62,090 bases of DNA from Candidatus Altimarinota bacterium (lineage in GTDB: Bacteria; Patescibacteriota; Gracilibacteria; BD1-5; UBA6164), in assembly GCA_013368515.1 (NCBI GenBank), contig JABWCI010000007.1, forward strand, positions 1 to 62,090. The letters run 5' to 3'. A model generated the notes under the pieces. The model did no database searches, was not told where the DNA came from, and was given only the letters and a program-made list of their open reading frames with translations. Below are positions 1 to 62,090 of this stretch, piece after piece. A program made the position numbers and the translations under genes. The stretch's first letter is position 1. Every line of letters starts with the position of its first letter.

Positions 1-835
1 AGATAATCTAGGTAATATACTGGAAGAATATGAATATGATGTATTCTGAAAACCATATAGTAAAGATATAAATACTTGAAAAGTAACAAACTTAAAAGCT
101 AGTACTATATGAAATACAAGATTATTCACATGAAGAGAATATGAAAGATGATTACAACTATATTACAACAGAGCAAGATACTACAATCCTGAGCTAGGTA
201 GATTTATATCTCGTGATCCAATTGATATCTCTGATGATGTGAATTTGTATAGTTATGTTGGGAATAGTCCGGTGAGTTTTGTTGATCCGATGGGGACAGA
301 GAAGAAAGCACAAGCTGAACAATTTAGGATTGATTTTATTAAAGCTTATGATGATTATCTTGAAATAAAAAATAAAATATATAATATTTGAGGTTGATAC
401 GATTTATGATTTTTAATTTTTCCTCCAGATAAAAAACAAGAGTTGAAATTAGAGTTTGAACTTAAAGAGTCTATTGCTAAAGATTTACATTATAAAAGAA
501 ATAGCTTTAATACATTATATGTTCCAGAAAATGTAAATAAATTAGATATGAATGAATGGGTGAAATTACCATATTATAAATCAGTACTTCATCAAAAAAC
601 GGCAATTCTTCACACTCCAAATTCTAAATTCATTTCATTAGATGGACATCAAGAAGTAGTATATATGAATAATTGATTTCTAGAAACAGATGTTGAAGAT
701 ATAGGGACATATAATATTTATAGCCCATTAGAAAATCCAATATTACATAATAAGTATGATGTAGATACATATTATGAATGGTGAAATTGACCAAACGATT
801 CAACAAATAAAATAACTAGAAGACTTAAATTTTAA
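1..835 (+). CDS. RHS-repeat-associated core protein, 3' end, with variable C-terminal domain
   Basis: 5'-partial ORF read with UGA as Gly. The first ~95 residues are the C-terminal end of an RHS/YD-repeat shell: RLFTGREYERGLQLYYNRAR, then YYNPELGRFISRDPI and the closing NLYSYVGNSPVSFVDPMG, the point where RHS proteins normally release a variable toxin tail. About 180 residues follow that differ in composition. They contain KFISLDGHQEVVY, IGTYNIY and YYEWGN near the end; from memory this resembles a C-terminal domain of other RHS-type or secreted proteins, but it was not searched. Family knowledge: RHS proteins are large secreted or surface polymorphic toxins and adhesins whose last domain acts on neighbouring cells. 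The stop is TAA at 833-835. The small membrane-protein gene at 847 follows after 11 bases and may be the cognate immunity gene. RHS identity is secure; toxin activity is inference. Confidence 0.88.
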
Positions 836-846
836 TTTTAATATTT

Positions 847-1206
847 ATGAAAGAAATTGAAGAAAAAATATGAATAGGTTTTATTATTATTAATATAGTT
901 CCATTAATATGAGTAATATTTCATATATTATTTTGAGTAGGCTATTATTTTAAAGATTTTTTATATCTATTTAAAATTTATTTAGGTTGATTTTTATGAA
1001 ATATTTTTCTTCCAAATGTATATACTATTTCTGATCAAATTTTATATATAATAATATTTTTAATATTAAATTTTATATTAGTTTTTATTATATTTAAATT
1101 ATTTGTAAAAAGTGAAAGTGATATAAATAAAGCATATATAACAATTTTAATTATATCATTATTATCAACTTTTTTTTGATATATGTTTGCAGGAGTTACT
1201 GCTTAA
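847..1206 (+). CDS. Small multi-pass membrane protein, possible RHS immunity partner
   Basis: 119-residue hypothetical protein. Hydrophobic segments lie at about residues 8-35, 37-52, 60-85 and 98-118, so three or four membrane spans are likely. I recognise no family. It starts 11 bases after the RHS stop codon, so the two are probably co-transcribed. A small gene directly downstream of an RHS toxin tail is the usual position of an immunity protein, and that is the only basis for the suggested role. ATG start; no Shine-Dalgarno sequence upstream, as for most genes here. Confidence 0.65.
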
Positions 1207-1363
1207 ACAAAGATATAATCCTAGAAGAAAACTATACAAAACCAAATACAAATGTAATAAGTAAACTTAAAACAAGTAAATATTTCATAAATATCAAAAA
1301 AATGTTTTTACAATTGCTAAAAAACATTATAATTATTACACTTTAATAATTAATTATATTATT
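1207..1363. other. Short intergenic region before mscL
   Basis: AT-rich gap. It holds a small inverted repeat at 1301-1328 (AATGTTTTT / AAAAACATT) with no clear T-run after it, which could be a weak terminator for the upstream pair. TATAAT occurs at about 1214-1219 with no obvious -35 partner. Confidence 0.35.
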
Positions 1364-1762
1364 ATGTTTTGTAAAAAATTTATTTGAGATTTTAAAAAAT
1401 TTGCACTTAAAGGAAATGTTATAGATCTAGCTGTTGCAGTAGTTATAGGTACAGCTTTTGGTAAAATAGTTTCTTCTCTTGTTGCTGATATAATAACTCC
1501 AGCTTTTTGAATAGTTTTGTGATGAGTAGATTTTACTTCTTTAAAATATACTATTTGAGATAGCTCAATAACTTATGGTAATTTTTTACAATCAATATTT
1601 GATTTTATAATTATAGCATTTGCTATATTTATATTTGTTTCTATATTGTCAAAAGCTTCTGAAAAAATTTCTAAAAAAGAAGAGGTTCAAGTTCCAGAAG
1701 AACCAAAAAAACCAGAAGATATAGTTCTTTTAGAAGAAATTAGAGATTTACTTAAAAAATAA
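1364..1762 (+). CDS. mscL: Large-conductance mechanosensitive channel MscL
   Basis: 132 residues, the usual MscL length. After a short amphipathic N-terminus ([20 protein letters not shown]) comes pore helix TM1 with [20 protein letters not shown], the family hallmark; the periplasmic loop spans about residues 50-75, TM2 is [15 protein letters not shown], and a charged C-terminal bundle ends in [11 protein letters not shown]. Role: homopentameric inner-membrane safety valve that opens under membrane tension and releases solutes during hypo-osmotic shock. It is a single-gene unit, followed by a strong hairpin terminator at 1793. Several glycines, including GVDF in the loop, are UGA. Confidence 0.97.
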
Positions 1763-1792
1763 TATTGACAATTAATATATTTTGATTATCAT

Positions 1793-1840
1793 CCCCGAGC
1801 TTTAAAAGTTTCTTGCTTTTAAATCGGGGTTTTATTATTT
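1793..1840 (+). terminator. Rho-independent terminator after mscL
   Basis: The stem CCCCGA.TTTAAAAG pairs with CTTTTAAA.TCGGGG (1793-1829), followed by TTTTATTATTT. It is one of the few GC-rich stretches in the intergenic DNA. Confidence 0.85.
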
Positions 1841-1978
1841 GGTTTAGCGGAGAATTATTCTCTCGTATTAAATGAAATAAAGGTTTTCTAATTATTCAAT
1901 GAAAATTTTTAATATCTTTTGATATTTCCAAAAAAAGACTTTTTTAAATAAAGCCTTTTTTATTTTTTAAAAAATTTT
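1841..1978. other. Intergenic region with small hairpins
   Basis: Contains the palindrome GAGAATTATTCTC (1850-1862) and a second imperfect A/T hairpin at about 1930-1962 ending in a T-run. It looks like a second terminator, perhaps left from a lost gene. Nothing else recognised. Confidence 0.35.
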
Positions 1979-2587
1979 ATGCAATTAAATTCAGACTATT
2001 TATTTTTAGTGTTATCGGGGATTGCTACATTTTTATCTTATTTTATTTATTTTAGAAGTGTAGTTAAGGGTGATACAAAACCACACATAGTTTCTTGGTT
2101 TATATGGTGACTTATTTCTTTTATTATTTTTACTATTCAGATATATGATAATGCTTGAATTTGAGCTTTCAATATTTGATTTGTAGCATTTTTATGTTTT
2201 TTCATAGCATTTATTTCCTTCAAGAAATGAAATAGAAAAATATCTAAGTGAGATTCATTTTCTTTGATTTTTTGAATATTGTCTATAATTTTATGGATAT
2301 TCTCAGATAATCCTTTTCTATCTGTTTTATTACTTATTTTGGTAGATATTTTTTGATTTTTACCAACTATATTAAAGAGCATACAAAAACCATTTGAAGA
2401 AACAGAAACTGCTTATTTCTTAGCTTGAACTTGATATTTTTTATCTATATTTGCTATGAATAATATAAGTTTTTTAACTATATGATTTGTTGTTGTTTCT
2501 TGTTTTTTAAATTTTGTTTTAGCCTTTATAATATTTTATAGAAAAAGGATATTAAAAAACACTTTTGTACTAAAAAAATCCACTTAG
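1979..2587 (+). CDS. Multi-pass membrane protein of unknown function
   Basis: 202 residues with about six or seven hydrophobic segments (residues 7-25, 38-55, 58-80, 92-105, 108-128, 145-160, 165-190). The spacing of short paired helices, with PHIVSWFIWGLISFI near the N-terminus, recalls small SemiSWEET/PQ-loop-like or DUF-type membrane proteins, but I cannot name a family. TAG stop at 2585-2587 lies inside the stem of the terminator that it shares with the convergent FAD gene. Confidence 0.7.
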
Positions 2588-2603
2588 AAAGTGGATTTTT
2601 TTA
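2574..2603. terminator. Bidirectional terminator between convergent genes
   Basis: AAAAAATCCACTT / AAGTGGATTTTTTT inverted repeat with A-run and T-run on the two sides, placed between the plus-strand membrane gene and the minus-strand FAD gene. It can serve both. Confidence 0.85.
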
Positions 2604-4223
2604 TATGTATTTTTCAATTATTTTTTCTCAAACTACAAGTCAATCAATAGCAGATGAAGTGATTCATCAAGCATATCAAGCTCATTCTCAAGTTGGATAA
2701 ACTCATTTTAAGTTTGATTCACAATTAGTATCACGAAACATACGAATAACAGAAGATGTTCTTGCTTCTATTCATATTAGTATAGCATCTGGATTTGCAA
2801 ATCACTTTATTTTTTTATCTAGTTCTGGAAGAGCTTTTCTAAGAGCATTAATTACAAAATCTGGTAAACAATTATTTAGACTTGTAAATGTCAATTCTGG
2901 TTTATACGTAGTGTTTATACTTCACATCTTTTTTGATGGAATATTTTTTAAAAAATCTCATACAAGTTGAGCGGGAGCATTAAAATTTCATCAACCTGCT
3001 TCAAAAGTTGCCTTTTCCCATTTTCTTTGAAATTCTACTCAAGCAAGAGGATGATCACTTCAAAAATCACTTGGATTTACATTTACAAGTAATGCACTAT
3101 TAGAATTTATAGAGTTTTGAGCGTATTCACTCATTCCATTTACTGTTAACATTCAAGGCTCACTAGCAGCAAGTACTACATGTCAACCTGGACACATACA
3201 AAAACTATAAACTGACCTTTCTTCAGGGTCGTGGCTTACCAATTTATAACTTGCAGCTCAAAGTTTTATATGTGTGCAAGATTCTCCATATTGAGATTTA
3301 TTTATCATTTCTCTTTTATGCTCTATTCTAACTCAAACAGCAAATGGCTTTTGTTTTATTTCCATTCATCTATTGTAAAGCATCTCATATGTATCACGAG
3401 CAGAGTGTCATATAGCAATTATCAAATCATCAGTTTCTATTTTTTCTCAGTTTTGTAAAACTACATTTTTTATTTTTCCATTTTCAAGTTCTATATCTGT
3501 TACTAGAGTATCAAATCTAACTTCTCATCATAGAGATATGATTTTCTTTCTCATATTTCTAACAACTCATCTTAATCTGTCTGTTCCTATATGAGGTCTA
3601 GCACTATACATTATTTCTTCAGGAGCCCCAGATTTTACAAATTCACTAAAAATATATTTACTTCTAGGATCATTTACAAGTGTATACAATTTTCAGTCAG
3701 AAAAAGTACCAGCTCATCATTCTCAAAATTGTACATTGCTTTCTTTCTTGAATTCTCTTTTTGTAAATAGATTATATACATCAATTACTCTTTGCTTAAC
3801 TTCAGCTCATCTTTCCAAAACTATTGGTTTTAATCAAGCTTCAGCAAGTATAGTTGCACAAAGTAATCAAGATGGTCAACTTCAAACTATAACTGGGCGA
3901 TGTTTTACTTTTTTTGTATCTACTTTTTTAATAGTATATATAAAAGGCTCAATTAATCTTATCTTGTGTTTTTTTAGATTTTTCTGAAAAATAGAGCTTT
4001 TAGATACTATTATTTTTTCATTATCATTTGTGTCTATATTTAATGAATATACAAAAAGTATCTTACTCTTATCTCTAGAATCAACAGCTTTTTTTACTAT
4101 CTCAAAATCTATTAATTCTGATTCTTTAATATTTAATATTTTTAAGATCTTTTGTTTTAGTAATTTTTCATCTTCATTTAAAGTTAAATTTACTTCTTCT
4201 AATCTAATAAGTTTTTTCATCAT
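2601..4223 (-). CDS. FAD-dependent dehydrogenase (COG2509 type)
   Basis: 540 residues. After a ~100-residue N-terminal domain comes the dinucleotide-binding motif RPVIVGSGPSGLLCATILAE and then LERG at the end of beta-2, the Rossmann pattern of flavin oxidoreductases. Further family-like motifs are QFGEGGAGTFSDGKL, DDLIIAIGHSARDTYEML, MCPGGHVVLAASE and, at the C-terminus, GYAGGITSSAIDGL. These match the uncharacterised FAD-dependent protein family of which the N-terminal extension is typical. The physiological substrate is unknown. ATG codons at 4221-4223 and 4218-4220 are equivalent candidate starts. It converges with the upstream membrane gene and diverges from the ribosomal operon. Confidence 0.88.
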
Positions 4224-4251
4224 GTATTAATTTAAAATTTTAATTATTTTA

Positions 4252-4278
4252 AGTATAAATAAATATAATTTTAGTCAA
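4252..4278 (-). promoter_or_regulatory. Putative promoter of the FAD dehydrogenase gene
   Basis: On the minus strand TTGACT (4278-4273) and TATACT (4257-4252) are separated by 15 bases, about 30 bases before the start codon. Near-consensus hexamers but short spacing. Confidence 0.45.
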
Positions 4279-4336
4279 AAAATTATTGTATTTATCTATA
4301 TGTATATTATATAGCAAATAAAATATTTTTTTCTTT

Positions 4337-4364
4337 TTGACATTTCTTGACTTTTTTATATAAT
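4337..4364 (+). promoter_or_regulatory. Sigma-70-type promoter of the ribosomal protein operon
   Basis: TTGACA (4337-4342), 16-base spacer, TATAAT (4359-4364): both hexamers are perfect consensus. It lies 111 bases before rplC, leaving a ~100-base structured leader. Strongest promoter match seen in the window. Confidence 0.85.
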
Positions 4365-4402
4365 CACGAGGCTTTTTAGAAATATCACGAAAAGTTTTTA
4401 TG

Positions 4403-4447
4403 AGAGGTTAAGTTAAACTGTTTGCTTGCAAATATTGTTTAACCTCT
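4403..4447 (+). promoter_or_regulatory. Hairpin in the leader of the rplC operon
   Basis: AGAGGTTAA (4403-4411) pairs with TTAACCTCT (4439-4447), and inside it TTTGC/GCAAA can form a second stem. It lies between the promoter and rplC with no T-run, so it is not a simple terminator. In bacteria, L4 and other r-proteins bind leader hairpins of such operons to repress them; this is a candidate autoregulatory site (inference). Confidence 0.55.
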
Positions 4448-4475
4448 AACTTTATATTTGTAAACTGTATTTTAT

Positions 4476-5081
4476 ATGGCTTGAATTATAACTACTAAGT
4501 TAGAAATGACTAGAGTTGTTAAAGGAGATAGATTTGTCCCTGTAACTCTATTACAAGTTCCTGAACTTAGAGTAGTATGATTTAAAACTCTTGAAAAAGA
4601 TGGTTATGATGCAATAATCGTTTGAGTTTTAAAAAATGGAGCTAATGCAGAATTAGCAGAAGGAAAAACAACTTTAAATAAAAGTTCTTTTTCAAAAATT
4701 AAAGAGTTTCCAATTTCTACTGAAGAAAAAGGAAAATACAATGTTTGAGAAGTTGTTGCATTAGATGTTTTAGAAGGTGATGTAAAAGTAAGTGTTGAAT
4801 GATTTTCAAAATGAAAATGATTTACATGAGCTATGAAAAGACATAACTTTCATTGAGGTCCTGCTACACATGGTTCTAAATTCCATAGAGCTCTTGGTTC
4901 TATTGGTAACAGACATCCTACTAGAACTATGAAAGGTAAAAAGATGCATGGACATCATGGTAATACTAAATTTACTATCAAAAACGTTCCAGTTGAATTA
5001 GTTAATAAAGAAATTGGTGTTATTGGTGTTAGAGGAGGTGTTCCTGGATGAAGAAATTCATTCGTAAATATTATTTTTTAG
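4476..5081 (+). CDS. rplC: 50S ribosomal protein L3
   Basis: 201 residues. Begins MAGIITTKLEMTRVVKGDRF, with KGKGFTGAMKRHNFHGGPATHG in the central loop (interrupted here as KGKGFTGAMKRHNF then HGGPATHGS) and RHPTRTMKGKKMHGHHG, the L3 signature that reaches the peptidyl-transferase centre. First gene of the operon: rpsJ (S10), normally upstream, is not present between the promoter and this gene. Ends ...VRGGVPGGRNSFVNIIF; the TAG stop is 20 bases from rplD. Confidence 0.97.
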
Positions 5082-5101
5082 TTACTTATATTAAACTACA
5101 C

Positions 5102-5725
5102 ATGAAAACTAATTTATTTGATCAAGCTTGAAAGGCAATTTGAGAAATCGAATTAAACTCTTCAGTGTTTTGATTAGAACTAAATGAAGGACTTGTTCAC
5201 AGAGCTTTAGTATATCAACTAGCTAATAATAGAATGGTTGTTGCGCATACTAAAACTAGATGAGACAGAAGAGGTTCTACAAGAAAAATATATAAACAAA
5301 AAGGTACAGGTAGAGCTAGAATGGGTTCAAATAGATCACCAATCAGAAAAAAAGGTTGAGTTGCATTTGGTCCTAGAAACAATGCTAACTTTACTCTTTC
5401 TATGAATAAAAAAGAAAGAAGAAAAGCTTTATTTACGGTATTATCTTCAAAATTAGCAAATAAAGAATTAATTATTGTTGATAAAATTGAATTTAAAGAT
5501 GTTAAAACAAAAAATATGGAAGCTCTTATTAAAGCATTACCATATGAAAAAAATGTTTTACTTGCTATTCCAGCAAAAAATGAAGTTATTGAAAAATCTG
5601 CTTCAAACTTACCATATGTTAAAAGCATATTAGTAGATTATTTAAATATTAAAGATTTATTAAAATATAAAACATTGGTTTTAGTAAAAGACTCTTTAGC
5701 TAATTTAGATAATTTAGCAAAATAA
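5102..5725 (+). CDS. rplD: 50S ribosomal protein L4
   Basis: 207 residues. The extended loop carries TRGDRRGSTRKIYKQKGTGR then ARMGSNRSPIRKKGGVAFGP, the L4 signature that lines the exit tunnel; the globular C-terminal half follows. Family knowledge: L4 binds 23S rRNA domain I and in many bacteria also represses its own operon through the leader mRNA, which makes the hairpin at 4403-4447 relevant. ATG start chosen because it gives the conserved N-terminus and lies 20 bases after rplC. Confidence 0.97.
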
Positions 5726-5748
5726 TTTTAATCTAAACAATTATAAAT

Positions 5749-6045
5749 ATGAGATTATTTAGAATATTAAAAAAACCTATAACAACTGAAAAAACTGCAA
5801 ACTTAAGTTTGGTTAAAAATGCTTATGTTTTCGAAGTTTCAGATGATGCTACTAAAATAGATATTAAAAAAGCAATTAAAGAAATCTATTGAGTAGAAGT
5901 TGATAGTGTTAATGTTCTTCATACTAGAGAAAAATTCAAGTATGGTAGAAAAAAATGAATGCAATTAAGAAAAAGATCTAGTAAAAAAGCTTATGTTACA
6001 TTAAAAGATGCAAAAGCTACATTAGATTTTACAATTACAAAATAA
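5749..6045 (+). CDS. rplW: 50S ribosomal protein L23
   Basis: 98 residues. Opens with [16 protein letters not shown], the L23 N-terminal motif, then an alpha/beta fold with [19 protein letters not shown] and the basic loop [20 protein letters not shown]. It sits at the tunnel exit and docks trigger factor and SRP. 23 bases after rplD. Confidence 0.96.
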
Positions 6046-6067
6046 TTTAGTTCTTAAAAATAAGACA

Positions 6068-6913
6068 GTGGGAATTAAAAAATTTAACCCTACTACTCCG
6101 GGTAGAAGAGGAATGTCTGTAAATACTTTTGAAGAAATAACTACTTCTTCACCTTATAAAGCACTTACAGTAAAATTACAAAAACATTCAGGTAGAAATA
6201 ATACTTGAACAATTACAGTTAGACACCAATGAGGTGGTCATGCAAAAAGATATAGATTAGTAGATTTCTACGGAGTTGATAAAAAAGGAATCGAAGCTAG
6301 AGTTGAAACAATCGAATATGATCCATATAGATCAGCTTTCATCGCATTAGTTTGTTATAAAGATGGTGAAAGAAGATATGTTATCGCTCACAAAGATATG
6401 AAAGTTGGTAACACAATAGTTACTGCTGAAAAAACTTCTCTTGAAAATGGTAATAGAATGGAAATTTGAAATATTCCTACAGGAATGCAAATTTACAATT
6501 TAGAATTAATAGTTTGAAGCGGTGCTTCTTCTATTAGATCTGCTGGTTCTTTTGGTACAATTGCTTCTCAAGAAGGAGAATATACACAAGTAAAAATGCC
6601 TTCAGGAGAAATAAGATTAGTTCATAAAAAATGTTATGCTACTCTTTGACAAGTATCAAATATCGACCATAACCAAATAGTTATTGGTAAAGCAGGTAGA
6701 TCTAGATGGATGTGAAAAAGACCAACAGTTCTTGGTAAATCTATGAATCCTGTTGATCATCCACACTGAGGTTGAGAATGACATAACCCAATCGGTTTAA
6801 AAGCTCCAAAAACACCTTGGTGAAAAATTGCTTTATGAGGTAAAACTAGAAGCAGAAAAAAAACTAGTTCTAAATGGATATTAAGAACAAGAAAAGGTAA
6901 ATTAATGATATAA
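6068..6913 (+). CDS. rplB: 50S ribosomal protein L2 (GTG start)
   Basis: 281 residues. GTG at 6068 gives [20 protein letters not shown], matching the usual L2 N-terminus; the next ATG would delete the conserved NPTTPGRR, so GTG is the start. The C-terminus has PVDHPHGGGEGHNPIG, with the histidine essential for peptidyl-transferase function, and [11 protein letters not shown] at the end. Two adjacent UGA codons fall in the HGGGEG segment. Part of the rplC operon, 22 bases after rplW. Confidence 0.97.
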
Positions 6914-6938
6914 TTTAAATTTTTATAAAAAACAACTT

Positions 6939-7205
6939 ATGACAAGAAGTTTAAAAAAATGACCTTATATTGATGAGAGACTAATGAAAAAAGTAGTTGC
7001 AATGAATGAATCATGAAAAAAAGGTGTAATTAAAACTTGGTCAAGAGCTTGTACTGTTGCTCCAGAATTTGTATGACATACTTTTGGAGTTCACAACGGT
7101 AAAGTTCATACTCCAGTATTTGTTACTGAAGATATGGTATGACACAAATTATGAGAATTTTCAATGACTAGAACATTCAGAGGTCATGCTTGAAACAAAA
7201 AATAG
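6939..7205 (+). CDS. rpsS: 30S ribosomal protein S19
   Basis: 88 residues, full length. MTRSLKKGPYIDERLMKKV at the N-terminus, then IKTWSRACTVAPEFVGHTF and HNGKVHTPVFVTEDMVGHKL, ending FSMTRTFRGHAGNKK. All are canonical S19 motifs. It binds 16S rRNA in the head with S13. TAG stop, then a 72-base structured spacer before rplV. Confidence 0.97.
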
Positions 7206-7277
7206 GCCCACGAGTTAGAGTAATCTAACCATCCCTGAAAGAGGGGTATAAATTTATTTATTAGCCACAATTAAGCT
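7206..7277 (+). promoter_or_regulatory. Structured rpsS-rplV intercistronic spacer
   Basis: Two small hairpins: GTTAGA-GTAA-TCTAAC, with a GNRA-type tetraloop, and CCCT-GAAA-GAGGGG, with a GAAA loop. Neither is followed by a T-run, and the operon continues. They could be RNA processing or protein-binding sites. Confidence 0.5.
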
Positions 7278-7604
7278 ATGAAAGCATACGGAAAAAATAT
7301 AAGAATTTCTCCGAAAAAACTAAGAGTAGTTGCTGAAGTTGTTAGAGGTATGGATGCTGTTGAAGCTTCAAAATTTTTAAAATTTGCACCAAAAAAATGA
7401 GCAGATTTATTATACAAAATTTTGTCTTCAGCTATAGCTAATGCTGTAAATAACGACTCACAAAAAGAAGAGAATTTAAAAATAGGAGCTCTTATTATTA
7501 CTAAATGAATAGTATATAAAAGATGAAATCCTGTTTCAAGAGGTAGAATGCACCCAATTTTAAAAAGAACTTCTAATGTTAAATTAGAATTACAAGTTAA
7601 GTAA
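7278..7604 (+). CDS. rplV: 50S ribosomal protein L22
   Basis: 108 residues. Carries RISPKKLRVVAEVVRGM, the N-terminal L22 signature, the long beta-hairpin region and GRMHPILKRTSNVKLELQVK, matching the usual GRA.RI.KR.sHi.i.v end. It lines the exit tunnel opposite L4. Its TAA stop falls in the 5' arm of the first of two tandem hairpins. Confidence 0.95.
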
Positions 7605-7706
7605 TGACGCAAATATATTTTGCAAAAAATATATTTGTTGACATTACTTATCCTTTAGGGTAAATAATGACGCAAAAATTTTTATAATTTTTGATAACAT
7701 TACTTA
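7599..7706 (+). repeat. Tandem pair of related hairpins between rplV and rpsC
   Basis: Copy 1 (7599-7649): AAGTAATG and CATTACTT enclose CAAATATATTTT / AAATATATTTG. Copy 2 (7662-7706): AAATAATG and CATTACTT enclose CAAAAAT / ATTTTTG. Both begin TAATGACGCAAA, so they are diverged copies of one unit, not chance palindromes. No T-run follows either one. Confidence 0.7.
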
Positions 7707-7777
7707 ACAAATAATTACTGGTAGAATAGCTTCTGAGAAATTAGAGTTATTAATTATAATTATTAACACATTAAATT

Positions 7778-8410
7778 ATGTGACATAAAGTAAATCCGAT
7801 AGCTTTTAGAATACCATATATTAAATCTTGGAAATCAACTTGGTTTGAAGATAAAAAAACTTACAGTGATTCTCTAAGTTTGGATTTAAAAGTTAGACAA
7901 ATTTTAAATAAAGAATTGAAAGGTATACCTTTAGGTGATATATTAGTTTCTAAAAATCAAGATACTATTGAAGTAGTTGTATATACAGCTAAATCAGCTC
8001 TTATTTTAGGGAAAACATGAGAAAATAAAGAAGCTTTAGTTTCTTTATTAACTAAAAAACTTTCAAAAAAAGTTGAATTAGAAGTTAGAGATGTAAAAAA
8101 TCCAGACTTAAATGCAAAAATTGTAGGGTTCATGATTGCTAATCAAATAGAAAAAAGAATGCCTTACAAAAGAGCTATTAAACAAGCTATTGCAAAAACT
8201 TTAGAAAAAGGTTGAAAATGAATAAAAGTAAAAGTAGGTTGAAGATTAAACTGAGCTGAAATTGCTAGAAAAGAAACTTTTAAAGAAGGAGCTGTTCCAC
8301 TTCAAACTATTAGATCAGACATAGACTATGTTGCTACTAGAGCAGAAACTGTTTATGGTACTATTGGTTTAAAAGTGTGGATATACAAAGGTGATATCTA
8401 TAAAAAATAA
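7778..8410 (+). CDS. rpsC: 30S ribosomal protein S3
   Basis: 210 residues. [11 protein letters not shown] start (second codon is UGA = Gly, as in the universal MGqKvnP), a KH domain in the middle ([20 protein letters not shown] resembles the GxxGxxG loop) and the C-terminal KGIKVKVGGRLNGAEIARKE, the S3 signature, with [16 protein letters not shown] near the end. Sits at the mRNA entry tunnel with helicase activity. Follows a 173-base spacer with tandem hairpins. Confidence 0.97.
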
Positions 8411-8414
8411 AAAC

Positions 8415-8441
8415 TTGACATTTCACGTTTTTTTATATACT
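8415..8441 (+). promoter_or_regulatory. Possible internal promoter / hairpin before rplP
   Basis: TTGACA (8415-8420) and TATACT (8436-8441) are 15 bases apart, just after rpsC. The same segment can pair AAAAAC with GTTTTT. Either an internal promoter or an intercistronic hairpin; short spacing keeps confidence low. Confidence 0.35.
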
Positions 8442-8455
8442 AATTGTACTAGAAA

Positions 8456-8860
8456 ATGTTACAACCAAAAAGAACAAAATATAGAAAAGCCCACAGATGA
8501 AGACTAAAATGAGTTGCTGTTAGAGGTTCAAACTTAGCTTTCGGTGATTACTGAATAAAAGCTACAACTAGAGGTTTTATTACATCTAGACAAATTGAAT
8601 CAGCTAGAAGAGCTATGGTTAGATTCGTTAAAAGATGAGGAAAAATCTGGATTAGAATATTTCCAGATAAACCTTTCACTTCTAAACCATTAGAAGTACC
8701 TATGGGTTGAGGTAAATGATCTGTTGAAATGTATAGAGCCCCTGTAAAACCTGGAAGAATGTTATTTGAAATAACATGAGTTACTCCAGAAATTGCTAGG
8801 GAAGCTTTTAGACTTGCTTCATACAAATTACCTGTTAAAACTAAAATAATAGTTGATTAA
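8456..8860 (+). CDS. rplP: 50S ribosomal protein L16
   Basis: 134 residues. MLQPKRTKYRKAHRGRLKGV start, then [40 protein letters not shown] and PMGGGKGSVEMYRAPVKPGR: the full L16 pattern. Binds at the A-site side of the central protuberance. Motif glycines are a mix of UGA and GGN, which fixes the code reading. Confidence 0.97.
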
Positions 8861-8871
8861 TCATTTTTAAA

Positions 8872-9096
8872 ATGAAAGAAATTAAAGACTTAAACTTAAA
8901 AGAACTTAAAAAATTAAATGACTTGGATGAAAAAGCTTTAAAAGCTGAATTATCAACTTCTGCTAAAAATCTTTATGTTTTAAGCATGAAAAAAGAAGTA
9001 TGAGAATTAAAACAAACTCATTTAATTAAAGCTTTAAGAAGATATATTGCACAAGTTAAAACTGTTGCAAATTCAAAAGGTTTAAATATAGGTTAA
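8872..9096 (+). CDS. rpmC: 50S ribosomal protein L29
   Basis: 74 residues, two-helix protein: MKEIKDLNLKELKKLNDLDE, a central helix, and the closing LKQTHLIKALRRYIAQVKTV that corresponds to the conserved iRr.IARi.T segment. Position between L16 and S17 confirms it. 11 bases after rplP. Confidence 0.93.
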
Positions 9097-9121
9097 TTAT
9101 TTTTAAAAAAATATTACATTT

Positions 9122-9349
9122 ATGAGAACAAAAAAAGGTGTAGTTACAAGCACTAAAATGGATAAAACAGTAGTAGTATCTGTTCATTCATACAAAAATG
9201 ACACTAAATATAAAAAAAGATTTAGAGTAACTAGTAAGTTTTATGCTCATGATGAAGCTAATTCTTGCAATGAATGAGATATTGTTACAATTAAAGAAAC
9301 TAGACCAACATCTAAATTAAAAAGATGGGAAGTTATAGAAAAAAATTAG
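9122..9349 (+). CDS. rpsQ: 30S ribosomal protein S17
   Basis: 75 residues, OB-fold. KGVVTSTKMDKTVVVSVHSY is the S17 N-terminal signature; YKKRFRVTSKFYAHDEAN and GDIVTIKETRPTSKLKRWEV match the rest. Primary 16S rRNA binder. Second conserved block contains one UGA Gly. Confidence 0.96.
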
Positions 9350-9373
9350 TTTAACTTTTAAGAATCGTATTCT

Positions 9374-9742
9374 ATGATACAAGCAGAATCAAGATTGTCA
9401 GTTGCTGATAACTCTTGAGCTAAAGAAGTACTATGTATAAAAGTACTTTGAGGTTCACACAGAAGATATGCTTCTATAGGTGATGTTATAGTTTGTGCTG
9501 TTAAAAAAGCTGCTCCAGATGGAACAGTTAAAAAGAAAAAAGTAGTAAAAGCTGTAATAGTTAGAACATCTAAAGAAATTAGAAGAAAAGATGGATCTTA
9601 CGTAAGATTTGATGATAACGCTTGTGTTATTGTTGATGATAGTAATAATCCAAGATGAACTCGTATATTTGGTCCTGTTGCCAGAGAATTAAGAGCAAAA
9701 GGTTATCAAAAAATAGTGAGTTTAGCTCCAGAAGTTTTATAA
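9374..9742 (+). CDS. rplN: 50S ribosomal protein L14
   Basis: 122 residues, standard length. [20 protein letters not shown] start, [20 protein letters not shown], and [20 protein letters not shown] then [16 protein letters not shown]. Every L14 signature is present. It forms intersubunit bridges and is the ribosomal contact of silencing factor RsfS. Confidence 0.97.
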
Positions 9743-9761
9743 TTATTATAAGTAAAAAATT

Positions 9762-10112
9762 ATGAAAATAAGAACTTGAGATAAAGTACAAGTTATGTCT
9801 GGTAAAGATAAAGACAGAGGTCAAATATCTACTGTTTTAAAATCTTTTCCTGATACTAATAAAGTTATCGTTAAAGATATCAATGTAGTAACAAGACATT
9901 TAAAAAGACAAGGTACTAATCCAGGACAAATAATTAAAATGGAAAAAGCTATTGATGCTTCTAACGTTATGTTAATTTGTCCATTTACAGAAAAACCAAC
10001 TAGAGTTGGATTCGTAAAAATTGAAGAAAAATGAGTTACTAAAAAATTCAGATTTTCAAAAAAAGCTTTACAAGAAAAAGGTGGTGAAGCTAAAAAATAT
10101 ATTATTAAATAG
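9762..10112 (+). CDS. rplX: 50S ribosomal protein L24
   Basis: 116 residues. KIRTGDKVQVMSGKDKDRGQ is the KOW motif of L24, followed by VIVKDINVVTRHLKRQG and EKPTRVGFVKIEEKGVTKKF. An ATG at 9795 would give a shorter protein beginning MSGKDKDRG, but this would cut the KOW strand, so 9762 is the start. Assembly initiator of the large subunit. Confidence 0.96.
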
Positions 10113-10144
10113 TTTAAAAGTTTATTTTGTAAAACTTGAGACAA

Positions 10145-10681
10145 ATGCTTAAGGAAAAATATTTAAAAGAAATATCTCCTGCTTTAAAAGAAAAACTAAA
10201 TATTTCAAATGTTATGGAAATTCCAAAAATTGAAAAAGTAGTTTTAAACATGTGAATTTGAACATATGTTAGAACAGGTAATAAAGATTTTTCTTCATTA
10301 CAAGAACATTTAACTTTGATTGCAGGACAAGCTTGTACTGTTAGATATGCTAAAAAAGCAATATCAAACTTTAAATTAAGAGCTTGAATGCCTGTTTGAT
10401 TAAGTGTTACTTTAAGAGGAGACAGAATGTATGACTTTCTTGATAAATTAATTCATGCTGTTTTACCTAGAGTTAGAGACTTTAGATGAATAAACAAAAA
10501 TGGTTTTGATATTCAAGGAAATTACAATTTCTGAATCAAAGAACATTCTATATTTTTAGAAGTTCCACAAGATGATGTAGTTAAAAATCATGGTATTCAA
10601 ATTACTATAAAAACTACTGCAAAAAATAAAGAAGCTTGAAAGGAATTATTAACTATGATGTGATTTCCTTTTTCTAAATAA
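10145..10681 (+). CDS. rplE: 50S ribosomal protein L5
   Basis: 178 residues, standard length. [26 protein letters not shown]-type middle here as [40 protein letters not shown] and [20 protein letters not shown], the L5 signatures that hold 5S rRNA and bridge to the small subunit. 32 bases after rplX. Confidence 0.97.
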
Positions 10682-10707
10682 AATTTAGTTTATAAAATTT
10701 TTAAAAA

Positions 10708-10932
10708 ATGGCTAGAAAAGCAAAAATAGCTAAAGCTAGTAAGCTTAAAAAAAGCTTTTTACAATCTATCGTAGACTGAAGAAAACCAAAAAATGCTACA
10801 AAAGTTTTTAACTGTTGTACAGCTTGTTGAAGAACAAGAGGTTATCTATGAGCTTTCGGTATTTGTAGAATATGTTTTAGAGAAAAAGCTAATGCTTGAG
10901 AATTACCAGGTGTTAGAAAATCAAGTTGGTAA
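10708..10932 (+). CDS. rpsN: 30S ribosomal protein S14, zinc-binding type
   Basis: 74 residues. MARKAKIAKASKLKKSF, then two Cys pairs, CTACGRTRGY and ICRICFRE, that form the zinc ribbon of the C+ (type Z) S14, and the closing AGELPGVRKSSW, the universal lPG..KaSW end. A zinc-independent paralogue is not present in the window. Confidence 0.95.
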
Positions 10933-10973
10933 TAATTAGTTAAAAAATAAATTTAGTTATTAATTTTATTGTT

Positions 10974-11369
10974 ATGATAATAGATCCTATTGGAGATTTA
11001 TTAACAAGAATTAGAAATGCTTATTTAGCTAGAATAATCGAAGTTAAAGTTCCTTATTCTAAAATTAAATTAGATATATCTAAAATTCTTAAGAAAAATA
11101 AATATATAGCAGATTTTGAACTTATTGGAGAAGAAAATAATAAAAAATCTATTATGCTTACTCTTAACGATGTTAGAACTACTAAATACGTTCCAACTTT
11201 AAAAAGAATAAGTAAACCAGGACAAAGAATATACGTTTGAGCACTTGATATTAAAAAATCAAGAGATGGTCATGGTATATACATAATTTCAACTCCAAAA
11301 GGTGTTGTTACTGGTTATGAAGCTAGAAGTTTAAATGTAGGTGGAGAATTACTTTGTGAAGTATATTAA
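10974..11369 (+). CDS. rpsH: 30S ribosomal protein S8
   Basis: 131 residues, standard length. [20 protein letters not shown] at the start, [20 protein letters not shown] in the centre, and [20 protein letters not shown] near the end; all S8 signatures. In E. coli S8 is the repressor of the downstream spc part of the operon, acting on a helix near L5. Preceded by a 41-base AT-rich spacer. Confidence 0.96.
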
Positions 11370-11382
11370 TCACTATAAACAT

Positions 11383-11418
11383 ATAAACGAGAAATGATTA
11401 TTCATTGATCCGATTTAT
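11383..11418 (+). promoter_or_regulatory. Intercistronic hairpin between rpsH and rplF
   Basis: ATAAA and CG pair with CG and TTTAT around an inner AATGA-TTAT-TCATT stem. No T-run follows and rplF starts 19 bases later, so it is not a terminator. Confidence 0.45.
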
Positions 11419-11437
11419 ATTTATAATTTATAAAAAA

Positions 11438-11977
11438 ATGTCTAGAATTGGTAAATTGCCTATTGTCTTATCAGATAAAGTAGAAGTTACTTTAGTAGGT
11501 AGAGATATTAAAGTTAAAGGACCTCTTTGAGAATTAACTTTTACTCATTCAGATGTAGTAGAAGTATCTAAAGAAGAAAACAATTTAATTGTAAAACCTT
11601 TATGAGAAGAGGCTAAGGCTTTATGGTGAACAACTAGAGCTGTATTAAATAATATGGTTGTATGAGTTACAGAAGGTTATAAAAGAAGCTTAGAAGTTAT
11701 CTGAGTAGGTTACAAATTTGAAGTACAAGGAAATACTCTTGTATTAAGTATTGGTTTATCACATAAAGTTGATATGCCTATCCCTGCTGGTTTAAAAGTT
11801 TCATTAGATGAAAAAGCAAAAAATATGCTTCACATTTCATGAATTGATAAACAATTAGTATGAGAATTTGCTGCTAAAGTTAGAGCTAAGAAAAAACCTG
11901 AACCATATAAAGGAAAATGAATTAAATACGTTTGAGAACATATCAGAAGAAAAGCTGGTAAAACTGGTTCTAAATAG
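11438..11977 (+). CDS. rplF: 50S ribosomal protein L6
   Basis: 179 residues. MSRIGKLPIVL start, TRAVLNNMVVGVTEGYKRSL, and the C-terminal [20 protein letters not shown], the L6 signature. Two-domain protein at the factor-binding site. UGA occupies several of the conserved glycines in the last block. Confidence 0.97.
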
Positions 11978-12010
11978 AAAACTTAACTTTATATCATAAA
12001 ATATTAGAAG

Positions 12011-12352
12011 ATGTTACAAAAAACATTAAAAAGATTAAGTAGAAAAAACAGAGTTAGGGCAAAAATAAGTGGTACTGCTGCTAGACCTAGATTATCTGTT
12101 TTCAGAAGTAATGCACATATTTCTGTTCAACTTATTGATGATACTGCATGAAAAACTCTTGCATCTGCTTCTGATTTAAAATTAGAAGGAGGTACAAAAA
12201 CTGAAATGGCTAAAAAAGTTTGACTTGAAATGGCTAAAAAAGTTCTTGATTTAAAAATTGAAGATGTAGTTTTTGATAGAGGTTGATTCGCTTACCACGG
12301 TAGAGTAAAAGCTCTTGCTGAAGCTCTAAGAGAAGGTGGACTTAAATTTTAA
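12011..12352 (+). CDS. rplR: 50S ribosomal protein L18
   Basis: 113 residues. [19 protein letters not shown]-like segment (here [17 protein letters not shown]), AGKTLASAS and the end [20 protein letters not shown], which is the L18 signature. Binds 5S rRNA with L5. Preceded by AGAAG four bases before ATG, one of the few Shine-Dalgarno-like stretches in the operon. Confidence 0.96.
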
Positions 12353-12372
12353 TTATTTAATACTAAAAAAGT

Positions 12373-12846
12373 ATGGCTTTTTCTGGAAAAGACAAATGAA
12401 ATAAAAAATTTCAAAAACCAAGAAAAGAATTCAAAGAAGAATTACTTTCTATTGATAGAGTAACTAGAGTTAATTCTTGAGGTAGACAACTTAGATTCAG
12501 AGCTGTTATGGTTATCGGTGATGGTAAAGGAAATGTAGCTTTATGAACTGGTAAATCTTGGGAAGTTGTTGATGCTATCGCAAAAGCTGTGGCTGATGCT
12601 AAAAAAAGATTAATTACTGTTAAAATTGCTGAAGGTACTGTTCCTTATAATGTTGAAGCTAAATTCAAAGCTGCTAAAGTTATGGTTCATCCAGCTTCAG
12701 AAGGTACATGAATTATTGCTTGAGGAGCTATGAGAAAAATTTTAGCTACTGCAGGTTATACTGACGTATTAGCTAAAAGATACGGTTCAACAAATTTAAT
12801 TAACAATGCTAAAGCTACAATGAAAGCTTTATCATCTTTCAAATAA
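12373..12846 (+). CDS. rpsE: 30S ribosomal protein S5
   Basis: 157 residues. SIDRVTRVNSGGRQLRFRAV and VVIGDGKGNVALGTGKSWEV form the double-stranded-RNA-binding-like domain; HPASEGTGIIAGGAMRKIL and KRYGSTNLINNAKATMKAL complete the signature. Involved in decoding accuracy. The next gene is rplO directly; rpmD (L30), usually between them, is absent, as known for CPR ribosomes. Confidence 0.97.
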
Positions 12847-12872
12847 TAAATATTTATTAACGATATTAAACT

Positions 12873-13328
12873 ATGTTATCATTAAATAACGTTAAAGCTA
12901 CTGCATGATCAAGAAAAACTTCAAAAAGATTAGGTAGATGAAATGGGTCATGAAAATGAACATTTTGTGGTAGAGGTATGAATGGTCAAAATTCAAGATC
13001 TGGTGGTGGTACAGCTACTTGGTTTGAATGAGGACAAACTCCTTTATTTAGAAGAATGCCTAAATTAAAAGGTTTTTCAAATGCTATGTTTACAAAAGAA
13101 TATAACATTGTTAATTTATCTGATTTAGAAGTTTTGGCTTCTAAATGAATTACTGAAGTTAATAAAGAAGTTTTACTTTCAAATAGAGTTATAAGAGACA
13201 AAAATTTAGAAGTAAAATTATTGGCTAAAGGTGAATTAAAAGCTAAATTAACTGTTGTTGTAGATAGAGCTTCTGCTTCAGCTAAAGAAGCTGTTGAAAA
13301 AGCTTGAGGAAAAATTGAAACAAAATAA
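12873..13328 (+). CDS. rplO: 50S ribosomal protein L15
   Basis: 151 residues. [20 protein letters not shown] then [14 protein letters not shown], the Gly/Arg-rich N-terminal tail of L15, followed by [16 protein letters not shown] and a C-terminal domain. Last gene before a hairpin terminator, so the main r-protein transcript probably ends here. Confidence 0.96.
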
Positions 13329-13330
13329 TT

Positions 13331-13369
13331 AAAAAACCTAAGCTTTTAGTTTGGGTTTTTTATTTTTTT
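13331..13369 (+). terminator. Terminator between rplO and secY
   Basis: AAAAAACCTAA pairs with TTTGGGTTTTTT (one G-T pair) around GCTTTTAG, followed by a T-rich run. It separates secY from the r-protein operon; some read-through is possible. Confidence 0.75.
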
Positions 13370-13412
13370 ATGTATAATAAAGATTATAATAATTTATAAT
13401 TAATTTTATCTT

Positions 13413-14681
13413 ATGATTAAGAGTCTAAAATCTGTGTTTTGAAACAAAAGCATCAGAAAAAAAATTATTGCTACTCTTTTATTAGTGCTTGTTTATAAGG
13501 TTTTATCTGTTATACCAGTTTACTGAGTAGATACTACTAAATTGGCAGCTATTATAGAAGCAAATAAATGATTGTCTTTTTTTAGTGCTTTAATGGGTGG
13601 AGGACTATCAAATTTTTCTATTATATTAATGTGATTATCTCCATATATTAATGCATTAATTATAATCCAATTACTTTGAGTTATAGTTCCAAAAATTTGA
13701 GATCTACAAAAAGAATGAGAACAATGACAAAAGAAAATTACTAAAATGACTAGATGGTTAACACTACCTTTAGCATTTGTACAATCTTATGGTATGATAG
13801 TTTTACTAAATACTTTAGCTTGAGGAACAATTATCGATTTATCAGATACTAAAACTGTTCTTATGGCTATGACTATAGTTACCGCTGGTACTGTATTCTT
13901 GATGTGGTTATGAGAGCTTATGACTGAAGTTTGAATTGGTAATGGTATATCTGTTATAATTACAGCTTGAGTTCTTGCTTGAGTTCCATCAGTTATTATG
14001 TCACATATTAGTGCTTGATCTTATCCTCTTTTTGCATGATTATTAATAGGTACTCTTGCAGTTATCTATGTAATTATTAAATTTACTGAATGAAATAGAA
14101 GAATTCCAGTTATTTATACAAGAACAGGTAGAGAAGAAAAATCTTATTTCCCAATAAGAATTAACCAAGCTTGAATGATTCCTATTATATTTGCTGTATC
14201 ATTAATAACTTTCCCTTCAATTATTTGACAATTAATGCTAGGTTCATCTAGTCAAAAAATGGTTGATTTATGAAATTTCTTAGTAGCTCATTTTAGTATG
14301 ACTAATCCTTCTTGGGCTTTTATACTTGCTTACTTTTTACTTGTAGTTTGATTTTCATTTTTTTATGTATCTATTACATTTAACACTGAAAATATTGCAG
14401 AAAGCATACAAAAAAGAGGTGGTTATATTCCTTGAATAAGACCAGGTTCTGAGACATCTGCTTACTTATCTAAAGTATCGTGACATTTAAATTTATTTGG
14501 TGGTAGTTTCTTAGCTTTGATAGCTGTATTACCATACATAATGTGAAAATTTATGTGAGGTCAATCTATTGACTTTATTGTATCTGGAGCTTGATTAATA
14601 ATTATAGTTTCAGTTATACTTGATATAGTTAGAAAAGTTGATGCAGAAATGAAAATGTATGATTATTCTAAATTTAATTAA
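13413..14681 (+). CDS. secY: Protein translocase subunit SecY
   Basis: 422 residues with about ten hydrophobic segments. Typical motifs: GLSPYINALIIIQLLGVIVP in TM2, GNGISVIITAGVLAGVPS, VIYTRTGREEKSYFPIRINQ-like cytosolic loop (c4) and ITFNTENIAESIQKRGGYIP then GIRPGSETSAYL, the SecY C5 region that contacts SecA and the ribosome. Forms the membrane pore with SecE and SecG; inserts and exports the many secreted proteins of this window. TATAAT at 13373-13378 could be its own -10. adk, map and infA, its usual neighbours, do not follow. Confidence 0.97.
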
Positions 14682-14682
14682 T

Positions 14683-14713
14683 AAAAAAACACTTGCTTGC
14701 AAGTGTTTTTTTA
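14683..14713. terminator. Bidirectional terminator between secY and def
   Basis: Nearly perfect palindrome AAAAAACACTTGC-TT-GCAAGTGTTTTTT between convergent genes. Confidence 0.9.
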
Positions 14714-15181
14714 TTTGTCTAAATAATCAGTAAATAATTTACCATCTAGATGATCTATTTCATGTTGTACTATTCTAGCACTTAATCACTCAAGTATAAG
14801 AGTTTTTTTAGATTTTTTTTCATCTATATAACTCAATTTTATTGTTTTATATCTAGGAACATCTCATTTTTCTCCAGGTATAGATAGACATCATTCACTA
14901 TCACATTCAGTAATATTAGAATGTTCTAATATCTCAGGGTTTATCATCATAACTGTTTTAAAATTTTCATCTTCCCGATCTTTTAGTAAGCTTACTATTA
15001 TAAGTCTTATACTATGTCATACTTGAGGTGCAGCAAGTCAAACTCAACCATTTTCAGGGTCTTTTATATATTTTAACATTTCACGACCTAGTTTAATAGC
15101 TTCATTAAAATTTTTATCAGTTATCTTATCTGCTACTCTTCTAAGTATAGGGTTTTCATTTCAAGTTTCTATTTTTAGCAT
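14711..15181 (-). CDS. def: Peptide deformylase
   Basis: 156 residues. All three catalytic motifs are visible: GVGLAAPQVG (motif 1), EGCLSIPG (motif 2, with the metal-binding Cys) and QHEIDHLDG (motif 3, two metal His and the catalytic Glu). Removes the N-formyl group from nascent proteins, using Fe2+ or similar. Glycines of motifs 1 and 2 are partly UGA. One rare CGG codon occurs in the variable LKDRED segment. The gene converges with secY; promoter probably in the 165-base AT-rich gap shared with ruvB. Confidence 0.96.
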
Positions 15182-15345
15182 TTTTTTATTATAAATAATA
15201 ATTATTCTCATTATAACGAAAAACTCCAAATTTGCAAATTATGTACTTTTTTAAAATTTACTAATTTTAAATTATTATTTTAACTTTACAAAATTATTTA
15301 TATCTATAAAATATATACAAAATATATAAATTTCAAATTAAAACT
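15182..15345. promoter_or_regulatory. Divergent promoter region def/ruvB
   Basis: 164 bases of very AT-rich DNA between two divergent starts. It must contain promoters for both; several TATAAA/TATACA-like runs are present, but none pairs with a clear -35. Confidence 0.4.
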
Positions 15346-16356
15346 ATGATAGAGTCAAGTAAAAAAGAAGATAATTCTAGAGTTGTCACACCAGTAGAAA
15401 ATACAAGCGATAAAAACTACTTTTCAAATATATTGAGACCAATGAAACTCGAAGATTATGTTTGACAAGATAGTATAAAAAAACACTTAAGTGTTTCTAT
15501 AAACTCTTCAAAAATCAGATGAGAATGTTTAGACCATATACTTTTTTATTGACCTCCATGACTTTGAAAAACAACTATTTCAAATATTATAGCTCATGAA
15601 ATGGAATCAAATCTCAGATCAACTAGTTGACCTGCTATAGAAAAACAATCAGATTTAGTAAGTATTTTATCAAATTTAGAAGAATGAGACATTTTGTTTA
15701 TAGATGAAATACATAGATTGAGACCACAAGTTGAAGAGATTCTTTATACTGCAATGGAAGATTTTCAAATAGATATAATGGTATGAAGTGGTACTTGAGC
15801 ACAAAGTGTAAAATTACCATTAAAAAGATTTTCATTGATTTGAGCAACTACTAGATTATCAGCTCTTTCAAATCCACTTAGAGATAGATTTTGAAATATT
15901 TTAAAGTTAGATTTTTATAATAGTGAAGAGTTATCAAAAATAATTCATAAAAACTCATTTAAACTTGATTTAAAGCTTTCTGAATATGTTTTGGATTCAT
16001 TGTCTAGAAAATCTAGATGAACCCCTAGAATCGCAAATAGATTATTAAAAATAATAAGAGATTATCATACTATTTGAAAAGATTTAAATGATTATAAAAT
16101 AATTGATGAAATATTTTTAGATATAGGGATTGATGAACTTTGACTTGATTATCTAGATAAAAAATATCTTACTACTATATTGGAAAAATTCAATTCTTGA
16201 CCTGTTTGATTAAATACACTTTCTAGTGCTATTTGAGAAGAAGAATCAACAATTGAAGATGTAGTTGAACCTTATCTCTTACAAATTGGTTTTATAGAAA
16301 GAACTCCTAGGGGTAGAAAAATTACATTTGATGCTATTAATCACTTAAAAAAATAA
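15346..16356 (+). CDS. ruvB: Holliday junction branch-migration ATPase RuvB
   Basis: 336 residues, standard length. N-terminal [20 protein letters not shown], Walker A FYGPPGLGKTT (about residues 66-76, all four glycines UGA), Walker [10 protein letters not shown], the beta-hairpin region that contacts RuvA, sensor motif [18 protein letters not shown], and the winged-helix C-terminus ending [12 protein letters not shown]. Hexameric motor that moves Holliday junctions with RuvA. It is followed after 1 base by the uridine kinase-like gene, so the two are co-transcribed. Confidence 0.97.
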
Positions 16357-16357
16357 T

Positions 16358-17542
16358 ATGATTTTTAAAAAAACAAATATAGAAACTTACACTTTAGAAT
16401 CTTGAGTAGAAATAGTAAGAAAAGAAATAGAAACAAAATTAGAAAAAACAAAATGAGTTTTTGTTATACTTGTTGCTTGATGAACAGCTAGTTGAAAAAC
16501 TAGTGCTGTCGCTAAAAAATTAAATGATTTTTTTTCTGATTCTCAAATATTATCTATGGATAATTATTATAGAGGACCTAGTTTTATGAAAGAACATCCA
16601 GATTATAATTTTGATCAACCTGAAGTGTTGAACCTTGATTTATTTTTTAAGCATTTAAAAGATTTAAAAAAAGGTAATGATGTAATGATACCAGATTTTG
16701 ATTTTAAAAATGATCCAAAAATGGATGCTATTAAAATTAAATCAAGTAAGATAATAATAGTTGAATGACTTTTTGCATTAACTGACCAAATTTCTAAACT
16801 ATGAGATTTCAAGATATTTGTTGATTTATGAGCACATAGTCAGATACTTAGGAGATTATTCAGAGATGTTGAAAGAACATGAGATAAACCTAAAGACATT
16901 CTTAGTTATTTTTTAGATGTAGTTTCTCCAATGCATAAAAAATATATAGAGCCTACAAAGAAAAATGCAAATGTGATATTGATGAATGACTATATTCCAG
17001 AGCTTGAAGCTAAAAATGCAAAAACAAAAGAAACAAAGCTTAGATTCAAAGTTTTACAAAAAGATGTAAAATGAGTTATAGATGAGATAGTTTATAAACT
17101 ATGATGAAGTTATGTTTGAAAAGCAGAACAAACTGATTATTTTTTAAATCCAGGTACTTCAAACTTTAAAAAAACTTGAGAAATACTTAAGATAAGAAAG
17201 ATAGGTTTTAATAGGTATTTTTTTACTTATTTTTGACCATCTAGCAACAAAAAAGTATATCAAGATAGATATACTATGAAGTTTTTTATAGATTATAATA
17301 CTTTATCTCATTTAAAAGAACTTTTTCCAAAAGATATAATTGAAGTTTCTAGACTTAGAAGAACATTTTTTATATCTTGAATTTTAGTTTGTCTTGATGA
17401 AATGGAAAATTGAGATTTCTATCTAGTTTTCAAGTTTGATGAGAAAAATGGAAAACAAATAATATTAGACATATTAGAACATTTACAAATAGATTCTAAG
17501 GCATGAACTAAGAAATCTTATATAGAATTAATTAACACTTAA
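16358..17542 (+). CDS. Uridine kinase-like P-loop domain fused to a CYTH/TTM-like domain
   Basis: 394 residues. The P-loop VAGGTASGKTS lies at about residues 39-49, followed by SMDNYYRGPSFM and FDQPEVLNLDLFF (kinase lid and base-binding segment as in uridine/cytidine kinases) and IIIVEGLFAL; LRRLFRDVERTGDKPKDILSYF matches the uridine kinase arginine-rich lid. From about residue 245, EILKIRKIGFNRYFFTYFGP and DIIEVSRLRRTFF resemble a CYTH (triphosphate tunnel) domain. Family knowledge: UCK-CYTH fusions are known, e.g. plant TTM1/TTM2, where the CYTH part has phosphatase activity. Substrate here is unknown: nucleoside kinase or triphosphate/phosphate metabolism. Confidence 0.8.
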
Positions 17543-17543
17543 G

Positions 17544-17611
17544 GAAATGCGAAAAAACTTCGAATTTCTCCGTACATCGGGGTATTCGAACTTCTTGTTT
17601 TTGCACATTTC
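17544..17611 (+). repeat. Long foldback element upstream of the FemAB-like gene
   Basis: About 68 bases that fold on themselves: outer GAAATG/CATTTC and AAAAA/TTTTT, middle TTCGAAT/ATTCGAA (perfect) and apex CCG-TACAT-CGG. No T-run follows, and the next start is at 17640. GC content of the inner arms is above that of the surroundings. Confidence 0.65.
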
Positions 17612-17639
17612 TATTATTATTTCGTTATTCTTTAAAATT

Positions 17640-18533
17640 ATGTCAATTTGGCAAACAAAATCCTGGCAAGAAATGCTTTTAAAATCTAAACAAATCGAAA
17701 AAATTATTGAAGTAGACAATGTCTTTATTGAAAAAAGAAGTATTTGACTTGGCCAATTTTGATTATTTGTTTTATGAGTAAATAATATAAATAGTGACTT
17801 TTTAGAAAAAGTTAAATCACTTTGCAAAATAGAAAAATCATTATTTATACAGTTTGAAACATTAAATTATGCTAATGATTTATCAATAAAATTAGAATGA
17901 GTTGCTAATAATTATTATAAAAAATTTATAACTCCATATACTGCAATTATAGATTTAAATTTGAGAGAAGATGAAATTTTATCTATGATGAAACCTAAAT
18001 GAAGATACAATATAAAATTAGCAGAAAAAAAATGAGTAATTGTTAAAGAAGTAGAAAAAACAAAAGAAAATATAGAGATTTTTTATAATCTTATGATTGA
18101 GACTACTTCAAGAGATAATTTTAATTGAAATAGTTTAGATTATTATATGACATTTTTAAATAGTTTAAAAGAATCAAAATTATTTATTGCTTTTTTTGAT
18201 GATAAACCAATTTCAGCTGGTATTTTTACATTTATTTGAGAAGAGGCTATTTATTATTATTGAGCATCTACAAGTGATATAAATTATAGAAATCTAATGA
18301 GTCCATATTTACTTCAATGGACAGCAATATTTAAAGCAAAACAATTATGAATGAAAATATATGACTTTTTGTGAGTAGCAACTCCATGAGAAGAAAATAG
18401 TCACTTAAGATGAGTTACAGATTTTAAGTCTAAATTTACATCAAATATAGTAAAAGTAAGCGATAGTTATATATTTGTAAATAATAAAATTAAATACAAT
18501 TTATTACAATTACTTAGAAAGTTTAAAAGATAA
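17640..18533 (+). CDS. FemAB/GNAT-type peptidoglycan-bridge aminoacyltransferase-like protein
   Basis: 297 residues. Features of the FemX/FemAB fold: N-terminal SIWQTKSWQEML, PYTAIIDLNLREDEILSMMK then PKGRYNIKLAEKKGVIVKEV, and the second GNAT half with KLFIAFFDDKPISAGIFTFI, EEAIYYYGASTSDINYRNLM and MKIYDFLGVATPGEE. Family members add amino acids from aminoacyl-tRNA to lipid II side chains, or act in related envelope chemistry. The exact acceptor cannot be read from the sequence. A longer frame starts at ATG 17547 inside the foldback but adds 31 hydrophobic residues with no family match, so 17640 is preferred. Confidence 0.85.
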
Positions 18534-18560
18534 AAATCATGATTTTTATCTTTTTTCTTG
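18529..18560 (+). terminator. Terminator after the FemAB-like gene
   Basis: Perfect palindrome GATAAAAATC/GATTTTTATC followed by TTTTTTCTT, overlapping the TAA stop. Confidence 0.88.
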
Positions 18561-18607
18561 ATTTTAAAATGAGAATGATTACTATTTTAGTAATGTTTAG
18601 ATAATTT

Positions 18608-18703
18608 ATATTTACTAACTTTCTGTAACAAACGAAAACTGTATGAGTCCCAATCTTTGATTGGTCCCTGTTTTTGAGTTTGTGTAAGAAAATTAGTAAA
18701 TAT
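18608..18703 (+). repeat. 96-base foldback element upstream of sodB
   Basis: Arms ATATTTACTAA (18608-18618) and TTAGTAAATAT (18693-18703), then TTTCT/AGAAA, ACAAAC/GTTTGT, AAAAC/GTTTT and a GC-richer apex CCAATC-TTT-GATTGG. Nearly the whole segment pairs with itself. It ends ten bases before the sodB -10 element, so it lies over the -35 region or just upstream. Confidence 0.75.
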
Positions 18704-18710
18704 ATTTGAA

Positions 18711-18719
18711 TGCTATAAT
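18711..18719 (+). promoter_or_regulatory. Extended -10 promoter of sodB
   Basis: TGCTATAAT: a TGN extension directly before a perfect TATAAT (18714-18719), 24 bases before the ATG. No good -35, which an extended -10 does not need. Confidence 0.6.
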
Positions 18720-18742
18720 ATTTTAATTTTTAATAAATAAAT

Positions 18743-19318
18743 ATGTTTGAATTACCAAAATTACCTTATGAAAAAAATGCTTTAGAGCCTTATATTTCGT
18801 CTGAAACTCTAGAATACCATTATGGTAAACATCACCAAGCTTATGTAACAAATCTAAATAATTTGATTGTTTGAACTGAGTTTGAAAATATGAGTCTTGA
18901 AGAAATAATTAAAAAATCAAGCGCTGGTATTTTTAATAATGCAGCTCAAGTTTGGAATCATACTTTTTATTGGAATTGTCTATCACCAAATGCATGAGGA
19001 ATAGCAAATGGAGAAGTTTCTAAACTTATTGATAGAGATTTTTGAAGTTTTGAAAATTTCAAAGAAAAGTTTAGTACTAGTGCTATTTGAAATTTTGGTT
19101 CAGGATGGACTTGGCTTGTTTTAAACTCTGATTTAGAACTTGAAATATACAATACTAGTAATGCAGCAACAACTTTGACAACTGATAAAAAAGCTCTTTT
19201 AGTTGTAGATGTTTGGGAGCATGCTTATTATATAGATACAAGAAATGCTAGACCAAAATACGTTGAAAATTTTTGGAATCTAGTTAATTGGGATTTTGTA
19301 AACTCTAATTTGAAATAA
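18743..19318 (+). CDS. sodB: Iron superoxide dismutase
   Basis: 191 residues. Metal ligands: His in [11 protein letters not shown], His in NHTFYWN, and Asp/His in [22 protein letters not shown], with Gln placed as in Fe-type enzymes, and [12 protein letters not shown] mark the iron type. The sequence is strikingly like proteobacterial SodB as I remember it ([32 protein letters not shown]), more than expected for a CPR bacterium. Converts superoxide to peroxide and oxygen. Monocistronic, with its own extended -10 promoter and terminator. TGG is used for the many conserved tryptophans. Confidence 0.96.
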
Positions 19319-19346
19319 TAAAAGGTCTATTTAGACCTTTTTATTT
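19319..19346 (+). terminator. Terminator after sodB
   Basis: AAAGGTCT-ATTT-AGACCTTTTT with a trailing T-run, immediately after the stop. Confidence 0.88.
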
Positions 19347-19383
19347 GTATAAAAGAATTATTTAATTATATTTTTATAAATAT

Positions 19384-19547
19384 AAGGAATAAAGGAACAA
19401 TTTAAATCTACAAAAAAATTATCTTTTTTACTAAAAATTATTCAAAAATTTTTCGCTTAGGATAGCTAAACAAAAAATTTTTAAAATAATTTTTATCTAA
19501 AAAATCTAGATTTTTATTGTTTCGAATTAATTATTCCTTTATTCCTT
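19384..19547 (+). repeat. 164-base foldback element upstream of rnhA
   Basis: Terminal arms AAGGAATAAAGGAA (19384-19397) and TTCCTTTATTCCTT (19534-19547) are perfect 14-base inverted repeats. Interior arms also pair: AATTATTCAAAAATTTTT with AAAAATTTTTAAAATAATT, around CGCTTAGGATAGCTAA. It fills most of the sodB-rnhA gap and ends 18 bases before rnhA. Confidence 0.75.
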
Positions 19548-19565
19548 AATTTTTAAATAATAAAA

Positions 19566-20300
19566 ATGCTTCCAGAAGTAGATATTTTTTCAGATTGATG
19601 AGCAAATCCAAATCCATGAAAATGAGCTTATTGAGTTATACTAAGTTATAAATGAATTAAAAAAGAGTTTTCTGCAGGTTATAAAATGACAACAAATAAT
19701 AGAATGGAATTAACTTGAGCTATAACTTGACTTGAAAAACTAACAAAAAAATCAAAAGTAAATCTATATACAGACTCTCAATATACTATAAATGGTATAG
19801 AAAAGTGATGGGCAAAAAAATGGAAAGAAAATAATTGGTATAGGACAAAAACAGAGAAAGCTGTCAACTATGATCTATGGGAAAAATTACTTGATTTAGT
19901 TGAAAAACATGATGTAAAATTTCATTGGGTAAAATGACATAATGGACATTTAGAAAATGAAAGATGTGATGAATTAGCTACTCTTGCAATGAATATGGAC
20001 AACTTAATTGACGATATCAATTATATACCTAGTGATGAAGAACTTCAAAAAATGACTAGCAATTTTTTACAAAAAAATAATGTATCAGATAAAAAAATAA
20101 TAGACAAAAATATAAAAGTATTAAAATCTGGAGATGCTTGTCGTAAATGCGGAACTTCAGTTGAAAAAAAAATACCAAAACATACAAGTAAAACAAAATC
20201 TCAAAATTATTACTATGAATATTATTTATCTTGTCCAAATTGCAAAACTAACTATATGATTGATAGTGCAAAAAGAGAAATAGATACTCTGAAAATATAA
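19566..20300 (+). CDS. rnhA: Ribonuclease HI with C-terminal zinc-ribbon extension
   Basis: 244 residues against ~155 for ordinary RNase HI. Catalytic pattern: D in DIFSDGGANPNPGKGAYG, E in NNRMELTGAI, D in NLYTDSQYTINGI, and the final D in ENERCDELA; the handle region KWWAKKWKENNW and FHWVKGHNGH are also present. Degrades RNA in RNA-DNA hybrids. After residue ~145 comes an extra part with two Cys pairs, CRKCGTS and CPNCKTNY, about 35 residues apart, i.e. a zinc ribbon that could add nucleic-acid or protein contacts. Confidence 0.93.
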
Positions 20301-20324
20301 AAAACTCTGCATTGCAGCGTTTTT

Positions 20325-20330
<6 letters not shown>
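20298..20330. terminator. Terminator between rnhA and leuS
   Basis: AAAAAAC.CTGC-ATT-GCAG.GTTTTTTT between convergent genes, usable in both directions. Confidence 0.82.
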
Positions 20331-23486
<3,156 letters not shown>

Positions 23487-23565
23487 TCTTTTTTTATAAA
23501 TATAATAAAAATATGTTTGATTATATGCAAAAATTAGCTTATTTCTAGTTTTTTTTAAACAAAAA

Positions 23566-23596
23566 AATAATCCTTTTAAAAGGATTATTTTTTATT
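23566..23596 (-). terminator. Terminator after the pilin-like pair
   Basis: Palindrome AAAAATAATCCTTTT/AAAAGGATTATTTTT between leuS (downstream on the minus strand) and the pilin-like genes; T-run on the minus strand. Confidence 0.85.
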
Positions 23597-23960
23597 CTCA
23601 AATTATACCAGTATCAGTTCATCCACTTCATAAAAATAAATTTACTATTGGACCAGCTAAAAATATTATAACTATTCATATAAGAGCTTGGATAATAATA
23701 GTTTTTCAAGATTTCACTTTTTCATCATCTTCTGCTGCAGTTATTATTTTGAATCATCAATAAATTCAATATAAAACAGCTATTAGATAAAGAAATCATA
23801 AAATATAAACTGTGTATTCTTGTATTACTATATCTGCGTTATCTGAACCTCAAATTAATCAATTATTAATTTTTTCAACTCAAAATGCTCATAAAACATT
23901 GCCTACTTTAAAAAAAGTAGACAATATCATTAAATATAATATTGTCTTTATTTTTTTCAT
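23592..23960 (-). CDS. T4SS-pilin-like small membrane protein
   Basis: 122 residues: signal-type N-terminus MKKIKTILYLMIL, then two membrane helices, YILGFLYLIAVLYGIYGGFK and TIIIQALIGIVIIFLAGPIV, separated by the short charged loop ITAAEDDEKVKSGK. This two-helix layout with a charged loop of about 15 residues is that of TrbC/VirB2-like pilins and of the CPR T4SS_pilin family. The paralogue upstream at 23971 shares LGFLYLIAVLYG and KT.KTIII.ALIGIVVIF. Surface fibres of this type could contact host cells (inference). Confidence 0.8.
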
Positions 23961-23970
23961 TTTTAAATTA

Positions 23971-24309
23971 TTAAGCTAATATTGCTTTAATCAATAATTC
24001 AACAATTGTACCAACTAAAAATATAACAACTATTCAAATAAGTGCATTTATAATAATCGTTTTTCATGTTTTTACTTTATCTTCATCTCACCCAGCTGTT
24101 AATATATTGAATCATCCCCATAGTCAGTATAATACTGCTATTAAATATAAAAATCCTAATATATTAGATACATATCTTTGAACAACTTCATCAGCTCTTC
24201 CTGTAGTTACTATTCATTGATTACTAACTGTACCAGGATTAATTGCAGCATTAGCTTGATTTAAAGCCGTTAAAGTAACTCAAGCAACAGCATATAAACT
24301 TTTTTTCAT
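23971..24309 (-). CDS. T4SS-pilin-like small membrane protein (paralogue)
   Basis: 112 residues, paralogue of the downstream gene: signal peptide MKKSLYAVAGVTLTALNQAN, then LGFLYLIAVLYGLWGGF, loop LTAGGDEDKVKTGK and TIIINALIGIVVIFLVGTIV. First gene of the minus-strand pilin pair, 10 bases before the second. The loop GGDEDKVKTGK resembles the DEEKANKAKK and DEKVNKSKD loops of the plus-strand cluster at 47484-49058. Confidence 0.8.
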
Positions 24310-24360
24310 AAACTTGTTTATTATTAATTAAATTTATAACACCTACATTATAATTAAAAA

Positions 24361-24389
24361 TTATTAAAAATACAAATTTTTTTTGTCAA
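24361..24389 (-). promoter_or_regulatory. Promoter of the minus-strand pilin pair
   Basis: On the minus strand TTGACA (24389-24384), exactly 17 bases, TAATAA (24366-24361), about 50 bases before the ATG at 24309. Perfect -35 and spacing, moderate -10. Confidence 0.6.
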
Positions 24390-24446
24390 AAGATTGCAAA
24401 AAAAAGAAAAATGCATAAATTAATGGAAATTTTTTATTTTAAATAT

Positions 24447-25001
24447 ATGGATATAGAATTATTTTTAAAAGATCTAAGGGAGTATTGAATTAAAAATACT
24501 GTCCCTAATGTTAGTGATGTCAATGTTAATTTTTTAAGAGATTTATTAAAAATATCTAAAGCTAAAAATATGCTTGAAATAGGTACTGCAAATTGATTTA
24601 GTGGTATAAATTTTGCTTTGGAACTTAAAAAAAATTGATGACACTTGACTACTATAGACTTTTCTCCTAAATCACAATGAGAAGCATTATTAAATTTCAA
24701 AAGTGCAAATCTGGATAATATAATAACTTCAATATTATGAAACGCTCTTGATGAAATACCTAAGCTCCAAGATAATTTTTTTGATTTTATTTTTATAGAT
24801 TGAATGAAGAAAAGAAGTTGAGAGTTTCTAAACTTGTGTTTACCTAAGGCTAAACCTTGAGCTATAATAATAATAGATGATGTTATAAAATTTAAGGATA
24901 AAATGCAAACACTTCGGACATATCTAGAAAAAACAAAAATAAAATACAATATCATCCCAATTGATGTAGATGATTGAATAATTATGATAATTAAAGATTA
25001 A
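24447..25001 (+). CDS. O-methyltransferase (class I SAM-dependent)
   Basis: 184 residues. NMLEIGTANGFSGINFALEL is SAM motif I, LTTIDFSPKSQGEAL gives the acidic end of beta-2, NALDEIPKLQDNFFDFIFIDGMKK is the DxxxD/IDG segment, and GAIIIIDDVIKFK then DDGIIMIIK complete the catechol O-methyltransferase-like fold. Natural substrate unknown. CGG (24916) encodes the R of QTLRTYLE, where members of the family have Arg, so CGG still reads as Arg here. Overlaps nothing; thiI starts 4 bases after the stop, likely one operon with thiI, the M23 gene and smpB. Confidence 0.85.
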
Positions 25002-25005
25002 ATTT

Positions 25006-26502
25006 ATGAAGTTTATTGTTAAGCCATTTTCTGAAATTTTAATAAAATCAAAACCAGTTAGAAAAAAGTACTTAAGTTTTTTACAAACAAATTGTAATTT
25101 GGCATTTAAAAAAATAGATAATTCTATAAAAGCAAAATTTTTTTGGGATAGACAGGAGATAATAGTTTGAAAACAATTAGATTCATTTCAATATAATTCA
25201 CTTATAACAACACTTTCTAGAATGCCATGAATAGAGAGTTTTTTAGAAGTTATTGAACAAAATTTTGATTCTATTAATGATATATTTGAGAAAGCTTCAG
25301 GTTATTATCAGAATGATATAGAAAATAAAAGTTTTGTAGTTAGAGTAAGAAGAAGTTGAAATCATTCTTTTTCTTCAATAGATGCAGAAAGATATGTTTG
25401 ATGATGACTTTTACAAAGATCAAAGAATTCAAAAGTTAATCTAAAAAATCCAGATATCGTAATTAATATAGAAATAAAAGATGATAAAGTTTATTTAGTA
25501 AAAAATAAATTTATTTGAATTTGATGATATCCAGTTTGAACTCAAGATAAAGTAATTAGTCTTATTTCTGGTTGATTTGATTCTTGAGTATCTACTTACT
25601 CTATGATAAAAAGATGATGTAAGGTTGATTACTTGTTTTTTAATTTGGGTTGAGTTGCTCATGAATTATGAGTAAAGCAAGTTGCAAATTACATATGGAA
25701 AAACTTTTCTTCTTGATATAAAGCAAAATTTATAACTATTAATTTTCAAGAAATTGTTTCTCATATAGTTAAGGATCTAGATCATAAATATAGATGAATA
25801 ATCTTAAAAAGATTATTTTTAATGGCAGCAGATATTTTAGCAAAAGAAAATAATTATTATGCAATAGTGAAATGAGATAGCTTATGACAAGTTTCAAGTC
25901 AGACTCTTAAAAATTTATTTGTTATAGATAAAGCTTCTGAAACACTAGTTTTAAGACCTCTTATATCTTTTAATAAACAGGAAATTATAAATGATTCAAT
26001 GAAAATATGAACCTATGAATTTGCTTGTAATATGCCTGAATATTGTGCCGTAATCTCTGATAAACCAGCTACTTGAGCAAAACTTGAAAATGTATTAAAT
26101 GAAGAAAAAAAATTTGATTTCTCTTTACTTGAAAAAGCAATAAATAATAAAAAAATACAATTTATTGATGAGGTTTTAGAAAAAGAAGTTTCATGAGATA
26201 TAGAAATTGAAACTTGTCACATAGTTTGACAAAATGAAATTATTATCGATGTAAGAGAGGAGCAAAAATCTCAAGAAAATCCATTAATTATTGAATGATT
26301 TAATATTTTAAAGTTACCTTTTTTTGACTTAGAATTTGAATTTCCAAATCTTGATCAGACAAAAACATATTTATTTTATTGTAATAAATGAATGATATCA
26401 AAAAACCAAGCAATTTTATTAAAAAATAAATGATTTAAAAATATAAAAATTTTCAAACCTGTTTTAACTGATACTTGATGTAGAATTAAAACTTGAAAAT
26501 AA
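25006..26502 (+). CDS. thiI: tRNA 4-thiouridine synthase ThiI with rhodanese domain
   Basis: 498 residues. Domains in order: N-terminal ferredoxin-like plus THUMP (about residues 1-170, with [20 protein letters not shown]), PP-loop [20 protein letters not shown] (about 185-205), [18 protein letters not shown] and [13 protein letters not shown] of the adenylation domain, the [17 protein letters not shown] cysteine segment, and a C-terminal rhodanese domain with the catalytic Cys in YLFYCNKGMIS. This is the long ThiI that takes sulfur from a cysteine desulfurase through the rhodanese Cys to make s4U8 in tRNA. Four bases after the methyltransferase gene. Confidence 0.95.
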
Positions 26503-26551
26503 TAAGATTTTAATATAATTAATATACAATTTTATAAAAAATTAACTATTT

Positions 26552-27712
26552 ATGAATAAAAAACTTATTTCATTCTGGATTTTAATAGTATCATTTTTTG
26601 GTATATGATTTTGATACTCCCTAGTTTTTGCTTGAAATCTATGAGAAATTGAGTTTAGATTATCTAATAATTTATTTATTGATAGTTTAAATTTGAATAA
26701 AAATAGAGTCATTATAAAATCAAGAGAAAATTTAGAAAATGTAGTTATATCATGAGATTGTGGTATAAATTGAAAGTTTATTCAAAAGTGATGAAATTCT
26801 TATATTTTTGATGTTTTTCTTCTTGATAAAAAATGTGAAAAGTCAAAAATTAATGTTTTTTTTAAAAAAGACGATTTAGTATTACAAACTTCTTTTAATA
26901 TTACAAAAAATACTGATTTGTATTTAAAATATATTGATTATTCTAGCGATAAATTAAATTCATATTTATATAGTTTAGAACAAGCTATTAATTGATTAAA
27001 GCTATACTCTTCTTATAATAAAAATTTACATTTGGATAAATATGACTATCTATCTAAAAACAGAAACTTGTCTGAACTTCAATACATGCATAATTTTATA
27101 GTTGATATTTTAGAAAAAAGAGAACAAAAATATTTTATACCTGTAAAATGATCAAATTTAACAACTGTTTCAAGTAAACTTCCAAATGCCGCTAGGCCTT
27201 ATAGAGCTGATTATACAGATTGAGTTCATGAATGATGGGATTTTGATACTGATTTTTGAGAAACAGTTGTTTCTATAGATTATGGTGTAGTTATAAGGAT
27301 TGTTGATAATTTTGTTTTTTCAGACTTAGATAAAATTAAAAAATGAAGTGATTTATCAAAAAATGATAAAATCAAGAACTTAGATATACTTAGAGGTAAT
27401 CAAATTTGGGTTAAAACTATGAAATGAGACATTGCATTTTATTCTCATTTGGATAAAGTTTATTCAAATATAAAAGTATGAGATATGGTTTTTAGATGAC
27501 AAGCCCTATGAACAATTTGAATAAGTTGAGTTCCAGATAAAAATTATAAAGATTATCATTTGCATATAGAACTTAGAAAAAATCCTTATAATGATAATAG
27601 AAAATTACCATATTCTATTGATGAATATATGTCTTGGGATTGGTATTTTAAATGAGAAAATGAAAAACATATAGTAGAAAATCAATATAACATATTCCAA
27701 AAAAATGATTAA
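26552..27712 (+). CDS. Secreted M23-family metallopeptidase
   Basis: 386 residues with signal anchor LISFWILIVSFFGIGFGYSL. LytM-type zinc motifs: HEGWDFD (first His and Asp, about residues 225-231) and YHLHIELRKNP (HxH, about residue 335), with the intervening GVVIRIV and IAFYSHLDKV strands. Family knowledge: M23 enzymes cut peptidoglycan cross-bridges and serve in envelope remodelling or in attack on other cells. Its stop overlaps the smpB start (ATGATTAA), so translation is coupled. Confidence 0.92.
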
Positions 27713-28166
27713 AGATAATTTTATCACAAAAAATAAGAAAGCTTATTTTGATTATGAAATTTTAGATACATATGAGGCATGATTAGAGCTTAAGTGATAT
27801 GAAGTTAAAAGTATAAGAAATTGATATACAAATCTAAAATGATCTTATATAGTTTGAGTTAATTCAGAATTATTTATCAAAGGTATGCATGTTTCAGCTT
27901 GGAAAACCATTGCAAATAAATCAGGTTTAGAAACAGATAGGATTAGAAAAGTTTTACTTCATAGAAAAGATATTATTTACCTTTCATGAAAATCAAAAGA
28001 ACCAGGATATTCTATAATTCCTTTAGAACTGTACTTTTCTTGAAGTTTGATTAAGCTTAGAGTTTGATTGACAAAATGAAGAAAGAGTTATGATAAAAAG
28101 CAATTATTAAAGGAAAGGACAATGGATCGTGAAGCTAAAATAATGATGAAAAAATATATAAATTAA
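27705..28166 (+). CDS. smpB: tmRNA-binding protein SmpB
   Basis: 153 residues. NKKAYFDYEILDTYEAGLEL then KGYEVKSIRNGYTNLKGSYI, the SmpB N-terminal signature, FIKGMHVSAW, the R/K-rich LLHRKD and the tail GRKSYDKKQLLKERTMDREA. Rescues stalled ribosomes with tmRNA. ATG overlaps the M23 stop by 8 bases, the tightest coupling in the window. Confidence 0.96.
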
Positions 28167-28197
28167 GACAAGATATAATATCCTGTCTTTTTTTTTT
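28166..28197 (+). terminator. Terminator after smpB
   Basis: AGACA.GATAT / ATATC.TGTCT stem followed by nine or more T. Confidence 0.88.
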
Positions 28198-28222
28198 GAT
28201 TTTTTGATTTTTTGTCTATAAT
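28196..28222 (+). promoter_or_regulatory. Putative serS promoter
   Basis: TTGATT (28196-28201), 15 bases, TATAAT (28217-28222), then the ATG 30 bases later. Perfect -10, weak -35 and short spacing. Confidence 0.5.
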
Positions 28223-28251
28223 GAGACAAGTTTAGTTTTTAAAATATTTAA

Positions 28252-29511
28252 ATGTTAGATATAAAAATTATTAGAAATAATACAAATTTAGTTAGAGATG
28301 TTATTAAAAAAAGAAATTTAAAACTTGATATAGATGCATTTTTAGAATTAGATAGAGAAAAGTTAGATTTGATTGTTAAAGTTGACTCTTATAGAGCATT
28401 AAAAAATAAAGTTAGTAAAGAAATTCCAACTTTAAGTAATGAAGAAAGACCAGCAAAAATAGCTGAAATGAAACAAGTTTGAGAAGAGTTATCTGTTCTA
28501 GAATCAAAACAAAAAGAAGTAGAAGATACTTGGAGAAATATGTATTTTAAATTTCCAAATCTACTTGATGAAACAGCAGCTATTTGAGATACTGATGAAT
28601 GAAATGTAGTTGAAAAAAGTTTTAAAGAACCAACATCTTTTCCTTTTAAAGCAAAAGAACATTGGGAAATTTGAGAAAAAAAATGATGGATAGATATAGA
28701 TAAATGAAGTGAGGTTTCATGAGCTCGTTTTTGGTATATAAAATGAGATTTAGTTATGTTACAATTTGCTATAATTAATTTTGTAGTTTCAAAGCTTATG
28801 TCAAAAGGTTTTGAACCTATTTTGCCTCCAGTTTTAGTTAGAGAACAAGCTATGTTTGGTACATGATTTTTCCCAGCTTGAGAAGATGGTATATACTCTG
28901 TAAATCCATGAGAAGATGATTTATACTTAGTTGGTACAAGTGAAGTACCAGTTACTAGCTATCATACTAATGAGGTTTTAGATTTAGAAAAACCAAAAAT
29001 GTATGTTGCTTATAGTCCTTGTTTTAGAAGAGAAGCTTGAAGTGCTTGAAAGGATACTAGAGGTATACTTAGATGACATCAATTTGATAAAGTTGAAATG
29101 GTTGTTTTTTGTAAAAATGATGAAAGCAAATCTATGCATGATTTTATGGTAGGAGTAGAAGAAGAAGTACGGCAAGATTTAGGAATCCCTTACAATAAAG
29201 TTAATATTTGTAGTTGAGATTTATGAAATCCAGCACTTAAAAAATATGATTTAGAAGCTTGGATGCCATGACAACAAAAATTTAGAGAAGTTACTAGTTG
29301 TAGTAATGTTTGAGAATTTCAATCAAGAAGACTATCTATAAAATATAAAGATAACAATTGAGAACTTCAATATGCTCATACATTAAATTGAACAGTTTCA
29401 GCTATTTGAAGATGTTTAATAGCTATAATTGAAAATTATCAAACTGAAAATGGAGATGTTGTTATACCTGAAGTTTTAATTCCATTTATGTGATGAAAAA
29501 AAATAATATAA
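28252..29511 (+). CDS. serS: Seryl-tRNA synthetase
   Basis: 419 residues. N-terminal coiled-coil arm (about residues 25-100), then class II core: motif 1 around [12 protein letters not shown], motif 2 [20 protein letters not shown] (full pattern continues QFDKVEM) and motif 3 [40 protein letters not shown] is the serine-binding region. Charges tRNA-Ser. One CGG codon (29170) in [11 protein letters not shown]. Confidence 0.97.
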
Positions 29512-29553
29512 AAATAATAAATTTTGTATAAAAAAATAGTACAAAAATGTTGT

Positions 29554-29595
29554 AAAAAAGAGTTTTTTTAATAAAATGTTAAAAACTCTTTTTTT
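29554..29595 (+). terminator. Terminator after serS
   Basis: AAAAAAGAGTTTTT / AAAAACTCTTTTTTT hairpin with T-run, 40 bases after the stop. Confidence 0.85.
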
Positions 29596-29622
29596 GTTTA
29601 TTTATCAATTAAAAAAAGTATT

Positions 29623-32600
29623 ATGATTTATACAAAATTTCAAAAATTTATATCAAGTTTTTTGATTTTTTCATTACTTTTTGGTATTACCTTTAGAGTA
29701 CCATTTTTTGATTTCTTAGCATCTGCCTCTTGAGATGATTATTATGATATAGTTTCTATACTTGTAGATGAGAAAACATATTCTGATACATCTTCTGAAA
29801 TAAAAAGATATAGTAAAGACATAACTAATGTTTTAGAAAATACAAAGGTTGTTGTTTTGCCTTTTCCTGATGATGCTAGTACTTATGATATAGCATCAAT
29901 AAATGAATCTTTATATTATGAATGATATAAATGACTTTCTGATGTAGATTTTGAATCTAGATTAGTTTGAACAGTTTTAATTTGAAATATTCAAATTCCA
30001 ACAGTTCATAAAAATAATGAGGTATCTAAAACGATACTTCCTTATACTGATTTTGATGATAAATCATATATATACAATACTGATACACAAAAATATGAAT
30101 ATAACAAGGATAATGTTACTTGAGTTAGATCTGAAATTTGGCATTGAGTTATTTCTCCTAACACATGAAATTATGATACTGACATAGATGCAATAAAGGA
30201 TTATTTTGATAAGAATCATGATTATTATACTTGAAAATGATTTTATGAACTGGAGAATAATTCTACAAATTGAAATCAAAATGAATGATATAGTGATACT
30301 TATGAACCTTATGTTTTTTATTTTGATAGTTTCAGAGAGTCAAAGGCATTAAATTATAACTCTTATGTTTGATACGAGTTATACCTATCAAATAAAGAAG
30401 ATATAATATATAATAGATATACTAAAGAATTAGCTGATAAATTGAAGCAAGAATTACTTTGAAGTTCTACTGAATCTTTAGGTAGTTTAGCAAAAAAAAT
30501 AGACCCAACTTTAAGTGATGATTTAATAAATAGTTTAGATAATAATCTTGAATGAGTTCCTGATATTCAAACTAGAACAATTATAAATGAAACTGTAAAA
30601 AAATTTATTCAGGTTATATCTCCATGAGCTATATCTGATATGAGAAAAAATGTTTATAATGCATGAAGATATAATTATGAGGATAGAGTAAATGTTGATT
30701 TTATTCCATATCTTATAAGTGTATTAGATATTGTTAATGATGAATTAATAAAAGAAATTACAGATGATTTTGAATCTAAAATGGATTGATTAATTAAATC
30801 AATTCCTTGATCTATAGTTATTCCAGTTAGTTATAAATTTAAAAATAGCCAAGTTGAAGAAGTATATGAAAATTACTTATTTTGAAAAAAGGCTTCAGAT
30901 ATAACATACGCATGAGATTGTAGTTTTTATAGAGGTTCAACTATAAATTGATGACAATTAGTTGAGGCTAATAGAGGGACAAATATTTATAATATAGAGC
31001 CAGACAAGAATACTTTCTCTGTTTATGGTAATATATGTTTTTCAAATCTTCAATCTTGAAAATCTTTAGATTGATTGTGGTGAAGAAATTCTCCTTTTAA
31101 TCTTAATCAAACTGAATCTGCTAAATGAAATTTAGTTCTTAATCAATCAGACTATAAATGAGCAATAGTTCCATTATATGATATCAAGTGATCTAAGGAA
31201 ATTTATGACTCATCTAAAAATCCTAGTATATCAATGTGTTATAATACTAATCTTATTTTAGCAGATAGATATGAGTATTGAGTATGAAATTGAGAAACTT
31301 CAACATGGGAAAATACATATAAATTACCATCTTATCAAACAAGTACTCTTAGAACATCTGTTCCTTGATGGCAATGTATAACTGATACAAACTCAACAGA
31401 TAAATATTATCCTTTTAGCTTAAAATTCGAACAACATGTTTCAACTTTGACCGCTGGATATTGTGAGAAAAACTCTATTTATCTTGATGGTGTTTTAGTT
31501 AAAGAAGTTGCGTACAATGAAGCTTGTTGATGAGATTCTTGTGAATGTTCTTGAACTAATACAAGAGATATAGTAAATAATATAGAGGATATATTAGATG
31601 GTTTGTTGGTTGATGAAAGCTATGATATAGAAGAAAGTAGCTGGATAATAAATAGATATGACTATAAATCTATTTCTGATTCTCATATGTTTCATAAATC
31701 TCCTACTTCAGATGAATTAAAGGCACAGATTGAATCTATGGTTACACCATCTTTAGCTGTAGATAAAGATAGATATATAGATTTTCTTTTATCAAATTGA
31801 TCATTTGCTAAAATAAATTATCCATATTTATTTAGAATTAAATTTGATGATATATCAGATTTAACAATAGATAAAGTTTCTATTGAGTTAGATAGAGTTT
31901 TAGATCAAAAAAGTCAAGAGTTTAGAAATATAACTTGATTATCTCTAGACTTAAAAACATATTTAAAACAAAAATGAAGTAAAAAATTATATTTAGATGG
32001 AGAAGAAAAGGATATTAGTTATTATGATATGCTTGTATTTGCAATCTATTGGAATAATTTGTCTTCAGTTTCTGCAAAATATTGATTTGTTTTTGAGAAT
32101 TATTTATCAAGTCAATTAAATACTCAAAATTCATTTTTCTTGCCAAAATGAAGAAGTCAATATGAAATTGCATATTTAGGTTCTTCTTGAAATGCATCTA
32201 ATATGTATATATGACTTGATCCTAACTCTAAGTCTACAAATCCATATTCTGACATAATATCTAAAAATCAAGATATTTCTACAAAAATATTATGATTAAA
32301 TATTAATTGATCAGAAACTGTTACAAATGAAGCATTATTTAAGTGTGCACCTCCAGAATGAGTTCCTATTTGGGAATGGATTCCTGCAATTATGTGTCGG
32401 TTATGAGATATGCTTCCTCCTACAATAAAAATATCTGATTGAGCTTGTTGACCTTCTCTTTTATCTTCTGAGGAAAAAGAAGAATTTGAAATTTGTAATT
32501 GAGATGTAAATAAAAATTGAGTTAATGATTGTGTAGAAAGTAAATTACCAGATTGAAACATACTTCTTGAATCTGATTCAAATAAATATTCATACAATAA

Positions 32601-35600
32601 AAATGCTCAATTGATTGCAAGCATTAAATGAAGTGATTGAAAAACTTTAACATATATAAATTGAACAAATATTAATTTTGAACTTGTTAGAGTAGAAGCA
32701 AAAATTGATGAGAATAAAGATATATCTGAAACAAATAAAAAAATTATATATGATTCATCTATAAAAGATGAAGTATCTATTAAAAATTTAAATAATTATT
32801 TATACTTTAAAGATTTTACTGTACCAACTTCACTATGAGTTTCAAAGTATTGAATTAATTTTAAAAATAAAGATATTAATGTATATTTAAAAGCCAAAAT
32901 AAATATAAGTGATTCAAATAAGTCTCAAATATTATCTAAAGAATCAAATTTATTAAAAATAGAAGTTAGAGGTGAATCTTTGACAACTACTACATATAAT
33001 TTAAATGATAGCTCAAATTTAAATGTAAATCAATGAAATCAATCTGTTTTAGCAAGTGATAATCAAAATATTTTCTTAATAGATTGAAATAGTCAAAATA
33101 TAGATAGTATTTTAAGTACTATAAATAATAATTCTAAATCAAATGAGAAATTAGTTTTTAAAATAGATAATTTATCTAAAATAGGGACATCTTTACCTAA
33201 TTCTTACCCATTAATTGTTGAATTATATTCATGAAATAATTTAGTTAAAAGCTCAAGTATTGATAATATTAATTGATTTGTTTCTTTATTTTCAATTTCT
33301 AAATCTTGAACTTATAATTTAAAAATTAAAGATAATTCTTGAAAGTTTGTTGAAAAAAGATTTGAAGTAATGCCATTATCTCCTCATAAATTAGATATAA
33401 ACTTATGAGCAAATTATTTACAAACTAATTGAAGTATTTCTACAAACTATGTAACTATTCTTGATAAATATAATAATCCAGTTTCTTGAAATTTCTATGA
33501 TTTGAAAATGGAAGTTTCAGATAATAATTTAGTTTTTGTAGATAACTGAAAAGATAATTTTTCAACTTCAACATATGAATGATATAAAATATTTAGATTA
33601 AAGTCGCTTAATAAATTATGAGAGAGTAATTTAAAAGTATCTTTATATGATTTAGATGGAAATGTTTTACTCTCAAATACAAAAAAAATCACTGTCTTAG
33701 ATTCTTTTAGTTTAAATACTAAATCTTTAATGGGTGATATTAAAATATGAGGATGAACTTACAAATATCAAATAGAAGTCAGAGATAGTTTATGAAAAAT
33801 TATTAATAATTTGAACTCTAGAGTTTATATGAAGGTAAATTCTAGTTATTTAGATTTACAAAAACCTTATTTTGATATTATAGATTGAGTTGCTATTGTT
33901 GAATTTAAAACAAAAAATTTAGCTTGAAAGAATATACCAATTGAGTTACAAATTGAGTGATTTTGAGAAATTTTTACTAAATCATTAGATATACTTCCAT
34001 GAATCCCAATGAAAATGGATATGGTTGTATCTAAGTCTAAAATTGAAGCTAACGGAGAAGATTATTCTCAAATATGAATTGAACTAAAAGATATATATAA
34101 TAATTTAGTTTTCACTGATAATAGTACAACATTAGATTTAGAAATATTGCCTGAATATAGAAACTTAATAAATTCTACATCATATACTCAGAAAGTAAAA
34201 GATGGTAAGGCTAATTTTAAAATTTATTCTACATTAACTCCATGAATCTGATATTTTAAAATTAAAACTACTCCAACTCTATATGATAATAAATTTTCTA
34301 TAACAGATGATTCATGAACTCTAGATATAAGTTGAGTTTGAGAAGTTGCATGAAAAATTGAAAGCTTTTATGTTTGGAATAAATCAAAAATAGAAAATAA
34401 GTATTATAACTCTATTTATACTACTTTACTTTGATCTAATTATTGAGATATTGATCAGAAAGATTATCTTGCTTGATCACTTATTTTCGAAAAAACAAGT
34501 AAAGCATTAGCTGTTACAAGTATTGTAAATAATCCATATCTTTACAATAATGTATTTTCAGTATGAAAAAATGGAGCATTTACTAAGCTATTTTCTGAAA
34601 GTGATTTATCACAAGATATTGATTTAGATGTAGCATTTAAAAATGACAATTTATATTTAGATGTTTTTAATAACTCTTTAAATACTAAAATTTGAGAAGC
34701 TTATTATATATTTCCAAATGATTCAAATTTGGAAGTTTGTGAAGATGATTTTAATAGTTGTATAAATTATTCTAAATCTGGTATATATTGAAAATCTTTA
34801 GATAGTAATTTTAGTTTTTATGTATCATGATGAAAATTAATATTAAAAGATAATTCAGGTAAAACTTATTTAGAGATTGATAAAAGTTGAAAAATATATA
34901 GAAAATCTAGTCTAGATTTTTTATTAAAAAATTCTAGTTCAAAACATTTGGAAATAACTCTTAGTTCTTGAAATAAAGAAGTAGCTTTATTGTGATTAAA
35001 TTTAGCAAATTGATCAATAAATATTTCAAGAGATATACTAACTTTAGACACTAAAATAAATAGTTCAAAAAATTCAGTATTAATATACATGGATTCTTCA
35101 TTATATTGAACGTATTCAAATTGAAAATGAGAAAATGAATCACTAGTAATATATTATAATGATCCTTTTTGATCTGAAACTTCTTTAAATTGATTTTCTA
35201 AGTGAAACAATTTTTGATATGAAAATTTTGAAAATAATTGAGGTCTTTGATGGTCTAAATGAAATAAAACATTATTAAGTTTTTCTTTTTGAAGAAATGT
35301 ATGAGAATCTCTAAAAGAAAATATGAGTTTTTCATCAATTAATATTTGAGATCCTTTAGTTAGTTTAAAGAAAATTAAAAAACAATTTAATTGAACTAAT
35401 ATTGATAAAAAATTTGATTCAACTATATGAGATTTATTATCTAATGAATCATTAATTGATACTTATAAGATTTTTGATTATAATAATGATTCTAGAGTTG
35501 ATGTTTTGTTAGTAAAAAATGATTGATATATAAAATTATTAGAAAATGTAAATACTAGTTCTAGATTCAGGGATATGTGAGATTTGGCTTATATAATTGA

Positions 35601-38600
35601 TTTATGAAATTATGAATTATTAAAGACTTGAGATTTTACATGAGACTGATATGATGATATATTTTTTGTAGGGGAAGATTGAGATCCTTATTTACTAAAC
35701 AACATAAATAAAGATTTTTCTAGACTTTCTTTAAAAAATAAATTTGATTTAAAATGAAGGATAATTAGGGCAGAGAGTTTTGATATGGATAATGATTGAA
35801 TTACAGATATAGTTACTCTTGATGACGAAGGTTCAATAAATATCTTTTATTGAAATTTGGGTTCTTCAAATCCTACATTTACTAAACTAAATCTTAGTGA
35901 TGATTATGGTGTTAAATTGAGTAATCAGATAAGAAAAGATTCATGATTTATATATTTTGATTGATTATATCAAATTGATTCTAGATATGATAATACTGAT
36001 TTAATTAATTCTAATAAAGATTATTTAGATAATTTAAGAAATTCTTTATGAGCTTGATCAGAATCTGTTAGTAGAGAAATAGTTGATACTGAATTAGCAA
36101 ATAGTTTTATTTTTGAACAAATTTCATATTCTAAAAATAATAATGTAGATATCGATTGACTAAATTGATTGATAAATCTTCCATCAACTATAGAGCAAAC
36201 AACTTTTATTAAATCTGAATATTCTGATGCTGCATGAATAAAATATGAAAAAATTTATACAGATAGAAATTGATGATTTTTGAAATCTTGAGATATAGTA
36301 GATATTCAAATAAACATTACTAATAAATCATGATGAACTAAAAGAAATATAGCTTATATAGAAGACTCTCTAGAGTATTTTAATGTAGATTTTTCTAGTG
36401 TGACTAACTCAAAAAATCTTCCTATAAAAATACCAAATAATAGTTATGACTTTTTATTTGATGGGTTTTCTTTATGAATCAATGAAAATTTTTCTATAAG
36501 TTATAGTTGAGAAGTTAAGCCAATCAAATATTCATATATGCAAGTATGATTATTTGAAAAATGAGAAGCTGGAGATGATTTATATTGAGATGTTCTATTA
36601 AAAGATAGTCCAGAAAATTGTTGAGATCCAGTTGAAATATTTAGATCAGTTTCTACAAGATTGTATAGTAAATGATTAAAAAATCCTTCTTGTGATGATA
36701 GTACTTTACCTGAGGAATTATCTAAAAATACTCTTGATTCAGATTGAGATGGTATACCAGATTATATAGAAAATCTTACAACAGATAATGATGCAAGAAA
36801 AGAATATTCTCAAGATGTTTTAAATAATTTGTTTACTGATTCAGATTGAGATGGTATACCAGATGATGAGGATAATTTTAATTCATCAAATTGATTTCAA
36901 GATGCTTTATCTAGTGTTGATTCATGACTTGATAATATACAAAATTTTTTAAATTGATTAAGTTGTTGATTTAATAATGGTTCTTGTATTTCTATGCCTT
37001 TAAATTGGGCTCCTTTAGCTCCATGAAATGATCCTACTTTCATGTGATATCCTATTTGAGATTGATTATATGTTTGAGAATGACTTCCAGTTTTTTCGAG
37101 TTTAACTTGATTACAAACTTCTTGTGGAACTTCTCCATGTTGTCTTCCAACTGTTTGGCCTGTTAGTCCTCTTGCATATGTTCCAGGTCCAACTTGTTGA
37201 CCACCATCAGCATGATGATACTTATGAACATGGGCACCAACTAATACTTTCAGATTATTTGTTACTCCTACTTTAACTTGATGAATTTGAATGGCGGCTT
37301 GTTTTTGATGACCAGCTATTGTTGCAGGTTATTCTAATATGCCTTGAATTTCACCTCTTTTCCCATGATGAAATTGTATAGTTATTGCAAAACCTTTATT
37401 GAAGTGTAGTAATGATTGATCAGATTGAGCTCCAGAATCAACATGATATCCAGTTTACTGATCTGATTTTTGAGTAATAAATTGAAATTGTAGTATAGAT
37501 GTTAATCAATCTCTAGACTCAAATTATGCAAACAACTATTATAATTATATAACTGGAAAATGAAGTTACTCTAGTTTATGATCTATAAATGAAGCTGTTT
37601 CTGATCACAATTCTAATATTTCTTGACCTTTATTTACAATTTGAGCTGAGTCATGAACACCAGTTTCAGTTACTTTAGATACTGAGTCTTGAAATTTTGA
37701 CTTTTCAGATATAACAAAAATTGCTAAACAAAGAATACAAGCTTTTCCTTGATTTTTAATGAATTGGGTTACTAGGCAAATAGAGGAGATTGTTAATAAG
37801 TTAACTGATTTTCCAACTTTGTTTATCATATTACCTGATTTTTCTTGAATATATGATACTGATTTAGATTGGCAAACGAATAAAGCTAATTGGCTGAAGA
37901 ATAGTTGAAATAAAGATGCTATAAGTAATCAAACAATAGATATTGATACTTCTGGTATAGATAATGAGACTGTAAAATGATACGCTGAAAAGGCTAAACA
38001 ATATAATTCTTGAATAAAAGAAGCTTATGAATTTATAGGTTCTCTTCCTTTAGTAAAAATAGAGCAATCTCAAGTAGAAATTTCACTTCCATGGATTTCA
38101 TTATCAGAGATAGATAAAACAATTTTTACTCGGAAGTCTACTTTAGAATCTTGGAAAGCTGAAGTTTCTAGAGCTAGTAACTCTTGGACTTTATGAGCTA
38201 CTTGTAATTTTTCAGACCCACAAGCTCAACAAAGATGTTTAGATAATAATTCAGCTTGAGAGAAATTATTGATTGATTCAAATGCATTGGTAAACTCATT
38301 AGAGTCTAACTTAGAGGTATTAAAAAGTTATAAAGAAATACCAGAGCAAATAAATAAACTTTTAAATACTAAAGAAAAATACTTAGAGCAAATATTATGT
38401 AATGTCGAGACTATTTCATATATTTTATGATGACGGATATGAAAAAATGGTGAAAGGTTTAAAGCATGGGTTGAATTATTTATACTTATAAAAGCAATTT
38501 TAAAATCTTGGCAATTATTAATAGATGTATTTGTTGAATATGAACAAGAATGTAAAGAGTGTAAAAATGAAAGACAAGATTTAATGACTTTTGTATTTGA

Positions 38601-41600
38601 ATTAATAAGTATGATTATTCCTGAAATTCCAGTTATTGAATTTCCTAAATGGCCAGATATTATTGTTGATTTACATAATATTAGAGCATGAATAAATGTT
38701 TTATTGCCAGAATTCCGTGTAACTTCAAGACCAATTTTATTACCTGAATTACCTAATTTATATTTACCAGATGCTCCAAATGTTAATATAGTACTACCAG
38801 ATTTACCAGTACTACCAGAATTAGTAATTCCAGAATTACCTGATTTACCGACTTTACCAACTGTAGAATTACCAGATTTACCACCACCACCGACTTTACC
38901 TAAAATGTTATCTGCTTTAGAAGCAATTTTAGATATCTTAAAATTAGTAACTAAAGCAATGTGTATTCTCAAATCTTCACCATTTATTCCAGAATGGAGA
39001 GCCTGAGATCAAATTGCATTTTTAACTGAAAGAAATTGATACTTACCTACAGATTTTTTAAGTTTAAGTTCTCCTCATTTTTCTTTTCCTTGGATTGATG
39101 CTATAAAAGTTACTACTTATGTAAATCTTGAATTTGAGGTTGATTTTATTACTGAATTAGCAAGACAAGTTGCAATGCCTATAAATGAATTTACTTCAGA
39201 CTTTACAAGCTTGTTTGATATAGATATAGCTGATTTAGATTTTAGATATGTTACTCCTTCAGAGATAAACGTTAATTTGTGAAACTTAAATGATAGAGAT
39301 AAAAAAATAGTAAATCTAGTTTCTTCTATTTTGATTAAGAATCTTATTCATTGATATGATTATATACAAAAAAATAAGGATATAACTATTTCAAATGAAG
39401 AGTTTAAAAAAGAAATTTGATTAGCACTTTCAAGTGAGTCTATTTCTTGAGATCCAAGGTTTGATGAACTAAGAGATTTATGGAATAATGTAAATAAATA
39501 TACATATTCTTGAGAAGATAAACTTATTCAAGAACTTAAAGACAATAATTTTAATAAATTTGAATCTTTAAAAGATATTATTAATACAGAAATTATTAAA
39601 AATAAAGAATTTAAAAATAAGTTAAATGATTCTATTAATAATCCAATAAAGAAAGTATCTTTTAATAATAGTTCATCTGTTGATTATTATAATTCAATTT
39701 TAGATAAATATAACTCTAAGACTTTTGAGTCAACTTCTAATTTATTAAACTTCAAACAAGAAGATTCATATTGATGAGAATTAAAAGAGATATGAAACTC
39801 TTTACTAGAAAATATAAATACATCTTTATCAAATTATAGTAATTCTACATCTAAAAATACATTATTGTTATCAGCAAATACTACTTGAACTTCTCAATCA
39901 ACAAATAATTCATGAGAACAAAATTCTTGTACTTATTGATGAAAATCTAATTGAGATTATTCATATGTTTATGAATGAATATATATACTTGAATGAAATA
40001 GATCATATAGATTATTCGATTATAAAGATGAGTTATTATGAAATGAAACTACGCAAATTATAGATTTTGATTTAGATGGAGATGAAGATTTATTATATTT
40101 TGCTAATAATAAACTTTATTTAAAAGAAAGTTTAGATAAAAAATCTGATAAATCATTTTTAAATGAAAACCCTATAATTTTGGAATCTAATGATAATAGG
40201 TTTCTAAACTCAGATAATTATATAAGTTCTGTAAATAATTTAAGAAGTACTAATTGATCTAGTTGAATTATTGATTTATCATTTTCTTGAAAAAAATCTA
40301 TTAATAACTATAGAGTTTCATTTTATACTGTGATTGATAAATTTTTAAATGAAAATAATACAAATTATTCACCAGTTTATAGAAAAAAATCAATAATTGA
40401 TTGAATATCTTGAGCTTGAGAAATAAATTTATTATCTGACACTGATTTATATAAAGAGTATAAAGATTTGGTATTTTTAGATAAAGTTTGAAATCTAAAT
40501 TGAGTTCAAATTGAAACAGACGAGTTTATAAATATTAGAAATGATATTAATAATTGAAATGTAGTTTCTGTTAATAATTGAACTAAAATATATTCTTGAG
40601 ATAATTCAATGGTTTTAAAATATACTATATGAAGTTCATGAGAAATAAAGAGTATAATTGTACCTAAAAACAGACATATAGAAGTAAAAAATACTTTAAA
40701 TATTGTTTGAATAAATTGAGATTGATTTATTAGAAAGGGGAATAAAATGATATACTCTTGAGTAGATATAAGAAAATTAATATGAAAACCTTTATTATTT
40801 TGAACTAAAATTTCATATATTTGAAATAATTCAGATGTTAGAGATGATAGTTATGTTGAATTATCTTATTATGATTGAAGTATTCAGTCAATAGATTTTC
40901 AATATATATCTGATTGGGAACTATATAATTTATGATATAACTCTCAAAAATATTTAATATCTACTCCTAGAAATAATGATTTATATTATGCAAAAGTTTC
41001 TTCATTTAAAAATGACATAAATTCTACAATGAGTAATCAAGTATTATTGTCTCCACAAATCCATTCTGATTCAAACTCTCCAGATATAAATTTATCTAAG
41101 ATCAGAGTACCAGTTTATCAAAAACAAAGAATAGATTTAACTTCTTATATATATGAAGATACATGAATAAAAGAAGCATATATTGATTTTGATTTATCAG
41201 TTGATAGTTCTTGAGATTGAAATACTAAGAATGATAATGATTCTTCAAACATGAATAATTTAAATTTTATTATAGTTGACTCTAAAATTTATGTTGATGT
41301 TTGACCTTTTAATCAATTATATGATAAGAAAATATGATTAGTTATAAGGGATATAAATAATAATATCTGATATAAAGAAATAAAATTTGAAATTTATCCA
41401 CCTATTCCAAATATAAATGATTATATTGATGAAGATTTATTTTGATCTCTTGATGAAAAGTTGGATGATGAGCCTGTTAATGTTTATAGAGTAAGATGAT
41501 GAATGGTTTCAAAATTATCTACAAAAAATGGAGACAATTCAACACTTACTAATGATTGAGATTTTACTTTTAAAGTTTGAGAAAACTCATCTTGAATTAA

Positions 41601-42174
41601 AGTTTTTAAAAGTTGAGTCAATATAGCAAACATAAATGAAAAAACTTGAAAAATAGATATTGTTACTAATGATGGATTGTTAGATGAATTAGAAAATATT
41701 ATTTTAGATAAATGATCTTGAAATTATACTATTTCAGTATTAACATCTAATGATACTTCTAATAAACTAGTTTATCCAAAAATTATATTAAAAGATACCT
41801 ATAATGAAGTTTTTTATGAGACTATAAAAGTAGATTGAAAAAGTAAAATTAACATTGTTAATAATTATTCTAATTTAGATAATAGTTGATTGTTTTTCAG
41901 ATTAGTTAATGATGCAAATTATTCTTATTATTTATTACCTGATAATGCAACTTATAATGCTTGAAGCCTAGTTGTTTATAGAAGTAATAATCAAGAAAAA
42001 GAACCACTTTTTACAGTGTTTACAGATTGAAGAATAACTTCTCTAAACTCTAATTATATTTTAAAATATAGTAGTTATAACGATTATGTTAGTCTTATCT
42101 TACATGATAAAGTTTTCAATAGAGATATTGCTTCTGTTTTATATAAAATAGATAGTGATTATATAATAAAATAA
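29623..42174 (+). CDS. Giant secreted/surface protein, about 4183 residues
   Basis: One uninterrupted frame with hundreds of in-frame UGA glycines and no UAA/UAG, checked codon by codon. N-terminal signal segment ISSFLIFSLLFGITFRVPFF. The bulk is rich in Asn, Ser, Asp, Lys and Tyr, as in large beta-rich adhesins. Recognisable pieces: FDMDNDGITDIV (~35787) and DFDLDGDEDLLYF (~40064), like FG-GAP/VCBS propeller repeats; two DSDGDGIPD calcium loops of the thrombospondin type-3 kind (~36735 and ~36838); a Cys/Gly/Pro-rich stretch (~36960-37420); coiled, Trp-containing helices; and a proline repeat (38704-38905). No clear membrane anchor at the C-terminus. Probable role: attachment to a host or export of a large matrix protein (inference). 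Monocistronic, bounded by terminators on both sides. Confidence 0.93.
38704..38910 (+). repeat. Proline-rich PELP/DLP repeat inside the giant protein
   Basis: Codes for short units such as LPELPNLYLPD, LPDLPVLPELVIPELPDLP and LPDLPPPPTLP: Pro-X-Leu-Pro every three to six residues, flanked by helical segments. Likely an extended stalk or spacer. Confidence 0.8.
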
Positions 42175-42206
42175 AAGAACCATTTTAAAATGGTTCTTTT
42201 ATTTTA
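42173..42206. terminator. Bidirectional terminator after the giant gene
   Basis: Perfect palindrome AAAAGAACCATTTT/AAAATGGTTCTTTT with A-run and T-run, between convergent genes. Confidence 0.9.
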
Positions 42207-42552
42207 TATAATAAAGAGATAATACTTTAGATCTATAATAAATATTTTTTATTAGATTAAATTTTTTTTGCTCTTTTATAGAAAGATTATTTTTGTTATT
42301 ATATTTTAACATTAGTGGCTCTAATTTTTTTTCTAAAATTAATAATTCATTTCTATTTTTATAGTATCTTATTTTATTAAAATACAAATCTAGAGTTTTT
42401 ATATATTTGTCTCAATAATCTTTTTGTATCTTTGAGTTACTTAATGTTATTTCTTTGAATATTTTATTTTTTGTTGTTACTCATTGAGCATCAACAGATA
42501 ATGTAAAAATAATTGAGAATAAAAATATTGAAATTAAAATTATTTTTTTCAT
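42199..42552 (-). CDS. Small secreted protein of unknown function
   Basis: 117 residues: signal peptide MKKIILISIFLFSIIFTLSV then DAQG, followed by a Lys/Asn/Tyr-rich helical part (KLEPLMLKYNNKNNLS, IKEQKKFNLIKNIYYR). No family recognised. Last gene of the minus-strand envelope block, sharing the terminator with the giant gene. Confidence 0.7.
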
Positions 42553-42622
42553 ATTTTTTATATTTATATTATAAAGTTATTTAATATTACAATTAAAATT
42601 ATTATTGTCAATAATTTTAACT

Positions 42623-42660
42623 AAAAAAATAAAAAGAGAATTTTCTCTTTTTATTTTTTT
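42623..42660 (-). terminator. Terminator after the pseudopilin-like gene
   Basis: AAAAATAAAAAGAGAA/TTCTCTTTTTATTTTT palindrome just downstream (minus strand) of the gene ending at 42662. Confidence 0.85.
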
Positions 42661-42661
42661 A

Positions 42662-44890
42662 TTAATAATCATAATAGTAATCGTCATCATAGTAATAATC
42701 GTCATAATAATATTCATCATTATAATCAGGTATTCATAAGGCTTCTTTATAATCAATTGTATTAGTAGGTGTTTTTATTTCATAATTTCCATATTTTCTA
42801 TTTGCTTTACTATCTATTTCAAATTTTGTTATTTTAGAATTATTTGAAATAATATCAAAAATCATATAAAAATTGTTTTTTCAATAAGAAATATCAGTTT
42901 TTAGATTTAGGTTTCAAGTTAAATTATTATTTGAAGCTTCTTTAATTGACTCCCAAGACTTTATATTATTTATATAAAATCATTTATCATATTTATTAAC
43001 TAAAATTCAAGATTCAAATTTATTTTCATATAATCATCAATCATTTTTTGCTTTATTATCTATATTTGCTTTACTTTCAAAACAAGTTGATAATTTATAT
43101 ACTTGATTTTCTATTCCATTTTTATCCATTCATACTTCATAATAGTATCAAAATTTACATCAATTTATTTCAATATTTCATAAAGGATCATTAGGAACTT
43201 CATAAATATAAGGATTATTTATTGTTAATTTTTCTATTGTATTAGGATATTCTCAATTATCTTGATAATATTGCTCAATAGATGATCTAAGCATCATTAA
43301 ATCAGTAATTCTTGAGGCATCTCTTGCCTTTTTAATTTGATCTTCATAAATATTTACAACACTAAACTTATTATTTAATTCCAAAGTTTCTTTTGAATAT
43401 CTTCAAGTTGTATCAATTTCAAATATTTTTTCTCATTTTTCAGAAAAAGTAGTTTTTCAATTTATATTTTGATTAGACATACTTATATTTGAAACTAGAT
43501 TTGAATCATATATTTTTGATTTTAGATCAATAGAATTTATTATATTATTTGAATCAAGTTTTATATTTAGTTTAGTCTCCAATTCTCATGAATCAGCATA
43601 GAATTCAACTTTTATATTATTTCTATTTGTATAATTTGCTTTTAAATGTTCATCTGGATATCTTTTTTGATTTGGAATTATTTCATAATTTGCACTTAAT
43701 ATTTCTTTGTTGTTAAAAGTAATACTTCATGAATTTTTTTCTATTTGACTATCTTTTTTACCATCAAATCATAATGTATTATTTTCTCAATCTATAATTA
43801 AATATATACTTCATAAATTATTAAAGTCTTTTAACATATTTTTATATTGACCTTCACTACATTCTTTTCAATAAAAAGGATCAAATCTACTTTCAAGTTC
43901 TTTCATTTGATCACAAGAATATTTTGTAGGTTTTAAGTAGTATTTATTTCATTCTTTTTTATAAGCTTCAAATAATGGCTTGCTTAGTGCTTTATTGATA
44001 TCAGATCATATATTAGAAGGATTTATGCTTTTTAATAATTCTAATGACATTTTAGAACTATTATCTTCGTACATAATGTATTTGTTTTCTTTAGCAAGTT
44101 TTTCAAACTCAGCTAAAAATCATTTTACTTCTTCTATTCATTTATCATTTAGGATATTTAAATTTTTTAATAGTAAATAAATATTTCAGTCTTTAGTAAT
44201 AAAATCTATAAATGTATTCAGTTCAAATTTAACTTCATCTTGTCAAGCAGGTATAGCATTTACTATAGCTTTTAATTGTCATTTTAATTGAGAATCAAAG
44301 TTATTTGCTGTCGCTTCATAATTATTTAATTCTATACTAGAATTTATTTTTCATAGTTTTTTCTCATCTATATCTAGAGATATTTTTATATTTCAATTTT
44401 CAGAATAATTATTTGCATTTTCAAATTCTTTAGTAAATTTTTCTATAAATGTATTACTAGAATTTGCTAGATTTGATTGTAGTTTAAGTATTCTGTCATT
44501 TGCTATTTTTTTGTCATATTCAACTATATTAGGATTAAATACAGCACTTATTTTATTATCTTCTATATTTAAAATAGCAATATATGTTTTTGCATTTAGA
44601 TATCTAATAGTATTTCATAAATCATCATTTTTTAAAGTTCAAGAATATACTAAATCTATTAATCTAGAGTTTATTTCTAATAGCTTTTCTTCATTATTTT
44701 TATTTGACTCTATAAATTTATCAACAGCTTTAATATACTGTTTTCATTGATTAGATTTATTTAGTTCTAACTTTATTGTATCTGTTTCTTCTTTATAGTA
44801 AGTTTCATCATCAAATGATAATATTTTACCTATTCAAAAAATATTAAAACAAAAAATACTTATTATCAAGTAACTAATAACTTTTTTCAT
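42662..44890 (-). CDS. Secreted protein with embedded type II pseudopilin-like domain
   Basis: 742 residues. Signal peptide MKKVISYLIISIFCFNIFG. Most of the sequence is Asn/Lys/Glu-rich and of unknown fold. At about residues 515-600 is a block that looks like the globular part of GspG/T4-pilin-like proteins: KARDASRITDLMMLRSSIEQ, YYQDNGEYPNTIEKL, YEVPNDPLGN and YYYEVWMDKNGIENQVYKLS. Pilins carry this after a methylated N-terminal helix; here the helix is missing and the block is internal. The tail is Tyr/Asp-only: NDEYYYDDYYYDDDYYYDY. The short acidic-aromatic tail is encoded by a simple GAT/TAT run at 42662-42718. Confidence 0.8.
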
Positions 44891-44930
44891 AAAATAAAAG
44901 GGTTAAAATTAAATTTTACCCTTTTATTTT
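44891..44930 (-). terminator. Terminator after the O-antigen ligase-like gene
   Basis: AAAATAAAAGGGTTAAAA pairs with TTTTACCCTTTTATTTT around TTAAA, with T-run on the minus strand. Confidence 0.85.
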
Positions 44931-46173
44931 ATTTTTTAGCTATTTTTAATCAAACAAAAATAAACAATAGCATTGACAAATATGTAGCTTCAAATATATG
45001 TAAAAATATATTCATAACTAAAACTGCTAATAATACTCAAAAAATTATAGTAGATTTTTTATATAATCTAAATAATACATTTATTAATATACTTAAAAAT
45101 AATACAAAAAAGATTATTCATCATTCTATTAAAACTTGTATATACCAGCTTTCAGGAATATAATGATATTCATCAATTTTTGTTTGTTTTTCAGGATATA
45201 TATTTCTATAAGCAGGGCCAGATTCAGCAAGTCAAGCTCATAGTGGCTTTTCTAAAAATCTTTCAAATCATATTTCCATTCTATGGAAATGTCCAGTAGT
45301 AGAAGATGGCCTAAAAATGATATTTGTTAATTGATGTTGAAAAATTATTCATAAGATACCAAGTAATATTATTATAAAAGTACTTATTCTTAAAAAAATT
45401 TTTTTATGATGAGTATAAATATATTTTAAATTTGTTAAAAATATAATTCATCAAGCAGTCATTACTCAAAGTAAAGCACTTCTAGAATATGTTAATAATA
45501 TTAACCAAAATAAAAAAATGATAATAAAATATACATAAAATTCATTTTTTTTCTTCTGAATATATAAAAACATTCAAGAAAAAATGATTAAAAAATATCA
45601 CATTGCATTTGGTCAGTCTAGTATTCATTGAAATCTTCTGATTCATGAATTTTCAAGTCAATGATATACAGGAACTCATCAACTAAAAACCCAGTTACTT
45701 ACATAATCTACATATCCAAACTCTACTAAAAATTCTTCTTTTAATCTAAATTTAATAAGTATACCAAAAAGTAATGCCATAGCTCATGAGTATACAAATA
45801 TTGTTGCCAATTTTTTAAAATCAGTTTTTAAAAATATAGCTCAATGTTTATATATAATCATAACAATTAAGAACATAAAATCATATCTTCAACCATATAT
45901 TATGCTATTTAGTCCAAGTCAATTATATAAAGTTATTCAAACTCAATAAGTTATGTAAGATAGAACTAAGTAGTCAAGCATGTCAAGTTTAGGTATTTTT
46001 TTTGCTTTTATAAATTCATATATTAGACTAAAAAATATAGCCACTAAAAGTCATTCTTTAAATAAAAATCCTATTTTATCAAATCAAGTAATATATCATA
46101 AAAATACAGCTAAAAATACATAAAATGGTAGTATTGCAACTGCAAATTTTGTAAGTAGGGTAAATAAATTCAT
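44929..46173 (-). CDS. O-antigen ligase/polymerase-like membrane protein
   Basis: 414 residues with about ten to twelve membrane helices. The Wzy_C/O-antigen-ligase pattern is present: SGIRRFQGILDGPNAMGYFL before TM7, TYSRSALLGVMTAG, and a large outside loop with RPSSTTGHFHRMEIGFERFL then ERFLEKPLGAGLAESGPA and ending HYIPESWYIQVLIEGG. Family members transfer or polymerise undecaprenyl-linked glycans. With the GT4 gene upstream it suggests a surface polysaccharide or S-layer glycan. Confidence 0.88.
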
Positions 46174-46231
46174 AATTTATATTTAATAATATTTTTTATA
46201 TAATAAATAAAACAATAAAAATGTAAAATTT

Positions 46232-47380
46232 TTATTGTTTTATAATTTCTTTTATTTTTTCTTCAAATACTTCTTTGCTAAAAATATTGGCTTGTTTTTT
46301 ACAATTTTCTTCTGCATATTTATTTTCTTTGTTGTTTTTATTGAAAACCTTAAATTTTTCTACAAAATCCATACCATTTTTATCAAGGAAAAAATCTCAA
46401 GTAACTCAAGTTAAAACAGTTTCTGTAAGTCATCAAGCATTTAATGCAAAAACTGGTTTTCATGCGGCCATAACTTCTATTGGTACTATACCAAAATCTT
46501 CTTCTCATGGAAATATTAATCACATAGAGTTTTGAACTATATATACAAGTTCATCATTGTATTTTGCTCAAGCAAATTTTATGTTTTTGTTTTTTACCAA
46601 TTTTTCTAGATTTTCTTTGTAATCTCAAGCTCAAATTATAAGTAAATTTTCTTCTAGATTATTAAATGCTTTTATTGCAATATCCAATTTCTTAAACTCT
46701 GTTAAAGCAGAAATTATTATATAATAATTATTTTTTTCAAAAATATTTTCAAAATTCAAATCTTTATCTAGTTTTTTTGCAAATCTACTAGTTTCAACTG
46801 GAGGATATAGTAGTATAGAATCTTTTTTGTAGTATTTTCTTATTCTATTAGCTGTGTTTTTACTATTTGCTAGAGTTATATCAACTCTATTACTAGCAAT
46901 TACATCCCAGATTCTAAGATGTAAAAATAATTTATTAATTAATGGTTTCAAAAATATAGATTTCCATCAATAATTTAATCATAAATCAGCTTTATATTCA
47001 TTTGTCCAATCCCACATATAACGAGCAGGAGAATGATAGTATACTACAAATTTCGTTTCAGGTTTTGTAATTGCTCCATGAGCAAATCATGAACTAGAAC
47101 AAATAACTAAATCATAATTACTAAAATCTAAGCTTTCAACACTTCCAGCCATAAATGGTAAACAAAATCTTTGTTTTTTAGTAAAGTTATATATTTTTTG
47201 ACTTTTTAGAGAAAAAACTCTTGAATTTATTTTTTCTTTTGGAAATACTTTTTCTACTTTTTTTTCATCGTAAATAAGAGTAAATAAATCAGCATCTGGA
47301 AAAATAGATAATAAATTTTCTACTACTTTCTCAGCTCAACCAAGTTTTATAAGCATTTCATGTAATATCGCAATCTTCAT
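46232..47380 (-). CDS. GT4-family glycosyltransferase
   Basis: 382 residues, GT-B fold. N-terminal MKIAILHEMLIKLGGAEKVV (nucleotide-independent acceptor domain), VVYYHSPARYMWDWT, and the C-terminal donor-binding block with FPGEEDFGIVPIEVMAAGKP and LNAGGLTETVL (E-x7-E type catalytic pattern). IIGAGDYKENL and FAGAKYNDEL complete the fold. Probably uses a sugar nucleotide to build the glycan ligated by the neighbouring O-antigen ligase-like protein. Confidence 0.92.
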
Positions 47381-47483
47381 ATTTTTTGTATTTTATTTAA
47401 AAAATTTATTAAATAATAATTATTTTTTGAAAAAAACTAATTTTTTATTAAAATTGGCTTAATCTATAATTAAATTTTTATTT
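47381..47483. promoter_or_regulatory. Divergent promoter region GT4 / pilin cluster
   Basis: AT-rich gap of 103 bases between the minus-strand glycosyltransferase and the plus-strand pilin-like genes. TATAAT at 47465-47470 lies 13 bases before the first pilin ATG; no -35 recognised. Confidence 0.45.
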
Positions 47484-47867
47484 ATGAAAAAAATATTATT
47501 GTTTTGTATATTTTTATTTTGATTTTTTTTGTTAAATTCAACTTTTTGAAATAACGATTTAACAAGTTCATGATTTACTATAAGTGTAAGCGACATATCT
47601 CCTTGAATAGATTCTGAATGAAGTGATACAGAGGAAAGAATTAATTGGTTATTATGAACAATTATACAAACAATGATGATTGCTTTATGAGTTTTATCTG
47701 TTTTTATAATGACAATCTGAGCTTGATATATTATATTGCATAATTGACAAGATGAGTTACTTAGTAAATGAAAGTCAATATTTATGGCTTGAGTATATTC
47801 AATGATAATTGCATTAAGTTCTTACCTTATAATATACATTGTTAGACAAATATTATATTCAACATAA
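47484..47867 (+). CDS. T4SS-pilin-like protein, cluster gene 1
   Basis: 127 residues. Signal peptide LFCIFLFGFFLLNSTFG, then two helices, GTIIQTMMIALGVLSVFIM...GAGYIIL and FMAGVYSMIIALSSYLIIYI, around the charged loop HNGQDELLSKGKS. Same layout as the paralogues at 23592-24309 and the next three genes, which share low sequence identity but the same loop type (DE..KxxK). Confidence 0.78.
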
Positions 47868-47888
47868 TAATTACTTTAAAATAACTAT

Positions 47889-48269
47889 ATGAAAAAATTA
47901 TTACTATTATTTATACTTTTTACAAACTTGTTTTCTTTTGATTATATATATTGAGCATCTTCTCCAAGTGTAACTTGTGCTTGACTTCCTTGATGTCAAA
48001 GTGATGCTTTAAATAATTCTTGAGACTCAAATGATTGAACATTAGCTGTAAATGTTTTATCAAATTTTATTTGAGAATTTATTCAGATAGTTGCTGTATT
48101 TGCTGTATTTGCTCTTATTTTTAGTTGAATATTTTATTTGATATCTTCTTGAGATGAAGAAAAAGCTAATAAAGCCAAAAAATGGATAATATGGTCTTTA
48201 GTGGGAGTGTTTTTATCTATTTCGGCATGGTGAATAATTAATTTTATTAATAATATAAATATTTTATAA
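47889..48269 (+). CDS. T4SS-pilin-like protein, cluster gene 2
   Basis: 126 residues. Signal peptide LLLLFILFTNLFSF, a Cys pair CAGLPGC in the mature N-terminus, helices FIQIVAVFAVFALIFSGIFY and WIIWSLVGVFLSISAWGIIN, and the loop SSGDEEKANKAKK. The loop is nearly the sequence SGDEEKANKAKKW common to CPR pilin-like proteins. 21 bases after gene 1. Confidence 0.82.
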
Positions 48270-48281
48270 CTTAGTTAATAT

Positions 48282-48647
48282 ATGAAATTTTTATTAAAAA
48301 TTCTAGTATTTCTTTACTTTTTTTCTTCATATCTTTATATATCTGCTGCTTCATTAAAAGATTCACTTATATCTGATACTCAATCTAGTGTTTGAGAAGT
48401 TAATTGAGATACAACTTGAGATATATTATCACCTATATTTTCGTGGTTTAAAACAGAAATTTTTTCATTAATCATGGTTGTTGCCATAGCTGTTTTTATT
48501 TTTATAGGTATAAGATTTGCTTCTGCTAGATGAAATCCAGAAGAATTTAAAAAGGCTTGGATGCAGCTTATATATGCTATAATAGGTATATTTTTTATAT
48601 TTATGGCGTGGTGACTTGTAAAAATAGTTTCTAGTTTAAGTTTATAA
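48282..48647 (+). CDS. T4SS-pilin-like protein, cluster gene 3
   Basis: 121 residues. Signal peptide KILVFLYFFSSYLYISA, helices EIFSLIMVVAIAVFIFIGIR and LIYAIIGIFFIFMAWGLVKI, loop RGNPEEFKKAWM. The two-helix plan is kept but the loop is ASARGNPEEFKKAW, a different subtype. 12 bases after gene 2. Confidence 0.8.
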
Positions 48648-48656
48648 TTTTTATTT

Positions 48657-49058
48657 ATGAAAAAAATATTATTTTTAATTTTTTTGTTTTCTGTTTTATT
48701 TTTAAATTTTAATATTAGCTATTCAAGTTGTACTCCTCCAGATTGAGATTATGATATAAAATTTGAGCTGGAAAATTGTTTATATTGAGCAGAGCTAGTT
48801 GATGCTTGAATTGACGCCTGAGCAACATTTAATGAATCAATAAAAAAATGGATAAACAATATATCTGTATTTTTATGAATTTGAGCAGTTTTATGAATAG
48901 TATATTGATCATTTATGTTAACTATTAGTGCTTGAGAAGATGAAAAAGTTAACAAATCTAAAGATATAATAAAGTGGTCAATTATTTGATTTATATGATT
49001 AATTACCGCTTCTTTTTTAATAAATCTAATTATAAGATTATTTTACTCTCTTTCATAG
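48657..49058 (+). CDS. T4SS-pilin-like protein, cluster gene 4
   Basis: 133 residues. Signal peptide KKILFLIFLFSVLFLNFNIS, Cys pair CTPP...C in the mature N-terminus, helices WINNISVFLGIGAVLGIVYG and WSIIGFIGLITASFLINLII, and loop ISAGEDEKVNKSKDI, closest to the 23592 and 23971 paralogues. TAG stop, 4 bases before the zincin gene, so all five genes probably form one transcript. Confidence 0.8.
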
Positions 49059-49062
49059 TTTT

Positions 49063-49935
49063 ATGTTTATTTTTTTAAAAAATACTTTTTTTAGAATATT
49101 AATTTTTACTTTTTTATTTAGTTTTTTGATTTTTATAACAAAAAACTATTTTTTTTGATGAAAAGTTGATTTTGAAAATTCTATAATAGAAGACAATTAT
49201 ATTAGTCCTGTTTCAATAGAAGAAGATTATCCAAATATTAATTATGAAAAATTAAATAAAAAAGTAGAAGAAAAGATAATTTCAAATTTGTCTTCTGCAG
49301 CAAAATTCAAGTACAATTTTCTTCCTGAAGAATTATTTTTTGAATCAGAATTAAAAACATATTTAGATTCAATAGATTCATTTTTAAATTCAAAAATAAT
49401 AGAACCTAAAATTTCTTTTTTAGAGCTTTTTTTAAATAAGCAAAAGTGAGAAGTTAGATGAAAGATGAAAAATAAATCTATTCATCTTTTTGGAGTTTAT
49501 AATATGAAGGAAGCAGAATCTTTATCTGTAACTATTCATGAATTTTGACATTTTCTTGATTTATATATTTTAGAGAAAAAAGTTACTAAAGATATTAGCG
49601 ATTTTTTTTATGAAATTTCTTGGATTAATACTACTACATTAAAACCATCAATGGAGCAAAAGGATTTTGTTTCTGGTTATTCTATGACTAATAAATATGA
49701 AGATTTTGCAGAAAGTTTTACTTACTATATTTTGCATAATAATGATTTTTATGAGAAATCATTATTGTCAGAAACTTTAAAGAAAAAATACGATTTTTTT
49801 TCAGATTACATTTTCAGAAATGATGAGTTTAAAACAAATAGCTATAAAACAATTAATTATATAAGCGATTATTATCGGGATATAACAAAGATAGAATATT
49901 CTTTACAAAATTTTTTGCAGTATTTAAAAAAATAG
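49063..49935 (+). CDS. Membrane-anchored zincin metallopeptidase
   Basis: 290 residues. N-terminal anchor FRILIFTFLFSFLIFI and then an exposed domain. Zinc motif VTIHEFGHFLDLY (HExxH, about residues 157-161) and, about 55 residues later, NKYEDFAESFTYYI, where the first E or D after the helix may be the third ligand, as in gluzincins of the lethal-factor/putative zinc-peptidase type. The peptide substrate is unknown. Directly follows the four pilin-like genes, so it may mature or control them, or act on neighbouring cells (inference). Confidence 0.83.
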
Positions 49936-50134
49936 ATATACTCTTGTCACCAGATAAGAGTAACTTTTTATGTAAAGTAAAAAAAGTGCTTTTACAAATA
50001 TAAAAATATTCAAAAATATTCAAACATACTTGAAATACTTTTTTAAAGTATAATTATTTTTGTGACTATAAAGCTTGAAACAATAGCTTTAGTTATTTTT
50101 ATATGTAATTTATATTTATTAAATAATTTAATTA
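49936..50134. other. Intergenic region before the RNase J gene
   Basis: 199 bases. A small hairpin CTCTTGTC...GATAAGAG (about 49942-49969) follows the zincin stop, possibly a terminator; TATAAT occurs at about 50050 without a good -35 at proper spacing. No gene recognised. Confidence 0.35.
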
Positions 50135-52084
50135 ATGAAAGACTTTTTAGATGAATTAGATCAAGAAATTGATGCATTTGAAAGTTTTGCTTGAGATGAT
50201 ATTGTTGATCAACATATATTGATGAATGAGTGATTAGATTGAACTACTCAGAATATTGAAAAAATTGAAAAAGAAATTTCAAAAAATTCTTCAAGAAATA
50301 AAAATCAAAAGCAAGCAAGACCTGATAATGAAATAAGATGAAAATTTATATCAAAATTTCCAGAAACAAAATTTTACCTTCCATCTCTTAGAGAAGGTTA
50401 TACTAGATTCATACCGATTTGATGAAATAATGAAACTGGTTCAAAAAATATGTGAATGGCTCAATATTGAGACGATATAGTTTTAATAGATTGTGGTATA
50501 CAATTCCCAGACTCAGATATGTTATGAGTAAATTATAGTGTTCCAGATGTATCTTTTTTATCAAAATATAAAAAAAATATAAAAGGTTTTATTATAACTC
50601 ATGGTCACCTAGATCATATTTGATCATTAAAACATGTTTATCCTGCTGTTTGATGTCCTCCACTTTATGGTACAAGATTTACTCTTTGACTTGTGAGAAA
50701 ACAATTGGAAGAAGCATGATTATTGCCTCATGCAACTTTGATAGAAGTTGATGCTTGAAGTAAAGAAAAACTTAAAATTTGACAATTTAGTGCAGAATTT
50801 TTTAAAGTAAATCATAGTGTTCCAGATTGTGCTTGAGTTTATTTAGAATCTCCATCAGGTACTAGATTTGTTCATACATGAGATTTTAAAATAGATTTTA
50901 CTCCAGCTATTGATACCCCTGCTGATTTAGATAGAATTGCTGAAATTGGTTCTAGATGAATTTCTTTACTTATGTCAGATTCAACTTGATCAACTAGAAA
51001 ATGATTTTCTATGAGTGAAAAAAATGTATGAGAAGAACTTGAAAAAATAGTTTCAAATCATCATAAAGGTAGACTTATAATTGCTACATTTTCTTCTTGG
51101 ATTTCAAGAGTTCAACAACTTATAGATATAGCAGAAAAATATGATAAAACTATATTTTTAAGTGGTAAAAGTATGGTTGAAAATGTTGCGATAGCAAAAG
51201 AACTAGGTTACCTTAATATAAAACCTGGTATTGTAAAAAAAATGACTCCAAAAAATACAGAATGAATTGCTCCTCATAAACAAATAATTATTACAACTTG
51301 AAGTCAATGAGAACAATTTTCTGCACTTGCTAGAATGAGTGAATGAAAACATAATGCCGTTGAAATAATAAGATGAGATACAGTTGTATTTTCTTCAAGT
51401 GTTGTTCCAGGTAATGAAAAATCAGTTGTTTGAATAATAAACAAACTTATAAAATTATGAGCTAATGTTATCACAAAAGATGATTGAGAAGTACATACTT
51501 GAGGTCATGCATTTCAAGAAGAACAAAAAATCATGATAAATCTAGTAAAACCAAAATATTTTATGCCAGTTTTTTGAGATCTATATTTTAGAACTGCTCA
51601 TAAAAATACTGCAATGAATATTGGTATGAAAGAGGATAATGTTTTGATGCTTGAAAATGGAAATATAGTTGATTTTGCTCCAAATAATTGAAATGTATTT
51701 AAATCAAAAATTAAAGTACCTATTGCTGAAATTATTATTGATGGTCATGGTATGTGACTTGCTACAAGTCATGTAATCAAAGCTAGAGAAAAAATGATGA
51801 ACTCAGGAGTTTTGGTTATAATGTATAAGGTTGATAAAAAAACTAAAGCTGTTTTATGACATATAAAATTAGAATCTAGATGACTTGTTTATCTTGAAGA
51901 AGTTAGATTTATACATAGACTTATTATAAAAAAAGCTAGAGAAATCTATGAAAATACAGTTAAGGATGTTCCAGATATGGAAGAAAAAGACTTGATTAAA
52001 ATAATAAAAGATGATCTTGAGAAATTTTTATTACAAAAAATAGATAGAGAACCAATGATTATACCAATGGTTATAGAAGTTTAA
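50135..52084 (+). CDS. rnj: Ribonuclease J
   Basis: 649 residues. After an acidic N-terminal extension of about 85 residues (MKDFLDELDQEIDAFESFAG) comes the metallo-beta-lactamase core: GFIITHGHLDHIGS (HxHxDH, about residues 155-165), NHSVPDCAGV, VHTGDFKIDF, SDSTGSTRKGFSMSE, and the beta-CASP part with IIATFSSWISRVQQLIDIAE and TTGSQGEQFSALARM. Degrades and processes RNA 5'-to-3' and endonucleolytically; core of mRNA turnover in bacteria without RNase E. Long N-terminal extension is unusual and may tether a partner. Confidence 0.95.
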
Positions 52085-52096
52085 AAATATTTTACA

Positions 52097-52131
52097 AAAG
52101 ACAAAAACTACATAATATAGTTTTGTCTTTT
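52097..52131 (+). terminator. Terminator after the RNase J gene
   Basis: AAAAGACAAAAACTA / TAGTTTTGTCTTTT hairpin with T-run. Confidence 0.88.
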
Positions 52132-52151
52132 ATTTTTATAAAAATAAAATT

Positions 52152-53156
52152 ATGAAAAATAAATTAAATTTATTTCTTTTATTTGTATTAGTAATTTCAT
52201 TATCTTCTTGTTTTTGAGCTTCTAAGGATGATATTTCAAAGGCAAAGGAGTGACTTTTAAATGAAGAAAAATCTTTAGAAGAACAATTTGAAGAAAATAT
52301 TGCTAAATTTGAAGAAATAGAAAAATCTTTAGAAGAACAAAAAGAAGAGAAATTTGCAATAAATTATATTTGAGAGAATAAATTTATAGAAATAGATGAT
52401 TTAGCTAATAAAGATTTAACTAAATTGGAACTAGAAATAACTTGAAAAACTAATACAAATGTAGATAAAATAATAGTTAATTTTTCAAATCCTACTTCTA
52501 ATTTTCCAGTTGATAATTATACTCTAAAAACTTTTAAAGCTGGAGACAAGACTTTTTTATATAGAGCATTTAAAAAATTTGAAACTTTGGACTATTGAAA
52601 AAATACTTATATAATAGAGGCTTACTCTTGAGAAGAAGTTTCAAAAGTTGAATTAATTGTAAATGTAGAAAAAGAGAATGTATTAATTAATCAAGATGAA
52701 AATAATATAGAAAGTGAAATATTAGATATTTCTTCTCTTCCAAATGGAGATTATTACTGAAATCCAGTTTCACTTTGAAATTGAAAAGTTACTTATAGTG
52801 ATATCAAATGATTATCTATAGAGCAAATATCATGAACTGGTATTACTTTGGATAGTGATTCTATAAATTCATTTCTAGCTAGTAAATATAAATCTTGGTT
52901 TTTTTGGAATTCTTTAAGACCTATTTCTTGACAAGAAGGAGTTAGTTTTTATGTAATTAGATTAGAATGAGAAAAATATTATTATGAAAAACATTATTAT
53001 ACAAACTCTTGATTTTATTGAGTTTTAGAACTTGAATCTTGAATTTGAATAGATGTTTCAAATATAAGTGGTAAAAATAATGAATTAAAAGAAAAAAATG
53101 AATGATTTGTTATAGTTACTATAGCAGATATGTTATTTAAAAAAATATTAAATTAA
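52152..53156 (+). CDS. Lipoprotein of unknown function
   Basis: 334 residues. Signal peptide ends at a lipobox LSSC followed by FGAS, so the Cys at about residue 20 should be lipidated. Then a Glu/Lys-rich helical stretch ([20 protein letters not shown], about 40-65, likely coiled coil), a beta-rich part and a domain near the C-terminus with repeated Tyr/Gly. No domain recognised. pyrH follows after 2 bases. Confidence 0.75.
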
Positions 53157-53158
53157 TT

Positions 53159-53854
53159 ATGAGAGTACTTTTAAAAATAAGCTGAGAAGCTTTAAAATGA
53201 GAAAAAGAATTTTGAATTGATCCCATTTTTTCTAAAAATGTTGTAAATATCATAAAGGAAATTCATGATAGGAAAATAGAGCTTGCAATAGTTGTTTGAT
53301 GATGAAATATTTATAGATGATCAAATCTTATATCTTCGTGAGTTAATCCTGCAGATTCTCATAATTTGAGTATGCTTTCAACTGTTTTTAATTGAGTTGT
53401 TTTAAAAAATTTTCTAGAACAAGTATGAGTAGAAAGTATTGTTATGGATCCAAATGGAATAAAATTTGTAGAAAATTATAATAAAAATAATGCATTAAAT
53501 TATCTAAAAAATAATAAAGTTGTTATTTTGACATGATGAACTTGAAATCCTTATTTTACAACTGATTCTGGTTGAGTTTTAAGAAGTTTAGAGCTTGATT
53601 GTGATTTTATGATTAAAGCAACAAAGGTTGACTGAATTTATGATAAAGATCCAGTAAAATATGATGATGCGGTGTTTTTTGATAGTATAAGTTATGATGA
53701 TTTTATTTCTAGAAATCTAAAGATACTTGATTTAACAGCCGTTGCTCTAGCAAAAGATAATAAAAAAATTATCAAAGTTGTAAAACTTGATAAAATAGGA
53801 GCAGTTTTAAGAGCTATATTATGAGAAAAAGAGTGAAGTGAAATAAGAGAGTAA
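53159..53854 (+). CDS. pyrH: Uridylate kinase
   Basis: 231 residues. MRVLLKISGEALKG N-terminus, IVVGGGNIYRG (Gly-rich loop), MLSTVFNGVVLKNFLEQVGV, VILTGGTGNPYFTTDSGGVL and KATKVDGIYDKDPVKYDDAV: the amino-acid-kinase-family UMP kinase pattern. Hexameric; makes UDP from UMP. UGA codes most of the Gly-rich loops. It starts two bases after the lipoprotein stop. Confidence 0.96.
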
Positions 53855-53861
53855 AAAACTT

Positions 53862-53889
53862 TTGACAAAAGCTTATTTTTTAATATGAT
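53862..53889 (+). promoter_or_regulatory. Promoter of the rpmH-rnpA-yidC group
   Basis: TTGACA (53862-53867), 16 bases, TATGAT (53884-53889), 87 bases before rpmH. Perfect -35, one mismatch in -10. Confidence 0.7.
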
Positions 53890-53975
53890 ATGCCGGTAAT
53901 TTTTGAAAGTTATATACACCTTTTAGAAATTTTAAAAATTTTTAAATATAGATTATTATATAAATTAAAATCAAG

Positions 53976-54218
53976 ATGTTAGCAAAATTAAGAAAAAGAA
54001 AAAGACTTAGAACTCACGGATTTTTAAAAAGAAGTTCTACTGATACAGGTAAAAATGTATTAAAAGCAAGAAGAAGAAAAGGAAGACATGTTCTTACTGT
54101 TTCTTACCCAAAAAGATTTCAACTTGTTGATGGTAAAGCTAAAATGCATATAATTGCAGGAGGTACTGCTAGAAAATCACCTTTTGATGGTAAAGGTAAT
54201 TACGTTAAAACAAAATAA
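53976..54218 (+). CDS. rpmH: 50S ribosomal protein L34, C-terminally extended
   Basis: 80 residues against about 45 normally. The L34 core is RKRKRLRTHGFLKRSSTDTG then NVLKARRRKGRHVLTVS, after which about 36 extra residues follow (PKRFQLVDGKAKMHIIAGGT...). The common N-terminal MKRTYQPS is replaced by MLAKLR. No UGA codon occurs in it. First gene of the classical rpmH-rnpA-yidC order. Confidence 0.9.
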   Translation: MLAKLRKRKRLRTHGFLKRSSTDTGKNVLKARRRKGRHVLTVSYPKRFQLVDGKAKMHIIAGGTARKSPFDGKGNYVKTK

Positions 54219-54244
54219 TTTTAGTTTTTAAGTGATATTTTATA

Positions 54245-54595
54245 GTGATTGCTAAAAAATATAGATTAACTGAAAAAGATACTAAAAAGGTTTTACATAA
54301 GTGAAAACCTTTTTTTTCTTATTGAATAGTATTAAATATATTAAAAAATAAACTTTCTTACAATAGATTTTCTATAGTTATTTGATGAAAATCTGTAAAT
54401 AACAATGTTACTAGAAATTTTTTTAGAAGAAGGTTTTTTAATAATTGTTTTTCTGAAATATTTGATAATGACAATGCTTGATATGACTTAGTTTTTTTAG
54501 TAAAAAAACAAACAAAATTAGATAAAAAAAACAATTTGAGTATAATCTCTTTTGATAATGATATTAAATTTTTATTAGATAAATATAAAAAATAA
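54245..54595 (+). CDS. rnpA: Ribonuclease P protein component (GTG start)
   Basis: 116 residues. GTG at 54245 is chosen because it opens the frame shortly after rpmH and gives MIAKKYRLTEKDTKKVL, like the RLtk..dF/f.vl start of RnpA. The RNR-type motif appears as NNNVTRNFFRRRFFN (usually a.RN..KR..RE), and GYDLVFLVKK is the usual later strand. Divergent but placed correctly between rpmH and yidC. Supports RNase P RNA in tRNA 5' maturation. Confidence 0.88.
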
Positions 54596-54597
54596 AT

Positions 54598-55764
54598 ATG
54601 AAAAAATTTTTAGATTTGGTTTTAATTTTTTTGATAACTATATTACTTATAAGTTTATTTTCAAATGATGATAAAAATATAAATAGTAATATTTTAGATA
54701 TTTCATTTGAAAATAAATCTTATACTATTCCAGCATCAGTTGGTGTTATAGTTAATAATTATACTTCAAGTTGAGTAATTCTTAATACTTGTAAAGATTT
54801 AAATATATTAAATTGATGAGATAAGTTAGTTTTTGATGAAGCTTTTTGTAAAGACTTAGAAATAAAGTCTTGAGAAACTAAAACAATATCTTATGCTAGC
54901 GAATACTCTAAATTCAAAAATGTTTGAAAATATAGTCTAAATGCAAAAATTTGAGAAAAAGAATATTTTGATCAAGTTGAAATAGAACATAAATGAAGCA
55001 TTAAAAAGTTATTTGTTTGAATCATATATGCACCAATTTATAATTTAGTTATATGACTTGTTGATTTATTTAAATGATCTTTTTGATGGGCAATAGTTGG
55101 AGTTACTATTATTTTAAGAATAATACTACTTTGGCCACAACATAGAATGATGGTTTCTCAAAAAAAATTGCAAGCATTACAGCCAAAAATAAAAAAAATA
55201 CAAGAAGAACATAAGTGAAATCAACAAATGATAGGTATGAAAATGATGGAACTTTATAAAACTGAAAATGTTAATCCAGTTTGATCATGTGGTTTTTTAC
55301 TTATACAAATGCCTATACTTATAGTTATTTATCATATAATTATTGGTATTCAAGATCCAGCTAATATATATTATCTATATTCATTTTTAACATGATTTTC
55401 ATTGAGTGATATAAATTTTAATTTTTATTCACTTGATTTACTTCAAGTTGGTTGAGTTCAATGAATTATTCTATGACTTGTTGTTTGAATAATACAATAT
55501 ATACAAATTAAATTATCTTTAAGCCAAAAGGATAAAGATAATAAAAAATCATGAGTTATACTAGAGAAAAAATCATGAGATGATAAATATTCTCAAATGA
55601 TGCCAGATCCAGAAATGATTAATAAGTTTATGCTTTATGGTATGCCTGTTATGGTTGCTATATTTACATACTCATTATTTGCATGAGTAGGTATATATTG
55701 GTGAATTTCTACGTTATTTATGCTTTTTCAACAATTATTTGTAAATAAAATTTTAAAAAAGTAA
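54598..55764 (+). CDS. yidC: Membrane protein insertase YidC
   Basis: 388 residues. Signal-anchor LDLVLIFLITILLISLF, a short external domain (about residues 30-130), then the conserved five-helix core: IYAPIYNLVIGLVDLF, WAIVGVTIILRIILLWPQHR (with the hydrophilic-groove Arg), QALQPKIKKIQEEHKGNQQM-type coiled loop, PILIVIYHIII, MINKFMLYGMPVMVAIFTYS and IYWGISTLFMLFQQL. Works with SecY or alone to insert membrane proteins. Two bases after rnpA. Confidence 0.95.
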
Positions 55765-55769
55765 AGATG

Positions 55770-55809
55770 ATAAGTGTCAATGATTTTGACACTTATGCCT
55801 TTTTTTATT
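55770..55809 (+). terminator. Terminator after yidC
   Basis: ATAAGTGTCAA / TTGACACTTAT stem followed by GCCTTTTTTTATT. Confidence 0.88.
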
Positions 55810-55847
55810 AATATACAAGCATATTTTTATATATTAATTATTAGCAT

Positions 55848-56531
55848 ATGGTTAAAAAATTATTAGCTAGTTCTGTTGCAATTGCTTTAATAAGCTCAAT
55901 TTCAACTGTTTCAGCTGCTACCACAGAAATAGAATGTTCTACTGATAGCGTTTTTGCAGAATATTCTTGTAATCAATGTTTCGATGGTTGAGAAAAATCA
56001 ACTTGATCATTTATAGGATTATTAACTGATATTTGGTCTAATAATTCTGCAAATGATAAAATAATGTATAAAGAACAACAAGAAATGCCAGAAATGGTTA
56101 ATCTTAATACTTCTAAAGTAGAATGGTCTCAAACTCCAGATTCAAAAGACTTCTGGGAATATACTCCAGAATTTGAAGCTTTATTTTCAACTGAACAAGA
56201 CTGATATGTTTTAAAAGCTGGTCAAAGTGTTACTTGGTTAAAATCTAAATTAAGTTATGCATTTAAATTAGATAGGAATGATGCAGTTAAATGAGAAAAT
56301 ATTTGATTACTTGTTTATCCTGTTTTAAGTCATACACTTTTAGATAATTGAGAATTAGGTATGAGTAACACACCTCATAATGAATGTGTTTTATTTAAAT
56401 CTGCTGCTTGACAATCACCAGTTGTAGAAACTCCTAAGACTCTTCCTCAAACTTGACCTGCTGAATTTTTCTTACTTATGATATTGGCAATGATTTTAGG
56501 TTTTGGTATTGTTAGATTTAAAAATAGTTAA
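55848..56531 (+). CDS. Secreted protein with LPQTG-type sorting signal
   Basis: 227 residues. Signal peptide LASSVAIALISSISTVSAA, a Cys-containing exposed part (CSTDSVFAEYSCNQC), and at the C-terminus ETPKTLPQTGPAEFFLLMIL then AMILGFGIVRFKNS: LPxTG motif, hydrophobic stretch and short positive tail, i.e. a class-A-like sortase substrate. No sortase gene in the window. Other exposed sequence is not recognised. First gene of the right-hand surface module, with its own terminator. Confidence 0.85.
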
Positions 56532-56534
56532 TTT

Positions 56535-56567
56535 TAAAAAAGATAGATTTAAAGTCTATCTTTTTTT
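56535..56567 (+). terminator. Terminator after the LPQTG protein gene
   Basis: AAAAAAGATAGA-TTTAAAG-TCTATCTTTTTTT, three bases after the stop. Confidence 0.88.
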
Positions 56568-56670
56568 ATTTTTCAATATTTTGGTATATAGTCAAGTTAA
56601 TTATTTTGAAAATTATTTTATAAATGTGTTATTATATAAAGGTATAAATTTATTAATTAAGAAACTTATT

Positions 56671-59600
56671 ATGTTACACATTGTAAAACAATATAAAAAA
56701 ATGTTACTTTCATTTTTAGAAACTAGTTTTGAGCAAGATAACTATTCAAGAGATTCTAAGTTACCTCTTACTCAAGAAGTTATTAAATCTACTAAGACTT
56801 TAGAAGATATGGTTAAAGTTATTAATAATTCAGAAATTGATATTAATAATTCAGAACATAAAAATTTTTTAAAAAGTTTTATTATGGAAATTGCTAAAAA
56901 ATCATGAAATCAATCAACTATAGAGGAAACAGATGTTAATGATAGTTTATTTTCAAATGAAAGATATGCTTTTTCTAATGTTGTTAGATTAATAAAATCA
57001 CTTGATCAGTATAAAACTGTTGATTGAAAAATAAAATGATTCTCACAAGCTGAAATAAAAATGTTGAATGATTTTATATGAGAAAGTTGAGCTGTTGTTA
57101 ATGAGGCTGCAAAGTGAGTAGCTGAAGTTAAAGAAGATGTAGTTAAAACTTGAGAAAAAAATAGTGAAGTTACAAATTCTGTTATGTGAATAGATGTTTC
57201 AAATACAACAAGAGCAGAAATGATTACTGAGGTTAATGTAAATTCTTTAGAAAAATTATTATCTAAACTATCATTTACTGAATTATGAACATTGATAAAT
57301 GAAATTTCAACTAAATCATTATGAGGAAAAAATCCTAGAAATTTTAAATATACATGGTATTGACTATGAAATAATTATTCTTGATTATCAGATATATTAG
57401 AAAAAGCTTGATATTCTGTTAAATGAGTTTTGGATAATAAAGAAGCAGCATGAGTAGTTTTATCTCTTATAGATGCTTATGATACTCAAGAAAAATTAAA
57501 TAAATCTTCGAATTTTAAAGATAAATTAAAAGTAATTTTTGATTATAATAAAGATTGATTATTAGATGATAAAGTACATTTTTATACTAAAGAAAAACAA
57601 TTTTTTAGTGCAGTTAAAACAGAAATACAATTTAATAATTTATTAAAAAATCTAGGTTATTCTGATAGAAGTGTTTTTGATCTTTCATTTGATAATAATT
57701 ATTATTCTGCAAGAGAAAGTTTTAAAACTAGATTGGCAACTATATTAAGTATTTCTAATTTTATAAGTCCATCAGAAATGCTTAAAAATCCAAATGCTTT
57801 AATAGAATTTAATAATGATAAGATTAAAGCAGAAAATGCATTATCTATAGAGTTAGATAAAAATGATAAAACAAAAAATTTACCAAAAGAAACAAAGGAT
57901 TTAATAAAACTTCAAGCTGCATGAATTTTAGTTTGATCTACTCGTTGATTATGAGTCTCATTTGATATTACATGATTAACAAAAGATTTAATTGATTCTT
58001 TACAAATTGGTATTATAAATGGAGTTCCATGAATATGAATTGCTAAAAATTTAGTTAAAAATGAGAATGGTACATTTAGAGTAGATGCTTCAGTTGTTAA
58101 TTTAATTCCTATCTTATCTGCATCATGAGTTGTTAAAAAAGCAGAATATGATGAGTTTAAGAAATTTTTTCCTACAGAAATAGATTCAAAAACACAAGTT
58201 ACTTTAGCATGATGAATTTCTACATTAGCATCTTCGGTAATAATTGATTTTTCTAAAGCAGATGAAACAACTAAATTGTGAATTGAAAATGCTAAAAATA
58301 AAATGAAACCATTATTAGATAAAATATTTTCAGAAATTGAATCATGAACTAGTTTTGATAAATCATCTTTTTCTTGAGAAGAATCAAATAGATATATTTA
58401 TGATCAATTATCTGATTTATATAAATCTAATTGAGGTAAACCAGAATTTTCTAGATTTTTAAAAGAATGAGCTTTAAAAAATTATGAAAGGGCATTATAT
58501 CAAAATGCAGATGGTTTAAATTATGCTTGAATTAGTGTTTGATTAATTTTCTTGGTAAAATATCTACCAATTCCATTTGTATGAGCATCATTTGATTATA
58601 ATAAAACAAATTGGGTAAATAAAAGTAGAGTTTCTCCTACTAATTCTCCTTCAAAAACACAAGATGACAAATCAAATTCTACATGAGATGGTTCAGTTAA
58701 ATGAAATAGAGAAGTAAAAGAAAATCTTAGATCTTCTTATGAAAATTGAACTGATATTTGAAGTAAATTATCATCATATGAGAGTGCATTTTCTTTTAGA
58801 ACTCGTTATAATAAATGAGCTGAATCTCTTATGTCTCCATCAGGTACTTTAGAAACAAGATGGAAATGATTAATTCAATTATCTCAAGTAGTAAAAGCAT
58901 TAAAAGATGTAAAATTAAATGACTTTTTAAAAACAGTAAAAACTGATAATGAAAAATGGTTGGTTATATCAACTATTTCACAATATATGAAAAAAGCAAA
59001 TGATTTTAATAATTGAGATAAAAAATCATGGAATGAAAATGTAGATTCTTATATTTCTAAAGATAAATCAAGAAGAAAAGCATTTAATACATTAATGTGA
59101 CCTAATTTAGATTCAGAAGCTTACGCTTATTATAAAAAACTTAGTGAATGAAAATGAAGAATTACAAAAGAAACTAAATTATGAGTATGATTTGATGCTA
59201 CTTCTAGTATAAATGTAGAATGAAGTAAGGTTGTAAAATGAATGGATACACTATATACTAATCTTAGTATATTAGCAGTTGATGGAAAACCATTATTAAT
59301 ACCTATTACTGATAAAACAAAAATAGATGCATTTAAAGAAAAAATTAAATCTTCAAAAAATGTTTCTGAAGATGTAAAATCAAATTTGATTACTTGAATT
59401 GAAAATTGAACAATTGAGTTGAATTTTTATAAAGATCCAGAAGGTTTTGATGATAGAATTTTACCTATTATCAAAAAGAAAATACCATTAGATTCACCAA
59501 CTCCTGAACCTGGTAAACCTAGTGACCAACCAGTGGATGAAATTGAAGTATTTCAACCTGAACACTCATCAATTAAAATTTGATTATGATTTACATGAGA

Positions 59601-59925
59601 GAAAGAGTTAAAAGACAAACCTGAAAATCAAGACAAACCTGAAAATCAAGATAAAGTACCAAGTCAAGACAAACCTGAAAATCAAGATAAAGTACCAAGT
59701 CAAGATAAAGTACCAAGTCAAGATAAAGTACCAAGTCAAGATAAAGTACCAAGTCAAGATAAAGTACCAAGTCAAGATAAAAGTCAAGATAAAGTACCAA
59801 GTCAAGATAAAGTACCAAGTCAAGATAAAGTACCAAGTCAAGATTGAGGTAGTGAACCTTGAATTGGATGATGAGGTTGAGTTGTTCCTTCAACTCCTGA
59901 AACTCCATCTTTATGAGAGAGTTAA
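56671..59925 (+). CDS. Large repeat-tailed protein of unknown function
   Basis: 1084 residues. No N-terminal signal peptide seen from ATG 56671 (MLHIVKQYKKMLLSFL); the frame stays open upstream without a better start. Helical N-terminal part, an EF-hand-like FDYNKDGLLDD (~57538), two Gly/Ala-rich hydrophobic patches (LAGGISTLASSVII and YAGISVGLIFLVKYLPIPFV) and a soluble domain (~58700-59500). The last 120 residues are 13 short repeats (59614-59844) followed by a Gly-rich end GIGGGGGVVPSTPETPSL. No family recognised. Followed after 21 bases by the ATP-grasp gene, so the two may form one unit. Confidence 0.72.
59614..59844 (+). repeat. Tandem 18-base coding repeat (DKVPSQ / DKPENQ)
   Basis: Codes for 13 units: DKPENQ twice, DKVPSQ, DKPENQ, five DKVPSQ, one shortened DKSQ, three DKVPSQ. 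All are in frame with the 1084-residue gene. The near-identical third positions point to recent expansion. The minus-strand ORFs over it (LDLVLY repeats) are shadows of this repeat. Confidence 0.93.
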
Positions 59926-59946
59926 TTATTTTAATAAGTATTTATA

Positions 59947-61068
59947 ATGAAAAAATTTATATATTTTTTAGATATTTGAATAACAGAGAAAGATTATGAT
60001 TTTTTTCTTGATAAAATTAAATTGATTTCAAATGATATATCAGTTAAAGATATTATAAATACTTATTATTATAAACTAGGTGAAGATAATACTTGAAGAA
60101 TCAATAAGTCTTTCTTCTTAGAGGCAATGACTTTTATAGATTACTTAAATAGTGAATTAGAAATTGAGTTAAAAGATATTCAATGGGTATATAAAGAAAA
60201 TTTTTTACTATTAAACAAAGATTTTTATGTTTTTAATGAAAAATTTTTTCAAAAAATAGATATTAAGAATACTTATTTTGTAAATATAAGATATCCATGG
60301 TTTAGTCATATATTTAGAATATTTAATCAATTATGATGAAATACTTTATGAATAAATCATAGATGGGATTGGAATTATAATGATAAAATATTTTGTATAT
60401 CTAAATTATATAAATGAAATTTAAAAGAATATGTTTGAGATATTATTATACCTTTTATAAATACTTTTTCTAAAGAAAATATAAATATTTTATATAATTT
60501 TATTTACGATAATTTTTGAACTAAAAAAATAGTTCTTAAAAAAAGTTTTTGAGAAATGTGAAATTGAGTTAAGGCAATTGATTTAAATATAACAAATAAT
60601 GAAAAATTTTACGATGCACTAAAAAATAAATATTGTAATATCTATAATCAATTAGATGCTTTTTATATAGTACCATTTTATGAAATAATTACCGAAAATA
60701 GAATTTATTATTTATACAATAAAGAAACAGATATATTGGAAATACATAGTGTAAAACAAAAAAATACAAATTTTGAATGAGTATTTGAGTTAGATAGTTT
60801 TGAACTATATAAGTGAATAGAGGTTTATTGGTCTTATATTAATAAAAATGAAATTATTAGTAATAAGATTTTACTTAATTATATAAAAAAAATAGTAAAA
60901 TTAATTTGATATGAAACTGGGGTTTTAGAATTGTGAATACTTTCTAAAAAAGATTTTAGATTTTTTGAAGTAAATCCTTATTGATGAACATTAATGTTTA
61001 AAGAAGATCAAGATGACATGTATAATTTTTATTATAACATGTATAAAAATAAATTTTTAAATTATTAG
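59947..61068 (+). CDS. ATP-grasp enzyme of unknown specificity
   Basis: 373 residues. ATP-grasp signs: KKIVLKKSFGEMGNGVKAID (Gly-rich loop over ATP, about residues 200-220), FYIVPFYEIITENRIYYLYN (adenine-contacting Glu and substrate arm) and GVLELGILSKKDFRFFEVNP then YGGTLMF (metal-binding E and N of the EVNP signature). It lacks the domain pairs of carboxylases or D-Ala ligases. Substrate unknown; ATP-grasp ligases join a carboxylate to an amine, thiol or hydroxyl. Lies between the Lys/Asp/Ser repeat protein and surface genes. Confidence 0.75.
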
Positions 61069-61077
61069 AAATATATT

Positions 61078-61269
61078 ATGAAAAAAATAATTATTATTTT
61101 AATTACAATACTATTGACATTATCTATTATTTATTTATATTATTTAAAAATAGAAGAGAATAAAAAAGTATCTGATGATATTACACAAGATATTTCTCTG
61201 AATAAAAATATATGATGATGAATTTGAGTTGAATCTTCTCAATTAAAAAAAGATTATTGAGAAGATTAA
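61078..61269 (+). CDS. Small single-pass membrane peptide
   Basis: 63 residues, too short for usual ORF callers. One membrane helix (KKIIIILITILLTLSIIYLY), then a short Lys/Asp/Glu tail with GGGIGVESSQ. It starts 9 bases after the ATP-grasp stop and precedes the Cys-rich protein by 22 bases. Function unknown. Confidence 0.6.
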
Positions 61270-61291
61270 TTTATCTTATAAAAAATATTTT

Positions 61292-62090
61292 ATGTTAAAA
61301 AAAATATTATTTTCTGTTATTTTCATTTTTTTCTGTAATACTTCATATGCTATAGATTTTTCTGCTATATGAAATATTGAAACTTCATGTATATGAGCAA
61401 ATGTAAATTCTACTATTTATATTCCAAATTGACAAAATTCTCTTACAGAGACTGTTTGGGATTCTTTTTGGCATCCAAATGATAGATTTATAGCTAATAA
61501 TTGAACTTTAGTAAAATTATGGCAATCAGAAAATAATTTAGTAACTTGATGTAATTCCTCTAGTGATTGGATTAAAGCAAGTGATATTGCTCCTTGAAAT
61601 AATGAGAAAATTATTGCACTTTATTCAAGGTGTACATTTAATAAACCAAAAAATGTTAATAATAAGACATTACAATTTGTTTTTAATATTAGACATTGAG
61701 CTATATGATGATGAAGTACAACTCAAACTAGATATTATTATCCAAGATCTTGATGGTATAATAATCCTTCTACTAGAGAATCTAAGACTATAAATAATTA
61801 TTTTGTATCTAATTATCAAGTTCATGAAAATGAATGTTTAAATGTGACTTTGGCTTGGTGTTGAGATTGAGTTTTAGATTCTTCTTACTGAGAAACTTGT
61901 GACCCTAGCGATCCTAATAAAACTTGATGGTGAGCAGGAGGTTGTAATAATTCATGTCAACCAATTAATACTACAACTCCAAGTTGTACAAATTTAACAG
62001 CAAGTCCAACAACATGAGTAAATAGTTTAACAAGTACAATGACATGTACATGAGCAAATGCTAGTACATATACTATTAACTGTTGAAATG
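61292..62090 (+). CDS. Secreted cysteine-rich protein with DUF4215/Myxo-repeat-like motif (3' partial)
   Basis: At least 266 residues, cut by the window end. Signal peptide KKILFSVIFIFFCNTSYAID, a domain with YYYPRSGWYNNPSTR, then CGDGVLDSSYGETCDPSDPN and GGCNNSCQPI, the CGDG...E.CD...C...C pattern of Cys-rich DUF4215 surface repeats, and Thr/Ser/Cys-rich units thereafter. Probable exported surface protein. The remaining part lies outside the window. Confidence 0.82.

Follow-up and report, generated by a model that had tools for sequence, protein, structure and literature searches.

An ATP-grasp enzyme encoded beside acidic repeat tails of large, probably cell-wall-located proteins in Gracilibacteria: a putative tail ligase

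What does an ATP-grasp enzyme do directly behind the gene of a 1084-residue protein that carries a repeat of Lys, Asp, Ser and Glu in its C-terminal part? The gene pair is situated near the end of the window, i.e., the whole analysed stretch of 62,090 nucleotides from a Candidatus Altimarinota bacterium. A sequence-only reading had proposed a graspetide-like cross-linking system for positions 59614-61068, which comprise the repeat and the ATP-grasp gene. According to our best reading, the enzyme is a dedicated tail ligase that would activate Asp/Glu carboxylates, with the tail as its presumed substrate. If the three explanations in which the enzyme acts on the tail are taken jointly, tail modification of some kind appears very probable. 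As to its chemistry, the formation of side-chain cross-links, as catalysed by graspetide ligases, is our leading but tentative proposal, with a probability of roughly 0.42.

Since many conserved Gly codons are TGA, the window was translated with NCBI table 25 (TGA=Gly), the code of Gracilibacteria and Absconditabacteria. Table 4 (TGA=Trp) was rejected because it puts Trp at conserved Gly positions of RNase J and other proteins, and under table 11 both the repeat protein and the ATP-grasp frame are interrupted. With table 25, the repeat-tailed protein, termed P2, is encoded without internal stop by positions 56671-59922 and the ATP-grasp enzyme by positions 59947-61065. The stop codon of P2 ends at 59925, and the distance of 21 bases to the downstream ATG noted earlier is correct. 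The gene order is pyrH, rpmH, rnpA, yidC (names assigned by sequence recognition), a hairpin, an LPxTG-like gene, P2, the ATP-grasp gene, a 63-aa gene and the gene of a large secreted protein (Table 1). Judged by its consensus, the hairpin is likely the upstream boundary of the transcription unit; between P2 and the ATP-grasp gene no terminator-like hairpin was found. The LPxTG-like gene adjoins yidC, and a sortase is encoded in the genome of the window (G000). The largest gene of the window is an open frame of 4183 aa at 29623-42174 (table 4/25). The D-Ala-D-Ala ligase model PF07478 has no match in G000 and is present in 24 of the 29 genomes searched.

Table 1. Features at the 3' end of the window.
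Feature	Position	Strand	Remark
Terminator-like hairpin 3' of yidC	55770..55796	+	Consensus match only
227-aa secreted protein, LPxTG-like C-terminus (LPQTG, hydrophobic stretch, basic end)	55848..56531	+	Syntenic anchor
P2, 1084 aa	56671..59925	+	Body, residues 1-981; probable substrate
Repeat tail of P2, residues 982-1057	59612..59844	+	TRF array; proposed modification site
ATP-grasp enzyme, 373 aa	59947..61068	+	C-terminal ATP-grasp domain, residues ~139-373
63-aa protein, hydrophobic N-terminal segment, membrane-anchored or lipoprotein-like	61078..61269	+	Corresponds to small lipoprotein-like genes of relatives
Large secreted repeat protein, N-terminal signal peptide	61292..62090	+	Downstream anchor; continues past contig end

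The tail of P2 consists of exactly 13 units (3 DKPENQ, 9 DKVPSQ and 1 DKSQ) and starts at residue 982. The earlier count of 13 is right, but the protein does not end there, as 27 further residues rich in Gly and Pro, DGGSEPGIGGGGGVVPSTPETPSLGES, follow the last unit. The self-similarity of the tail amounts to 0.90, whereas 2000 shuffles of the last 130 residues of P2 reach 0.375 at most. A 105-aa ORF opposite the repeat (59591-59908) is considered a by-product of the latter. For P2 of the window no family was recognised, and its structure model is poor (pLDDT 52). Homologues of P2 contain the peptidoglycan-binding domain PG_binding_1 (1.2e-8 in G044 and 4.4e-6 in G019), which points to a likely location of P2 at the cell wall. 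The earlier description as a surface protein gains ground from these domains but not from a classical signal peptide, since many P2 N-termini carry an MLHI-x-xQYKK-like sequence instead. An enzyme-specific leader motif was not seen by eye, neither in the N-termini nor before the tail, and the strand preceding the tail also occurs in species without the enzyme.

Relatives of the enzyme are scarce. In 99 genomes, the window's own and those of relatives, it was found in 9. A search with an 11-member alignment through 353 genomes of the class returned as clear matches the same 11 copies from these 9 genomes, all of one family, and outside this family three weak partial matches only. A single-protein search of named genomes gave a match in UBA7396 only. 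Due to the presence of the LPxTG-like gene in 47 out of 48 genomes of the family, by which the locus was traced, the locus could be followed through all 48 genomes and tabulated with or without the enzyme. All 11 clear copies, two of them in each of two genomes, sit in the P2 locus (9 of 48 family genomes); the conserved pairing in relatives, which the sequence-only reading had named as a check, exists, and the association of enzyme and repeat-tailed protein is real. In case of G012, the ATP-grasp gene is situated upstream instead of downstream of the tailed protein, and the locus (L055:7015-9531) also comprises a PIG-L deacetylase and a glycosyltransferase gene. A distant relative of the enzyme (E 4e-10) in G062 of the same order, L173:4765-5850, has a glycosyltransferase and an EamA transporter gene in its vicinity and no adjoining repeat protein.

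The repeat sequences of the enzyme-linked tails differ wholly between species. Next to the DKPENQ/DKVPSQ units of the window these are DKPESQ/DKPASQ/DKTPSQ in G030, EDTPEDSP in G007, EDTPENTP in G034, DKTPDA in G023, KEDK in G042, EGTGT in G045, and the short acidic repeat ETDTDSLE in G012. G039 contains EPNTVPP at its first locus and the units EKSETQEDEKSTTQE and TTQEDENTTTQEGET at its second, where the tail runs to the end of contig G039:C78 and, by an inferred join, continues from the first bases of G039:C97. All ten tails have an acid together with Lys, Ser or Thr in every repeat unit, which would suit internal cross-links of the graspetide type. Extra tail-like ORFs adjoin the enzyme gene in G034 and G039. 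Beside the genes of tailed protein and enzyme, two short ORFs (L050:7159-7560, 133 aa, and L053:1641-1964, 107 aa) retain acidic repeats or segments in which PENT motifs occur; both resemble stand-alone tails and might serve as convenient small substrates.

In loci without the enzyme, tails are mostly short and Gly/Thr-rich (e.g., GGTTGGFG). With a self-similarity cut of 0.7, strongly repetitive tails were observed in 8 of 9 genomes with the enzyme versus 2 of 27 without it (Fisher p 1.3e-5, the genomes being treated as independent though they are related). The ninth enzyme genome, below the cut, is G012, and the two repetitive tails without enzyme are both proline-rich (PPEPPK in G014, PIPIPEP in G038). 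Four genomes, G029, G004, G010, and G040, were left out of these counts because their contigs stop inside or before the tail; the contig of G029 ends in the acidic repeat EKSETEEE, and no enzyme was found in this 81% complete assembly. The last 100 residues contain 18-45 Asp+Glu in the presence of the enzyme versus 4-21 in its absence (Mann-Whitney p 3e-5, ignoring shared ancestry), and Gly is lower in enzyme-linked tails (p 1e-3). Lys+Ser+Thr are not significantly enriched in these tails (p 0.09) and are common in enzyme-less tails too. Asp/Glu are thus the sole residue class enriched, as would be expected if a tail carboxylate is the group activated; composition gives no specific support for an internal nucleophile. 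The contrast between tails with and without the enzyme repeats within five genera (g1, g5, g8, g10, and g13).

Regarding the enzyme itself, single-protein searches of Pfam, NCBIfam, and PDB sequences gave no matches, but its predicted structure (pLDDT 87, pTM 0.85) recognises the fold, so that the earlier ATP-grasp call holds. Structural matches of residues 139-373 are DcsG (Z 13.0), VanG (12.4), ArgX (12.1), LysX (11.8), RimK (11.2), and TTLL11 (10.7), while Foldseek matched PsnB, MdnC, a Chryseobacterium RiPP ligase, and AMdnB with E near 1e-6. Graspetide ligases are absent among the 50 matches listed in the structure comparison with the PDB, which is not evidence against kinship. Due to this mixture of ATP-grasp families, the ranking identifies the fold as ATP-grasp but does not distinguish its kind. 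K147, K198, E250, R252, E328, E341, and N343 are invariant in the 11-member alignment and presumably correspond to the expected catalytic positions of ATP-grasp enzymes. With dN/dS of 0.20 between the window and G030, the enzyme has a full, intact ATP-grasp fold under purifying selection.

As far as profile searches tell, the enzyme constitutes a formally new family outside Pfam/NCBIfam and the curated graspetide models. Its best NCBIfam matches, by model name MvdC and SAV_5884 maturases, are weak (TIGR04185 with E 1.7e-4 in 3 of 11 members, TIGR04187 with E 3.1e-3), and one graspetide maturase model yields 15.1 bits where its cut-off is 425, which places the enzyme outside curated membership. 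In a PDB profile search AMdnB ranked first (0.0019) and MdnB third. Profile-profile comparison scored 51 for graspetide-type enzymes of Patescibacteria, partly on 47 C-terminal columns, 30 for RimK-type enzymes, and 31 for Ddl, with set labels based on model scores and sequence inspection; the graspetide and RimK profiles, with a mutual score of 134, resemble one another far more than either of them resembles this family. RimK and LysX family models have no match in Pfam or NCBIfam with E up to 1, the TTL model PF03133 matches none of the 11 members, and a TTL search in the phylum gave weak partial matches only. Taken together, the sequence leans weakly to graspetide ligases: the kinship proposed by the sequence-only reading is reflected in graspetide maturases, AMdnB, and MdnB as best matches, but these lie far below curated cut-offs. 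Good matches to graspetide maturase models, up to 253 bits, occur at L083-L092 in several other Patescibacteria genomes, L091 and L092 being extended N-terminally by about 300 aa.

In ATP-grasp catalysis, a carboxylate is activated through conversion to an acyl phosphate. We presume that the enzyme acts in the cytosol, with its supply of ATP, and that it would phosphorylate Asp/Glu carboxylates of the tail. The activated carboxylates would then be coupled to Lys, Ser, or Thr in their own repeat or in an adjacent one, resulting in amide or ester cross-links. The tail would become stiffer or protease-resistant, and P2 might subsequently be carried to the cell wall.

The main rival of cross-linking is the addition of free amino acids or a small amine to tail Asp/Glu or to the C-terminus, by which the tail would become branched or recharged instead of cross-linked. 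TTLL enzymes act on tubulin tails, RimK on ribosomal protein S6, and ArgX/LysX on LysW; the substrates of TTLL enzymes are usually disordered acidic tails. Such a reaction needs acids only, and only acids are enriched in the enzyme-linked tails; furthermore, ArgX, LysX, RimK, and TTLL11 are all among the structural matches. On the other hand, the missing matches to RimK, LysX, and TTL models, the lower RimK-type profile score, and one of the G039 tails (G039b), with just one Glu per 7 residues, argue against it. We consider amino-acid addition less likely than cross-linking, which we rate as the most likely chemistry.

Genomic context bears on the question whether the enzyme acts on the tail at all. 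Between the window (59612-61963) and G030 (UBA7396), which belongs to another genus, DNA identity amounts to 76.7%, and the match begins at the repeat; upstream of the repeat, P2 shows no DNA match between the two, and yidC is 67% identical in the DNA comparison. At the protein level, the tail is 76% and the enzyme 72% identical, but the P2 body 26%, compared to approximately 59% within the own genus of each (G000/G002 and G030/G040). In case of G000/G002, tail and enzyme are present in one genome and not in the other. Similarly, G045 and G031 have bodies of 71% identity, and one possesses a repeat tail plus enzyme, the other neither. G002 and G003 of the window's genus carry the small gene within 20 bases downstream of P2 and no enzyme. 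The enzyme gene thus travels with the acidic repeat tail, and hence the enzyme probably modifies it. The functional link, for which the sequence-only reading had relied on position and composition, is backed by the pairing in 9 genomes, the contrast with 27 enzyme-less syntenic loci, and the shared DNA block that starts at the repeat.

Alternatively, the tails may be slippage-prone, wall-spanning repeats on which the enzyme does not act, with neighbouring genes hitch-hiking together. As the shared block extends into the downstream genes, tail and enzyme are not its sole content; repeats without enzyme exist (G014, G038), the type of repeat varies freely from species to species, and relatedness inflates the statistics. 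Nevertheless, enzyme and acidic repeat tail co-occur in seven genera and separate together within genera, and the extra tail-like ORFs next to the enzyme in G034 and G039 retain acidic segments, which renders this explanation improbable. Least probable of all is a covalent attachment of the tail to a peptidoglycan precursor, another protein of the operon or a glycan, by which the tail would be anchored: the peptidoglycan-binding domains of P2 homologues, a locus full of surface proteins, the sortase, the PIG-L/glycosyltransferase gene of the G012 locus, and the glycosyltransferase near the distant relative in G062 are in agreement with it, but P2 is the sole conserved partner of the enzyme, and the neighbours on both sides persist in species without the enzyme.

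Returning to cross-linking, an extended picture can be drawn, in which an enzyme-made, cross-linked repeat tail would decorate a giant cell-wall protein and a tail-plus-enzyme module would be swapped among Gracilibacteria, with a Lys-, Ser-, or Thr-based repeat chemistry varying by species. As a whole this picture is possible, if somewhat doubtful. In the literature we found no report in which, for this group, an ATP-grasp enzyme is associated with a large protein's repeat tail. The locus offers an initial entry point to the surface biology of an uncultured, probably host-dependent bacterial group.

Among known systems, RimK, ArgX/LysX, and TTLL enzymes share the ATP-grasp fold and act on acidic protein tails or carriers, but the present enzyme has no match to their sequence families and scores lower with the RimK-type than with the graspetide-type profile. 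Even if the reaction were glutamylation or another ligation, the locus would represent a bacterial system for the modification of tails, for which natural with/without pairs exist. Adhesins with autocatalytic isopeptide or ester cross-links, e.g., the Mobiluncus adhesin (PMC10619420), are likewise surface proteins with side-chain cross-links, which are only proposed for the tail described here. Their cross-links form enzyme-free inside folded Ig-like domains, whereas this tail looks disordered and is accompanied by a predicted ATP-dependent ligase. Graspetide loci of candidate phyla radiation bacteria, branches 1 and 2 (PMC8939145), resemble the present locus as ATP-grasp loci with rapidly changing precursors in that radiation; their precursors are small and carry a Phhx(1,2)h leader, peptidases are associated with these loci, and Gracilibacteria are not mentioned in that work.

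The graspetide ligases (MdnB/MdnC, AMdnB, PsnB, CdnC, ThfB; TIGR04184/04185/04187) are similar in their ATP-grasp fold, as the best though weak sequence matches, and in the location of their genes next to substrate-like repeats of acid and Ser/Thr/Lys; tandem units are also present in multi-core graspetides, e.g., plesiocin and thuringinin (PMC12291112). They differ in that the present enzyme of ~373 aa has a divergent N-terminal domain and stays far below their curated cut-offs, that a C-terminal tail on a protein of >1000 aa, in which no leader motif was seen, is its putative substrate, and that the locus is devoid of a protease or exporter gene and of a characteristic core motif. ThfB was shown to cyclise engineered proteins (PMC12291112), and therefore cross-linking chemistry on a protein is plausible. 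In the literature found, natural ATP-grasp cross-linking concerns small peptides; if our proposal is true, it would be extended to structural surface proteins, and ligases acting on simple repeats of 4-8 residues would be on offer.
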